Origin: Medakamo hakoo
Lineage: Eukaryota > Chlorophyta > Trebouxiophyceae > Coccomyxaceae
DNA: 64,000 bases
Assembly (NCBI GenBank): GCA_026636295.1
Contig: CP089462.1
Span: 310,001-374,000, forward strand
Direction of reading: 5' to 3'
The notes beneath the pieces were generated by a model. The model did no database searches. It worked only from the letters and a program-made list of their open reading frames with translations, and had not been told where the DNA came from. The position numbers and the translations under genes were made by a program. Positions 1 to 64,000 of the stretch are shown here, in pieces; within the stretch, counting starts at the first letter, position 1; every line of letters begins with the position of its first letter.

Positions 1-2
1 TG

Positions 3-2072
3 CTGGCGGGCGGCGGCGCCGCCCGGTCCCCGCGCCGGCCTGGGGCGGCCGACTCCACGCGGTCGTCCCGCAATTCGTCCTCCGCCGCCTCGTCCGGCCT
101 GGCCAAAGCCCGGCGCCAGGCGTGGGTGCGCCGCCTGGGCACGCTCGCCGCCGCGGCCCAGCTGGGCACCGCCTTCGCCGCCGCCCGCGCCCTGCGCGCG
201 TCCGAAGTGCGCCAGCGCCTGGTCGCCATGGACCTGCGCGGCATGCGCCTGGCCGACACCGTGTTCCTGACCCTGGGCGTCGCGGCCCTGAACGCCTACG
301 TGACCGTGCGGTGCGGCGGCGCGGCCGCCGCGCTCGCGGGCGGCGGCGCGCCCGACGCGGACGTCGAGGCCGTCGCCGGCGCCCTGGCCGGCTGCGCGCC
401 CGGCAGTGGGCGGGCGCTCCTGCGCCTGGCGTCCACGGGCGGCGCCCTCATCTCCGCGGCGCTGTGCCACCTGGCCCTGGAAATGAACGACCGCCGCCTG
501 GCCGCGGGCGACCGGCAGCACGCGCTCCAGGTGCGTGTGTGTGTGTGTGTGTGGAGGCACCCCAGGCAGGGGGAGGGAGGTAGGGGGCCCTTGTTTTTGT
601 GCTCACGCCGCCCCCACCCTCCTTCCCCACCCACCCACCAGCTCACCGCGCTCTTCGTCTACCGCGTCATGGAATCCGGCGCCCGCATCGCGGCCCTGGC
701 CGTCTTCGCGTCCGTCGCGGGCGCCTGGCTGTTTGGCGTGCTCGCAGGCCACGCGGCCGCCGTGGTCACTCTCCTCGCCCTGCAGCAGCGCCGCCCGCGG
801 GGGGGCGTGCACCGGCGTGGGAGGGGCCGGAGGGCGGCGGCGGCGACCGCGCCCGCTCCGCCCGCCCCACCCCGCCCCTGGCGCAAAGTTTTCCGGGTCG
901 TGGCCATCCCCCTGCCGGCCCGCCTGGGCTGGCTGGGCTGCGTGCGTGGCAGCGGCGGCGGCGGGAGCGGGAGCGGGCCGGCCAGCGCCGCCCTGACGCG
1001 CGTGCCCACGGCGACGGTCACCCTGACCGCCAGCCCGGGCAAAGCGTCGCCTCCCATCCCGGCCCGCCGCCCGCACGGCAGGGTGGCCCGCCTGCGGGCG
1101 CACCTGCCGGGGCGGAGTGGCGGCGGCGGCGACGGGGGGGAGGTGGACGACGCGCGCCCACCCTCGCCGCCGCCCTCCCCACCACCCGCCACGCCGCCGC
1201 CGCCGGTCCCGCCTCCGCGGTCGCCGCGCGCCATTCCCATCGCCCTGCCGCGCTCCACGGACGCCGCCCTCCTGGCCGCCTGCCTGGCGTGGCCGCCGTC
1301 GTTTTATGTTTCCGACGCGACCGACAGGTCTGGCGCCTTTTGGTGGCGGGCGCGCATGTTGGGGCGCAAGTCCTGCGCGTCCGTCGCGCCCGGCGCGGCC
1401 CTCATCCCCTTCGCGCCGTACACCGGCCTCGTGGCGGCCGAAGCCGCGGTCCTGCTGGGCGTGGCGTGGGCCAAGTCGCCGCCCTGGGCGACGCCGTACG
1501 TCGCGGCCGCCGTCGTCCTCCACCTGCTGTGGGGCCTGGCCGGCGCCATGTGGCTGACGGCGGAGGTGGCCGCCGCCTCGGACGGCGGGGCGGCGGACGC
1601 GGCGTTGGAGCGCGCCGCCGCGGGCGCGGAAGCCGCGGCCCTGGCAGCGGAGCTGGCGTCGGTGGAGGAGGATGGCAGCGGGCACGGCGGCGGCGGCGGG
1701 GACGGCGGGGACGGGGACGACGACGACGCGTCCCGCCTGGAAGCCGGCCTGGCCAAGGGCGCCGCCCTCCCCGCGCTGCCGGCCGGGCCCAATGGCTCGC
1801 GCCGGGCGTCCGAGCCCGTCGGCCGCCAGGCGGCGGGAGGGTCTCCGCCCCCGCCCCCGCCCCCGCCGCTGGTTGCGGCCGAGCACCACCCGCCCGCCGA
1901 AGACGACCCGTCCTTCCACCGCGCAGCGTCTACGCCCGTCCGCGGCCGCCACGGCAGTGCGGGCCGGGCCCGGCCATCCCCGCCCGCCTCCCCGCGCGGC
2001 CCGGGCCGGTACACGGCCGACGGCGGCGCTGCCGACGACGCCGTCGCCGTTGGCAGCCCGAGCGAGGGGTGA
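3..2072 (+). CDS. XK-related-like multi-pass membrane protein, 5' partial
   Basis: The frame is open from the left edge, so the start codon lies outside the window. An in-frame intron (531-641, donor GTGCGT) is supported because the reading continues smoothly from HALQ to LTALFVYRVMESGARI. Several hydrophobic segments are visible, for example around 255-310 (VFLTLGVAALNAYV), 660-780 (RIAALAVFASVAGAWLFGVL) and 1400-1580. The order DLRxxRLxDTxFLxL, then a second helix, then a helix starting with RVMExxxRIxALAxFASV, resembles the XK/XKR family (membrane proteins that include phospholipid scramblases). This is my own pattern match, not a search. The loop at about 790-1250 and the C-terminal tail are proline-, glycine- and alanine-rich. 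It could instead be an unrelated algal membrane protein. Confidence 0.55.
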   Translation: MAGGGAARSPRRPGAADSTRSSRNSSSAASSGLAKARRQAWVRRLGTLAAAAQLGTAFAAARALRASEVRQRLVAMDLRGMRLADTVFLTLGVAALNAYVTVRCGGAAAALAGGGAPDADVEAVAGALAGCAPGSGRALLRLASTGGALISAALCHLALEMNDRRLAAGDRQHALQVRVCVCVWRHPRQGEGGRGPLFLCSRRPHPPSPPTHQLTALFVYRVMESGARIAALAVFASVAGAWLFGVLAGHAAAVVTLLALQQRRPRGGVHRRGRGRRAAAATAPAPPAPPRPWRKVFRVVAIPLPARLGWLGCVRGSGGGGSGSGPASAALTRVPTATVTLTASPGKASPPIPARRPHGRVARLRAHLPGRSGGGGDGGEVDDARPPSPPPSPPPATPPPPVPPPRSPRAIPIALPRSTDAALLAACLAWPPSFYVSDATDRSGAFWWRARMLGRKSCASVAPGAALIPFAPYTGLVAAEAAVLLGVAWAKSPPWATPYVAAAVVLHLLWGLAGAMWLTAEVAAASDGGAADAALERAAAGAEAAALAAELASVEEDGSGHGGGGGDGGDGDDDDASRLEAGLAKGAALPALPAGPNGSRRASEPVGRQAAGGSPPPPPPPPLVAAEHHPPAEDDPSFHRAASTPVRGRHGSAGRARPSPPASPRGPGRYTADGGAADDAVAVGSPSEG
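535..552. repeat. (GT)n tract inside intron
   Basis: A run of GT dinucleotides begins four bases into the intron of the first gene and directly follows its GTGC donor. A similar TG-rich stretch lies in the 3' flank at about 2160-2215. These are simple repeats with no visible coding role. Confidence 0.85.
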
Positions 2073-3220
2073 GCCAGCGAAATATTTGTTCTCCTCCTCC
2101 CCCTTCTTTTCTTTCTCAGTTTCCGTTCCCCAGCCGCTGTTTTTCTACGTAGGGCGGGCGTGTGCGGGCGTGTGTGTGTTTGTGTGTGTGTGTGCGGGTG
2201 GGTGCGCGTGAGTGTGTTGCAATCCGAATCCAGGCGAACATGCTGTGAGAAGCACACCACCCCCTCCAGCGAGGCATGAGACTTTTTTTTTTTGGAGGAC
2301 CCGACAGCGGGGGACGGCGCCCCAACCTTCCAAGAAGGCCGGGGACGCCACCCGCAGGCGCGCCGGCCGCGCGTCAGCGTTTACACACACACCAAAAAAG
2401 CCGGGTGGGAAGAGGGTGCATGAGCGAAGTGCACCCCTCCCCCATCCGACACCCACCCCCGCGCGCGGACGGTCCGCCGTCGAGGAGACGGAAGGCCACT
2501 GCAGCGACGGAAAGTGAGCGCCGGCGGAGAGGACGCACGGCACGCCAGGCCCCGCAACCCACACCAGGCCCCTCAACGCGCGCACGCACGCAGGCCACAC
2601 GCCCGTCCACGACCACCAAACATCTGCCCGGCAACCTCCATTTTGTTTTTTATGGTTTCACCCTTTTTGTTCGGGAGTGGCGGCGGGCCGGCCAGCCCGA
2701 CGCCGCGCCAGGAGGGGCACGGACGCACGCGCCCCGCCCCCCTCGGAGCGGCGGCGGGCCTGTGCGGCTGGCCCGCCGCGCACGTCCCATCCTCGTTGTG
2801 TCTCTACGGCGCGCGTGCGCATGGGCTTTCACACGCCTGGAGGACGGGGACGGGTGCAGGGAACACCCGCCCCGCGCATCCAAACAATCCGGCACACGAA
2901 CAGCAGACGCCTGCCCTCGGGGGAAAAAACGTAAGCCAGGAAAAAAAAGCACGCACACGCGCCCTCACTCGGCCGTTTTTGTTTTCCGGCGTCCGGCGGC
3001 GCACGGGACAAACCCAGTCACCGTCTTCGGCCAAAAAAAAAGGGCGCGCGCGGTTGGCCGCGACAACGCCCCCGGCACGAGCAGGAAAAAATGGCGGGGG
3101 CCGCGACTCCCAGGCCGGGTGCGCCGTGCAGGCGCGCGCCGCCCCGGGAGGCCGCGGACACACCCGCTTGTCGTCCTCTCACCTTGTGGTGTCAAGGCGG
3201 ACTCACTCCATCAGAACAGT
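2073..3220. other. Convergent intergenic region, no gene seen
   Basis: This 1.15 kb lies between the stop of the XK-like gene (+) and the stop of the Lhcb gene (-), so it holds two 3' UTRs. It has TG repeats (about 2160-2215), A and T homopolymers, and a small hairpin at 2414-2436 whose 7-base arms (GGGTGCA and its complement) flank a 9-base loop. Open frames cross it on both strands, but none shows family resemblance or a plausible start and splice pattern. Confidence 0.6.
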
Positions 3221-5221
3221 TCAGGGGGTGAACTTCTGGGCGAAGGAGAAGCCGTTGACGTTGGACGGGTCGGCCAGGTGGTCGTCCAGGTTGGCGATGG
3301 GGCCCTTGCCGGTGACGATGGCCTGGACGAAGAAGCCCAGCATGGAGAACATGGCCAGGCGGCCGTTCTTGATCTCCTTGACCTTCAGCTCGGCGAAGGT
3401 GTCGGGGTCGTCAGCCAGGCCCAGGGGGTCGAAGGGGCCGCCCGGGTACAGGGAGTCCAGGCCCTCAATGCCGGGGGCCTCGCCCGCCGCGCGGAAGGCC
3501 TCGGCCTGGCCCATCAGGGCGACCTGGACGGCGACCGTCGCGACGATGGACTGGGCGTGGATCAGGGACGGGTTACCCAGGTAGTCCAGGCCGCCGTCTG
3601 TTTTTTTTCGGGGGTGTGGTGTGGGAGTCGAGAGATGGGCGTGTGAGCGCGTGTTTGGGGCGGGTTGAGGTCGGTGAGCGGGTGGGGTGGCGGCGGGCGT
3701 GGGCCGCCGCGATGGCTTTTTTTTTGTGTGTGCACTCTGCAAGCGGGTGGCGGGCCGATGGACGCCGTGTTTTCCGCCACGCGCGCATTCCCCACCCCTC
3801 CCGCCCCCGCCCACCAAAACGATGCGCCATCGCAACGCACCCTGCAGGATGACGGCGCCGGCCTTGAACCAGACGGGCTCCTGGAAGGCGGTGCCGTTCT
3901 TGGCCAGCAGCTCGGGGGTGACGCAGCCCAGGGCGCCCAGCATGGCCCAGCGCGCGTGGATGACCTCGATCTCGCGGTAGCGGGCGAAGGTCTCCGGGTC
4001 GGCGGACAGGCCGGCCGTGTCCCAGCCGTAGTCACCGGGGAACTCGCCCTTCAGGTAGGAGGGCGCGGCGGTGAAGGGGCCCAGCTGTCGTGTTTGGTGG
4101 GAAGGGGGTGGGAGTGGAAGGGTGGGAGGGCAGGGGTGAGAAGGTTGTGTGGGTGGAGTGTGGTGGGAGGAGGCGAACCCTGGCGCGCGGGTTGGGAGGC
4201 GGGCCGCCCTGGGCGCGGCGGCCCCGAGGCACGGCCGGTCTGGGCCGTGCACGCGGGCGGAGAGGGGTTCATCTCCGGGAGAACAGCGCGGGCGCGCGCG
4301 CGCGCGCACACGCACTGCCTTCCCCGCCGCCGCGGGCAGGGACAACCAAACGCTCCCGGGGCTGCGCCGCTTCACCCAGGGCACCGGCACGTCTAAGACC
4401 GGGCCTGGATGCGCGTCGCACGACGAGCGTGGGGCGCACGCGCGTGCGTGGCGGGCACACGCTCTCGCAGGGTCTGCAAAGACATGCGCTTATCCGCTCG
4501 CCCCTCTTTAAATCCCCCTCTAAGCTCTGCGCAAACGTACGAACTGGGCGCGGTCCGGGCCGTAGAACTCGACGGCGGCCTTGGCGGCGACCTGGGAGTG
4601 GGCGGTGGGAGGGTGGGATGGCGGGGGAGGGCGTGAGGAAGGCGCGGATGAGCGCAGGGAGGGGGGTGAAGGCCGCGACCCTTTCCTATCCGAGCCAATG
4701 CGGGGGCACGCGCTGCTTTGGTTTTGAGGCGGGTGGCGGGGGGCTCCGCTCCCTCGTCGGCTCATACGCCGGCGGGCGTGTTGCCGACATCCACGTCGCC
4801 GTCAACAGCGAGCGAGGGCGTGGCGGAGGCGGCCTTAGCGCCCGGGCGGCGGGCCCCACCACGTCGAGCGCGGCTCTGCCCCCGCGCTCGTCGACTGGAG
4901 AGCACAGGGTGAGGCACGTCACTGTGGCGCTCGCACACGGCAGTTGCCGGGCATTCGCGGCCTCCTCCAACCCACAGCGCGTGCCTGCGGCGTCGTAGAA
5001 GACGCCAGTGGGGTGGCGTCCAAAGTGGGGACGGGCCGGGGCCGGGGCGCGTGGGGGGGCCCGGAAGCACACGCCTTCCAACGAAAAAAGGCCGCCCGAC
5101 CCCGGAGGCAATGGGGCCTCGCTTTTTCTCGTCTCCTCGCGCCCGGCGGCCGTCCCTCTCCCTACAAACTCACCGCGCGGGTCGCCGGGCGGACGGTCTT
5201 GGAGGAGATGACGGAAGCCAT
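3221..5221 (-). CDS. LHCB: Chlorophyll a/b-binding light-harvesting protein, Lhcb (LHCII) type
   Basis: Four exons: 5174-5221, 4541-4591, 3841-4084 and 3221-3597, giving 239 residues. All junctions keep frame, and the donors are GTGAGT, GTACGT and GTGCGT. The 16-residue first exon starts a short transit peptide ([16 protein letters not shown]). The mature part opens with [15 protein letters not shown]. Helix B carries [11 protein letters not shown] (about 73-83), the chlorophyll-binding ExxHxR type. Helix C begins near NPSLIHAQ (about 123), and helix A carries [19 protein letters not shown] (about 184-202). The [12 protein letters not shown] and GGLDYLGNP motifs and the FTP end are typical of major LHCII antenna proteins of green algae and plants. 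It binds chlorophyll in the thylakoid membrane and feeds photosystem II. The split from Lhca or minor Lhcb types is by motif only. Confidence 0.95.
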
Positions 5222-5987
5222 GTTGAGAGGTTGGGAGGGTGTGTGTGGGTGTGGTTGGGGGCGAGGTGAATAAGTGTGTGAGAGCACAGCCGACCCAGTT
5301 GAAAGAGGCGAGCAGATTTTTTGATGCTGCTCCTTCATCCCAGGGGCAAGCTGGTCGAGCGAGGGTTGAGAAGGGTGCGCGCACGCGCGTCCCGGTCGCC
5401 GACGGACCGTGTCAGCGGCGGTTTCCGGCGGGGTGAGCCCTTCCAAACCGGCCAGACGCATGGCGGGCGGTCGGAGCGGGTCGGGCCGTCCCACCCCCGC
5501 CTGGAAAGCACACGCGCCCAGAGGGGCGGGGCAGGCGGGCCGGAGCCAGAGGGTCACGGCACCATGATGGCCGTCGTGGACTCAGAGCAGTCGGCTGCAG
5601 AGTGCGGCTGTCAACGGCGAGGCGGTGGATGGCGCGGAGCCTCCCGCCCGCCCATGAGCCGTGGCCCTCGTGAAGGAGGTTTTTGGTCGCGGCACTTCTC
5701 CTCACTGCAGCCTTTCGACTCGGCCGCGCGACAGCCCGGGGGAGAAAAAAAACCTCGCCCGCGGCGTCAGCTCCGCTCCCGGGCCCACACCCTCGCACCC
5801 CCGACCTGAGTGGGCTGGCCCTGTGCCGCCAGTGCGCACAGGTGCAGGCGGCGTGAACGCGTGCGCGCGCCCAACCGGGCGGCCCCGCGCCGCGCCTCGC
5901 TCGTCGACGCCGCATTCGGCACTCCCGCCGGCGTGTTCTCCGCTTCGCCCTTTGGTGGCGCCCGCCTCCTGCCGCCCAGCTTTCGCC
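5222..5987. promoter_or_regulatory. Divergent spacer between Lhcb and Fused-type kinase
   Basis: This 766-bp region separates two start codons pointing outward, so it should contain both promoters and 5' UTRs. It is less GC-extreme than the genes. I see no convincing TATA box, no small gene and no repeat. A light-regulated promoter is expected on the Lhcb side from family knowledge, but no element is proven by the sequence. Confidence 0.5.
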
Positions 5988-8900
5988 ATGGACAACTACC
6001 ACGTGGTCGAGCTCGTCGGCGAGGGAAGCTTTGGCAAGGTGAGGAGCCTCTTTTTTTTCTTTTGCACGCGGCCTGTTGCCCGAAACGCAGTGCCGCCCGC
6101 ACCACTGCCCCGCTTACCCTGCCCACCTCCTCCCTTCCCTCCCTGACGCCGCCTCTCAGGTCTACAAAGGCCGGCGCAAGCATTCCGGCCAGGTCGTCGC
6201 CCTGAAATTCATCACCAAAGCCGGCAAATCTGGCCGGGATTTGGCGGGCCTGCGCTCCGAAGTCGCCATCCTGCGGTCCCTGCGCCACGAAAACATTGTG
6301 GCCCTGCTGGACTCATTCGAGACCAAAGAAGCGTTTGTGTTGGTGACGGAATTCGCGCACGGCGAGCTGTACGAAGTCCTGGAAGACGACGGCACGCTCG
6401 AAGAGTCGTGCGTCCGCTCCATCGCCATCCAGCTCGTGCGCGCGCTGCACTACCTCCACTCGCACCGCGTCATCCACCGCGACATGAAACCCCAAAACGT
6501 GCTGGTCGGCGGGCGGGGCGGCGTCAAGCTGTGCGACTTTGGCTTTGCCCGGGCCATGAGCGCCGGCACGCTGGTCCTGACGTCCATCAAGGGCACGCCC
6601 CTGTACATGGCGCCCGAACTGGTGCAGGAGCGGCCGTACGACCACACGGCCGACCTGTGGTCCCTGGGCGTCATCCTCTACGAGCTGTACGTCGGGCAGC
6701 CGCCCTTTTACACGGCGTCCATCTACGCGCTCGTGCACCACATCGTGCGCGACCCCGTCAAGTTCCCGTCGGGGACGTCGCCCGAGTTCCGGTCCTTCCT
6801 GAAAGGCCTGCTCCAAAAGGAGCCGGCCGCGCGCCTGACGTGGCCCGCCCTGCTCGACCACCCGTTCGTCAGGGAGTCGTCCGCCGAACGCCTGGCCCGG
6901 GAAGCCGCGCTCGCGGCGGGCGCGGCCGTGGCGGCGCGCAGCCGCGGGTGGCGCGGCGAAGGGACGGGTGGTGGCGGTGGTGGTGAGGACAGGGCTGCTG
7001 CCAAGCCGGACGGCCGGGCTGCGGCCGTGGCCGTCTCCGCGACGGCGACCGCAACCACGCCGGCCGCGCCGCCCGCACCCCGTCGCCGGCCCAGCTCGCC
7101 GGAAGAAGCGCCGACGCCGGCGCCGGTCGCGGGCGGCGCCACGCCCAGCGGCGGCGGCGGCGGCGGCCGCCCCGGGCGCTCGCTCGTTGCCGCCCGCCGC
7201 GCCGCCTTGGTCCACGCCATGGGCGGTGGCGGTCCGGCGGGCCCGCCCGGGCGGGCCGGCTTGGGCGACCGCGGCGCGGCGACGGCGGCCGTGCCTCAGC
7301 CGGCCTCGCTGCTGGACCGTGCGCCGTCCATGCGGGCGGGCACGGCGCTGGGGACGGGCGTGGGTGGCGCTGGCCAGCCGGCCACCACCGCGATTCCATC
7401 CCTCACCACCACGCCGGGCGACCGTTCGCCCGCGCCCGGCTTGCGTGGCCGGCCGGCGGCGCCGCTGCTGGGCTCACCGACTGCCGGTTTGCAGGCGGGC
7501 GGGCGGCGGGCTGGCGCTCCTCCGCCCGGCTCACCCCTGCACGCGGCCCGCACGCCGCACCCTGTCTCGGCCTCAGCCACAGCCGTCACGCCCGCCACCC
7601 CGCCCGCCGGCCCGTCTTCCTCCTTGGTCGCGCGTGCGCTGTCCGACGCTGAAGCTCGGCTGTCGGTCGGTGGCCCGGCTGCTGGCGCGCCGCCCTCGTC
7701 CGCCGCGTCCGCGTGGGAGGACGGCTCCACCCTCCCCGCCGTGTTTGATGCGCTGCGCCGCCCTGAGGCGGGAGGCGCGTACGGCGCGTGGGCGCAGTCG
7801 CCCGAGCTGGCGGCCGCGTTGCGGCTGGCGTGTCGGTTGGTGGCGGCGCCCGCGCCGGACCCTGACAAGGGCGGGGCCCTGGCGGCCGCGGCGGCGCGGG
7901 CTGCCGCTGCCGCCGCCGCTGCGTCTCCAGCCGCAGCCGCGCACGCAGCGGCTGCCCTGCGCTCGGCCGAAGCAGCCGCCGCCGAAGCCGCGGCCGCAGA
8001 CCGCCGGCGCTTCGTGTGCTTGCCCGCATCACCGGGGCTGTACGCGTCGCTGCTCGCACCCCAGCCGGGCGCGCGGGCCGCGGCCCTAGGCGCGCGCGGG
8101 TCGGTCGGTGGTGCTGCGGCGCCGTCCCCAGCCGCGGCCGCGGCCGCCGGCCTCGCCGACGCCTTCCGCCGGGGCCAGGCCGCCCTGGCTGCCTCGCCCG
8201 ACACGGCTGAATTAGCAGCCGCCCAAGCCGCCCTGGCTGCGGGGTGCAGCGCCGCCCTGCCGGCCCTGGTCCGCCTGGCGGCGGCCGGGCTCAAAGGCGC
8301 CGGCCCCGCCGAACCTTCGCTGGAGGCGCTGCGTGCGCTCTCCGCCGCCGTCTTCCTGCCGCCGTCCGCCGCGCCCGACTCGCCTCCGTTCCCAGCTGCG
8401 GCGGCATTGGCTGCTGCTGCTGCGTCCTCCACGGCCAACGACGCGGGCCACCTGGGGCCGCCGTCTGCCGCAGGGCCGCAGGGCGGCGACGACCCGGCGG
8501 CCTGGTCCATCTCCGCGCGCGTCGGTGGTGGTGACGCTGCCGCCCTCGTCGCGGCACAAGGCGCCGCTGCGGCGTCTGCTGGCTCTGCCCTGGCGGTCGA
8601 GCGCGGCGCTCTCCTGGCCCTTGCCCGCCGGGCCGCCGGCATCTCCACGACCGCGTCCCCCGCGCCGGGCTCCCGCGCCGCGGCGCGCTTGCTTGTGGCC
8701 CTGGTCCGCGCCTCTCCCGCCGCGGCCGCCGCGGCTGCCGCGGAAGGTGTCGCGCCCATCCTCATCGAGTGCGCGGAACGGGAGGTGGCCGGCGGGGCCG
8801 AGCCATCCGCGTCCGCGTCCGGTGCGGGCGGCGCGGCCGCGCCCCGTGGGCCTGCGGCTTTGTTGGCGCTGGCCGCGGCGGCCGACGCGCTCGCGGCTGG

Positions 8901-10785
8901 AGACGGCGGCGGGTCCTGCGGTGGCAGTGGCGGCGGCCCGCCCGCCGCCGCGCGGGCGGCTTTGACTGCGCCGGCCCTGGTCGACCGGTGCCTGGCCCTG
9001 GCTGGGTGTGGGTGCTTGGCGACGGCGGCGGCGGCGGCTGGGGCGGCCGCGGCGTTGGCGAGGCTGGCGTGCACGGACGGTCCGCCCCCGCCCCCGCCCC
9101 GCCGCGGCTGCAGCGCCTCGTCCGCCCCGCCTGCCGCTGCTTTCGCCGACCCGTCGACCGCGTTATCCACCGCCACCGCCTTACTGACTGCCCTGCACGC
9201 ATCTAAAACTGACGCGGCTGCCGCGGACGCTGTGCTGGGCGACGCGGACGGCTGGCCGCGGCGGCGGGGGCTGGCGGACGGACCGGCGTCGCTGGTGGCC
9301 GTCGCGCTGGCAGCGCCGCTGGGCCAGGCGGCCCAGCCTGCGGCAGCGGCGCTGTCGGCCTTGCTGGCCCGCGGCGCGCCCTTCCTGTCACCGGCCGGCT
9401 TTCTGGCCGCAGCCCGCGGCCTATCGCGCGCCGCCGCCCCTCCCACCGTGGGCGGCCTGGGCGCCGCTCCACTGCTCGACCCGCTGTCCACGCCCGCCGC
9501 GCTTGCCCGCCTGTCCGGGACGACGCACTTGCGGGCGCTTGCCGCCCGGCCCGCCGGCCTGGACGGCGGGCCTGGTGCGGCAGCCACCGCGGCCGCGGCC
9601 GCCGCCGCCGCCCTCAACGCGCCGTTTGGCGGGAGCACTGGCGGCAGCGGCTCCGGCCCCGGCACTGGCCTGTCCACCGAGGCCGACCCGTCCACGCCCG
9701 CCACGCACACGCCCTCCCCCGCCGCCGCGGCGGCCGCCTCAGCCGCAGCTGGCCGCCTGCTGACGGCCCTGCGGTCCTGCGACGCGGCGGCGTCCCTGGC
9801 GTCCGCCATACCCTGGCTGCCCCCGCCCCTGTTGGCAGACGTCGTCGGCTTGGCCGCCCGCCTCGTCCTGGCCGGCCCGGACGGCGCGGCCGCCTTCGTG
9901 GCCGGTGGTGGGGCGACGGCGTCGACGCTGCGGGCGTTGCTCGCGCCGACCAACCCACCCCCCGCCCTCGTCGCCGGCCTGCTCGCGTCCGCCCAGCTGG
10001 CCCGCCTGTCGGCCGAACACTACCCCGCGCTCGCGGCCGCCGAACCGTGCGGCCCGCTGGCCGCCCTCCTCGCCCACCCGTCGCCCGCCGTCCGTGCGCG
10101 CGCCTGCAACCTCGTCGGCAACCTGTGCCGCCATTCCGCCGCGTTCTACCCGGCCCTGGCCGAGGCCGGCCTGGTGCCGCTGCTGGTGGCCCGGTGCGGC
10201 GACCCGGACCCCGCCACGCGCAAGTTCGCGTGCTTTGCGCTGGGCAATGCGGCCTTCCATTCCGACGCCCTGTACCCCGCCCTGAGAGCCGCGCCGCGCG
10301 CGCTGGTCGCCCTGCTGGGCACGGGTGGCGAAGGCGGCGGCGGCGGCGGCGGCGGCGGGGCGTCGCCGGACGCCAAGGCGCGCGCCAACGCGGCCGGCGC
10401 GCTGGGCAACCTTGTCCGCAATTCGGGCGCCCTGGTGGGCGCCCTCCTGGCCGCCCGCGCGCCGGCCGCCCTGCTCGCCCTGGCGTCCGACCCGGGCGCG
10501 GACGTGCGCGGCGACCCGGGGTCGCCCGCCAAGATCGCCCTGTTCTCCTTGGGGAACATGGCCGCGCACCCGGACCTGGCCGCCGCGCTCATGGCCGGCG
10601 GGCTGGGGCCGGCGCTGGCTGCCGCGTCCGGCCCGGGCGCGGACCCGTTGGCTGCCAAGTACGCGAGCCGGGTGCGGTCGAAACTGGCGGCGAGTGCGTC
10701 CCGGGCGTCCGCCGCCGTCGCGGCCAGCAGCGGGAGTGGCAGTGGCGGTGGTGCTGGGGTGGGCGCGTCTGAAGTACGGAGGTGA
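5988..10785 (+). CDS. TIO: Fused/TIO-type Ser/Thr kinase with armadillo-like C-terminal region
   Basis: Two exons, 5988-6038 and 6160-10785, give 1558 residues. The intron falls inside the glycine loop, just after GEGSFGK (11-17). The N-terminal kinase has ATP-binding Lys33 in VALKF, catalytic HRDMKPQN with Asp125, DFG at about 143-145 and GTPLYMAPE. The kinase matches the Fused family (STK36 in animals, TWO-IN-ONE in plants). A long alanine/proline-rich region follows. The last 350 or so residues hold ARM-like helices such as [27 protein letters not shown] and [12 protein letters not shown], as in TIO. TIO acts in phragmoplast expansion at cytokinesis, and STK36 acts in hedgehog signalling and the ciliary central pair; which role applies here is not shown. 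The kinase looks catalytically intact. Confidence 0.9.
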
Positions 10786-11146
10786 AGGGGGGGTGGGCCC
10801 TGTGACTCTGCCTGCTGCGATGAACTTGTCTCCCCGGGCAGCGGGGCTGGTGGGTGCCCGCACGACGTGTGGGTGCGGGTGCCGCCCGGCCGTTGGCCGT
10901 CGGCAGAGTGGAAAGGCCGGGTTGCCATTCTTTTCTCACTCCCCCTCCCTCACTCCTCTTTTCTCCCTCTCTCCACATCCACGCGGTCGGAGGCTCTCAC
11001 CTTTCGCGGCCGATCTTGCACGCGGTGCACGGCCCGGCCCTCTCAGGTGCCCAGCGGCACACGCGCGTGCAGCTGTGTGCGCGTGGCTGTGAGAAAAGGG
11101 CGAGCGCTGCTGTCTTTTCCTGCATCGGAACACGGCCGTCCACCCA
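10786..11146. other. Tandem spacer, no gene seen
   Basis: This 361-bp stretch between the kinase stop and the TFIIA start carries a pyrimidine-rich section (about 10925-10980) and no recognisable coding or RNA feature. It should hold the 3' UTR of the kinase and the promoter of TFIIA. Confidence 0.5.
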
Positions 11147-12066
11147 ATGGCCGCCCCCCGCTACACCGTCGCCGAGGTGTACCGGTCCGTCGTCGCGGAC
11201 GTGTGCGACCGGGTCCGCGGCGACTTTGTGGCTGACGGCGTGCCAGAGTGAGTTTTGTTGTTGGTTGTGGCGAGGCATTGATGGAAGCAAGACAAAATGC
11301 AAGACGGCTTTACTTACACTCATCCTGCCCTTTTTTCACAGGTCTGTCCTGGACGAGCTGCGGTCGTCGTGGGAGGCCAAGCTGGCGGCCAGTGGCGCGG
11401 CTGGCGGCGGCGAAGGGTAGGTTGTTGGGCGCTTTGTGCCGCGTCAACGCACCCCTCTCCAGTCGCACAACCTCACGACCTCGCCACCCCATCCACACAT
11501 CCGTCAGGCCTCCTCCGCCCGCGCCACTGGCCACGACTGTGGGCGTGCCGCCGCCCGTCCTGGCTGCGGCGGATGGGTCGGCAGCCGCTGGCCCGCCGGC
11601 CGAGCTCCCACCCCTGCCCGTGCCGGCTGTCACAGCAGGTGGCGGCGTCGGCGTCGGTGGTGGTGGTGGTGGAGGAGAGGGCGCCGGCGGCGGCGCGCCA
11701 GCGGACGCCGGCCGGGCGAAGCGCGCCCGGACCCTGCCCCAGGTCGACGGGGCGGCGGACGGGGAGGCCGTCGAAGCGCGGCCAGCGGCGGGCGCGGCGG
11801 CCGCGGACGCAGGCGGTGGGGGAGGAGGGGACCTCGACGACTTTGCCGACGTCCCGACCTCGTCCGACGATGAGGGCGGGGGCGGCGGCGGCCCCGGCGG
11901 CCGGGGCGGCCCCGCTGAGCCGACCGGCGGGGACCTGCTCCTGGCCACCTTCGACAAGGTCGTCCGCACGCGCAACAAGTGGAAGTGCGTCCTGCGCCGG
12001 GTCGTCCTGCGCCTGGGCGGGCGGGAACACCTGTTCGACTCTGTGGCGGGCGACATGACGTTTTGA
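11147..12066 (+). CDS. TOA1: Transcription initiation factor TFIIA large (alpha/beta) subunit
   Basis: Three exons, 11147-11247, 11342-11416 and 11508-12066, give 244 residues. Donors are GTGAGT and GTAGGT, and phase is kept at both junctions. The N-terminus (TVAEVYRSVVADVCDRV, then SVLDELRSSWEAKL) matches the four-helix-bundle region of TFIIA alpha. The C-terminus (LATFDKVVRTRNKWKCVLRR, then GREHLFDSVAGDMTF) matches the beta-barrel segment that contacts TBP and DNA. A proline/glycine-rich linker with an acidic patch (DLDDFADVPTSSDDE) lies between, as in other TFIIA precursors. The role is stabilising TBP on promoters for RNA polymerase II in the nucleus. The length is short to normal for the family. 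Confidence 0.93.
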
Positions 12067-12273
12067 ATTGTTTTGGTGCTGTGCTGTCAGACGTGTATGT
12101 CCTGGTGAGGGGCGGTTCTGCTTGTGGTCTGGGCGTGGGGGTGGGGTGGGGTGGGGTGGGGGGGGGCGACCGGATTCCGGCGCGGTGTGTGTTACTCTCC
12201 CGGCGTTTTTTGTTTTTTTTTTTCCAGGCACCTGCTCCCATCCCAGCCCTCCCACCCCGCCCCCCGCCCGCCC

Positions 12274-13725
12274 TCATTTCTTCCCGGCCTTTTTAGCCAC
12301 CGCCGCCGCCGCCGCCCTCGCCGCTTCAGCCCGCGCGGCCATCGCGCCCGGCGGCACCAGCATGGCCGCATTCCATTCAGGCCCTGGGCCGGACGCCGCT
12401 TTGCCCCCTTTCTTACCGCCGCCGCCGCTCCCACCGCTCCCGCCGTCCACGTTCACCGCCGCCATGGCGGCCAGGACAGACTCCAGCGACCCGACCTCCA
12501 CAGGCGGAGGCGGGGGGGACGTGACGTCGGCCGGGAGGGGCGACGCCGCCTTGTCTTTGGCGGCCGCCAGGCGGGCTTCCGCCGCCGCGCGCTTCTTGCC
12601 CTCCTTGGGCGCGGCCGCCAGCCCGGCTTCCGCGTCCTCCAGCTCGGCCTTGATGGCGGCGGCGGCCGCGCCCGCGGCCGCGGCCTTGCGCGCGGCTTCC
12701 GCCCCCCGCACCGCCTCATCCAGGTCGGCCGCGTCCAGGAAGAGCGGCGTGTAGCGGGACCGGGCCGACGAGACGGACAGGCCGCCCGCCTGGAAGACGG
12801 GCACGCCGGCGAAGCCGGGCGGCGGCGCCTCGCCCGACGCTTCGTAGACTTGCAGGGCGCGCGCCACCTGGGCCGGGTCCGGCACGAACCGGAACATGAC
12901 GGCCTCCGCGCCCGGCGGGCGGGCGTCGGCGGACGCCGCGAGCGTGTAGACGCGGTCCAGCGTCGTGCGGCCGACGACAATCTCTTTGGCGACCTTGCGC
13001 GGCGCTTTCTTGCGGACTTGGTCGGCGAGGGACCGGGCGCCCGACTCGGACATGAAGAGCAGGCCCAGTTCACGGCGGGTGGACGGGGCGGACGGGTCGT
13101 TTTCCTCCTGTGTGTTGGGGTGGGCGGCGTGGATGGATGGATGGATGGATGGGAGGCGGGTGAGGGGGCATGGGGTCGATCGGGCGCCGCCTACTTTTTC
13201 GGGGCCGACCGCCAACGCTCAAACCTACTTCTCCCGTCACGAGCACGATGTCATTGTTTTTGTTGACGACCGCATAGATGGGCACCGACGACAAGCGGGC
13301 GAGCAGGTCGGGCGGGACGGGGGATGCGGTGGTGGCGTCGGCCGTTGCTTCGGCCGCGGTCGCGGCCGCAAGGTCGGCCAGGGCGGGGCCAGTCCGCGAG
13401 GCGACGTACGATGTTGGAGGTCGCGCAGCGGTCATAGTGGCCGACTGTGTGCGTGTGTGTGGTGTCACAGGGAATGAGGTGGGCGGTGAGGGCACGGCTG
13501 GCGGACGGCTGGGCAAACGCATGCGCTGGCCGCTGTCTCGCGTGCTCGCGCTGTGTCCTCAAAACGCACCGCCAGGACGCGGCCGCCGGGCTTGGCAGGC
13601 TGCCCTCCCCCTAGCGCCCGCTGTACGTGCGCGCCCAGCTCATCGCGGGCTTGGGTGAGGGCGGACGCGACGCCGGCGACGGCCCGGCCGGCGTGGTGGA
13701 TGAGGTCTTCGAGTGGGTTGCTCAT
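12274..13725 (-). CDS. TIC22: Tic22-like chloroplast protein-import factor
   Basis: Three exons, 13570-13725, 13229-13444 and 12274-13107, give 401 residues, all in phase 0 (donors GTGCGT and GTAGGT). The core reads LSSVPIYAVVNKNNDIVLVT, GLLFMSESGARSLADQVR, FRFVPDPAQVARAL and GVPVFQAGGLSV, which follows the Tic22 family order. Tic22 is a soluble intermembrane-space protein of the plastid envelope that helps precursors pass between the TOC and TIC complexes. The N-terminus (MSNPLEDLIHHAGRAVAGVA) is amphipathic rather than a classic Ser/Arg transit peptide. An alanine/lysine-rich, probably helical tail of about 170 residues follows the conserved core and is unusual. The start codon is only 90 bp from the divergent BRE1 start. 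Confidence 0.88.
13131..13152. repeat. (GGAT)n tetranucleotide repeat in Tic22 intron 2
   Basis: Five copies of GGAT lie in the second intron of the Tic22 gene. The same unit recurs in an intron of the UGP3 gene (41511-41534). Confidence 0.9.
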
Positions 13726-13815
13726 TGTTGATGTGCGAATGGGAACGGCGACGGCCAGAGCCGCAACAAAAAAAAAGGAGAGGAGACACCGGCCGCTCCG
13801 CCCCGCCCCACCACC
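13726..13815. promoter_or_regulatory. 90-bp divergent spacer, Tic22 / BRE1
   Basis: Only 90 bp separate the start codons of Tic22 (-) and BRE1 (+). Both promoters must overlap each other or extend into the neighbouring transcripts. An A-rich run (AACAAAAAAAAAGG) lies in it. No core element is certain. Confidence 0.55.
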
Positions 13816-16362
13816 ATGGCCGACGCCCAGGCGGTCGCACGCCTGACCAAGGCCAACGCCGCCCTGACCGCCCAGCTGAAAGCCGAGCGCGCGCGCATGG
13901 CCGAGCTGGAGGAGGAACTGGAAAAAGCAAAGGGCCGGGCCGACGCGTCGGCGGCGACAGTCTCGGCCGTGTGCCGGGTGTGGGACCAGGCGCAGGCGGA
14001 CATCGCGTACGCGACGGCACGGGCGGCAGGGCTGGCGTCCGGCGACGCGGCTGATGCGGCGGCGGGACGGGCCAAGCCACACCTGCCGGCGGGAGACGGC
14101 ACGGGCGACCCGCCCACCCCGGGCGATGAGCAGGCTGCGGACGATGGGGCCGCCCTGCCGGACGATCCGCTGCTGCAGCGCTTGCTGGCCGGCGCGGACG
14201 GTGCGACTGTGAAGGCCATCACCAAAGCCCGGGCGGGCGAGGCGGGCGACGCGAGCGCCGTCGAACGCGCCGTCCTGCGCCGCGCGGCCGCGACCCAGGC
14301 GTCCCTCGCAGCGCTGCAGGCCGCGTTGAGCGCCCACCCGCCCGGCACCGTCCCGGCCGACGTGGCTGCTGCTGGTGCGGCCGCCGACGCGGCGCGTGCC
14401 GCGGCGCGGGCTGCCACCTCCGCCGCAGCCGCCGCCCGCGACCGGGCCGCCCAGGCCGAAGCCGCGTTGAAGGAAGCCAACGACGCGCTGGCCGACAAGG
14501 AGGAGGCGCTGCAGACCGCGCGCAAGCGCGCCGAGCTGCACAAGCCCGCGGCGGCGCCCATGAGCCGGCCCGGGTCGGCGGCCAAGCTGGACGACGGCGG
14601 GGCGGCAGAGCCGTCGGCCGAGGCGGCGGCCAAGCTTGCGGCGCTGGAAGCTGACCTCGCCTCCGAACGCGCCCGCGTCGCGGACGCGGAAGCCGCTACC
14701 GCCGACGCGCGCAAGGCCCTGACCGCTCGTACCAAAGACCTGGACGACGCTTTGCAGGACGCGGACGGCCTGCGCGGCGAGCTGCGCCGCGCGCGCGACG
14801 CGACCGCGGCAGCAGCGGCGGCCGTGGGGACGGCCAACACCGGCGACACGGCCGCCCTCCACGACCGCATCGCCTCCCTGGAAGCCGCCCTCCAGTCAGC
14901 GCACAGGACGGCCGAGGACGCCGCCCGCGCCGCGGCGAAACTCAAGGTCGAAGCCGACGGCGCGCGTTTCGCGGCTGACCGGGCTGCGGCCGCCGACTCT
15001 CGCGCGGCGCGTGCGGAAGCCGCGGCAGCAGCAGCTTCCACGGCCGCCCGCGACGCCGCCGCGGCCTTGGACCGGGAACGCGCCCGGGCGGGCAACGAAA
15101 AGACGGTGGCCGAGCTGAAAGTCATGATCGAGGCGCTGCAAAAGGAGGCGGCGGCGGCGAGCGCGGCGGCCGCGCGCGCGCGCAAGCGCGGGCGCGACGG
15201 CGGCGGCGGCGGCGACGGTGCCGGGGACGCGGCCGCTGCCCGGGCCAAAGCCGCCCGCCTGCAGGCCCGCCTGGCCGCCCGGGATGGGGAGGTGGCGCGG
15301 CTGCGGGCGCACGCCCGCACGCTCGCGGACGGCGCCGCAGACCTTCGGGTCTTGGTTGACGTCCTCCGCGCCGCCGGCGCGGGCGGGGACGGCGTCGCTG
15401 CGGCCGCCGCGGCGGCGGAGGCCTCCGCCAAGGCTCGGGCAGCCGCTGGGGCGGGCGCAGTGCCGTCCGCGCCGGCCACGACCGCCGCGCCCGTCCCGGA
15501 AGCGGTCGCCGCAGCCCAGGCAGCCGCGGACGCTGCTGCCGCCGAAGCCGCCGCCGCGACCGCGCGCGCATCCGCGCTGGCCGACCGCGTTGCGGCTCTG
15601 GAAGCGGACGTCGACGCGTACATTGCGGAAGTCGAAGCGACGGGCGGCGCGTATGAGGCCATGCAAGCCCAAAACATGGGCTTGCTCCAACGCCTGACGG
15701 AGCGGGACGACGCGGTGGCGGCCGAGGGCGCGCGGGCGGCGGCCGCGGAAGCCAAGGTCGCGGCGGCCGTCGACGCCCTGAACGCAGCGGAGCGCCGGGC
15801 TGACGCCGCCGCCGCCGAAGCGTCGGCCCTCAAATCCCGGGCGGCCGACCTCGACGCCCGCCTGGCCAGCGCGCGCGAGGAAGCGACCGTCTACTCGGTG
15901 CGGGCCAAGCGGGCCGCCGACACGCTGCGCGAGCTGGAAGCTGCCCAAAAGGAACTGGCCGACCTGAAGCGCGGGTCCAACCGGGAGCTGGACGCCGTGA
16001 AAGAAGCGGCGGCCGCGGCCGACGACGCGCTGCGGTCGGAGAAGAAGCGGCGCACGCGCGCGCAGGAGGAGTTGGCGAGCCTGCACGCCCGCCTGGAAAA
16101 GTTGCGGGCTGCCGGGCTGGCCGCCGTCGCCGCCGATGCGGGCGTCGCGCCGCCTGGGTCCAGCCGCGAGCTGGAAGCCCTGCGCTCCATCGTGCGGTGC
16201 AACGTGTGCCGCGGCGCCAACAAAGACACGGTCATCACACGGTGCTTCCACGTCTTTTGCCGGGGATGCGTCGACGAACGGCTGGAGAGCCGCAACCGGA
16301 AGTGCCCGCAGTGTGCGACGGTCTTCAGTGCGAGCGACGTCAAGCAAATCTACTTCTCTTAG
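13816..16362 (+). CDS. BRE1: BRE1-type E3 ubiquitin ligase (histone H2B monoubiquitination)
   Basis: Single exon, 848 residues, starting in a good context (CACCATGG). Most of the protein is an alanine-rich coiled coil with long heptad-like Glu/Lys/Ala stretches. The C-terminal RING has Cys795, Cys798, Cys810, His812, Cys815, Cys818, Cys830 and Cys833, and the protein ends in SDVKQIYFS. The TRCFHVFCxxC and RKCPQC pattern followed by a short tail ending in I-Y is characteristic of BRE1, RNF20/40 and plant HUB1/2. These ligases attach one ubiquitin to histone H2B in the nucleus during transcription. No intron is needed to keep frame. Confidence 0.92.
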   Translation: MADAQAVARLTKANAALTAQLKAERARMAELEEELEKAKGRADASAATVSAVCRVWDQAQADIAYATARAAGLASGDAADAAAGRAKPHLPAGDGTGDPPTPGDEQAADDGAALPDDPLLQRLLAGADGATVKAITKARAGEAGDASAVERAVLRRAAATQASLAALQAALSAHPPGTVPADVAAAGAAADAARAAARAATSAAAAARDRAAQAEAALKEANDALADKEEALQTARKRAELHKPAAAPMSRPGSAAKLDDGGAAEPSAEAAAKLAALEADLASERARVADAEAATADARKALTARTKDLDDALQDADGLRGELRRARDATAAAAAAVGTANTGDTAALHDRIASLEAALQSAHRTAEDAARAAAKLKVEADGARFAADRAAAADSRAARAEAAAAAASTAARDAAAALDRERARAGNEKTVAELKVMIEALQKEAAAASAAAARARKRGRDGGGGGDGAGDAAAARAKAARLQARLAARDGEVARLRAHARTLADGAADLRVLVDVLRAAGAGGDGVAAAAAAAEASAKARAAAGAGAVPSAPATTAAPVPEAVAAAQAAADAAAAEAAAATARASALADRVAALEADVDAYIAEVEATGGAYEAMQAQNMGLLQRLTERDDAVAAEGARAAAAEAKVAAAVDALNAAERRADAAAAEASALKSRAADLDARLASAREEATVYSVRAKRAADTLRELEAAQKELADLKRGSNRELDAVKEAAAAADDALRSEKKRRTRAQEELASLHARLEKLRAAGLAAVAADAGVAPPGSSRELEALRSIVRCNVCRGANKDTVITRCFHVFCRGCVDERLESRNRKCPQCATVFSASDVKQIYFS

Positions 16363-16417
16363 CGTGTGGGGTTGGGGACGGTGGGATGGGCGCGGGCTTG
16401 GATGGGATTTGGCGGAA

Positions 16418-16450
16418 GGGATGGGATGGGATGGGGTTGGGGATGGAGAG
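16418..16450. repeat. GGGAT-type minisatellite in 3' flank of BRE1
   Basis: Repeated GGGAT/GGGGAT units lie just behind the BRE1 stop codon. A very similar stretch follows the Y14-like gene at about 47003-47040. These look like slippage-derived simple repeats in 3' UTRs. Confidence 0.7.
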
Positions 16451-16548
16451 AGAGAGTGCTGTGGGCAGGGACTGTGTTCACGTCTCTGTGTGCACACAAC
16501 TCCATCATCTCGTGCGCCTCTCAGCCGCACAACCCGGCTTCCTCAGCC

Positions 16549-19500
16549 ATGGCGGCCGCAGCCATGGCTCGCCGACACACCGTCGCAGTCGTGCTGGCTG
16601 TGCTGGTGAGTCCAGGATGGGTATGGACGAGCAGTGGGCCGCGTATATTTTCTGTCGCGCGCGGTGGACGCTCCCGCATCCAATGGGCCTCTCACGTTTC
16701 CCTCACGCCCTCCTTCTGCACGCCTTCCCGCCCACGCACCCCCATCCGGTCAGGCCGTGCTCGCACGCTCAGGCGCTGCCACACCCAGTGGCGTGGGTTT
16801 CGCAGACGACCCGCCGTCCCCACCCCCTCCCGCACCCCCACCACCCCCACCGCCCCCGCCCGACCCGCCATCGGCCTCATGGCCCACCACCGTCCGCACG
16901 CCCGGCGTCTGTGCCCTGTCCGGGACGTGCGGCGTGTCGGAAACCGGTGCGCCCCTGTCATGTGCCAGCAACACGCCAGCGACGCCGCTGGACCCGTTGG
17001 CCGCGTCCGTCCTCGCCACCACCTGCCCCGGCTTGGTGGCCGACCCCAACGCCACCACGCTGGCCTGCTGCGACGCCGCCCAGGTCGCCTGGCTGGCCGG
17101 CCGGCTGTCTGAAGCCGCGTCGTACGTGGGCGGCTGCCCCGCGTGCGAAGCCGGGGTGCGCGCGCTGTGGTGCGGCCTGCTCTGCGGCCCCGACCAGGCC
17201 CTGGCCTGGAACGTCAGCGCCGCCGACCACCCGGGCGGCAACGCCACCGCCGGCCTGGCCGCGTCGTCTGCGACGGTCTGGCTCGCGCCCAAGGCCGCCG
17301 CCGCCCTGCACGAAGCCTGCCGGGGTGTGGTGTTGCCGGGCGGGCACGGCTCCGCGGTCGCGGCACTGGTCGGTCGCCCGCTCGACGGCGGGGCGAGCGC
17401 GTGGTTGGGCGCCTGGTCGTCGACCAACGACACGGCGGGTGGCGCCACCCGCCCGGCGTCTCCGGCAGGCGGGGTCGTGCTGTCCTTCCAAACGCACCCT
17501 CCCCCGCCCGACGCCGTGAATGCGACCGCCTTCTCATGGGACGCGCCGCCGTGCGCCGGCAGCTGTGGCTGCGCCGACTGCCCGTCCGCGCCGACGTCGC
17601 CGACGCCCAACGCGACGGCCTGCCCCGCGCCGCCGGCGCGGCCGCCACCGCCTCCCACGGGATGCGTGCCGCTGGGCCTGGGCCGCACCCACGTCACGTG
17701 CGGTGGCTTGGGCGCGGCCGTGATGGTGGCTGGGCTGGCGTTTACGTTTCCAGCGCTCGCGAGTGCTTTGGCCACGGCCGGCAGCCCCTGGCCGCCCACG
17801 GCGGTCGCGGGCCGGCTGGAGCCGCTGTTGAGTGGGTGGAGCCACCGCACCGCCCACTCCACCCCCATCCCGCCCGCCGAGGCCGCGCTGTCCGCCTGGC
17901 TCAGCCGGCGTGGGCTGTTTGCGTCCGACGCGCCCCGCCCGCTCGTCATTGGTTCCCTCCTTGCCGTCGGCCTGGCGTCGTTGGGCGCGCTCATCGGCCC
18001 GTCCGCCCGGTCCGTCGACGGCTTGGCGCTCATTGGCACGCGGGCGGCTGCCCTGATGTACGCCCCGACGCCCGGCTCCCGGTCAGCGAAAGAAGCCGCG
18101 ATTGTGGCGGGCGCGTTTGGGGTCGACCCCCCCGTCCGCAAGCTGCGCCTGGCGCTGCAAGGCCGGGCCGTCGTCTCTGCGCCCGCCCTGGCGGCTGCAT
18201 TTGACATCCACGAGTTTGTGGTGACCAACATCAGCGCCCCGGCCCCACGGGACGCGCTCGCGCCGCCGTCCGCGGCCGCCAACCTTACGCTGGCCGACGT
18301 GTGCGCCCGCCCGACGCCCACCAGCCCGTGCGCCACCAACTCGCCCCTCGCCTGGTGGGGCTTTAACCGCACCGCATTTGAGACGGCGGTGGCAGCCAAC
18401 GCCACGGCAGCATGCGCCGACAGCGGCGGGTGCGGCGGCGTGAGCCCGCTGGCGGTGCTGGGCTGGCCCGACGACGGCGGCGCCGACGCCAACGACCCGC
18501 CATCGGCCAAAGCGACTGTCCTGTTCATGGAGTTCGACTTAAACGGTTCCAGTCCCGGCGCTGCTCGCGCGTTTGAGGCTGCCGCCATTGCAGCGACCAC
18601 CCGGCCGGGAGGGTCGGCCAAATGCGCGGCCACCACGCCGCTGGGCAAAATCGCGGCGGCCGCCAACCTGACCCTCACCATCGAAGCCGAACGGTCGCTC
18701 GGCGACGAGCTGGCGAGGGAAGCCTTCCAGAAACGGCGTGTGGCCCGCCTGATGAAGGCGGGCGTGCTCACAGCCATCTTCTGGTCTGTGGCCCTGTCCC
18801 GCCGCCGGTTGGGCGCGCCGCCCGCTGACGCCGTCCTCACCACCCGGCTCGGCCTCGGCCTGACGGCTGTGCTGGCCTGCTCCCTGGCCTCCGCCGCCGG
18901 CGCGGGCCTGGCCGGCTGGGCGGGCGTGGAAGCCGCCGCCGCGCCCTTTGTCCTCGCGGTCTTACCGGTCCTGAGCCTGGGCACCCTGGCCGACGGCGCG
19001 CCGTTCGTGGTGGCCGCGTTTGACGCGGCCCCGCCCTCCGCCCCCGTCCGCTCGCGCCTGGCCCTCGCCCTGGCTCAGGCCGGCCCGGCCGCAGCCGCGG
19101 CTGCGGCAGCCCAGTTCCTGGCGCTGCTGGCTGTGGCGGCGTCCGGCCCGCCCGCGGAACGCGGCGCCGCCGCCGCGGGCGCCCTCTCCACCGCCGTCGG
19201 ATTTGGCCTCCTGCTGACACTTTTTTCCGCCGCGCTCGCGGCCGACGCCCGCCGGGCGGCCGCCCGGCGCCTGGACGCCTGCCCCCTCATCACCCTGCCA
19301 CCCACCTCCTCGTCCTGGGAGGTGGCGGAACCGCCCGACGCCGACGATGGCTGGGACGCCGAACCCGCGGCGGGCGGGCACGACGCCGGCACGGACGCGG
19401 GCACGGACGCGGGCCCCGCGCCGCCGCGGCCGCGGCCGGAAGACCCGCCCCTCTGGGCGGGCGCTCTACCCGGCCTGTCCGCCGTCGCGGCTCTGGACGC

Positions 19501-21016
19501 CGCACCACGCCTGTCCTCTCCGGGTGCGCGGGCCGGCATCACAGCCGCGGCCGTGGCCCTCCTCGGCATCGCGGCGGCCGCCCTGCCCGGCACGCGCCCC
19601 GGCCACGACCCGGTCGACGCCCTCCCACCCGCGTCCTACCTGCGGGCGTACCGTGCCGTCGCGGCTGCCAACCGGCGGGTCGGCCCGCCGCTCGACATCA
19701 TTCTCACGGACGTGCCGCTCACCCCGGCCGGGCTGGCCGCCGTGTGCGGCCACGCGCCGGGGTGCCGCCCCACCTCGCTCGTGGCGTCTCTGTCCGCGGC
19801 TGCCGCCACGCCCGACGCGTCCGCCGGCACCTGGATCGCGTCCCCTCCGTCTTCCTGGCCCGACGCCTTCCTCACCTGGGCCGACCCGGCCGCGCCAGGC
19901 TGTTGCTCCGTCCAGGCGGGCACGGCCGACCCGTGTGTTGTCGCCGACGCGTCCGCTTCCACCGCCGACTGTGCGCCCTGCTTCAACGACACCGCCTGGC
20001 CGGCGCTGGAGGCGAGTGCGGTGGCGGCCAAGCTGCCTTGGTTCCTGGACGCAGCTCCCCGCCCACCGGCCTGCGCCGTCGGCGGTGCCGCCTTTGCTGC
20101 TGATCTGTCCTGGTCCGGCGCAGTGCCAACCACCATCCCCACCTCCCGCCTGCGGACCACACACACACCCATCCGCACGCCCGCCGACCTGCCCGCGGCT
20201 TTAGCTGGCACCCGCCGTGCTGTTGACGCGGCTGCCGCGAGCGCGGGCGTCAAAGCCTTCCCGCACGCCCGCTGGCACGGCGTCGCCGAACGCGAGGCGG
20301 CGGCCGGGCGTGCGCTGGGGCGCGGCGCCTTCCTCGCGGCCGCCGCCGTCGCGGCCGGCGCCCTGGCCGCCCTGGGCTGCCCGCGCACGGCCCTGATCGC
20401 GTCCGCCTCCACCGCCGGCACCGGCGTCCTGGCGCTGGCCTTCCTCCGCCTGGCGGGCGCGCCGCTCAACGCCGCGAGTGCTGGCGCCATCACTGCTGCC
20501 CTGGCGGCGACGGCCGGCCCGGCCCTCCACCTGTGCACGGCGTACGCCCGGGCCGACGGTTCTGCCGGCTCCGGCGAAGACGCTCTGTACCATGACGTGG
20601 GACGCGCGCGCGTCGCGGCCGCCCTGGGCGCCGTCGGCGCGCCCGCCCTCATCGGCGGCGTCGCGGCCAAGCTTGCCGCAGTCGCCGCGCTGCGCCTCGC
20701 TGGCTCCCGCTCTGGCCACACCCCTCTCGCATCGGCGCTCGTGGCCTGCGCCCTGGCGACGGCCTTCATCAGTCTCGTCCTCCTGCCCTCCGTCGTCCTC
20801 CCGCTCGTCGGCCCTGAACACCGTCCGGGACCCGGCCTGCGCCGGCGGCGCGGCGGTGGCGGCGGGGGAGATGGGGGTGGGCCCCTCCCACCCGCCGACC
20901 GCCCTCCCGCTGCGCTGACCGACCCTGCGTCCGTCTGGCCGGCGGATGACTCTGTCGCGGGCGCCTGGCCAGTCGACGACACGGGCACGCCGCCGCCCGA
21001 GCCCGCGGGCGCATGA
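16549..21016 (+). CDS. NPC1: NPC1-type sterol transporter
   Basis: Two exons, 16549-16605 and 16754-21016, give 1439 residues (donor GTGAGT). The first exon encodes a signal peptide (HTVAVVLAVL) and the intron follows codon 19. The N-terminal domain shows the cysteine-rich NPC1 pattern: ALSGTCGV, then TLACCDAAQVAWL, then GGCPACEAGVRALWCGLLCG. Many N-glycosylation sites (NAT, NVS) indicate lumenal loops. The middle holds a sterol-sensing-like set of helices (FVLAVLPVLSLGTLADG). A second helix block near the C-terminus reads FISLVLLPSVVLPLVGP. NPC1 exports cholesterol-type sterols from lysosome or vacuole membranes and is built like an RND permease. The length is near the family norm (about 1280), with proline-rich inserts. 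Confidence 0.92.
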
Positions 21017-21369
21017 ATGCATGTGAGAAGGATTGATTGTAAAAGCATAGAAAAAGGAGTTTTGTTTTTTTCAAGGCTTCAAGGTCTCTCTCTCTCTCAC
21101 ACACCCCGCACGAAGAAGAAAAAAAGGCGCGCGTTTCACACATTCAAGGATGGAGGTAGGCGTACAAAGAATGGGACTCTCGCGCAGGGCGCGCATGCAG
21201 CGCCGCGGACGATGTGATGGCAAGTGTTGGTTGGATGGAAGGGGGGGTTGAAAAAAAAAAGTGGAGCGACGGGGCCGGAGGGGACGGCGCCCGCACCGGA
21301 GGACTGTGAGAGCTCGTCCGGCCGTCGCATGGGCCGGTGTCCTTGGGTCGGCAATCCCCAAAAACTGCA
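21017..21369. other. Convergent 3' region; possible TGTAA signal
   Basis: This 353-bp spacer lies between the NPC1 stop and the stop of the orphan gene on the other strand. TGTAA at 21038-21042, about 20 bases behind the NPC1 stop, matches the polyadenylation signal known from many chlorophytes, but most genes here do not show it. A CT repeat lies at about 21088-21102 and an A run near 21247. No gene is seen. Confidence 0.45.
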
Positions 21370-23304
21370 TCACTCGACGGGCGGCAGGACGGGCCCGCCC
21401 GGCCCGCCGCCGTCGGCCAGGTCGGCCATGATGGCGTCAAAGCCGAACGCGCCCTCCAGGTCGAGGTAGGAGGACCCGCCAGCGGCGGGCGGCCGTTGGC
21501 CCGGCTGGGGCGGAGCCACACCAGCAGCAGCAGCAGCAGCGGGTTGTTGCGCCTGTTGGCCGTTGGCGCCACCACCACCGCCGCCAACCGGCGCAACGCC
21601 CGACCCGTCGTACAGAGCGGCGGCGGCCGCGCTCACGCCCTCGCCGTACGCCCAGGCTGGCGGCGGGCCCGGCTCCACTGGGACGGGGATGGGGTACGCC
21701 AGGCCGGAGCCTAAGCCCGAGCCCAGGCCGGCGAACGCGGCGGGCGGCGGCCCCGGCGGCGGGCGGCGGCGCGGCGCGCCGCTCTCCCACCCGCCGCTCG
21801 ACGCCGTCGACGCGGCCGCCAAGCCGCCCGCGCCAAAAGCCATGGACCCGTCACGGCCACCACCAAACTCGGGCAAGCTCGCCCAGCCAGCCTGGTAGGG
21901 CGGGAGGTCGGTGAAGGCGGGCGGCGGCGGCGGCGCGGGCAGCGTGGACGCGTCGGAGAGGACGAAACGGGCGTTGCGCGCGACGGCGGCGGCCGTTTGT
22001 TTGGCGGACGTCCGGCCCAGCGGCAAGAAGGGCGGGCCCGGCTGGCGGGCGGGGGCGGCCCCGGCGGCGCGAGGCGCGCGCACGGTCAACGCCGGCCCGG
22101 GGACAAAGCCAGGGAAGCCGCCACTCTCGGCGGCGGCCGCCACGGCCGCGGCACCACCGCCACCGCCATCCGTCGCAAGCCAGGTGGGACCCCGCCCACT
22201 GCGGGGCGTCACGACCACCGCGTCCGGGCCCAGCCAGTCGAGCAGGGGCGCGCGCAAGGCCGCCCACAGCGCGTGCAAGGCGGAGCCGGGCGCGGCGCCG
22301 CGCGCCACGGCGTCCAGGCGGTCGTCCCACGACCCGCTCCCGTCCTCGGGCGCGGGCGCGGGCGTGGGCGCGCCCGGCGCGAGCGCCGCCCGGAATTCGC
22401 GGACCGCCCGCGCCACGCACGCGGCCGAGTCGGACGCGCGCAGGTTACGGCGCCAGGCGGACCGGCGCCCACGCCAGGCCTTGCGCACCGCGCCCCAGGG
22501 CACCGCTTCCTCGACGTCCAGGACGTCGGAGCGCAGGCGCCGCAGCGCCGCGCGCGCGGCTTCGGCCGAGACGCCGCCGGCCCGGCCGGCTGACGGACGG
22601 CCGGTCGTGGGCGAGGGCGGCGGCATGGACCCCCCGCCGATGTCTGCTTCGAACGCTTCCACTTTCACCGTCAGCGGCGGCGGCGACGGCGGGGACGGGT
22701 CGTCGGCCGCGGGGACAGCACCCGCCGCGGCGGGCACCGGCTCCGGCTCGGGCGGGGAGGGCGTGTGGTTGGCCGTCCCGCCGCCGCCCGTTGTGGTGGT
22801 TGGTCCCGAGCCGTCAGCGGGTGAGGGCGACGGACGGGTCGGGCGCGGCGGGTTCGGTTCCGTTTTGACAGCGGCCGTGGCTGGGCGCGGGTCGGCGGTC
22901 GTGGGGGTGGCAGCGACGGCGGCAGCCGCGACAGCGGCCAGAGGCACCTCGTCCGTATCGGACGTGGCGCGGCGGGAGGCGGACCGCGGACGACCACCGC
23001 CAGTGCTGGCAGAGGTTTTGGGCGCCTTGCGCGGCGTCGTGGGCGGCGGCGATTTCCCGCCACGACGCGCGCCAGCGGCAGCCGACGCGGGGCGCTTGGC
23101 CTTCACGGCGGGCGCGGCCGGTACGGCGGCGGCCGTGCCGGTGGATTTAATGGCGGCGGCCGCCGCGATGGCAGCGGACCGTTTGGGCGGGTGGCCGTCG
23201 TCGGACGCGCCCGCGCGGGTGGAGCGTGGCGTCGTGGCTGCCGCGCCGCCGCCGCCGCCAGCCTGGGCGGCCGTGCCGGGCGGCTGGGCCGTCATAGCGG
23301 CCAT
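21370..23304 (-). CDS. Orphan proline/alanine-rich protein, possibly nuclear
   Basis: I do not recognise this gene. It encodes 644 residues in one exon, starting at the first in-frame ATG (MAAMTAQPPG); the frame is open further upstream but without ATG. The first 260 residues are low-complexity Ala/Pro/Thr with basic patches (AVKAKRPASAAAGARRGGKS), suggesting nuclear targeting. A more ordered segment follows: AARAALRRLRSDVLDVEEAV, then WRRNLRASDSAACVARAVRE and ALHALWAALRAPLLDWLG. The W-R-x-N-L, then S, then V-x-E-F rhythm vaguely recalls helical repeats of DDT/WHIM-type chromatin proteins, but this is weak. The C-terminus is rich in Gly, Pro and Gln. It is divergent with glycyl-tRNA synthetase. 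Confidence 0.6.
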   Translation of the reverse strand: MAAMTAQPPGTAAQAGGGGGAAATTPRSTRAGASDDGHPPKRSAAIAAAAAIKSTGTAAAVPAAPAVKAKRPASAAAGARRGGKSPPPTTPRKAPKTSASTGGGRPRSASRRATSDTDEVPLAAVAAAAVAATPTTADPRPATAAVKTEPNPPRPTRPSPSPADGSGPTTTTGGGGTANHTPSPPEPEPVPAAAGAVPAADDPSPPSPPPLTVKVEAFEADIGGGSMPPPSPTTGRPSAGRAGGVSAEAARAALRRLRSDVLDVEEAVPWGAVRKAWRGRRSAWRRNLRASDSAACVARAVREFRAALAPGAPTPAPAPEDGSGSWDDRLDAVARGAAPGSALHALWAALRAPLLDWLGPDAVVVTPRSGRGPTWLATDGGGGGAAAVAAAAESGGFPGFVPGPALTVRAPRAAGAAPARQPGPPFLPLGRTSAKQTAAAVARNARFVLSDASTLPAPPPPPAFTDLPPYQAGWASLPEFGGGRDGSMAFGAGGLAAASTASSGGWESGAPRRRPPPGPPPAAFAGLGSGLGSGLAYPIPVPVEPGPPPAWAYGEGVSAAAAALYDGSGVAPVGGGGGGANGQQAQQPAAAAAAGVAPPQPGQRPPAAGGSSYLDLEGAFGFDAIMADLADGGGPGGPVLPPVE

Positions 23305-24182
23305 CGCGTGCGGACCGCGCCCGGCCTCCCCGGTCTCAGGGCCGGGCAGGGGTGGACCCGGTGACGCGGGCGTCGTGGAAGGTGGGAGGAAGGACGCGGA
23401 GGGTGGGGCGCTCTCCGTCGGCTTGTTGCGCCCTGTTCGCTGGATGGGTGGTGAGGTGGTCCGTGAGTTGTTCCAGCCTGGACGGTCGAACGCGGCAGCA
23501 GCGCACGCGCAGTGGCGTGCACGGCAAGCCCGCCAACCCGGCCGCCCTCCCCTTCCTTCCGCTTCCAGCGACTGGGCAGGCGTGCGCAGGTGCCGTGCGT
23601 AACAGTCGCGCCGCCAGGAGGAACGCGCACCTTGACGAGGCGGTGCTTTGTGGTGTGCTCTGGACGACGAAAAGCAGATGCGAACGCTGCGTGCTCCGCC
23701 GCAGCGTCGAGCGCCAGCACGCGCGGCGGGAAGGTGGTGACGCGCGTGAAGCGTGGAACGCCGGCAATCAGCGGTCAGCGCACGCCAACGGCTACAGCCA
23801 ATGCGGGCCTTGACTCCCAGAGGGGCGGGCAGGCCTGGCAACGCAGTGCACCCCCGCCGAAGGCTCGACAAAAGGGCAAAGCGAGCACACTGTCCGCGCG
23901 CGGCGAATGGGGGCCGACGGCTTTTGGGGCGCCGCAGTGCGGACGGTGGCGGAGGTTGGTTGGATCCGCCCTGCCTCGGATGGGGTGAGTCGAGAGGTTG
24001 CCGTCCACTGGGGCGGGTGGTGGGCCAGGAGGACGAGTGCTGCCCTCCGGTTCCTGAGGGGCGCTGCGCAGCGAGTCTCCCGCGCGAGAGAAAAAACAGA
24101 GTGGCTCCTCGCCGCACGGCCGACCGCCGGCTCGCACTCACCAATCCTCGCCCCCCCACTCAAAACGCCACCGCCCACCACC
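23305..24182. promoter_or_regulatory. Divergent spacer between orphan gene and glycyl-tRNA synthetase
   Basis: This 878-bp region lies between two outward start codons and should hold both promoters and 5' leaders. It is less GC-biased than the flanking genes. Open frames cross it, but none has an ATG-initiated, family-like product. A non-coding 5' exon of either gene could be hidden here. Confidence 0.5.
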
Positions 24183-26713
24183 ATGGCGACGATCACCCCA
24201 GACGTCGCCGCCCTGACGACTGCCGTTGAGCAGGCCCAAGCGGCCGTCACGCGCCAGGGCGACAACGTGCGCGCCCTGAAAGCCGCCCTGAAGGAGGGCG
24301 GCGCCGACCAGGTCAGTCGTCGGGCCACTCTCTCTGCGCGCGTGCCCCGTGTTGCAGCCGGATCGGCCGCCCACGCCCCACGCACAGCCCGCCCGCCTCG
24401 ATGCGCACGCACGTGACCCGGGCTGAGACACGTGCTGACGTTCTATCGAGGCGGTGGGAGCGGTCCACAGGATCCGTGTGACGACCTGTGCGCGGCGTGT
24501 TGGTGCGACGCCGGCCGGCCGCGCGCGCTCTCTGTGCGCTCCCTCCCTACCCGCGCCCCCTCAAACACTCACGCGCCCCGCCACCCATTGCCGCGCCCCT
24601 CCTCCACGCACCAGGCCGCCGTCGACGCCGAGATCGAGCGCCTGAAAAACCTGAAACTGGACGCGGAAGCCGCCCAAAAGGCGTTGGAAGCCGTCGCCGG
24701 CCGGTCCTCCTCGTCGTCGGCCGAAGCCTTCCGCGCGGCCGTGGCCAACGCCCTGGAGCGCCGCCTGTTCTACCTGCCGTCGTTCAAGATCTACAACGCC
24801 GTCTCCGGCTTCTACGACTACGGGCCGCCGGGCTGCGCGGTGAAGGCCAACCTGACGGCCGCGTGGCGGGCGCACTTTGTGCTGGAGGAGGGCATGCTGG
24901 AAGTCGAGTGCCCGGCCGTCACGCCGGAGCCCGTCCTCAAAGCGTCCGGCCACGTCGACCGGTTCACAGACTTCATGGTGGCCGACACCGTGACGGGCGA
25001 CTGCCACCGCGCCGACCACCTGCTGGAAGCCGTCCTGCAAAAGGCCATCGACGACCCGGCCAGCGGCCTGACGGACCACCAGCGCCGGGAAGCGGTCGAG
25101 CTGAAGGCGACGATTGAGGAACTGACGGCCGACGGCCTGGGCGACGCGCTGGCCCGGTACGGCGTCACCGCGCCCGACACGGGCAATCCGCTGACGAGCC
25201 CGTACGCCTTCAACCTGATGTTCAAGACGTCCATCGGCCCGCGCGGCGACCAGGTCGGCTACCTGCGCCCCGAGACCGCGCAGGGCATCTTCGTCAACTT
25301 CAAAGACCTCCTGTACTACAACGGCAACCGCCTGCCCTTCGCCGCCGCCCAGATCGGCCAGTCGTACCGCAACGAGATCAACCCGCGCCAGGGCCTGCTG
25401 CGCGTGCGCGAGTTCACGCAGGCCGAGATCGAACATTTCTGCAACCCGGCCGAGAAGGACCACCCGAAGTTCGCGGGCGTGGCGCACTTGGCGCCCATGC
25501 TGTTTTCGCGCGCCCTGCAAATGGGCGAGGCCAAGGTCGCGGAACCCATGGAGCTGGGCGCCGCGGTCAAGGACGGCATCATCGCCAACGAGACGCTCGC
25601 CTACTTCATCGGGCGCACGTTCCAGTTCTTCACGTCGGTCGGCATCAGCCCGGACAAGCTGCGCTTCCGCCAGCACCTGGTCCACGAGATGGCGCACTAC
25701 GCGGAAGACTGCTGGGACGCGGAGGTGCACACGACCTACGGCTGGGTCGAGTGCGCGGGCCTGGCCGACCGCAGCGCGTACGACCTGACGGCGCACGCGG
25801 CGCACGCCAAGTGTGACATGCGCGCGTTTGAAAAGTACGACGAACCCGTCGTGGTGCAGGCCCTGAAAGCCGTGCCGGACCGCAAAGCCATTGGCATGGC
25901 GTTCAAAAAGGACGCCAAAGCCATCACGGACGCGCTGGCGGCCCTGGAACGGCCGGACGCGGAAGCGATGCGGGACGCGCTGGCCGCGTCGGGCGAAGCG
26001 CCGCTGCAGCTGGGCTGCTCCGGCCCGGCGGTCACGCTCAAGGCCGAGCACGTCAAGTTTGAGGAGAAGGAAGAAAAGGTGTCGGGCAAGTACTTCACGC
26101 CGTCCGTCATCGAGCCCTCGTTCGGCATCGGGTGCGTTGCAGAGGGAGTGACCGGCGGGGAGGGAACGCCACCACAGCGGCAGGGGCAGCTCGAGAGGCG
26201 GTCGCCCCCCGTCCCACCCCGTCCCACCCCCCCTCCCTCACGTCCTCCCCCTCCACAACAACCAACAGCCGCATCATCTACTGCATGTTTGAGCACACCT
26301 ACTACGCCCGGGACGGCGACGACAAGCGGTCCGTCTTCAGGTTCAGCCCGGCCATCGCGCCCGTCAAGGCGACGGTCTTCCCACTGCTGGCGCGCGCGGA
26401 GATGCGCGCGGCCGCGACGGCCCTCGCGGCCGACATCACGGCCGCCGGCGTGTCCAACATCGTGGACACGACGGCCACCACCATTGGCCGCCGCTACGCG
26501 CGCACGGACGAGATCGGCGTGCCGTTCGGCGTGACGGTCGACGGCCAGACGGCGGAGGACGGCACGGCCACGGTGCGGGAGCGCGACTCCATGGCCCAGG
26601 TCCGCGTCCCGACGGCCGAACTGCCGGCGCTGTTGAAGGCGCTGGTCGACGGCAAGGAGACGTGGGACGCGGTGGCGGCGCGGTACCCGGCCCAGGAGCC
26701 GCCGAAAGAGTGA
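24183..26713 (+). CDS. GARS: Glycyl-tRNA synthetase with N-terminal WHEP domain
   Basis: Three exons, 24183-24311, 24615-26131 and 26269-26713, give 696 residues. Donors are GTCAGT and GTGCGT, and frame is kept. The WHEP domain (VRALKAALKEGGADQ joined to AAVDAEIERLKNLKLDAEAA) spans intron 1, which confirms that junction. Class II motif 2 is SYRNEINPRQGLLRVREF (about 292-309). Motif 3, EPSFGIGRIIYC (about 544-555), is split by intron 2 and reads correctly only when spliced. The C-terminal anticodon-binding domain carries FGVTVDGQT. The enzyme joins glycine to tRNA-Gly in the cytosol and perhaps in an organelle. It is the eukaryotic alpha2 type and of usual length. Confidence 0.96.
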
Positions 26714-26903
26714 ACATTCTGGGTGTGGGCATGGGGAAGAGTCCGTGGTTGTGTGTGTGTGTCCTGCTGCTGCGTGTGTTGCGTGAGGGAGACTGGAAAA
26801 AACATGGAGGGAGGGGGAGAGGGGGAGTGTCGGGGAAACACAGTGAAAAACCAGGAAGCGATTCAAAAAACACAAGGGCGGAGGCTTTGCCGTCTGCCTT
26901 ACC

Positions 26904-29900
26904 ATGGCCGGCCCGGACCCCGACATCCGTGGCTTGTTGGCGTGGGCGGCGGAAAAGGTGCGTGACGCGAGGGAAGGGCTGCTGGCGGCGGCCATCACGC
27001 ATCGACTCGGCCTGTACTAGGCCTCGCATTGACCGAAAACAAAACACACCACACACTCGACACCAGGGCGTCGTCCTCCACCCGTCCCTGGAAGTGCGAG
27101 GCCGCACACTGACGGCGGTGGCTGAGATCCAGCCCGGAGGTGAGTGCTAGATAGGGGGGCAAGGGCGGGATGGCCGCCAGGCGCCGCTTTTCTCACGCCG
27201 CTCGTCCCCTCCTCGCAGTCGCCATCACCATCCCGTCGCCCTGCCTCCTCACGGCCGCCCTCGCGCCGACCCACCGCGACTACGGCCCCCACTTTCCGGC
27301 CGGCCTCCCGGACAGGGATGCGCTGTGCTTGGTCCTCCTGGCAGAAGCGTGCGCGGGCGGCGCAAGCCCGTGGGCGCCCTACATCGCGTCCCTGCCGCGG
27401 ACCTACTCCGACCCGACCTGGTGGTGCGTCGACGACGCGTCGCTCCTGTCCGGCTCCCGCCTGGGCGCGTCCGCGGACGCCGCCTGGGCGCACGTGCTGC
27501 GGCTCACAGCCGCGGCCAACGCCCTAGAAGCAGCCAGGCTGGCCGCTGGCGCTGGCCCAGGCCCGCTGTCCGACGCGGCCGTCCGCGCGGGCGACCCGGC
27601 CATCCCCCAGCTCGAGGCCGTCGCCGCGGCGCGCGGGTGGACTGGCACGCCCGGCGCCTCGCCGTGGGGCCTGTCACCCGCTGGCGCGGCGTGGGCGCGG
27701 TCCACCGTCTGGTCGCGCGCCTTCAACCTGCCGCCTGTGGGCAGCGGGGCGGCGGCGCTGCTGCCCGTCGCCGACTTGATGGACCACGACCCGTCCGCCG
27801 CGGTCGCGTGGTGGATGGAGGGCGGCGACGGCGGCGGCAGCACGCCCGACACCTTTACCTGGGCCGCCCGGGCGCCCGTGGCGGCCGGCTCCCCGCTCAT
27901 GATGAATTACAGCCCCTTCAAATCGACGGAGGAGCTCATTGCGGGGTACGGCTTTGCACTGCCATCCAACCCGGCCGACTTTTTCCACGTGTCGCTGGGC
28001 GTGAAGGGACGCGACACGGGCGCGGCCGCGCGCGCGGCGGCCCTCCTCCGGTCCGCCGGCCTGCCGCGCGACGTGTTCATGCGGGCGGCCGACCCTCTGC
28101 CCCGGTCTGCCCTGGCCGCGGCGGCGGTGCTGCTGGCCGACCCGGCTTTTGCGGCTGGCCTGGAGGCCGCGCTGGGCGGGTGTGGGCCGCCGCCGGCGGC
28201 CAGCAGTCCGCCGCGCAGCCCGCCCACGGCCGTGGAGGTCGGCCCGCGCCCGCCGCCGGACCTCCCCACGGACCCCCCACGCGTCCGTGGAGCCTGTGAC
28301 CTGGGCTTGCCCGCTCCACCCGCTACCCAGCTGGCGGCTGTCAAATCGCTGCGGGCCGCCCTGCGCGCACGGGTGGGCCAGCTGGGGGGAGGCGGGCGTG
28401 GAGGCGGGAGTGCCAGCGCGGCGGGGCTGAGGGCCGCGGCCGCGGAGGATGACGCCGCGTCAGCGTCGGCGTCAGCGGCGGGCAGGCGCCACGCGGCCAT
28501 GGCACATGCATACCTCGCTGGTCAACGCCGCTTAGCGGCTGCGGCGTTGGAGCGCCTCGAAGGCTGGGCGGCGGCCGTCGTCGCGGCTGGCGCCGAAGCG
28601 GCCGCCGACCTGGGGCTGGTCGAGTCGACCAGCACAGGTGGTGAGGCGTGCGCCGAGGTCGGCGCCGCCGCCGCGCCGGGATCCAGCCTGGCGCCGCGGT
28701 GGGGCTGGGGCCTGCACACGCGGGACAGCCCCACGCCGGCGGGAACCGTGCTCGTGGACGTCCCAGCGGCGGAGGTCGTGCGCTTTGCGGACCGGGAGGC
28801 TGCGGTCGCCGCGCTCGCGGCCGCGGCCGCGGGCCTGGGCCTGGTGCCGCCCGGCGCGCCTCCTCCGCCCGACCCAGCCTGCCCACCGGAGCTCGCCCGG
28901 CGCTTGTTATCGGCCGTCCCGCCCCCCGTGCCCGTGACCGTGCTGATGGGCGGCCCCGAAGCGGGCGCGGCTGGAGGCCTGGACGGCACGCCCGCAGGCG
29001 ACGCGCTGTCGGCTGAGCTCGAAGAAGCGAGCGCGGGCGGCCCGGCCGCCACCCTGGCCCGGGCCTGGGCGGGCGCGGTCGTCGACCGAGCTGCCTGGCC
29101 CGGTCCCGGCGGGAGTGGGGTCGCGCTTGTGCCGGTGGCGTGGAGCGTGCCGCCTGCCGTGCGAGGGGTGGCGGCCGACCTCGAGTGGAACGAGGCTAGT
29201 AGCGGCGCGCGGCTCGTCGCCGCGTGCGCTTTACCGCCCTCCACCACGCTCTGCCGAGCGCTGGAGCTGCCGTCCATGGTGGCAGGAGACGTGGTGACTG
29301 ACTTTGGCCCGTCCGCCCTCGCCCTCTTGGGCGCCCCCCTCGAAAACGCCCTCCACCTGACGCTCGGCGGCCCGTGCCCGGCCCTCCAAGCCTTTGAAGT
29401 CGACGTCGCGCCAGACGAGCCGCCGGGCGGGCCCGTCACGACACTCTTAGATGCGGCTGGCTTGGGTGGGCCGCACTGGTTGGCGGCGGGGCCCACTGCC
29501 GCCGGGCGTGCGCGGAGGCTGGTGGCGGCCCTGGCGGTGATGGGAGGCGGGGCGGGAGTGGTGGAGGGCGCCGGCGCCGCCCGCCTGTGTGCAGCACGCA
29601 CAGCCGCGGCCGCCGCCTGGGCGTCCGCGCCCGAGTCCGGGCGTGATGACGCGGTCAAAGCCGACGCGGCTGCTGACGCCGAGGCTCGTGCCTTTGTGGC
29701 GGCACTGCTGTCCCGGCCGGAAGTCGCAGCGGCCGCGGCCCGCGCCGCGCGCGCAGTCTTGGCGGGCGAGCGGGCAGCGCTGGTGGCGGAGGGCGCGGGC
29801 GGCGGGGGTGACGCCGCCGCGAAGGGTGCCGCGCTCTACAGAGCTGGCTTGGTGGCAGCATTAGACGCGGCGCTTGAGGAAGTCGGCGCCGCGCTCAAGG

Positions 29901-29968
29901 AGGCGAAGCGAGCGGGCGGGGCGGATGGGAAGAGGCAGGCAAAGAAGAAAGCAAAGCGAAACATGTAG
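26904..29968 (+). CDS. Rubisco LSMT/SETD-type SET protein with two SET-like modules
   Basis: Three exons, 26904-26957, 27067-27139 and 27219-29968, give 958 residues (donors GTGCGT and GTGAGT). Module 1 is a SET domain with LLPVADLMDHDPS (about 223-235) and MMNYSPFKSTEELIAGYGF (about 272), followed by NPADFFHVSLG. A helical region resembling the Rubisco LSMT substrate-binding domain comes next (to about 500). Module 2 (about 530-930) repeats the plan in decayed form: WGWGLHTRDSPTPAGTVLVD, then AADLEWNEASSGARLVAA, then TDFGPSALALLGAPLENALH. It lacks the Asn-His and Tyr signatures. The C-terminus is basic (KRQAKKKAKRN). Such proteins methylate lysines on plastid or cytosolic proteins; the substrate is unknown. 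No clear transit peptide is seen. Confidence 0.85.
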
Positions 29969-30579
29969 CTATCACCCAAAACCTGAAAACGCAACACGCG
30001 CGCACGCTTCGACATTTTTTACAACTAGCTTGAGGGCGCGGCCACGGAATTGTAGGGCGCGCAGGTTCGGGCGGGGCGGTTCAGGCGGCGGCGGTCGTTG
30101 GGGTCGCGGAAAAGAAAGGGGCTGTCGGGTGGAAACACAAACGAGGAAAAGGGCGGTGGCTGCTGGTGGGGGGGGGAGGGAGAGGGAAAAAACTGTCCGC
30201 CACAAAATTGGTGGCGGGAGTGCCGGCAGGGGGCATCGACGGCAGCAGGCGCGCACACAAGGAAAAGAGGGTGTGAGGGGAAGGAGTGTGCGCGGCCCTC
30301 CGCCGGGCTGCCTAGCCGCATGAAAACGAAAATTAAGACGAGAAACGAGAAACGACCAACGAAAAAAAAATGAAAGGGGCGTGCGCCAGGTTGAATCCTG
30401 GCCGCAGGCATTTTTTTCCCTTCCCGCCTCTCAAAAAGGGTGTGTGCCCGCGCACACGCAAAAACGGTTAGAGGGAGTCCCGCCAATGCGCGGAGACGCT
30501 CCCACCTGTGGCCCTGTGGCCACGTCGACGACAAAAAAGAGCGGCGGGAGGGGGCAGGCGGCAGCCGCCCTCCTCCTTC
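29969..30579. other. Convergent 3' region, no gene seen
   Basis: This 611-bp spacer lies between the SET gene stop (+) and the PP2C stop (-). It is comparatively A-rich (for example 30320-30375), with a short inverted repeat GCCAGG/CCTGGC at 30385-30402 followed by a T run at 30410-30417. I found no complete tRNA or other RNA gene. Confidence 0.5.
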
Positions 30580-32673
30580 TCATTCCACCACCTCCAAAAA
30601 CGCGACGACGGCCGTGCAGTCGTCGGCCGCGCCGGCTTCGGCCGCCTCCCACTGGCCGCGCGCCACGCGGACCAGGGCCGCCGCCGCGTCCGCGGGGGAG
30701 CCGCCCGCGCCCGCGACGGCGTGCACCGTCGCCATGATGGCGTCGTTGGACCAAAACTCGTGGACGCCGTCGGACAGGAGGACGAGGTAGCGGTCGCCCC
30801 GCTCCAGGCGGCGCGCGCCCGTCTCGGCCCGGGCCGTCACGCCCGCCGCGGCCGCGACCGTGTCGCCCAACGCCCGGGTCATGCACAGGCCGGGCGCGTC
30901 CGCGTGCGGCAGCCACACGCGCAGGGGGCCCACCGGCGCGCCGCAGTGCGTGTACGACCCGATGCGGCCGCGGTGCGCCAAAATGCGGCGGGCCTCGTCC
31001 GGGCGGCCGGGCGTGTGGTCGTCCGTCAGGGCCAGGGCCGGGAGCAGGGCGCCGGGGGACGCCGCGTCGTCGACCGCGGGGTCCAGCCGCCCCAGCAGGA
31101 TGCGGGAGTCGCCGACGTGGGCGAGGGCCAGGCCGTCGGCGTCCAGGGCGGCGAGCGCGGCGGTCGAGCCCGAGAGCGTGCAGTCGATGCCGGGCGCCGC
31201 CAGCACGCACGCGTGCGCGCGGGCCAGGGCGGCGTCGAGGGCGAGGACGCCTCCCGCGGCGCGGGAAGGGCGGGAGGAGACGGCGGTCGGGCGGTGGCGG
31301 CCGTGGTGGTGGTGGTGCGGCAGGGCGGCACGGCCGTCGCCGCCGCCCGCGGCCGCGGCCCCCGCGTCGGACGCCAGCGATGGCAGCGACCCGGACGCGG
31401 ACGTCCCGCCCGCCTCCGTCGTCCCGTCGGACCCGCCAGAGCCGGAGGCGAGTGGAGTGCCCGCCCCGCCCGACGACGCGTCTTCGTCGTCGTCCTCGGT
31501 GGAGGAGGGTGGCTCCGCGGCCGGGCCGCCGTCGCAGTGCCAGGCGGGCGGCGGCCCCCCGGCCCCAGACCCGCGCCGCTTGGCGACGTCGGCCGACGGC
31601 GGCCCGCGCACGCCCGGCCACCCGCCGCCGGGCGCGCCCGCTTCTTTGGCCTTGGCCAGGCCGCCGGCGGACGCGCCCGCGTCGGACCGGCCCAGGCCGG
31701 CGTCGGCGGCGAGGCGGGGGAGGCGGGACGCCGCGGCCGCGGCCACGCGGCCGCCGTCGACGCCGTGGCCGTCCAGGACGCCCAGGAGGAGAGAGGCGCC
31801 GCCGCCCGCGTTTTCGTGGGCGATCCACGCGTCCTGGTTGGCCTTGGCGGGGCCGGGCCCCGTCGGCGGACCGGTCGGCGGGCGCGGGTCGCAGCCCGCG
31901 AGCGACGCGGCGGCGTATGTGACGCGGACGCGGGGGGGGGCGCGTCCGCCGCCGGCGCCGTCCGCCGGCGCCGTCAGCACCAGTTCAAAAGTGCGGGGAG
32001 CGGCGCCGGAGTCGCCCGCCGTCGTCGGGCTGGTGGAGAAGTCGGTGGACGCGATGCCGCCTAGGAGGAGGGAGGGAGGGAGGAGGGAGGGGTGAGGGAG
32101 GGAGGGAGGGGTGTGAGAGCCCGCAAGCGGAGAAGCCCGCGAGCTGGGAGAGGGAGGCGCTTCCGCACCCCCCACCCCCGCGCTTTTTGACACGGGCGCG
32201 CCCGCGCGGCGGGGTCGCGGCCGGGCTGGCGCCCCAAGCCATCACCCCCACACGAACGCACGTTCGCCCAGCTTGGCTGCGGCGGCGGTCAGTGGGTCGT
32301 CGACCGGCGGCGCGCTGGTGGGTTGGGAGGGGCGTGTGGTTGTGAGGGGCGGTGCGGCATTCAGGCACAGGGTGGAGGAGAGCCGCCGGCGCGGGCGGGC
32401 CAGGGTTGCGGACCGCTGGCCTGCAATGCCGCTGCGCGATAGGCATGTCCGAACGGCGGGCCACCCATTGACATGGAAAATGTGGGGTGGGGTGGGGGCG
32501 GCGGCCCACCGGCGGCGGCGCGGGGCCGGCGGCAGCGAGGGCCCGCGAGGAAACGCAGACGCTTTCGTCGCAAAGACTCGGCCCCGCCCGCGGCCGGGGC
32601 AGCCCGCCCGCCCGCCCAACCCGTGCCCCAAGGCATCCACGCACCTGGCCACATCGCCGGCCGGGGCAAACAT
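30580..32673 (-). CDS. PP2C-family protein phosphatase
   Basis: Three exons, 32645-32673, 32262-32314 and 30580-32060, give 520 residues; both donors are GTGCGT. The small 5' exons are inferred from phase and donor/acceptor fit (MFAPAGDVA, then SAPPVDDPLTAAAAKLGER). The PP2C core is clear: ANQDAW (about 100), LLGVLDGHG (about 120), SGSTAA, LAHVGDSRILLGR, LTDDHTPGRPDE, MTRALGD, LVLLSDGVHEFWSN (about 455) and ADDCTAVVAF near the C-terminus. The metal-binding aspartates are present. A glycine/serine/acidic insert of about 150 residues, including a run of five histidines, splits the domain after DGHG. PP2C enzymes remove phosphate from Ser/Thr using Mn or Mg; the target here is unknown. Confidence 0.9.
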
Positions 32674-33004
32674 GAGGAGGTGGGCGGGCGCGGCGCCCGT
32701 GCGCGAGGGAGGAGGAAAGACAGAAAAGCTGCCGGGGAGGGGGGAGTGGGGTGCGGCAGACTGGAAAAGCGACGGGCAGCGCGGTGCTCTTTTTTTTAAA
32801 GTGAACACACGACTTTTTTACACACGCGCGCCCGCGCGCCGGCGCGCACGCACGGGGAGGGGGCGCGCGCACACCCCGGACACCGAAGCAGCAAACTATG
32901 GAAAACCGCCGGCCATGCGACCTAAAAACAGCCGGCGGCGGTGGGGCTCTGTGGGAGGGGGGGCTCTGTGCCAGCAGCACGCAGGAGGGGGCGCGGGTCG
33001 GGAA

Positions 33005-33032
33005 GGAAAAACCTTCCCTCGAAGGTTTTTCC
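33005..33032. repeat. Perfect 12-bp stem-loop 1
   Basis: Arms GGAAAAACCTTC and GAAGGTTTTTCC pair perfectly around the loop CCTC. It lies about 90-115 bases behind the SCP2 stop codon, so it should be in that gene's 3' UTR or just past it. Confidence 0.9.
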
Positions 33033-33048
33033 CTCGAAAACCTTCGAG
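33033..33048. repeat. 6-bp stem-loop 2
   Basis: CTCGAA and TTCGAG pair around the loop AACC, immediately next to stem-loop 1. The two share the CTTCGAG/CTCGAAG sequence in alternating orientation. Confidence 0.8.
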
Positions 33049-33052
33049 TGTT

Positions 33053-33073
33053 GACCGCTCTAAAAAGAGCGGT

Positions 33074-33074
<1 letters not shown>
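33053..33074. repeat. Perfect 9-bp stem-loop 3
   Basis: GACCGCTCT and AGAGCGGTC pair around the loop AAAA. It is four bases from stem-loop 2 and five bases from the poly-C tract. Confidence 0.9.

Positions 33075-33078
<4 letters not shown>

Positions 33079-33105
<27 letters not shown>
33079..33105. repeat. Poly-C tract, 27 bases
   Basis: An uninterrupted run of 27 C on the plus strand lies 16 bases from the SCP2 stop codon, giving a G-rich 3' UTR in the SCP2 transcript. The length may be unstable or affected by sequencing error. Confidence 0.9.
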
Positions 33106-33106
<1 letters not shown>

Positions 33107-33121
33107 CCCTCCCCTCACAGC

Positions 33122-33874
33122 TCACAGCTTGGCCCGCGGCGCGGCCGCGTCCAGGATGGGCTGCATCTTCAGGGCCAGCGCCATGGACCCCCCGATCTTC
33201 AGCTTGCGCATGAGGAAAGCCTGCTGGGGCCCCATTTTGCCCATGACCAGCTTCACAAAGTCGGCGTCGGCGATGGTCAGCGTCAGGTCGGGCTTGTCAG
33301 ACGGGGCGCCGTCCGTGACCTGGAAAGGCGGGGAGAGAGGTCCGGGAGGGGGGGGAGAGGTCAGGGGGGGGGGGGGCGTTGAGATTGCGGAAGGGGTGGA
33401 GGCTCCCGACGCCCGCCCCGCCCGCCCGCGCCCACGACGCTTACCTTGTGCTCCTTGCCCGGCCGCAGATCCAGCGTCCACTTGTCGCCGTCGATGTCGA
33501 AGACGATGAGGCCCTGGAGCGCGGGTGTGTGGGGCGTGCCGGCGTGTCGTGAGTGTGTGCGTCGGTTCGATGGGCCGCGCGTTTGACGAGGCCGCCTCGC
33601 GTTGCGGCATGGTTGACGGCAAACAGGGGGGCAGTGGATTGGGGCTGTTCGTCGCGACTCGATGCGCCAGCCCTTGTCCACACCAGCCGCTGTCGTTGCC
33701 GGGGACCAGACAGACCAGACAGCCGCTCCTGCCCCCTCCCCGGTGCGCCTCCATGCGTTTTTTTCTTTTCGCCCGCGCTCCCCTCACCTTGGTCCCTTTG
33801 ATCAGGTCGTCGCCCTCCCCTCCAGCCAGCGCTTCATTCAGCTGCTTGAACAGGGCGGGCGCGGCTTTGGCCAT
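33122..33874 (-). CDS. SCP2: SCP2-domain sterol/lipid carrier protein
   Basis: Three exons, 33788-33874, 33445-33513 and 33122-33319, give 117 residues, all phase 0 (donors GTGAGG and GTAAGC). The whole protein is one SCP2 domain: GLIVFDIDGDKWTLDLRPGK, then KPDLTLTIADADFVKLVMGK, then QQAFLMRKLKIGGSMALALK. This matches the small stand-alone SCP2 proteins that bind sterols, fatty acids or acyl-CoA, often in peroxisomes. The C-terminus is AKL, which fits a peroxisomal PTS1-like tripeptide (small-basic-Leu), so peroxisomal import is likely. It is head to head with a SANT/Myb gene 114 bp away. Confidence 0.93.
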   Translation of the reverse strand: MAKAAPALFKQLNEALAGGEGDDLIKGTKVRGARAKRKKRMEAHRGGGRSGCLVCLVPGNDSGWCGQGLAHRVATNSPNPLPPCLPSTMPQREAASSNARPIEPTHTLTTRRHAPHTRAPGPHRLRHRRRQVDAGSAAGQGAQGKRRGRGRAGRASGASTPSAISTPPPPLTSPPPPGPLSPPFQVTDGAPSDKPDLTLTIADADFVKLVMGKMGPQQAFLMRKLKIGGSMALALKMQPILDAAAPRAKL

Positions 33875-33988
33875 GTTTGAATCAGGCTGGTGTTTGAATC
33901 TCCTTTTCTACCGGCACTCGCGCGAAACGACAGAGTGATGCTTGACTCCTCACGCTTCACTGCGTGAAAACAAACGCACACCAAAAAA
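33875..33988. promoter_or_regulatory. 114-bp divergent spacer, SCP2 / SANT protein
   Basis: Two start codons face outward across 114 bp, so this must contain or overlap both core promoters. An A run (CCAAAAAAATGG) directly precedes the plus-strand start. Confidence 0.55.
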
Positions 33989-36326
33989 ATGGAAGCGCCA
34001 CCCGCCCCGCCCCTGCCCGCCGTGGCCCGGGCAGGCCCGCGTGTGGACCCCCTCCGCGACGGCTCCATCTTCAGGCGGACGACCGCTGACGGCGGCGGCG
34101 AAGCGTCTGGTGCCAGGTGAGTGAGAGAAGAGAGAGACGAGCGCGCGGCGTGGAAGGAGCATTGGAATTCCGCGGCGCGCCTGTGGGAGGCATGAGGGCT
34201 GGTCTCGCCCACGCCGGCCCTCATGCGGGCGACGGTGGACCGCTCGCTTCCGCACACGTCAAGTTCAGGCGCACTCACGCCCATTCTGCCTTTCGAAAAA
34301 CAAAAAACAGCGCGCCCGCGTCGTCGGCCGGCGTCGTTGCCGCCGCGCCACCGCAACCACCGCCCCCACCTCCGCCGCAACCGCCGTCCTTCCTGCCCGA
34401 CCGGGCCGCGCTGGCCAGCCGCATCCGGGCCAACTTTGAGTCCCTGATGCGGGACAGCCCTGGCGTGGCTGCAAAGGTAAGGAGGAACGGTGGGTGGGCG
34501 CGCGCGTCTCCCTCTCCCCCCTCCGTCCACTCCCCCTTCTCCCCCAAAAAAAGGACGCGCCACCCCCATCCATCCAACCCTGCCTCCCCCCGTCCCGACA
34601 GATCCTCGACCCGGCCGCCGCGGCGACGGCGGCGACGGCCGCCACGACGCCCGCCCTGGAGAACCAGCCGCCGCCGCCGACGGGGGCGGCAGCCGAGGGC
34701 GCCGGCAAGCCGGCCGGCCCGCCGCCCGCGACGGCGACGTATCTGGCGCGGCGCGCGTCTGCCCGCGCGGCCGCCGCCGGTGGTGGCGGCGGTGCCGCCA
34801 CGCCCGGCCCGGCCCCGGCCAAGGCGTCCGCCGCCGAGGAACCGCCGGGCTCCCTGCTGCGCGCGGTGGCGGCCGGCCGGCCGCGCCGGGTGAGCGGCGA
34901 GGGCGGCGGCGGTGGCGGCGCGACGCCGGCACCGCCCGTGGTGGCCGCCGCTGGTCCGCCCCGCCGCACGCTGCCGCCCGACTTCGACCCGGCCGTCGGC
35001 TTCAAGCCCCGGTGTGCAGCGTGCGCCAAGGCTAAAAAAGGCAAGTGCGGCACTGAATCCGCGACGTGGGCGTGCGAAAACCGGGCGGTGGCCGGCCTGC
35101 CGACCGCGCCGCCGCGCCGGGCGGTCCTTTTCCTGCAGCGCAAAGCGGCGGAGGACGGCAGTCCGGGCGCGGCGGCGGCTGCCGCGGAAGCTGCTGCGGC
35201 TGCCGCCGCGGCGGCGGCCGCGGCCGCGGCCGCCGCCGGCCCCTCCCCGTCCGGCGGGCCGCCTTCGACCGGGCGGGCGACGCGTGCCACGGCCGCGGCC
35301 GCGGCCGCCGCCGCCGCCGCTCCGTCCCGCGGCCGGGGTGGGCGGGCCACGACCGCGGCCACCGCGCCGCCCGCCGCCCGCCGCCCCGCCGTCTCCGGGC
35401 GGGAGATGGTGCCGCCGCCGCCGCCCCGTCCGGCCCGCCGCTTTGGTGGTGGGTGTGGTGGCGGCGCGGGTGCGTCCGCTGCACCCGAAACCTCCACGGC
35501 TGCCGCGGCCACCGACGACGACTGGACGGAAGAACAGCTGGTGGCGTTGCAGTCAGCGTACTTGGTCACCGTTGACCCGACCGCGCCAGGCTACTGGGCC
35601 CGCGTCGCCGCGTGCGTGCCTGGGAAATCCGCGCACGAGTGCTTTGACAAGCTGTTTGGCCGTGCGACGGCGACGGGCGCGGCTGGAGGCCGGCGTGGTG
35701 GGGGCGGCGGTGACGAAGACGACGAGCTCGCTGCTGCTGAGCCTGACGACGAAGACGACGGCGACGCCCCGCCGCCCACGGCCCGCCGGACCTCACTGGG
35801 CCCGGCCGCGCTGCGCAAGCGCGCGCGCGCCGAGCGCGCGGCCGACCGGGCGGCCGTGGAGCAGTGGGCGGGCGAGGAAGACGGCGGCGGCGACGCAGAT
35901 GGCGACCGCGCACGGACGGAGCGGTACATCGACGCGCTCAAACGCCGGCGCGGCGGGCCCGGCCGGTGGGCGGGCGCGGCCGCGGCCGCGGCCGCGGCCG
36001 GTGCGGCCGGCGCTGAGGGCGCGGCCGGCCGCGGCGCCGGCGGCGACCCTTCCACGTCCCGCATCGCGTCCGCCATTTTTACGTCCTTGGCGGAAGACGC
36101 CGGCGCCGTCGACGAGGAGGAGGACGACGAGGAGGAGGGCGGGCGCGGCGGCGACGGCCTGGAGGAGGGCGACGCCGACGCATACGCTTCGAGCGGGGAG
36201 GAGGAGGGCGGCGACGGCGGCCACGGCGGCTTGGGCGCGTTGGGTGAGGAGGACTGCGTGCTGGCTGTCGCCGGGCGGGCCCGCGGTGGCGGGCGGTCGG
36301 GCGGCGGTGTGACGCCGCCGCCTTGA
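33989..36326 (+). CDS. SANT/Myb-like nuclear protein
   Basis: Three exons, 33989-34116, 34311-34476 and 34602-36326, give 672 residues (donors GTGAGT and GTAAGG); the exon 2 acceptor is chosen by phase. A cysteine-containing segment (KPRCAACAKAKKGKCG, about 235-250) precedes long Ala/Pro-rich stretches. A single SANT/Myb-like domain follows: DDDWTEEQLVALQSAYL, then GYWARVAACVPGKSAHECFD (about 405-455). Its P-G-Y-W-x-x-V-A and S-A-x-E-C features recall the SANT domain of centromere factor M18BP1/KNL2, although other SANT proteins are possible. The C-terminus has a KRRR patch and very acidic blocks (DEEEDDEEEG). A chromatin role is inferred only. Confidence 0.75.
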
Positions 36327-36358
36327 AGAGAGAGAGAGAGAGGGAGAGAGAGAGAGCG
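36327..36358. repeat. (GA)n tract directly after the SANT gene stop
   Basis: A purine run of AG repeats starts at the base after the stop codon and fills the first 30 or so bases of the 3' UTR. CT/GA tracts recur in other UTRs and introns of this window. Confidence 0.9.
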
Positions 36359-36472
36359 AGTCTGCTGTGAGTGAACTCCTGTGTGCAAGGTTGAACCGGG
36401 CTCACTGCAGCCATTCCACCCCCTCTGTGCCCGACGACAAAGAACATCGACGCAACCTCAAAAAAAAACAAA

Positions 36473-38160
36473 ATGAGCGCGTGGGGCGTGCCTCCCGCGG
36501 GGTCGGCCTGGGCCACCCAGGTAGACGAAGAAGAAGCGGCCAACGGCGGCCAGCTGGACGCGCCCAAGCCGGCCGAGGCCCCCACCAAGTTCGTGGCCCG
36601 CGGCGCCGCCGAGCGGGCGCTCGGCTCCGAAGCCGCGTTCCCGTCGCTGGGCGAGTCCCTGTCCATCAAGGAGTCGAAGGCCGACAAGCGTAAAAAGGAG
36701 CTCAAGGCCGCCCGCACCAAGATGACGCTGGCCGAGTTCCAGTCGGGCGCGGCGCCCGGTGGCAGCTCGGGTGCTTTCCGCCCGTCGCGCGTCGTCGGCG
36801 GCGGCGGCGGCGCGTCGTCTGGCGGCCTGCTTGGCGACGACGTCCTGGCCCGCCTGCCCACCGCTCCCCGCGCGCGCACGGAGGGCGAAGACGCGGGCGG
36901 TCCCCTGGGTGGCGCGTTCCGCGACTACGGTGGCGACCGCGGCGGCGGCCGGGACGAGCGCGACCGCGGTGGCCGCTACGGCGACCGCGACGACCGGCGG
37001 GGAGGTGAGTTTTGGGGAGACGGAAACCGGTGGCGGACCGGGCCGATCGCGGCGTGCACGGTGTCCTCCAGGCATGCCAGGCTTGTGTGTCTGCGAGCGC
37101 GGCATTGGGCAGACGCGCCCCGGGCCGGCACTCCCTCGGCCGTGGCTTGCATCGCCCGCGCGAGGCCATCGGCGGCTCGCCCGGCTCACCCCCCCCCCCC
37201 AACCTTTCTCCCATCCCCATCACAGGCTTTGGCGGCTCCGACGACGACGACGGCTTCGGCCCCTCCCGCGCCGACGCCTCGGACAACTGGGGCGGCGAGA
37301 AGAAGTTCGTGCCGTCCGGCGCGCCGGGCGGCGCCTTTGGCGGCTACCGCCGCGACGACCGGGGCAGCGGCGGCGGCCTGGCCGAGCGCTATGGCCCCGA
37401 CCGGTCCGCCGGGGGCTTTGGCGACCGCCCGCCCCGGGACGTCGAGCCGTCCGGCCTGGCCGAGCGGTACGGCCCGGACCGGTCCATCCCGTCCGACGAC
37501 TTTGGGCCCGCGCGCGCGGACATGGTCGACAAGTGGGAGCGCAAGGGCCTGCCGCCGCCGCCGCCGGGCGGCGACGAGCGCGCCGGCGCCGGGTCCGGCC
37601 CGCCGGGGCCGTCCGCCGCCGACACGGAGGACCGGTGGTCCAAGCGCTTTGTGCCGTCGGCGCCCGGCTCGTCTGCCGCCGCGTCCGAGGACGGCGGCGG
37701 CGGCGGCGGGCCGGCCGTCGGGCGGTCGGACGACGCGGCCAACTGGCGGCGGGCGGCCGACGCGTCTGGCTCCGACGCTGGCGGCGCCGACCGGGGGCCC
37801 TCCTCCGCGGGCGGCTCCCGCCCGCGCCTGGCCCTGAAGCCGCGGACGCTGCCCCTGCCTGGCGACGGCGGGTCGGGGCGGACCACGCCCGCGCCCCCGT
37901 CGGCGGGGCCGTCGTCGGAGAAAGGGTCGGAAGGCGGCGGGGGGGCCGCTAACCCCTTCGGCGCGGCCCGGCCGCGTGAGGACGTGCTGCGCGAGCAGGG
38001 CCGGGACGCGGCGGCGGAGGACGCCAAGCGCGCGGCCGCCGCTGAGAAGGCGGCCCGCGGGCGGCCGCCCCGCCCCGGGCCCGCGGAGAAGGCGCTGCGG
38101 TCCAAAATCGAGGCCCTGAAAAAACGGGTGGAGGCGGGCGAGGGCGACGCGCCGGCCGAA

Positions 38161-38191
<31 letters not shown>

Positions 38192-38541
38192 CTGCCGCCG
38201 ACGGCGGCGAGGAAGGCAAAGCCGGCGACGACGATGACGCTGCTGCGGGCCCGGCCACGCCCGGCAAGACGGTCGCGGCGGAACTGGCGGAAGCCGAGGC
38301 CGAGCTGGCCGCGCTGGTGAAGAAAATGGAGGGCGCGTCCCTGCGCCGGGCCGGCAGCGGGGGCGGCGGCGGCCGCGACCGCGACCGCGACCGCGGCGGC
38401 GACCGCCGGAGCAAGGACGGCCGGGAGGGCAAGGAGGCCAAGGCCCCCAAAGCGGGCGGCGACGCGCCTGGCGGCGCTGAGGGCGAGCCTGCCGCTGCTG
38501 CCGCTGCGCCGGCCTCGGCCAAGGGCGGCGACCGGTGGTGA
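36473..38541 (+). CDS. EIF4B: Plant-type translation initiation factor eIF4B
   Basis: Two exons, 36473-37004 and 37226-38541, give 615 residues (donor GTGAGT, phase kept at RRG-G-FGG). The N-terminus (MSAWGVPPAGSAWA) and AAFPSLGESL match plant eIF4B. The centre is Gly/Arg/Asp-rich with repeats of DxxDNWGxxKKFVPS and LAERYGPDRS type. The diagnostic motif RPRLALKPRTLPLP follows (about 445), and then a charged helical tail with SKIEALKKRVEAGEG and AAELAEAEAELAALVKKM. In plants eIF4B helps the eIF4A helicase and poly(A)-binding protein recruit mRNA to ribosomes. It acts in the cytosol. The family evolves fast, but this set of motifs is quite specific. Confidence 0.85.
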
Positions 38542-38712
38542 AAAGAGGCGCACGGAAGCTGAGAGAGGAGAGGGTGGGGCGGGCGGGCGCGAAACAGTGG
38601 ACCATGGGAATGGACGGGCGGTGGAGCTTTATGTGTGTGGAGCGTTTTTTTTTCCTTTCCGTCTTGTGCTTTGATAACACACACGCGCCCGTCTGCCTAC
38701 CCCTCTGCCTCC
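38542..38712. other. Short convergent spacer, eIF4B / UGP3
   Basis: This 171-bp stretch holds two 3' ends, with a T-rich run at 38644-38656. No other feature is seen. Confidence 0.5.
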
Positions 38713-40114
38713 CTAAATCTCCCACGCACCCGCCTCGACGGGCGGCGACAGCACCACCGGCCCCGTCCGCGCGTCGAGCCAGGGCGGGACCGACCCGCAC
38801 GACTCGTGCGCAAACGCGTCCAGGGACGTCGACCAGTCGCACGGCGGCTCGCACGGGGGCTCGACGGCGTCGGGCGGCGGCTCCGCGCGCGCCGCGCCGG
38901 GCGACGCGCCGCCGCCCGTCCGCCCCGCCGCCCCTTCGACCATGTCCAGGACGACCGCGCCGCCGGGCCCCCACCGCGCCGCCCACTCCCAGGTCGGCGC
39001 CCGGCCGCCGCCCTCGCCCGCGCCCGCCCGCGGCAGGCGGGTCAGCGTCCGCCGCAGGCCGTCCTTGGACCAGCGATCCGCCCGCACACTCATCCTGTAG
39101 CCCGGCGGCACGTCAAAGGCCAGGTCGCCGGCCAGCACGCAGTCGGCCGCGTCAAACTCGGCCTGGCCGCGCAGGGTGACGCGCGCGCACCCGGCCGGGC
39201 GACTCAGCCGCCGGGACCAGGCCTGCGTGCCGGGGGCGGACCAGTCCACGCCCGCGTTGGACACGGTCACGCCGGACAGGCGAATGCGGCCCGCACGGTG
39301 CGAGTAGACGAGGCGGGGCTGACCGCCGTCGCCGTCGCCGCCGCCGCCGCCGCCGCTCTCCCAGTGGCCCAGCGGCGCGTCGGCGGTCACGAGCAGGGAG
39401 CCGTCCAGGCGCAGGCCCGTCACCGCCGCTTCCGCCACGTCCAGCACCAGCTCCGACCCGGGCGCCATGGACCCGCCGCGGACCTTTTGGGCGATGACGG
39501 CCCAGAGCGGGCCGAGGGCCGGGTGCCAGTGGAAGGCGAGGCCACGCGCCGTGCCCGCCGTGCCCGGCCCGCCCGCGCCCGGCGGGACGGCCACGCCACA
39601 CCTCCGCAACAGGTCGGCCGCATTGGCTGCCGCGTCCGCGTACGCGCCATCTGGCGTCTGGGCGGCGGACGCCGGGTGGGCGAGCAGGTCGACGCCGGGC
39701 GGGGCGGCCCGCTTGGCGGAGGAGGTGACCTGGCGCCGCGCGGCGTGCAGGGCAAACGTGGGGATGGACGCCGCCACGGACGCCAGGTCGGCCGCGCGCC
39801 CACCGCTGCTGGCGGCCGGTGCGCCGGTCGGCCCGGGCCAATGATCCGCCAGGGCTTGCATCGTGCACTCCAGCCGGCCGGCCCGGGTCGTAGTCGGCGC
39901 GCCGCCGGACGCCGCGTCGGGGAAGGTCACCGCCTTGGACGCGTTGAACACCAGGCCGGGCAGCGCGGCGGACGCGCTGCCGGCGGCGGCGCTGGAGGCC
40001 GAGACCGCGGCCGACGCGGCTTCCAGTCCCACGAACAGGACGTTGGTGTTGGCGGGCAGGTCGGGCGGTGGGGCGGTGCGGGTGGTGGTGGCGGCGGTGA
40101 CGGTGGTCGCGCCG

Positions 40115-40151
<37 letters not shown>

Positions 40152-42177
40152 TCCCCCCTCTCCCGCCGCCGCCGCCGCCGGCGCCGGCGCCCCACTCCGT
40201 GTACTCCACGTTGGTCACGCCGTAGGCCGCCGTGCCCCCCTCAACACGCTCGCGCAAAGCGACGACGCCCTCCGCGGCGCCAGGCCGGCGCGGGCACGCG
40301 ACAAAGCCAAAGCCGGGCTGGCCCGTGCCGCCGCCCGCAGCGGCCGCGCGCGCCACGCCCACGCCGGCGAGGGCCAGCAGCGTCGCGTCCGTGCCCGCCA
40401 GCGGGTTGGAGATCTGGCGCACGAGGGCGGCGGTCCGGCCGTGCGCCGCCAGCCAGTCGAACGCCCCGCCGTCGGCCATGAGCTTCCACAGGGCGCCGTG
40501 GCCGCCCGGCCGGGCTTCCAGGGACAGCGGCCCGCGCAGGAGCCACCGCCCGGGGGCGGGGTGGGCCGCGGCCAGCAGGGGGACGAGCGGCTGGCGCACC
40601 AGGCGGAAGGCGTCCCGGCCGCGGCCGTACCAGCCGGCGGCCGCCAGCAGGGCTTCCACGCGGGCGTGGTTGCCCTTGGCGTCGGACGTCATGACGACGA
40701 CGGGCGTGGGCGGGGGCGGGCGGCACCGCGTCGGGGCGGGGGGCGGCGCGCGCCCGCCGCCGCCCGCGCCGCCGCCCTCTGGCACGCCACCGCCGCCGGC
40801 GGGCGCGGGCGCGTCGCCCATGACCCGCCACCGCAGGTATTCCCGGGCCTGCAAGTCGCGCATCACGCCGTCCAGCAGCGTCCGGCCGGCGAAGGGCAGG
40901 AGGGCGGCGGGCAGCGGGTCGCCGGTCGCGGGGCAGACCAGGCCCAAGCGGTCGCCCGCGCCACCGAGCGGCAGGATCTCTGCGAGGGACGGCCCCGCGG
41001 CCAGGCCCGCGGCCGCGGCGGCGCGGGCGGCGGCTTGCCCTTCTGGGCTGTCATCCGACAGGTCCAGGCCGGGCGGGCGGTGCAGGCGGGCCGTGGCCCG
41101 CGGCGGCGGGGGGCGGGCGCCCCCCCCGCACAGCCCACCTCCGGGGCGGCGCATCAGGCGCAGGCACGCCAGCTGGTAACCGACCAGGCCGCCGATGGCA
41201 TCGTAAAACCGGTGGACGGCGGACAGGAAGGTGACCAGGTCGGCCATGGCAGAGGCTAGGGCGGGCGGGCCTGTGGAGTGGGGTGCAGGGCGGCGTGATT
41301 GAGCTCACTGCCGCAGGATCGGGAGCAGGCACGGCCCCGCCCTCCCGCCCATCCCCCCTTCCCTCCCTCCTTACCTCCGGGCGGCGCGACGGACAGCACG
41401 TGCGCCTGGCCGATGGCCGGCAGCGTCAGGACCAGGGCTAGAGCGGCCGGGCCCAAGGCAGCCGCGGATTCGACCATGGCCGGGGCGAGGCTGTATTGTG
41501 TGTTGTGTAGATGGATGGATGGATGGATGGATGGGTGGAGAATCAGGTGGCGGTGGCAACCCCTCAGGCGAGAGAATAAACGCAAGGTGCACGCACGCGC
41601 ACGCACGTACGCACGCACGCATGCACACAGCACACGCACCTACACGAGCTCAGGTACTCGCGCACGCGGCCGTTGGCCCGTAAGAGCGCGACCTGAAGGT
41701 TTGAGAGTGCGAGAGGCGGTGCGTGGATGAGAGAGAGAGATTGGGGAGGACGGGATGGTCGGGTGCAGGTCGGGGAACAAGAAGCGCGAGCAATTCTCCC
41801 CCGCCCACCCGCAAACAAACCCTGGCGTCATCGTTTCCAGCCTGTGTCAGGTCGTCCACCAGCCCCGCCAGGTACGCGCACTCGGTGTCAAGGGTGTCGG
41901 ACGGAGGCAGGGAGGTGGGAGGAGGCGGCGCGCAGCGCGACGGCGTCGCCGTGTCGGGCAGCGTCAATTGGGTCGTCGACGCTTCAACTGTGGACCGTGC
42001 GGCCGCCCGAATGGGTGAGGGCGACCGTGGCCTTCCCGTGGAAGTGGGCGGACCGTCTGGTGGGGCGGCTTGCGCGGCGAGGCGGCCGGGCCGGCGCTGC
42101 GTCGTCGGCCGTCGGGTCGGCACCACCCACGCCGCACGACCGCCGGCGGCCGTGCGGCCGCTGGAGGAAGCGTGCAT
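38713..42177 (-). CDS. UGP3: Plastid UDP-glucose pyrophosphorylase UGP3
   Basis: Four exons: 41821-42177, 41640-41692, 41375-41490 and 38713-41270, giving 1027 residues. Exon 2 could end at 41646 instead, which also keeps frame. The first exon opens with a Ser/Arg/Ala-rich transit peptide (MHASSSGRTAAGGRAAW). VALLRANGRVREYLS and GPAALALVLTLPAIGQAHVL, across exons 2-3, match UGP3 N-terminal helices, which argues for the upstream exons. The catalytic part has ILPLGGAGDRLGLV (about 270), FAGRTLLDGVMRDLQAREYL, RPGGHGALWKLM and RQISNPLAGTDATLLALAG. Family knowledge: UGP3 makes UDP-glucose in the chloroplast for sulfoquinovosyl-diacylglycerol synthesis. Glycine-rich inserts lengthen the protein. 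Confidence 0.9.
41511..41534. repeat. (ATGG)n repeat in UGP3 intron 2
   Basis: Six copies of the ATGG unit lie just upstream of the third UGP3 exon on the minus strand. It has the same unit as the Tic22 intron repeat at 13131-13152. Confidence 0.9.
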
Positions 42178-42395
42178 GCGGGTTAAGGCCAGGGCCTCTA
42201 ACCGCACGTCGTGGGTCGTTTCCCGGGGGAAGACGGGAGGAAAAGTCGCCCCCGTAAGGAAGGGAGAAGAGTCGTGTGCGTGCGCGCGCGCGTCGGGGCC
42301 CCTCTCCACCCGACGCGCTCATTTTTTCCATCCACTGGGCCTGTCTGTACAACAGGCCCGGCACACTCACTCGCTTTTTCTAACACGCCATGGCG

Positions 42396-45199
42396 TCAAC
42401 GACGGCGGCCACCGCCGCCACCGCCGCCCCCACCGCCACCGCCGCCACCGCCGCCACCGCCGCCGCCGCCGCCGCCACCCCCACCACCGCCACCACCGCT
42501 CGACCGCCCGCCGCCTTTGCCGCGGCGACCGGGCCGCTTGCTCCCGCCGCCGCCGCCTTCTTTCGCCGGCGGCGGCGCGGGCGCCGCGTCCTCCTTCTTG
42601 CCACCGCCACGCCCACCACCAGATTTTTCAGCAGGGGGAGGGGGCGGGGCAGGCGGCGCCGCCTTCTGGGGGGCGCCGCCGCCGGCGTTTGCGGCCGCGC
42701 CCGCGTGCAGCTGGCGCAGGAGCGCGCCGCCCAAGGCGGCACCCGCCAGCGGCGGCCCAGGCGCAGCAGCGGCAGGCGGCCAGGCCGCGTTCCCACTGTC
42801 TTCCTGGTGCGCGAAATCAAAGCGGGACCGGGCGCGCGGCGCGGCGGCCGCGGCGGACGCACCAAACGCGTCCGCCACCAGCGGCGGCGGTCCGGCCAGC
42901 AGGGCGGAGGTGAGTGGCGCGCCTCCGGGCGCCACGCCCAAGCCCGTCCCGCCCAGGCATTCAAGCAGTGGGCCTAGGCCCGGTGGGGGTGCCACGCCCG
43001 GCGCCGGCGGCCGGGCCAGGCCCAGCTGGGCAAGGTGGGCGGACGGCGGCGGCGCGAGCTGGGCGGGGGCTGGCGCAGGCCCGGCGGCCGCCCACCCTTC
43101 AAAGCCGGGCGGCGGGCCGCGGCGGCGCCCGCCGCCACCGCCACCGGCAGGCGGTGGAGCGACGGGCGCGTCTAGAGGCGGAGGCCGGCCGTTGCCGGCG
43201 GGCGCGGCCACAGTCACGAGCGGCGGTGCGGTCGGCGGCGGCGGCGTGGCGGGCGCGGCCGCACTCGACCGACCCGACCGCCCGCCTCCGGGCGAGGCTT
43301 TGGCGGACCGCGACCGGCCGTTGGTTGCTGCGGCGGTCGCAGGAGCGGGGCCGGGTGGAGTCGAGGTGCCGGCGGCCGGCGCGGCGGCAGCAGCCGCGCC
43401 ACCACCACCACCACCACCACCGCCGCCGCCGCTGCGCCCTTTCTTGGAGCGGGCGACGACGACAACGCCGGGCGCGGGCGACGGAGGCGCGGCGGGTGCA
43501 GCGCTCGCAGACGGGGCGGGCGTCGCCACCAGGACTTGCAGTCCCGACGGCGGCGGGGGCGGGGGGCCGCCCCCGAGCGCACGGGCAGCCCACGACCCCG
43601 CGGACGCGAGCGGCGGCGGGGCCGGCGGTTTGGGCTTTTGCGCCGGTTGAGCCCGGGCCACAGTGGCCAGAGGCTGGGCCGGTGACGGTGCGGGCCCACC
43701 CGACGGCACGCGGACGACGGTGACGACGGGGCCGTTGGACGAGCCGCCGCTGCCGCCGCGCGCCGCGGCACGCCGCCCGCCGCCCGCCGGCTGGGCAGGG
43801 CCGCCGGCCGCGCCGCCGCCGCTCCCGCCTCCAGCGGGAGCGGCGAGCGCTAGCGCATTGAACAGGGCTGACCGGGCTTCGTCGACGGTGAAAGTGTCGG
43901 CGTCGGGCGCGAGCGCGTGGAGGAGCGCGCACCCGCCGGGCGCGCCGCCCAGCGGGCAGCCCGCGCCCGTCCCCGCGATGAAGGCGGGGCAGTAGGCCGT
44001 CGTCGCGTAGCAGACGCGCAGCGTGCGGCCCTCCCAGACGGCACCGTGGGCGCACTCCACAGCGCGCCGGGCGTCCCGGGCGTCGCGGAAGGTGATGTAA
44101 GCCGAGCCCGGCGGCCCGCCGCCCTTGCCGTCCTGGTGAGACGACGACGGCGACGGCCCGGCCCCGCCCGCACTGCCGCCTCGGTTGATGACGATCTTGC
44201 CCACGCGCCCGTACCGGCCAAAGTACGCCCCACCGCGCAGGGCGCCCTCATGCCACGCGCCCGGCGGCAGGTTGGACGCAAAGACGGTGTTGCGCTGGAC
44301 GACGACGACGGAGGCCAGGTCGCGCCGGGACCGGGCGGCGGCGGCGGCGCGGCGGCGTTCGGCGGCGGCGTCCAGCTGGCGCTGCACGTCCTCCAGGCTG
44401 ATGTTGGTGTGGGTGTGCGGTGGGCGTCGGTGAGAACGGCGGGCGTTGGATGGGGAAGGTTGGATGGGGGGGGCGCTGCCGCGGCGGGCGAAAAAAAACG
44501 ACACCCCTCCAGTGCGAAGGCGGGCTGCGGTGGCTAGGAAACCCCCACTCAGGGCCTCGCACGCCCGTGCCAGGATCTCACAGGCCCGGATCTATCGATG
44601 AGATGGAAGCAATGACCCTGGGCAGCGGTAAATCGCCCGCAGCACGCCCGCACGCGGCCGCGATGCGTGCTGGCGGCGGCGCGAAGGGCGCGAAGGGATT
44701 GCGCGCGCCCCGCACGCGGGTTGGGCTTGGACTGGCGAACGCATCCCAGGGCGCTGGATGCGGGTGGGTGTCGGCTATGCCCGCCGGCTGCGGGCGTGGC
44801 AGGTTCAGGCTTCCTCGGCCGGCGGCACGGGTACTGCCCGCTTGCGCCCGACCCGGCCGTGGCGCTCGACCAAACCTGCCACCCCTCCACCGCTGGAACC
44901 AAGAAAAGCCTTTCGCCCGCGCTCCTCGCCGCCCACACCGCCCAAACCAAAAGCTCTTACAGTTGAGGGTCGGCCCGCTGCTTCTCAATGCGTTCTTCAT
45001 CGTACTCCGTGCGGCAGTTGGGACACTTGGCGACCGCGTGGTCGGCCGACGCTTCGTCAAACAGCCGCGTCAGGCAAAACAGGCAGGGACTGAACGTGCA
45101 GGACAGGCAGGCCCGGGCTTGCAAGTCGGTGGCGTCGAGCGGTTCCGCGCACAGCGGGCAGTCCGGCTCGTCATCCTCTAGCAGGATGGGCGAAGCCAT
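42396..45199 (-). CDS. CNOT4: CNOT4-type RING/RRM E3 ubiquitin ligase
   Basis: Two exons, 44961-45199 and 42396-44397, give 746 residues (donor GTAAGA; the junction reads ADPQL-LEDVQRQL in frame). The N-terminal RING is of the rare C4C4 kind: Cys14, 17, 31, 34, 39, 42, 59 and 62, as in CNOT4/Not4. A linker helix (LEDVQRQLDAAAERRR) follows, then an RRM (VVQRNTVFASNLPPG, YFGRYGRVGKIVIN, GSAYITFRDARDA), then a C3H1-like segment (YCPAFIAGTGAGCP to CALLH). This is the exact CNOT4 order. CNOT4 ubiquitinates ribosome-associated and other targets and is linked to the CCR4-NOT complex. The rest is Pro/Ala/Gly-rich and ends in 30 glycines and three arginines. Confidence 0.93.
42408..42497 (-). repeat. 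Glycine-codon repeat (GGN)30
   Basis: Thirty consecutive glycine codons (GGC, GGT and GGG mixed) form the C-terminal tail of the CNOT4-like protein just before three arginines and the stop. Mixed codons suggest an old rather than a freshly slipped repeat. Confidence 0.9.
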
Positions 45200-45368
45200 C
45201 GTTTGTCCGGGCGAGGAAACTGGGAGAATGCAAGAGTGAGGGGGGGGGGGGGGGGCGGTGACGGGTCGGGGCCCGGCGCCGCCGGCCGCGAAGGTCGCTG
45301 CCCTCTCTCTCTCACTCCACAAAAGCCACACTCCGCCTTTCCCCACTCCCCACACACCCCTCGTCGCC
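45200..45368. promoter_or_regulatory. 169-bp divergent spacer, CNOT4 / PetM
   Basis: This lies between outward start codons and contains a run of 16 G at 45240-45255. It should hold both promoters; no core element is certain. Confidence 0.5.
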
Positions 45369-46235
45369 ATGGCCCTGTCCCTCGCCTCCGTCCGCCCGCC
45401 GGTCCGCGTCTCGTGAGTTTGTCTGGCGGGAAGAGTGAATGCAGCACAGAGCCCGCGGCCCTGCCGCGCGGAGGCAAAAAAAAGCAACACAGGGCAGAGA
45501 GCGAGAGGGTCGCGCCGCCGGCCACAAGGCCGCAGTCTGCCCGCCGCCCCACACCCGTTCCATCCGTTGCCTTCCTCTCCCGCGCACACGGACGCCTGGT
45601 CCGGACGATCAGCCACCCGCCCGACGGGCCAAAAAAGAAAATGCGCGCTCCCAGCGCCCGCGCTTGCCCCGCGACAACGAGGGCCAACCGTGAAAGGGGG
45701 CCGCGCCGCGCCGCACGACCCTCTTCGGTTTCGCAGCCCGGCGCCGCCGCCTTGTTGGCCCACACCCTCCTCGGCTCGGCGTGGGAGAGCTGGACAAGGC
45801 CGTGGCTGCCCAGTGAGCGCGGAACCACCCCAAACAAGCCCGGCCTCACGCGCCTTCCTCACACTCTCTCCTCCCTCACCCACCAAATCGCAGCCGCGCC
45901 CGCCGCGCGGCGCCCGCCCGCGCGCGCGGCCCCGCCCCGGCCCGCGCCGTCGGCGTCAACGAGGTCGCCCAGGTCGCCAACATGGCTTCCGAGATCTCGT
46001 CCACGGCCGGCGTCATGTGCGCCATCACGCTGGTGGTGAGTTGGGGAGGTGGTGGGCGCGGCCACGGGCGGGGGTGCTGGAGAGAGGTTGCCACCCAGGC
46101 GCGCACCGCGCGACCTTGACCTCTCTCTCTCTCATCATCTCATACCCCCCTTAAACAAACAACCCATCACAGGGCCTGGCCGTTGGCTTCGTTCTGCTGC
46201 GTGTGGAAGCGTACGTCGAGGAGAACGAGGTGTAA
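45369..46235 (+). CDS. PETM: Cytochrome b6f complex subunit PetM (subunit VII) precursor
   Basis: Three exons, 45369-45412, 45894-46035 and 46173-46235, give only 82 residues; both donors are GTGAGT. The transit peptide is Arg/Ala-rich (MALSLASVRPPVRVS, then RARRAAPARARG). The mature part is one membrane helix: ISSTAGVMCAITLVGLAVGF, then VLLRVEAYVEENEV. The GLAVGFVLLRVEAxVEE signature is specific to PetM. It is a small single-span subunit of the thylakoid cytochrome b6f complex that carries electrons between the photosystems. The second intron cuts the helix (CAITLV / GLAVGF), and only splicing restores it. The gene is too fragmented to show as a long open frame. Confidence 0.92.
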
Positions 46236-46347
46236 GGTGGAGGAGGAGCTGCGAGGCGTGCGTGTGAAAGAGAAGAAATTTTTTTGCGCTCCACACTTTT
46301 TTTTTACTAGGCCTCAGTGTCTCATTCATTGCTCAACGCGCGCACGC

Positions 46348-47001
46348 ATGTCAGCCCCTTCTTCACCGCGCGGCGGCGGCGGCGGCGGTGGCGGCGACGG
46401 CGCCGACCCTGAGCCCGCAGCAGCCGGAGCAGCGCCAGCCACGCGTGGGCGCCGACCCCTCGTCTTCGTCGCGCCGCCGCGAGCCGAGACCGATGCCTCG
46501 CTCGACGCCGTGCGAGCGGCCCGCCGGGCGGCCGAACAGCCACCACCAGCCGCCAGGCGGAGGAGGTCACGGTCTCGCTCGTACAGCCCGCAGCAGCGGC
46601 GGCGGGTGGAGGTGGGCCGGCGGCGAGGCGGGAGCGGCGAGCTCGACGGCGCCCCTGTGCGGACCGACGACCGCCGCGACCACCGGCCCGCCCGGTCCGC
46701 GGCCGGCTTCGTCCTGTTCGCCACGGGGTTTGCGCCCTCCACGCCGGAAGAACACATCACCGACGCCTTTTCAGCGCACGGCGGCCCCCTCGATGCGGCC
46801 TTCCCCCTGTCGCGCTCCCTGCCCCACCCGAGCTGCGCCTTCCTCACGTTTTCGGAGCGTGCGCACGCCGCGGCCGCGCTGCGGGCCCTGGATGGTTCTG
46901 TCCTCGGCAAGGGCCGCTTGTCAGTGAGCTGGGCCTTTGCGGAGACTGAGGGCGGCGGTGGGCGACGGGGCGGCGGTGGAGGGCGGGAGGGGCGGAGGTA
47001 G
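46348..47001 (+). CDS. Y14/RBM8A-like RRM protein
   Basis: Single exon of 217 residues. The C-terminal half is one RRM: GFVLFATGFAPSTPEEHITD, then [25 protein letters not shown] and LGKGRLSVSWAFAE. The G-[WF]-x-L-F-x-T-G start and the S-V-x-W-x-F end, followed by a Gly/Arg-rich tail, match Y14 (RBM8A), the RNA-binding core of the exon junction complex with Mago. The N-terminal half differs from typical Y14. It is glycine- and proline-rich with an RS stretch (RRRRSRSRSY), as in splicing regulators. It could alternatively be an RNPS1- or SR-like protein. A donor-like GTAGGT overlaps the stop codon, so an extra exon is conceivable. Confidence 0.7.
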   Translation: MSAPSSPRGGGGGGGGDGADPEPAAAGAAPATRGRRPLVFVAPPRAETDASLDAVRAARRAAEQPPPAARRRRSRSRSYSPQQRRRVEVGRRRGGSGELDGAPVRTDDRRDHRPARSAAGFVLFATGFAPSTPEEHITDAFSAHGGPLDAAFPLSRSLPHPSCAFLTFSERAHAAAALRALDGSVLGKGRLSVSWAFAETEGGGGRRGGGGGREGRR

Positions 47002-47116
47002 GTGGATGGGGGATGGGATGGGGGATGGGATGGGGTGGGGAATGAAGAAAGGAGTCACGGCCCGCCTCTCTCTCTGCCTGCTTTTCTACACACGCATCTA
47101 CGCACACGTCTCTGGC

Positions 47117-47518
47117 TCACAGCCCTGCCGACAGGAAAGACGCGACAATGCCTTCCAACCGGACACGCGCGTCCGTCACCTCCGCCGCGGATGGAGAGGG
47201 CGGGAGCGGGGGCACCGCGGACGCTGGAATGCCAAGCTGGCGGGCGTGCGCCGCCATCTGGCCGTAGGCGGCCGCCCACCGTTCGATTGTGGCCGGGGAG
47301 GGAGCTTGGGCAGACATCCCGGCGTCGGCCTCGCGCAGGGCGGGCGGGGTGAGGGTGGAGAACGCGGGAGAGGGTGGAGACGGTGGGTTGGAAGGCGCGC
47401 TGCTCGCCTCTCCGCCATCACTCCTCCGCCCTGCTGGCGGCACGGCCGCCGGGGGGCTGGGCCTAGACGCTGGTGGGCTCGAGCAGCACATGCCCGTCCG
47501 CCGCAGGCGTGGGCGCAT
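47117..47518 (-). CDS. Small hypothetical protein
   Basis: I do not recognise this frame of 133 codons. The last 66 residues (from an internal ATG, MSAQAPSPATIERWAAAYG) look like an ordered helical protein, with QMAAHARQLGIPASAVPPL and DARVRLEGIVASFLSAGL. The first half is Pro/Ser-rich and may be an intron or leader instead. The position supports a gene: it is convergent with the Y14-like gene and divergent, with about 120 bp spacing, from the MTHFR-like gene. The start is uncertain (47518, 47491 or 47317). Confidence 0.45.
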   Translation of the reverse strand: MRPRLRRTGMCCSSPPASRPSPPAAVPPAGRRSDGGEASSAPSNPPSPPSPAFSTLTPPALREADAGMSAQAPSPATIERWAAAYGQMAAHARQLGIPASAVPPLPPSPSAAEVTDARVRLEGIVASFLSAGL

Positions 47519-47638
47519 GATGCGCCGTCGGGGCGCGAGAGAAATGATGATGGGAATGAAAACGCGCACCCCGCGCACTTGGGCACACACTCCCGTCAAT
47601 TGAGCGCTCGCAACGCTGTCTGCTTCGCGGACCCTCGC

Positions 47639-48820
47639 ATGGCCGGCCGCCTGGCCTTGGCACTGACCTCCCAACCCTCCTGGAGGAGCCTGACTATGTC
47701 TGCCCTGCAGCCACGCACGTGGATTGGCGGGGTGCGGCCTCCCACGACCACGCGAAGCGTCGCGGCGTCCGCCGCGACGCTTGCCCAACCTAAAACGCTC
47801 TTTGTGCCTGGCCGCCGGCTCGCCCTGCTGGAACGCCCGCCGGCGCCACGGGCGGCGCCGCCGCCGCCGTCGCCTCCGTCCAAGCCCTTGGACGACGACA
47901 CGCTGTGGCGCACGGGCGCCTTCGCCGCCGAAGTCCACCCAGACCTGCCAGGCGCGGCCAGCCTGGGCGCCTGGTTGAAGGGCCTGGCCGGGGGGGCGTC
48001 CAGCCTGTCGCACCTCCGTGACCCGCCGCTCGACGCGCTGACGGGCGATCCGTCCCCACCCGTCCACGCCGCCACCTCGACCAAGCCGTGGGTCGTGCGC
48101 ACAGTCTCCGCGCAAACCCGGTCCCTGGCGGGCGTGGAAGCCCGGCTGGCGGCCGCGGCGGCGGGCGTGCCCGGGCGCTCGCCGCCCGCCGACGCGATCC
48201 TAGTCGTGAGTGGGGGCGACCCCGCCCGCCGCCTGCCCGGCGTCCTGGGGGGCGCGCGCACGGATGCAGTCGCAGTGCTGCGCGCCGCGGCCCGCATGAG
48301 GGAGGCCGGCGACCTGGACCCCGGCCTCGCGCTCTGGGCCGTGGCCAACCCGCTGGCCGAGGCCGACGCGGGCCGGGCGGCGTCAAAAGTCGAGGCGGGC
48401 GCGTCCGCCCTCCTCACCCAGCCGCCCCTGGGCCTGTGGTCGGCCTGGGAGGCCTGGTACGCCGACGCTGAGGCCCGGGGTGTGACGGCGGCCGCGTCCC
48501 TCGTCGCGGGCCTGGCCACGCCCACGACCGGGGCCGGGTTTGCGTTTTGGCTCGCGCTGTCCGGCGCGGCCGGCTTGCCGGGGGCGCGCGCCGAAGCGTC
48601 GCGCTTGGGAGCGGCCGCGTCGGCGGGGCGGGGCTTCGAGGCCGCGCTGGAGACTGCGCGGTCAGACCTGAAGAGGTTCAGCGGGCTGGCCGGGCTGGCG
48701 GGCGTGCACGCCATGCCAGTGTCCGCGGGCGGGCGGCGGGTCGTGGCAGCATTGGTGGCTGGTGGGGATATGGAGGAGTGGGGGGGTGGCGGCGTGCGGC
48801 GTGCGGCGGCCGCGGCGTGA
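47639..48820 (+). CDS. Methylenetetrahydrofolate reductase-like protein, organelle-targeted
   Basis: Single exon of 393 residues. The first 50 or so residues are a plausible organelle transit peptide (MAGRLALALTSQPSWRSLTM). The rest follows the FAD-binding TIM-barrel plan of MTHFR-type proteins: FAAEVHPDLPG near the start, PPADAILVVSGGDPARRLPG, then LWAVANPLAEADAGRAASKV followed by EAGASALLTQPPLG, and GLAGVHAMPVSAGG at the end. The AVxNPxxExxxxRxxxKVEAGAxxxxTQ pattern is the strongest link. Plants encode a divergent MTHFR-like group besides the metabolic enzyme, and this fits that group better than true MTHFR, since the C-terminal SAM-binding domain is absent. Substrate unknown. Confidence 0.65.
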   Translation: MAGRLALALTSQPSWRSLTMSALQPRTWIGGVRPPTTTRSVAASAATLAQPKTLFVPGRRLALLERPPAPRAAPPPPSPPSKPLDDDTLWRTGAFAAEVHPDLPGAASLGAWLKGLAGGASSLSHLRDPPLDALTGDPSPPVHAATSTKPWVVRTVSAQTRSLAGVEARLAAAAAGVPGRSPPADAILVVSGGDPARRLPGVLGGARTDAVAVLRAAARMREAGDLDPGLALWAVANPLAEADAGRAASKVEAGASALLTQPPLGLWSAWEAWYADAEARGVTAAASLVAGLATPTTGAGFAFWLALSGAAGLPGARAEASRLGAAASAGRGFEAALETARSDLKRFSGLAGLAGVHAMPVSAGGRRVVAALVAGGDMEEWGGGGVRRAAAAA

Positions 48821-49046
48821 GGGGGGCGGGCTGTCTGCTACCTGGCGCGGCGTCGTGCGTAGGACAAAAGTAGTGTAGAAGGCCGGGCTGGCGTGGCCGG
48901 GTGCGCGCCGGGCCGTGACACAAAACGAGGAAAGGGCTGAGGGGGGTGCAGGCACGAGGGCTAGGGCTGTCCCGCCCCCTCCCCCCCCGCCACGCAGCCG
49001 ACGTCGTCCGTCCCCTCCCTTCCGCCCGCCTCCCTCTCCCCTCCCT

Positions 49047-49701
49047 TCACACCGACTTCAAAACGGCCGGCTTGACATAGGGTTTGGGCCCCCACGGCGC
49101 GGGCAAGTCGCCCAGCCGCGGGATCTCCCCCGCCGCGCGCGCGGCCTCCACCGCCGCGTCCGGGTCCGCCCCCTCCGCCGCCGCCGCCGCCCGCACAGCC
49201 GCGACGCCCGGGGGTGGCGGGGCCGGCGGCAGGGGCCGGGCCCCCAGGGCCCAGTGCGGGAACCGGTCCAGCCAGGCGAAGAGGGTCGTGGACTCACCCA
49301 GGCGGGACGTCGCTTCGTCCACCGACGGGTCGCCCGCGTAGGCCGCGCCCAGGGGCGCGTCGACGGGGCCGAAGTGCAGGGCGAGCATGGCCGGGGTGAT
49401 GGCGCCGCCGAGGGCGGCCTGGTTGGTTTGGTAAGAAGGGGGAAAGGGAGGCGCGGGCGTGAGGGAGGGCGTCCGTGTGCGTGCGTGCGTTTTTTCAGTT
49501 TCGTCCGCGTGGGGGTTGGTGCCCCCACAAACCAGCGGCCGCTCTCACCGCCACGGCGGCTTTGGCCTGGGCCACCGTGTCGCCCGGCCCCAGGTCCACA
49601 GAGCATTCAATGGCTTCCGCGCCCGGCGGCGGGTGCACCGCCTCGCAGAAGGACAGGCGGACGCGGACGGGGCGGGCAGCCGAGGGTGGTGAGGCGGACA
49701 T
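49047..49701 (-). CDS. Protein with N-terminal ubiquitin-like fold
   Basis: Two exons, 49549-49701 and 49047-49418, give 174 residues (donor GTGAGA, phase 0). I do not recognise the family. Residues 11 to about 100 follow a beta-grasp order: VRVRLSF (strand), ECSVDLGPGDTVAQAKAAVA (strand and helix), MLALHFG (strand), then SRLGESTTLFAWLD, which sits where ubiquitin has STLHLVL. No C-terminal Gly-Gly is present; instead a Pro/Ala-rich helical tail ends in PKPYVKPAVLKSV. It is therefore more likely a UBL-domain protein than a modifier. It lies directly downstream of the UBL-NEDD8 gene on the same strand, and both carry a D-L-G-x-G-x-T-V helix start. Confidence 0.65.
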
Positions 49702-49966
49702 GGTGGGAAAGGACAAGTGAGGGGGGACTGGACACAACCCGGCCCGGCGCGCTCCTCCTTTTTTTTTTTGCTGTCCGAGAGGAATGCATTGCACACAGAA
49801 AACACGCACACACGCCTCCCGCGCCACCGCACACGTGTTCCAGCCCCCTCCCCACGCGCGCTCCCCCCACTCTTTCGTCCCCCTCCCCCCTCTCCCTTTT
49901 GATTCCGTCCCCCCTGGCTCCTCCGCGGTCGACGGGCGGCGGCGGGGCGGCGGCCCGCCTTTCCCC

Positions 49967-50774
49967 TCACGCCCGCGCACCGCCACCGCGCAGGGCCAGG
50001 ACCAGGTGCAGCACGGACCCGCCCTCCACGCCGTACTCGCGGGCCGCCTTGTCGTCCGCCATCTGCTTGCCCGCAAAAATCAGGCGCTGCTGGACGGGCG
50101 GGATGCCCTCCTTTTCTTCCACGCGCTCCTTGATGCGGGCGATGGAGTCGGACGGCTCGATGTCGACTTCGATCTCCTTGCCCGTCAGCGTTTTCACTTT
50201 GACCATCAGGCCGCCGAGCAGGCGGCCGGACGTGGATGGCGGGGAGGAGGCGGTGGGAGCAGCAGCGCGCAGCGCGACCAGCGTGGCGCCGTCGCCCAAC
50301 CCCAGCGCCGCCAGGGGCAAGGACGGCTCGGCCGCCGGGACCAGGGTCGGGGAGGCGACGCCCGTCAGGGCGAGGGAGGCCGGGGCGGAGCCTGCCACGA
50401 GTTGGGGCGGGACAGGGCGTTTTTGGGGTGGGAGGGCGGGTCGAGGGGCGCGCGAGCATGCTTTTCCGTTTTTTTTCGCTGGGGGGCCGTCCCCACCCCG
50501 TCTTCACTCACCCATGGCCGCGCCCGCCGCGTTGAACAGGTCGGCCACCGTCGCGCCGTCGCCCAGGTCCAGGGCCGAGGCCGGCGCGGCGGGCGTGGAG
50601 AGGGACTGTGTGTTTGGACAAAGGGGAAGCGGGCGGACAGCGATGGGGTGTGAGCGGCGCAGAGAGGTTTGGAGCGAGGGGGCGCCGGCTTTTCACGGCG
50701 ACCTCGGCGCCCCAGCGGCCGGCGAGTAGAGCAGACTCCTGCTCGGCTCAACGTACGCGCAGGTTGAGGTGCAT
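49967..50774 (-). CDS. RUB1: UBL-NEDD8 (RUB1) fusion precursor
   Basis: Three exons, 50757-50774, 50512-50605 and 49967-50391, give 178 residues (donors GTACGT and GTGAGT, frame kept). Residues 99-174 are NEDD8/RUB1: [20 protein letters not shown], then [20 protein letters not shown], ending HLVLALRGG. The Ala-Leu-Arg-Gly-Gly end, with Ala at position 72, is NEDD8-specific; ubiquitin has Arg. A four-residue tail, GARA, would be removed. NEDD8 activates cullin-RING ligases. Residues 1-98 form a second, divergent ubiquitin fold ([35 protein letters not shown]) ending GRLLGG exactly at the NEDD8 boundary. It has no lysine. NEDD8 Met1 is replaced by Leu99, so the fusion reading seems required. 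Plant RUBs are known as ubiquitin fusions; this partner is not ubiquitin. Confidence 0.9.
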
Positions 50775-50968
50775 GGTCTGTGCGTGTTGGTGCGTGAAGT
50801 GGCGTCCTTTTTCGCGCTCGCGTGTGTTTTGGTTTCGTCGCTCTGCCCGCCCGCACTGTCTCGCTCGCAGAGTGGAGTTGCGTTTCGTGTCTCTCCCGGT
50901 GTGTGTCGAGGAGAACAACCCGTCGCTCAAACAAACAAGACCCACCCCCACCCCGCCTGACACCGCCC
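50775..50968. promoter_or_regulatory. 194-bp divergent spacer, UBL-NEDD8 / SAP-RRM
   Basis: This lies between outward start codons and is less GC-rich than its surroundings (for example GTGTGTTTTGGTTTCG near 50821). It probably contains both promoters. No certain core element is visible. Confidence 0.5.
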
Positions 50969-53157
50969 ATGTCGCCCAAAGCCGCCGACATCACCGCCGG
51001 CTCCGCCGCGGCGGCGACCGTCGTCCAGCTGAAAGCGTTCCTGGCTGAGCGCGGCCAGCCGACGGACGGACTGAAGGCGGACCTGGTGGCACGGGCGGAA
51101 GCCCTGCTGGCGGTGCGTTCTTTTACGGTCAAGGCCACAGTGCATGTGCTGACGGAGGGTGGGAGGGTGGTGCTGTGGCGGGCGAGCGCGCTCCGCCCCC
51201 GTTCCGACGCCTGCATCGGCGGTGCGGGCCGGCGGCGGTGGCGGTGCAGCGCTCTCCCCTCCCGTTTCCGTGCTCTGCCCTCCCTCCTCCCAACCCGGCT
51301 CAGGGGGCGGGACGGTCACGAGCACGAGGGCGTGACCCGCTCCGCCTGCGTGGCGGTGGAAGCGCGTGGAGCGCGCCCTGCCTCCCTCCCTCCTTTCCAC
51401 TGCGGACGGGCCGCCGCCGGCTGGCCTGGCTTCGCTTGCTTTGCCCGCGGCGCGCGCACCCACCCGCGTCCCGCCTGATCCCGGCGCTCACCCGGGCGGG
51501 TAGCCGACAGCTCAGGCCTGCCAGCTATGGCCTCTTTCCTCAGAAAAAGACACGGCCCGAACCTCACCACCCCCCTGCGTGTTGTCGCGCGCGCCCACGA
51601 AAAACACAGGACGAGCCCGCGGCCGACGCGGGCAACGCCCCGCTCGCGGCGGCCGAGGCCGCCGAACCCGGCGGCTCTCCCGCGCCCGCCGACGCGACCG
51701 ACGGCGACGCGCCCGCCGACGCCGACGACGCGGCCGAAGCCATGGACGGCTCCGGCGACGGCGGGCCCAACGGCGCCCCGGACGCGGCTGACCCGCTGGC
51801 GGCCGCGCCACGCAAGCGCCGCACGCCCACGACCGACCCGCTGCCGCCCGACGCGGCGTGGCTCCTCCTCTCCCGCATCGGCACGGACGCGACCGAGGAC
51901 GCGGTCGCCGACTTCCTGGAACCCTACTCGGGTCCCGTCCTGCGCGTCAATATCATCCGCCAGCACCCCAAGGCGCCGTTTGACGCGGGGACGGCGCAGG
52001 TCGCGGTCGCCGACCGGTCGGCCGCGGCCGCGGCCGTCGAAGCCCTCGCCGGCAAGGGCTACTGGCCGGGCGTCGCCACGCCCGTCGGGCTGAAAGTGAA
52101 GGAAGGCGTCGTCGTCAACCCAGCGTCCCGCGGCGGCGGCGGCGGCGGGTGGGGCGGCCGCCCCGGCTGGGGCGGCGGCCACGGCGGCGGCCACCACGGC
52201 CCGCCCGCGGGCGAGGTCGACCCGCGCGACCTGCCGCCCCCCGGCGTCGAGCCCTCCGTCTCCAAGGTGTTTGTGTCCAACCTGCCCGCGGGCACGGGCG
52301 AGGCGGAGCTGCGCCCCCTGCTGGAGGGGTGCGGCCCCGTCCACGAAATCCATTTCGCGCCGCCGCGCGGCCCGATGGACCAGTTCGTCGCGGCCTTTGT
52401 CTGGTTCACCACGCGGGCCGGGTGCGACGCCGCCCTTGCCCGCCTCAACGGGCTGGAGTGGGGCGACTCCCGCGTCCTGTGCCGGGTCGCCCGCCCGCGC
52501 ATCCGCCCCGCCCCGCCGCCCGCCTGGGGCGGGTGGGGCGGGTATGGCCACGCGTATGGCCACCACCACCACGCCGGCCACCACCACGCCCACCACCACC
52601 ACCACGGCCCGCCGTCGTACGGTGGCGGTCCGTACGGCGGGCCGCCGGGTGCGGGCGGGGAGGTCGCCCCCGGCGCGTACTACGGCGCGCCGGGCGCGGG
52701 CGCGCCGGCGCAGGCGGCCGCGCAGGCACCGGCCGGTGGCGGCGCCGACCCGTACGCGCCCTGGGGCGGCGGCAATGCCGCGTCCGCCGCCGGCCCGGCC
52801 GATCCGGCGTACGCCCAGTACTACGCGGCGGCCGGGTACGCCCCGCCCGCCGACGGGTCCGCCGCGCCCGGCGCCGGCGGCGCGCCGCCCGCGGGCGCCG
52901 GCGGCAAGGACGGCAAGGACGGCGCGCCGTCCGGCGGCGGCAAGCCGGAAGCGTGGGCCGGCGCCCAGGTGGCCGCCCGCGCCCAGCAGCAGCAGCAGCA
53001 GGCGGCCTGGGCGGGCGGCAACGCCCCCGGCCCCAACGGGTCGGCGCCGGCCGGCGGGGCCGGCACGATGCCCGCCCAGCCGGCCCAGCCCTGGGGCGGC
53101 GGCGGCACGTACGACCCGTACGCCAGCGCGTACGGCGGCGCGGGCGCGGCGCAGTGA
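50969..53157 (+). CDS. SAP-domain and double-RRM RNA-binding protein
   Basis: Two exons, 50969-51112 and 51610-53157, give 563 residues (donor GTGCGT). Exon 1 encodes a SAP motif (VVQLKAFLAERGQPTDGLKA), which typically binds scaffold-attachment DNA. An acidic Ala/Asp-rich linker follows. RRM1 (AWLLLSRIGTDATEDAVADF to LKVKEG) and RRM2 (VSKVFVSNLPAGTGEAELRP to VLCRVARPR) come next, separated by a Gly/His-rich linker. The C-terminal 200 residues are low complexity: a histidine cluster (GHHHHAGHHHAHHHHHG), Gly/Ala/Tyr repeats and a short glutamine run, which could favour condensate formation. A nuclear hnRNP-like role is inferred. A small additional exon inside the 497-bp intron cannot be excluded. 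Confidence 0.8.
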
Positions 53158-53562
53158 TGGTGGTGACGGACCACGAGTCCAGTGTGCCTGGGGCGGCGCG
53201 CCGCCCAGGCAGTCCGTCCGCCTTACAAAAGGAGAGAGGCTGCGAGGAGGTGGGGATGGGATGGGGGATGGGCGGGGAAGGAAAAAAACGCGACTGGCAA
53301 ATTCTTCCGGCACGTTTTGATTTTGTTTTTTTGGGGGGGGGGAGGGGGTGAGTGACACTAAGGGCACGGGGGAATGCGCGCGCTGCTGGTGTGTGCGATG
53401 GCATCCAAAAAAAACTGGGGAGTGGGCGCCGGCCCGCTGCGGAGGTGGTGCTGCGGGGAGGGGGAGAGGGTGGGACCGCGCTGGAAAGAAGGCTTGTCTT
53501 TCCATCACAAAAAACAAAACAAAGGAAAAAATGTCATGCCACATGTCCTTTTTTTTCCAACA
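53158..53562. other. Convergent 3' region, no gene seen
   Basis: This 405-bp spacer lies between the SAP-RRM stop and the MCM9 stop. It contains G runs (53332-53341 and nearby) and A-rich stretches (53500-53530). No supported coding or RNA feature. Confidence 0.5.
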
Positions 53563-56122
53563 TCACCACCCACCGCCGGCCACCCCTCCCAGCGCAGCGG
53601 CGGCGGCAGCCCGGGCCTTGACGGCCGCCCGCGCCGCCGCCACGTCCAGCGCGACCGCGCCGTCCGGGTCGGGCGGGGGGCCCGCGAGGAGCGGGTCGCG
53701 GGGCGGCGGCGGGCGCGGCGGGCCCGGGAAGCCGGGGCCGAGCCCGCCGCCGCCGCCGCCGCCGGCCAGGGCCGTCAGGCGCACGGCCACGACGGCGTCG
53801 ACCTCGTCCGCGGTGCACTTGCCGCCGCACAGCCGGGCGTGGGCGGTCGCGACGCGGGCCAGGGCTTCCAGCGACCGGACGGTCGGCGGGGGCGGCGAGC
53901 TGCCCCCGCCGCCGCCGCCGCCGCCGCCTCCCTCCCCGCCCGCCGCCGCGCGCCGGGCCGCGTACGCCGCCAAGATGATGGCCTCGGCGCCGGGCGACAG
54001 CACGGGCGGCTGCCGGGCCCGGGCCCAGGCGATGAAGGCACGCAGGGTCGGCGCGTCCCAGGGCCGCAGCGCGGGCGGGCGGGCGGCCGCGGCCGCGCCC
54101 AGGCGGTGGTCCGCCAGGCCGGCGTCCCAGGCGGGCAGGCGGGCGTCCCGCAGCGCCAGCTGGATGTCGAAGCGGGACAGGAGCGGGGCTTCCAGCGGGG
54201 GCGGGCGGCCCCGCCCGCCGCCGCGCCCGCCGCCGCCGTCCAGCGGGCCTGCCGCCGCGACGACCGCGCACCGCGTGCGCAGCGTGGCCACCACGCCCGC
54301 CTTGGCCACGCTCACGGTCTGCTGCTCCATGGCCTCGTGCAGGGCCGCCCGGTCGGCGGGCGGCAGCGCATCCAGCCCGTCCAGCGCCGCCAGGCCGCCG
54401 TCGGCCAGCACCAGCGCGCCCGGCTCCAGGGCCCACGCCCCGCCGTCGCTCTGCACGGCAGCCGCCGTCAGGCCCGCCACCGACGTCGCCCGCGCGGCCA
54501 GGCTGACGCCCCGCGGCGCCGCCAGGGACGCGGCCGCCCGCAGCAGCGCGGTCTTGCCCGTGGCCGGGTCGCCGCACAGCAGGACGTGGACGTCGCCCCG
54601 CGCCGCTGCGCCGCCGCCGCACGGCCCGGCCGGGCCCGGGCCGTGCCCGCCCACCAGGGCCAAGGCCACCGCCAGCTTGGCGTCGGCCAGGCCGTGCAGG
54701 GACGGCGCGATGGCGGCCAGCGCGGCGTCGCGCGCGGCCAGCGGGGCCGAGGCGTGCGCGTCCCAAAAGGCCGCAAACGGGTCGGCGGGGCCGGGGGTGA
54801 GGAGCGTGGGGGTCGGGGCGGGCGGCCCACCGCCGCCGCCGCCCGGGCCGGGCAAGGCTAGGGGCGGCGGCGGGGCGGGCAGCGCGGGCGGGCCGGGGAC
54901 CGCCGCTCCGCCGCCGCCGCCGCCCACCACGCACAGCCCCGCCACGACGACCGCCAGCTCGACGCCGCACCGGTCGCCGTCCCGGGGAGGCTTCATCCAC
55001 CGGTTGACGAGCACGCCCACGACGTCCGCCTCGCAGCCCGCGGGCGCGGACCCGGCCAGGTCGCCGGTGAGGATAATGGGGACGGACGGCGCGCGCGCGC
55101 CCGGCGGCGGTGGCGGGGGCGCGTCGCGTCCGCCGCCGCCGCCGCCGCCGCCGCTGGGGCGGGCCTGCAGCCGGGCCTCCTGAAAGTCGACGAGCTCGGG
55201 CGGGTGGTGGGGCGAGGCCGCGGCCGCGCCGCCGCCGCCGCACGGCCCCGCGCCCGCGCCCAGCCAGGCGCCGCCTTTGCAGCGCCCCGCCCCGCCACCG
55301 CCGGGCGCGGGGCCGGGGCAGCCCTCCGCGGCGCGTGGTGGGGCGGGCGCGCGCTGGGCCGCCAAGTCCGCTGCCCGACGGACCAGGGTGCCGCACCGGC
55401 CGCACTCAAAGGTGCGGGCGGCTTCCAGGGCGCGCACCGGCCCGCAGCCGACGAGCGTGCCAGTCAAGCTGACGAGCCGCCCCGCGTCGGACGACCGCAG
55501 GGTGCCGATGGTGCTGGCCGGCGGGTGGACGCGGCTGCCGCCGCGCGCCCCGGCCGCCGCGCTCGCCCGGCAGTCTCCCGCGCCCGCCGACCCGCCCAAC
55601 ATGCCTGGCGGCGGCGGGGCCAGTCGGGGCGCCAGGCGGGGTTTGAGCGACGCGGTGGCAGCCCAGGCGGCGGCGGCCGTGTCGCCGGCGCCAGCGGCGG
55701 CCGCCGCTCCGTCCAACAGGGCTTGTTGCGCTGCCAGGCCACCCGCTTCTAACGACGCCAGAGACGCCTCGGGCCGGCGGATGAGGGCAGTGGCGAGGGC
55801 CGGGGACGCGGCGCCGAGGGAGACGAGCGAGAGGCGGAGGGCGTGCGTGCGCGCGGCGTCGGCGTGGGCGAGGAGCGCGTCGAGTTGCTGTATTTTAGGG
55901 TGTGCGGTTAGCTCAGGGTATGCGCCAGCCGTCTGCCGTGCGTGGCGGGTGCCGAGGGCGGGGAAAGCGGGCCTGGGCGGGGCGTGAAACAAGCGCAGCC
56001 GAATGCAAAAAAACGCGCAAACGCACGTCTCGCTCGTGCTCCAGCAGAAACGCCGCCCACTCGGCTGGGGAAGGGTCGGGGGGTGGGGGAGGGGCGTTTT
56101 CACCCCAAACCGGGGTGGCCAT
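53563..56122 (-). CDS. MCM9: MCM9-type helicase
   Basis: Two exons, 56027-56122 and 53563-55887, give 806 residues (donor GTGCGT; junction EFLLEH-like ERD-QLDALL). The N-terminus WAAFLLEHERD matches MCM9. A zinc-finger region (FECGRCGTLV to GRCKGG) and the entry PSLHGLADAKLAVALALVGG precede the AAA+ core. Walker A is LLCGDPATGKTALLRAAA. Sensor and arginine-finger regions are HEAMEQQTVSVAKAG and PLLSRFDIQLAL. The Walker B-type motif reads LVLADGGLAALDGLDAL, where MCM proteins normally have D-E-F-D, so the catalytic glutamate is replaced by glycine (54376-54378). MCM9 works with MCM8 in homologous recombination and repair. The C-terminal winged-helix tail seems short. Large glycine-rich inserts are present. 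Confidence 0.88.
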
Positions 56123-56660
56123 TGTGAAGTGTGCGCGAGGAGGTGCCCAGGCACCCGCGGGCCCCGCAGGCAGCAGCAGCAGAGCTGTCGGGGAGTGAAA
56201 GGGAGGGGACGGGGAGAGAGGGCGGTCGCTCGGCCGGACCGCCCGCCCGCACTCTGACGACGCGGCTCCGACCAACCCCCTCACCGCCCGCGCCACAGGG
56301 ACCCTCCTTCCAGGCCCTGCCCACATCTGTGAGTCACAAGCGCGCGCCCACATCAAATTAAAGCGGGTGAGTCTGCCCAAGCCACCCACAGCGCCCAGGT
56401 GGCCACCTTGGGGACGCCGTCGTGCGCTGGTGCTGGCGGCCCGCGTGTGTGCTCCCACCGCCACCCTCAAGCAGCCGGCCGCGCGTCCCTCGCCCGCCAC
56501 CCTCCTCTCACCGCAAACCCCAATCACGCGTCAGGCGCGCACGGAGTCTGGACCGAGGGAGAGGCAGAGGCTTTTAACGCACTCCACGCCCGCGCTGCAG
56601 AGGCATCGCTTCCCCCGTCCGGCCAACCCATCAGCCACCACACACGCACACACGCGTCCG
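56123..56660. promoter_or_regulatory. Divergent spacer, MCM9 / RING protein
   Basis: This 538-bp region holds two promoters. A donor-like GTGAGT at 56369 and acceptor-like CAG sites before 56661 leave room for an intron in the 5' UTR of the RING gene. No coding feature is supported. Confidence 0.45.
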
Positions 56661-57216
56661 ATGGGCGGCCACTGGGCGACCGTCACATCCAGCGCGGGGG
56701 ACGCGTCCACTGCTACCGCGGAAGATCGGCAGGCGGCGGGCGGGAGGGGCGGCAGCCCGGCGGCCGACGACACGCCGGCCGGCCCGTCGACGGCCGCAGC
56801 TGCTGCTGCTGCGGCGGCGGCGGCCGCCTATCAACCCTCTCCCCGCCGCCGCCGCGTCCGCGCCTCCACCCTCGCCGCGGCTCTGGCCTGCGACGCTTGC
56901 GCCGGCGTCTTGCTCCACCCCGTCACGGCCGCCGCCTGCGCGCACTCGTTTTGCGAGGCGTGCGTCAACGGGTGGGTGGACGGCGGCGGGCGCGCGTGCC
57001 CGGGGTGCGTGCTCGACGCGCAAGCGGGCGACGGCGGGGCCGCCGCCGGGTCCGGCCCGCCACCCCAGCGCAAGCGCGGCCGCCCCGCCGCCGCCGGCAC
57101 GTGGGGTGTGCCCTTGGCACCGCCCGAGTCCAGCCTGGGGTCCAAGCCGTACGCGAGCGGGCGGCTGAAGGCGGACCCGACGCTCGCGGCCATCGTCGCG
57201 CGCGTCTTCCCCGGCC

Positions 57217-57259
<43 letters not shown>

Positions 57260-57374
57260 GGAGGGCGGCGGTACCGGCGGTCCGTCTGCTGCGACGCTGG
57301 CCGAAATGGAGCGGCGGTACAGTGCGGCCCGGGCGGCGGCGGCGGCGGCCAAGGCAGGCGGGCGGGCGGCGTAG
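56661..57374 (+). CDS. PCGF/DRIP-type RING finger protein
   Basis: Single exon of 237 residues. An alanine-rich N-terminus (including a run of 12 or more Ala) leads to a RING finger: ACDACAGVLLHP, then CAHSFCEACVNGW, then ACPGC. The ligand order is C-x2-C, C-x-H-x2-C-x2-C, C-x2-C. About 55 residues further on, GRLKADPTLAAIVARVFPGR matches the L-x-x-D-x-x-L-x-x-x-x-x-x-[IV]-[FY]-P motif that follows the RING in Polycomb PCGF/RING1 proteins and plant DRIP ligases. A basic KRGR patch suggests nuclear location. A run of about 15 glycines precedes a final helix. It is probably an E3 ubiquitin ligase subunit; whether Polycomb or DRIP-like is unresolved. Confidence 0.78.
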
Positions 57375-57547
57375 ACAGGCATGGAGGGAGGGAGGGAGGC
57401 GCGCGCGTGGAATGAGAGGGAACACGACGTGTGGCCTGGGAAAACGAGGCGGGACGCGCGCGACCACGGCACAGTTGACAGACAACACGCACACACACAC
57501 ACCCGCACACACATGGCCACTCCACACCCACCCCACCCCCACCCCCC
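57375..57547. other. Short convergent spacer
   Basis: This 173-bp stretch holds the 3' ends of the RING and NAGS genes, with a CA repeat at 57485-57515. No other feature is seen. Confidence 0.5.
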
Positions 57548-59579
57548 TTAAAACCCGATGCGCTTGCCCGGCGGCGCGGCAGCCGGCCCCAAGTCCTTGA
57601 CGATCGCTTTCACAAACAGCTTGGCCCCGCGGCCCGGGTCCACGCCCGCCCGCCGCCCGGGTGGGAGCAGGGCGGACGCCGCCGCCGGGCCCGCGGGCGA
57701 GAAGGCCCGCTGCACAAACCAGTCGGCCGTGCGCGTCGTCAGCAGCAGAACGCGGTCGTAGCCCCGGTCTCGCGCGGCCTGCTCCACGTAGTCCAGCAGG
57801 GCGTCCCCGCGGCCCGACCCCCTGTACGCGGGCGCGATGCAGAAGGCGGCCAGCTCGGCGCAGGCCGCGCCGTCGGGGGAGGTGCCGAGGGGCGCCAGCT
57901 GGGCGCAGCCGATGACGGCGCCGTCGCGTTCGACGACCGTGAAGTCGGGGAGGGCGGCCTCGACCTCGGCCGCCCGCCGCGGGCGGGTGATGCCCGCCTC
58001 GGCGAGCGGGGCGAGCAGGCCCTCGATGGCTGGCGCGTCCAGGGCGTGCGCCGCCCGGATGCCCTCGTAAAAGTCGGCGGAGACCATGGTGCCGACGCCG
58101 TCCCGGGAGTAGAGCTCGAGCAGGAGGCCGCCGTCGGTGCGCGCGTCGACGAGGTGGGCGCGCGTCACGCCCGCCTGGACGGCCGCCACGCAGGCCAGGA
58201 GGGCGGACGGAAAGCGGGCGGCCGCCCAGGAGTCGGCGTCGAGCGGGGGCAGGGAGGGCCGGGTCTTGGGCGGCGGCGGCGCGGCGGCGGCGGGCGCGCG
58301 AGCGGGCGGCGGCGACGGCGCTGCGCCCGCCCACCCCGGCCCCAGGCTCGCTTCCACCAGGGACACCGCGTCCCGCAGCGGCAGCCACTGCGGCAGGCCC
58401 AGGCCCGCCACCTCCGCGCCCGTCAGGCAGACCAGCTTGTCCGCGCCCAGGGACGCGGCCGCGTGGGCGGCGACGTCGTGGCACGCCAGGTTCAGGGGCT
58501 CGCCAGACACGGTGAAGCCCAGGTTGGAGAGGAGGACGACCGCGCCGCCGTCCAGCTGGGCCCGCAGGCCGGCCGCCTGCACGCCGCGCACCGCGCCGGT
58601 GGCGCCGTAGTCGACGCCGCCGACGACGCCCCGCCGCACCGCGCTCACGAAGTTGCCGGACACGACGCGGGCGGGCGGGTCGTAGTGGAACTCGTCGTCG
58701 GGCGAGGACCGGCCGTGGCGGCGCGCGGCCGGGACGGCGAGCGCGGCGGACAGCGACGCTTCGACCGCGACGCGCGCCGCGCCCGCCGCGTCGATGGCGG
58801 CCGCCAGCGCGGCCGCGTCCGTGACGCGGTACCCGCCCACCAGCCGGCCCCCCAACCCGCCGTCGTCGCCCCCCGCCCCCGCCGCCCGGGCCCGCAGGCG
58901 GGCGTCGATCTGGGGCTTGGTCCCCAGGACGACGACCAGGCGCACGCCCAGGCCGTGCAGCAGGGACAGGTCGGCGGCGACGGAGGCCAGGACGTCCGGG
59001 CGGGCCAGGACTTCGCCCGGGAGCAGGATGACAAAGGTCTTGCCGCGGTGGGCGGCGATGTAGGAGGACGCGGCCCGGAAGTGGCGCACAAAGTCGGCGT
59101 GGCCTGGAGGGGGGGGGGGGGGAGGGAAGGAGGGGGGCCGTGAGGGCGGCCGTGCCGAGTTGGCAGGGAGAGGCGCGCCGCATGCCTCCCTTGCCTTTTC
59201 GGCCGCGAGAGCCCGTGCATCGCACGCATTCCCAGGGCGCACGCGTACCTTTGACCGTCAACAACCCCTCGTCCAGCGGCGGGACGATGGGCGCCGGGCT
59301 GGCGGTGGGAGGGGAAGAGGGCAGAGGCGGCGACGGTGCGGCCAGCGGCAGCGCGGCCGGCGCAGCTGCTGCCGCCGGCGATTCTGCGTCGCCCATGCCC
59401 CGCCCAGACGGCGATGCCGGGTCGGCGGGGCCACGAGCAGTCACGCTGCCCCCGCCGCTGCCATTTCCCGGCTCAGCAGACGCGGCGGCGGTGCGGCGTG
59501 GGAGCGGCGCATTGCCGCGCCGGGGCCGCAGCCCTACGAGCCCGGCTCCGCGCGTGACGGCTGGGTGGACCGCCGGCAT
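57548..59579 (-). CDS. NAGS: N-acetylglutamate synthase (AAK + GNAT), plastid
   Basis: Two exons, 59249-59579 and 57548-59103, give 628 residues (donor GTACGC, junction VK-G-HADF). The start MPAVHPAVTRGAGLVGLRPR heads an Arg/Ser/Ala-rich transit peptide. The amino-acid-kinase-like domain has FRAASSYIAAHRGKTFVILL, LGVRLVVVLGTKPQID and RRGVVGGVDYGATGAVRGV. After a proline-rich gap the enzyme continues with LLLELYSRDGVGTMV and a GNAT domain: FTVVERDGAVIGCAQL and FCIAPAYRGSGRGDALLDYV (acetyl-CoA loop R-G-x-G-x-G). This is the ArgA-type architecture. It makes N-acetylglutamate from glutamate and acetyl-CoA, the first step of arginine synthesis in the chloroplast. The second exon follows a long pyrimidine tract. 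It is divergent with APC10. Confidence 0.93.
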
Positions 59580-59856
59580 AGGCGTGCCGCTGTGGAGTGG
59601 AGGTGTGTGCGCACTCGCTGGTGGGGTTCAATGAGAGGGCGGCACGCGCGCCAACGGCCTAGGGGCGCACGCGCCCGTGCAAAGACAGCGGAGCTCGGGA
59701 CTGAGGCTGCGCGTTGAGCTCGTGCAGACTGCATTCGTTTGCTGCTGTGTGTCCGGGGGGCTCCACAGCTCTGGCGTCCCCCACTCCCGGCAGCCGTCCG
59801 TCCATGCGCACGAACGCCCACGGCCTCTGAGAGCCTAACCGCACTTTGGAAACGAC
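59580..59856. promoter_or_regulatory. 277-bp divergent spacer, NAGS / APC10
   Basis: This lies between outward start codons, has lower GC than the coding flanks and probably contains both promoters. No definite element is identified. Confidence 0.5.
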
Positions 59857-60431
59857 ATGGCGGACGACGGCGGCTCGCCCTCGCCTGGGGCCGACGCCGA
59901 CGACGGAGCCGCGCCCGGCCTGCCTCCGCCACCGCCCGTCCACATCGCCGACGGCCCGCCGCTGGACCCGGCCCTCAAGGAGCTGGGCTGCTTGGCCACC
60001 TGGAGCGTCAGCACGGCCAAGGTAAGCAGTGGACGGGCGTGCCTTGTGACCGTCTCTCTCTCTCTTTTTCGACTCGGCGCGCGTCCGTCCACCCATCCCC
60101 ATGCCCACACACACTCGCCCATCCCCCACATCACACCAGCCCGGCAACGGCGCCGACCTCCTCCGCGACGGGCGCACCGACACTTACTGGCAGTCTGACG
60201 GGCCGGGGCCGCACCTCATCACGGCCGCCCTCCCGGCGGCGCACCGCCTGTGCCTGCTGGCCCTGGCGGTGGACCACCGCCTGGACGAGTCGTACACGCC
60301 GTCCACGCTCTCCGTGCGCGCGGGCTCCTGGGGCGGCGACTTGAAGGAGGTGGCGGTCGCGACGCTGTCCGAGCCCGTGGGGTGGGCGCTCATCCCGCTC
60401 ACGCCCCCGCCCGGGTCGCTGCTGCCAGCGG

Positions 60432-60466
<35 letters not shown>

Positions 60467-60670
60467 CCCCACCCCCACCCCCACCCCATCCGCGCCGCCG
60501 TGCTGCAAGTCGCCGTCCAGGCCAACCACCAAAACGGGCGGGACACGCACGTGCGCCAGGCGCTGCTGTTCGGGCCGCGGAGTAGCGCGGGGGACGGTGG
60601 AGGCGCGGGCCTGGGCGCGGATATCCCGCTGCGGAGCGTGGAGGCGGCGGCATGGGCGGGCGTGAGGTAG
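59857..60670 (+). CDS. APC10: Anaphase-promoting complex subunit APC10/DOC1
   Basis: Two exons, 59857-60021 and 60140-60670, give 231 residues (donor GTAAGC, phase 0). The DOC domain reads LGCLATWSVSTAK joined to PGNGADLLRDGRTDTYWQSD, then GPHLITAAL, DHRLDESYTPSTLSVRAGS, LKEVAVATLSEPVGWALIPL and NHQNGRDTHVRQALLFGPR. These are hallmark APC10 sequences, and the first motif is split by the intron. APC10 helps the APC/C ubiquitin ligase recognise D-box substrates during mitosis. A glycine run and an HP repeat lie in a surface loop before AAVLQVAVQANH. The C-terminus lacks a clear Ile-Arg tail and ends WAGVR. Confidence 0.95.
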
Positions 60671-61271
60671 GGCGAGTGGTTAGAAAAAAAAAAAGGGAAC
60701 AGCCCTGGTGGAACATTTTCTCATCGTGTGTTTTTCGACAACAGGAAGGAGGGGGACTCTCTCACTGGGCCCCCTGCAACTCTGTCTCTCTCTCTCCAAG
60801 CAGCAAGCTTTTTCGTCTCTCTCTCTCTCTCTCAACAGCGGGCACGCGGCGCGGGCAGGACCAAAAAAAACACAGGCACCGTCCCGCGGAAAAAAGTGGT
60901 GCATGGGTCTTTTCCAGATGATGGTCCGCTGCACGCGGCGCGCCGCCTTCAAAAAAAAAACGAGACGACAGGTCCGACAAAAAAAGGGTTTGGGGGTGGT
61001 GGTGGGACGAACAGACGAACAAATGAAGGGGGGGGGGCGTGTCAAAAAAGTGATGGGAAGCTAATCAGCGCGTGTTTGGTCGTGGGAGCCTAGTGCCCAG
61101 AAAGCAGCGTGTTTTTCAGCACAGGGAGCGGGGGCAGGGAGTGGGGGGTGGGTGTGGGGGAAGGGAGCCGTGCTCTCTCTCTCTCTCTCAGTCCATAAAA
61201 GGAGAGAGAGGGCGGCGCGGCACACAGGCCCGGCCGTGCAAAAATGAGGGGGGCGGGGGGCGGGCGCGCAC
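60671..61271. other. Convergent 3' region with CT repeats
   Basis: This 601-bp spacer lies between APC10 and the small plastid protein gene. It carries CT repeats (about 60786-60798, 60815-60834 and 61171-61188), A runs and a G run near 61028-61037. No gene is seen. Confidence 0.55.
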
Positions 61272-62250
61272 TCACTCGCGCGCCCGGCCGGCGAAAAAGA
61301 GTTCCTCCGCGACGAGCGCCGCGACGGTCGCGGCCGCCGTGATGGACAGGGCCGTCGCCGGGTCCTGGCCCCGACCGACGCAGTAGGTGGTGACGAACAG
61401 GGCTCCCACGCCGGCGGACAGGAGGTCGTGGCGCTGGGTTGTGTGTTTCGAGTGGGGAGAGGGAGTGAGGCCTCATGAGAGCGCCGGGCTGGGCGCGGGT
61501 CTGGACGAGCGGCGGGCGGGATAAGGCCCCCGGCCCCTCCAAAGCCATGCGCCCGGACGCGCGCAGCCATCGCGTGCGTCCGCACGGGAGCCCGGTTCCG
61601 TCCTCCGGCGACGCCGAGCCACCCCCAGTGCATTGCGGACATGCCAAGGCCCAGCCTGCGCAGGCGGGTGGAGGGGGAGGGACGTCGTGGACGCCGCGCG
61701 CGCAGCCGTTTTTCCTTTTTCCTGCGCTCGTCCGGCCCACCCTGGGTGAAACACCGCTGCGCGCACGCAGAGTGGGGGGCCGCCCCCGGTCGGCAGCGCC
61801 AGGCCATCGCGCTCTTCTCGCCAAGAGATGCTTGTGCCCGGACGTTGCATGACGGACAGGGGGCGGGCGGCCAATCCGACAGACCGGGAGGCACCCTTTT
61901 GGGGGCGGTCGCCGGGCCGCGAAACCATTGGCGCTTCGAGACAGCAACCGCCGGCTTTTTTATTCCAATGCGTGACGGCCGCCACCAGCGGCAGCGCCGC
62001 CTCCGCCAGGTTTCTGCGCCCACCCAGGGACAGGCACGCCCACACCAAAACCAGCCACACGAAAAGGACTCACCGCCATGAACGCCCGGCCGCGCAGGCG
62101 CAGGTCGGCAAGCGCGTCCTTGCCCCCCGGCCCGCCGCCGTTGGGCGAGGCGGCCGCGCGGACGGTGAGGGCGGCGCCTCGCCGCGGCGCGGCAGCTCGC
62201 CGGGCTAGCACAGCGGCGGGGCGCGTGATGGTGGCGGGAGCGGCTGCCAT
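61272..62250 (-). CDS. Small plastid-targeted membrane protein, unknown
   Basis: Two exons, 62074-62250 and 61272-61433, give 112 residues (donor GTGAGT, acceptor CCCAG, phase 0). Each exon alone is short, so the gene is easily missed. Exon 1 is a strong chloroplast transit peptide (MAAAPATITRPAAVLARRAA, then GAALTVRAAAS) ending DLRLRGRAFMA. Exon 2 encodes two probable membrane helices: HDLLSAGVGALFVTTYCVGR and ALSITAAATVAALVAEELFF. The protein ends AGRARE. I do not recognise the family. Size and layout resemble small thylakoid or envelope proteins conserved in the green lineage, but the function is unknown. Confidence 0.72.
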
Positions 62251-62563
62251 CACGAAAAAAACTCGGGAAGCGGTGTGGAGGGAGCAAAAAAAAAAAAAAC
62301 AAGAGTGCCGCCGAGGAACGTGCGCGGGCTTGCATCACACTCTCACCACCCACCCTCCACCCATGACGCCCCGACTGAACCCATCCGCTCTCACTCGCAC
62401 GCGTTTGAGCGCGCTCCGGCTCTCCCCACCCGCCCGCATCACAGGCAAAACGCTCACTCTCTCCCGCTGTGTTTTTTTGGTGCCTTCCGGAGGGGGCTTG
62501 TGCGCGCCGGCTCCCTCCCCACGACCACCCGCAGCCCCCCCACCCCCCTCCACACCCACCGGG
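62251..62563. other. Tandem spacer, no gene seen
   Basis: This 313-bp stretch lies between the UBP12-like stop and the start of the small membrane protein gene (both minus strand). It has an A run at 62286-62300 and pyrimidine-rich stretches. No supported feature. Confidence 0.5.
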
Positions 62564-64000
62564 CTAGGCGTAAATCTTGACCGGCCGTTCCAGCGCCGAC
62601 CCGCCACCGCTGCCGCCCCCGGCCCGCCGCCGCGGCCCGCGGTCCGCGTGCTCCAGGCCCAGGTACGTCGGCTCCGCCCCCTGGGCCGTGCCGCGGGCCT
62701 GCTTGCCAAACCGGGCCGAGACGTCGTCGCCGTCCGCCAGCGGCTCCGGCGGGCGCAGGTGCGGCACGGTCGCAAACTTCCAGGCCTCCCACTCGGCGTC
62801 GGGGACGGGAGCGCGCAGCCGGGCCCGGATGCGGGGTTTGATGTCGGCCAGCGTCTCGCCGTCGTCGACGCGTACGAAAAACGGGTCGCCGTGCGTCGTG
62901 ACGGCGCCGGTGGAGGCGGGCGGGGGGGGCGACCCGCCGGCGGGGGCGGCGGGCGCGGCGGACGGCGCCACGGAAAAGTGGCAGACCATGACCATGCGGG
63001 CGGTCGGGGGCAAGGGCTCGACTTCGTCGCTCTCCACCGGCTCGGCTCGCAGCGTCCAGTAGGCGTCGTTGATGTCGGCGACGCGGTCGGCCGGGCTGAA
63101 CACCTTGAAGACGCGGTGGGAGAAGATCTCCAGGAGGCGGAGGGGCTTGCCGGCCGCGGCGGGGCCGATGGTGGCGGCCAGGGCGGCCAGGGCGTCGCCC
63201 ACGGTCGCCTCGCGCGGGACCCGCACGGTGTGCGTGCGCGCGTCGCCGCCCGGCGGCAGCCACTCCAGGCGCAGCGGCTTGAGCTGCTCCAGCGCGGGCA
63301 GCGGCATGTCCAGGACTTCGTAGTACAGGACGCCGTCCGGCCCGTCCGGGGAGCAGGCCGACCCGCCGCCCAGGGCGGCCGTGGGCGGGCCGTACCCGGC
63401 CGGGCCGAGCATGTCCGCCAAACAGCCCGCGCCGCCGTGGCGCATGGGCGTCGGCTTGGGCGCGCCCGTGTACGGGTTGTGGCCCGTCAGGCGGACGTGG
63501 TCGCCGTCCGGGGGCGGCGGCGCGGGCGGGGGCGGGGCGGCCGCGTCGGCGGCAGCCTTGCGGCCGCGGCCTTTCGACGGCGGCGGCGGCGGCGGCGCGC
63601 CCGCCCGGCGCTGGAGCGCGGCCGCGAGCGCGGCCGTGACCGCGCCGTACGAGTCGCCCTTGGCCAGCTCCAGCGTGACGGCCGACGGGTCGGGCACGCC
63701 GTCGTCACCCGCTTCCTCGCGCGGCGCGTCCAGGCGTTTGAAGGCGACGATGCGGCGGGCGGCAGCCCACTCGAAAAACGCGGGCGCGGCCGCAAACCGA
63801 CCAGCGGGCGGCGCGCCCGGCACGCCGTCGGGGGGAGGGCCGGACGCAGCCGGCGGGCACGCCGCCTCGGCCCCCTCCTCCCCCACCGCTTCTTGGACGA
63901 CCAGGATGTCGCCATGCTCCAGCTGGGCGCCGCCCGCCAGGGTCTGGGCCCGGTCGGGGCGGTCGACCATGACGGCCGGCTCAAACTTGACTTCCTCAAA
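62564..64000 (-). CDS. UBP12: USP7/UBP12-type deubiquitinase, C-terminal part (cut by right edge)
   Basis: The frame is open to the right edge, so the N-terminus with the MATH and catalytic USP domains lies outside. The 478 visible residues match the C-terminal ubiquitin-like repeats of USP7/UBP12/13: FEPAVMVDRPDRAQTL, LEHGDILVVQEAV, YYEVLDMPLPALEQLKPLRL, LEIFSHRVFKVFSPADRVAD and INDAYWTLRAEPV. The end YLGLEHADRGPRRRAGGGSG, then LERPVKIYA, is the hallmark UBP12 tail. The enzyme removes ubiquitin from nuclear and cytosolic proteins, and the C-terminal repeats activate the catalytic domain. A proline/lysine-rich insert is present near 63480-63600. No intron is needed in the visible part. Confidence 0.93.
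   Translation of the reverse strand, partial: FEEVKFEPAVMVDRPDRAQTLAGGAQLEHGDILVVQEAVGEEGAEAACPPAASGPPPDGVPGAPPAGRFAAAPAFFEWAAARRIVAFKRLDAPREEAGDDGVPDPSAVTLELAKGDSYGAVTAALAAALQRRAGAPPPPPPSKGRGRKAAADAAAPPPPAPPPPDGDHVRLTGHNPYTGAPKPTPMRHGGAGCLADMLGPAGYGPPTAALGGGSACSPDGPDGVLYYEVLDMPLPALEQLKPLRLEWLPPGGDARTHTVRVPREATVGDALAALAATIGPAAAGKPLRLLEIFSHRVFKVFSPADRVADINDAYWTLRAEPVESDEVEPLPPTARMVMVCHFSVAPSAAPAAPAGGSPPPPASTGAVTTHGDPFFVRVDDGETLADIKPRIRARLRAPVPDAEWEAWKFATVPHLRPPEPLADGDDVSARFGKQARGTAQGAEPTYLGLEHADRGPRRRAGGGSGGGSALERPVKIYA

Follow-up and report, generated by a model that had tools for sequence, protein, structure and literature searches.

Ubiquitin is among the most conserved proteins. The copies of its gene tend to stay alike through concerted evolution (PMC10457151), and green algae and plants inherit a fusion of ubiquitin with NEDD8, examples of which are described for Arabidopsis (RUB1/RUB2) and Chlamydomonas (CrRUB1) in passages of PMC3968751 and PMC3215745. 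The partner of NEDD8 in these fusions is a near-invariant ubiquitin, CrUb being 97% identical to the human protein. Divergent ubiquitin is found in Ub-S27a fusions, for which PMC10457151 cites Jones and Candido (1993) as well as Catic and Ploegh (2005). It has been described from Caenorhabditis, Plasmodium, Toxoplasma, Giardia and other protists, and recently also in Ub-L40 of some Plasmodium (PMC10457151). The ubiquitin half of these proteins escapes conservation and the C-terminal partner is conserved; in P. falciparum the fused ubiquitin agrees with the canonical protein at 24 of 76 residues and has kept its length (PMC10457151). A chaperone role has been proposed for fused ubiquitin (PMC8122580), and a settled ubiquitin-like fusion exists in FUBI-eS30 (FAU) of holozoans and others (PMC8354635, PMC10611586).

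Medakamo hakoo is an ultrasmall trebouxiophyte alga with a genome of 15.8 Mbp and 73% G+C (PMC9871001); a word search of the main text of its genome paper (PMC9871001) gave neither 'ubiquitin' nor 'NEDD8'. The gene described here lies in a window (the whole stretch of 64,000 nucleotides that was analysed, 74.6% G+C) of the assembly of 15.64 Mb in 16 contigs. It resembles the Arabidopsis and Chlamydomonas fusions in the head-to-tail order with NEDD8 second, in the register of the junction, in the presence of a C-terminal tail after LALRGG and in the variable residue 1 of NEDD8. Its partner, unlike theirs, shares only 18 of 76 aligned residues with M. hakoo's own ubiquitin and has 22 extra residues. 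As in the divergent Ub-S27a systems, the ubiquitin half appears to have escaped conservation in front of a conserved C-terminal partner, which is a ribosomal protein there and NEDD8 here; the insertions set it apart from those systems, including the fused ubiquitin of P. falciparum. With FUBI it has in common the N-terminal place, the scarcity of lysine and the diglycine end, whereas its fusion to NEDD8 rather than to eS30, its insertions and its lack of a known relative distinguish it from FUBI. The eS30 gene lies elsewhere in the genome and is apparently unfused.

On the sequence evidence presented below, we consider the following reading probable: the sole NEDD8 gene found in M. hakoo has kept the ancestral ubiquitin-NEDD8 layout, and its ubiquitin half has decayed to a lysine-free leader that is cut off after RLLGG. 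What would be new is the decay in front of NEDD8, together with an eS31 gene in the same genome whose divergent ubiquitin also ends in RLLGG; divergent Ub-S27a is already known elsewhere. In the portions of the open-access literature (PMC) available to us, no account of a ubiquitin-NEDD8 gene with a decayed ubiquitin half was recognised, and the word 'NEDD8' does not occur in an article on ubiquitin fusions in algae (PMC6332867). The M. hakoo genome offers a natural test of the purpose of a fused ubiquitin, be it a source of ubiquitin, a leader or chaperone, or a mere cleavable cap. It also raises the question of the protease that would cut the tail once the ubiquitin body in front of it has gone. 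Since M. hakoo is in culture and RNA-seq and proteome data exist, the latter with more than 3000 unique peptides (PMC9871001), this question is directly testable.

Structure of the fusion gene

The exons were rebuilt from the window (Table 1), and the joins, the fusion and the coordinates given in the preliminary description proved exact. The product has 178 residues, of which 98 without lysine end in GRLLGG and are followed by the 76 residues of NEDD8, ending in LALRGG, and the tail GARA. An identical protein (P0003, 178 aa, 178/178 residues) is present in a database of 5.8 billion proteins, where it stems from a contig of 976 nt and carries the source label 'lgn', which we take to denote the Logan assemblies of public reads. 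In the unspliced DNA an in-frame TGA stands right after MHLNLRVR, two codons into intron 1, and another 'lgn' entry, P0093, runs straight through intron-like sequence, so that these entries seem to be plain open frames. The P0003 sequence therefore implies a contig derived from spliced mRNA. Coding periodicity is seen in the N-terminal frame, where the G+C content at codon positions 1, 2 and 3 was 0.745, 0.673 and 0.959, and no position in the introns exceeded 0.775.

Table 1 Features of the NEDD8 fusion gene of Medakamo hakoo, in positions of the window
Feature	Position	Strand	Description
Fusion gene	49967..50774	-	ATG at 50774, stop ends at 49967; in-frame join of 3 exons, 537 nt including the stop
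Exon 1	50757..50774	-	ATG and residues 1-6 (MHLNLR); boundary behind codon 6 in phase 0, matching exon 1 of the intact Ub-eL40 gene
Intron 1	50606..50756	-	151 nt, GT-AG, GTACGT...ACACAG; splicing implied by P0003
Exon 2	50512..50605	-	Starts with residue 7; its last base is the first of the Gly38 codon
Intron 2	50392..50511	-	120 nt, GT-AG, GTGAGT...TGGCAG; interrupts a Gly codon in phase 1 and corresponds to the Gly35 intron in Ub-eL40 and in the eS31 fusion
Exon 3, whole	49967..50391	-	Exons rebuilt from the window
Exon 3, first part	50210..50391	-	Remainder of the putative decayed ubiquitin, up to residue 98
Ala/Ser/Pro/Thr stretch	50225..50266	-	14 residues (80-93) from the last ubiquitin-like strand to the tail; gap in the alignment
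RLLGG	50210..50224	-	Residues 94-98, counterpart of RLRGG in ubiquitin; cleavage is presumed to follow the second Gly
NEDD8	49982..50209	-	76 residues (99-174), Leu1 then Met2, end LALRGG
C-terminal tail GARA	49970..49981	-	Presumed removal after LALRGG, a pattern described in a passage of PMC3968751
Stop codon TGA	49967..49969	-	

The NEDD8 half and its first residue

Judged by its sequence, the NEDD8 half is ordinary. Residues 99-174 matched PF00240 (E = 7.1e-26) and align to residues 1-76 of PDB entry 1bt0, which is named RUB1. The domain is full-length, has alanine at position 72 and corresponds to a RUB1-type fusion, with a NEDD8 of 76 residues on the C-terminal side, ALRGG and a short tail. 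Position 1 was compared among plant and algal fusions, namely those of 199 fetched proteins that had the NEDD8 start motif and at least 70 residues before it (n = 93, including M. hakoo; P0094, which was too short, and P0041, which was missed by the motif, lie outside this set). Threonine occurred there in 42 fusions, methionine in 26, leucine and isoleucine in 12 each and valine in 1. The Haematococcus protein P0166 has the junction RLRGG followed by LMIKVK, in the same register as M. hakoo. Leu1 is thus no sign of novelty, but fits a frame inherited from the ancestral fusion. The dependence of NEDD8 on the fusion, proposed earlier from the missing start methionine, is supported by the search of the 16 contigs, in which no second NEDD8 gene was found; the weight that had been placed on Leu1 is not supported, since leucine recurs in 12 of the 93 fusions, M. 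hakoo included, and is followed by methionine.

The N-terminal partner

Sequence searches did not recognise the partner as ubiquitin. With residues 1-98, Pfam gave no family at the cut-off (best OTU1_UBXL, E = 0.16), the only hit among PDB sequences was a beta-lactamase variant (E = 0.44) and the ubiquitin/NEDD8 HMM scored −2.2 bits, a value that 211 of 5000 shuffles reached or surpassed. Residues 1-100 retrieved P0003 alone from the database of 5.8 billion proteins (4522 candidates scored, E up to 10), and no relatives were confirmed in the viral and prokaryotic collections. As to a second copy of the domain in the genome, a match on contig C9 (E = 0.002, with two stops inside) was dismissed by eye as composition. 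The partner contains 24% alanine, compared with 18.6% in the published M. hakoo codon table. It has none of the seven lysines of ubiquitin and no isoleucine at position 44; equivalents of Ile44 and Leu71 were absent from the alignments made. The lack of lysine pointed out in the preliminary description stands as an observation (0 of 98 residues) and weighs little as evidence, since genome composition yields it with P = 0.046 at the lysine frequency of 3.1% in the published codon table.

Signs of descent from ubiquitin were seen in the intron positions, in the junction and in global alignments. The intact Ub-eL40 gene on contig C6 (eL40 recognised by eye) has its introns after codon 6 in phase 0 and in the Gly35 codon in phase 1, and those of the NEDD8 fusion lie after codon 6 in phase 0 and in the Gly38 codon in phase 1. 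Gly38 precedes SAP, which lines up with IPP of ubiquitin. By a simple, rough count the joint chance of this coincidence is about 1.3e-4, and that of RLxGG standing directly before residue 1 of NEDD8 is about 7e-5 at M. hakoo residue frequencies. Global alignment of residues 1-98 gave z = 5.1-5.2 with M. hakoo's own ubiquitin and z = 5.7-5.8 with the domain fused to eS31, none of 5000 shuffles scoring as high in either case. Local alignment speaks against this, with only P = 0.013 for ubiquitin and P = 0.91 for the gene's own NEDD8, and the body of the partner, stripped of start and tail, aligned to ubiquitin with P = 0.01-0.02. Identity to the own ubiquitin was higher in the tail (4/5) than in the body (14/71; one-sided Fisher P = 0.010). 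Given the introns shared with Ub-eL40, the global alignment and RLxGG in register, the partner is best read as a decayed ubiquitin. Where a decayed ubiquitin or a distinct modifier had earlier been left as an either/or, the intron positions of Ub-eL40 and the sister case of the eS31 gene favour the former.

Other ubiquitin genes in the genome

Canonical ubiquitin ending in RLRGG is encoded in M. hakoo by a polyubiquitin gene with three repeats (contig C2) and by Ub-eL40. The sole match for eS31 (S27a) in the genome lies at C7:458954-459967 on the minus strand. In a splice model predicted by hand, this gene starts with MQIFVKT and proceeds through two further exons to a domain of 74 residues that ends in ARLLGG. 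The domain alone matched PF00240 (E = 1.6e-12) and, over its whole length, ubiquitin in the PDB; the spliced model matched PF01599 (E = 4.2e-24) and PF00240 (E = 1.1e-11) and, as a prediction, counts as a divergent Ub-S27a. Compared with the own ubiquitin, 31 of 74 aligned residues are identical, one lysine is present, and positions 44, 48 and 63 hold serine, arginine and aspartate. Its tail has retained 4/5 residues, but the excess over its body was not significant (P = 0.086). Intron 2 interrupts the Gly35-equivalent codon in phase 1, and intron 1 is shifted downstream by one codon and one base relative to Ub-eL40.

The M. hakoo eS31 gene looks like a further case of divergent Ub-S27a, and its ubiquitin domain is plausible as an intermediate between ubiquitin and the NEDD8 partner. 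Both fusions look to have diverged in the same way, the eS31 fusion less far, and each ends in RLLGG. Four genes for ubiquitin fusions or polyubiquitin were found in M. hakoo, and two of them have escaped from ubiquitin conservation. An origin of the NEDD8 partner from FUBI-eS30 was considered and rejected: eS30 appears unfused, and the eS31-fused domain is nearer to ubiquitin (31 identities) than to FUBI (25).

Divergent partners in other fusions

Among the 93 fusions inspected, 81 had at least 60 direct-register identities to ubiquitin. The other 12 comprise P0003 and P0106, in which no ubiquitin is recognisable next to NEDD8, P0075, which has NEDD8 in that place, and nine proteins (P0093, P0097, P0174, P0183, P0186, P0190, P0192, P0194 and P0199) in which ubiquitin shows insertions, displacement or substitutions. 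The Ulva protein P0106 (its label reads Ulva mutabilis) consists of canonical ubiquitin, a divergent ubiquitin-like domain and NEDD8. Its middle domain has 18 gapped identities to ubiquitin (z = 7.3), a single lysine and the end RLRGG. A divergent ubiquitin thus stands directly before NEDD8 as in M. hakoo, whereas the canonical ubiquitin in front and the retained RLRGG tail are differences. Cork oak P0041 is built of tandem units of divergent ubiquitin and NEDD8, the first partner having 39 identities to ubiquitin and 2 lysines; here too a divergent ubiquitin precedes NEDD8, and it differs from that of M. hakoo in having kept a ubiquitin-like length. The Ulva and cork oak proteins go part of the way, and loosening of the partner before NEDD8 therefore seems to have happened more than once. 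By sequence, the M. hakoo gene is the most extreme among the fusions inspected. The full-protein search scored 7983 candidates that shared most words, and the best 120 of 3923 matches were examined; from a second protein search these were the best 120 of 1406. Both were ranked by whole-protein score, which favours polyubiquitin, and further fusions whose partner has decayed may exist beyond these matches.

Processing and alternative readings

We propose that the ubiquitin half lost its constraint and drifted, in a genome of 73-75% G+C, to become an Ala/Pro/Ser-rich domain free of lysine. Ubiquitin would be supplied by the polyubiquitin and Ub-eL40 genes; because these can supply it, neither the NEDD8 gene nor the eS31 gene would any longer need its ubiquitin half to be ubiquitin. 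The fusion would be translated from its first ATG, and the decayed domain would still serve NEDD8 as an N-terminal leader. Cleavage after RLLGG may then fall to a deubiquitinase and cleavage after LALRGG to a NEDD8 protease, yielding a NEDD8 that begins with leucine. Having none of the seven lysines and no isoleucine at 44, the released domain would presumably not be used as ubiquitin. If the fusion still needs cutting, the persistence of the start, of the intron positions and of the R-L-x-G-G end is expected.

USP36 reads body and tail together, with ubiquitin as well as with FUBI, according to a passage of PMC10611586. For enzymes of this kind the stretch of 14 residues that parts RLLGG from the last ubiquitin-like strand is a real difficulty that argues against normal deubiquitinase recognition, and ordinary ubiquitin-style recognition is therefore doubtful. 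As this stretch should uncouple the recognition of body and tail, and as the equivalents of Ile44 and Leu71 are gone, the fusion might never be cut at RLLGG, so that NEDD8 would be used with an N-terminal extension of 98 residues and cullins would carry a two-domain tag. In laboratory work, NEDD8 with an N-terminal tag is commonly conjugated. We hold such a tag to be unlikely, since both this gene and the eS31 fusion preserve R-L-x-G-G exactly at the junction, which suggests continued cutting.

Somewhat less likely again is a distinct new modifier, a functional ubiquitin-like protein analogous to FUBI that would be released in equimolar amounts with NEDD8 and act by conjugation or as a free regulator. 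The FUBI tail follows the pattern R-x-L-G-G. The GRLLGG of the partner resembles the GRMLGG of FUBI, and global alignment of residues 1-98 to human FUBI gave z = 5.6, comparable to the value for ubiquitin. FUBI, too, ends in diglycine and contains a single internal lysine (PMC8354635), and the better-kept tail of the partner fits a modifier, whereas the alanine excess over the codon table and the separation of body from tail by the 14 residues do not, and no sign of conservation was seen in the database search, which returned P0003 only. Taken as a pair, these two outcomes, in which NEDD8 either comes free alongside a lysine-free ubiquitin-like protein having its own role or is never separated from it, placing a two-domain Ubl-NEDD8 tag on cullins, are rather unlikely, and the new modifier and the uncut tag are possible but unsupported. 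If one of them were true, the matching change from RLRGG to RLLGG in both the NEDD8 and the eS31 fusion would point to a processing step that the two have in common and that differs from the one used for true ubiquitin. It is very improbable that the upstream coding sequence is untranslated, with exons 1 and 2 as a 5' leader and NEDD8 starting at its own methionine: an in-frame ATG does exist at NEDD8 codon 2, at 50206-50204, and long open frames arise commonly by chance in so GC-rich a genome, yet the first ATG has A at −3, third codon positions reach 0.96 G+C in frame, 98 codons stay open across two joins, and the intron positions are those of a ubiquitin gene, with RLLGG in register.

For the decayed-leader reading, parts of a neddylation system are present in M. 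hakoo, with 3 cullin neddylation domains, 1 DCN1-type domain and 12 ThiF matches, counted as pieces and not as genes. The UBA3 E2-binding domain gave no match in the genome, and none in the controls of the same search either. Candidate proteases were found as C12 at two places, C48 at three and 22 USP matches.

Neighbouring genes

Directly downstream of the NEDD8 gene and in the same direction, a gene was discerned at 49047-49701 of the window (minus strand; two exons by eye, 174 residues). Its 174 residues gave no match in Pfam, and its first exon is ubiquitin-like to the eye. On the other side, a divergently transcribed gene extends from position 50969 onward on the plus strand; by eye, its start resembles a SAP domain, with RNA-binding-like sequence further on. 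The NEDD8 gene and this divergent gene have a short upstream region in common.
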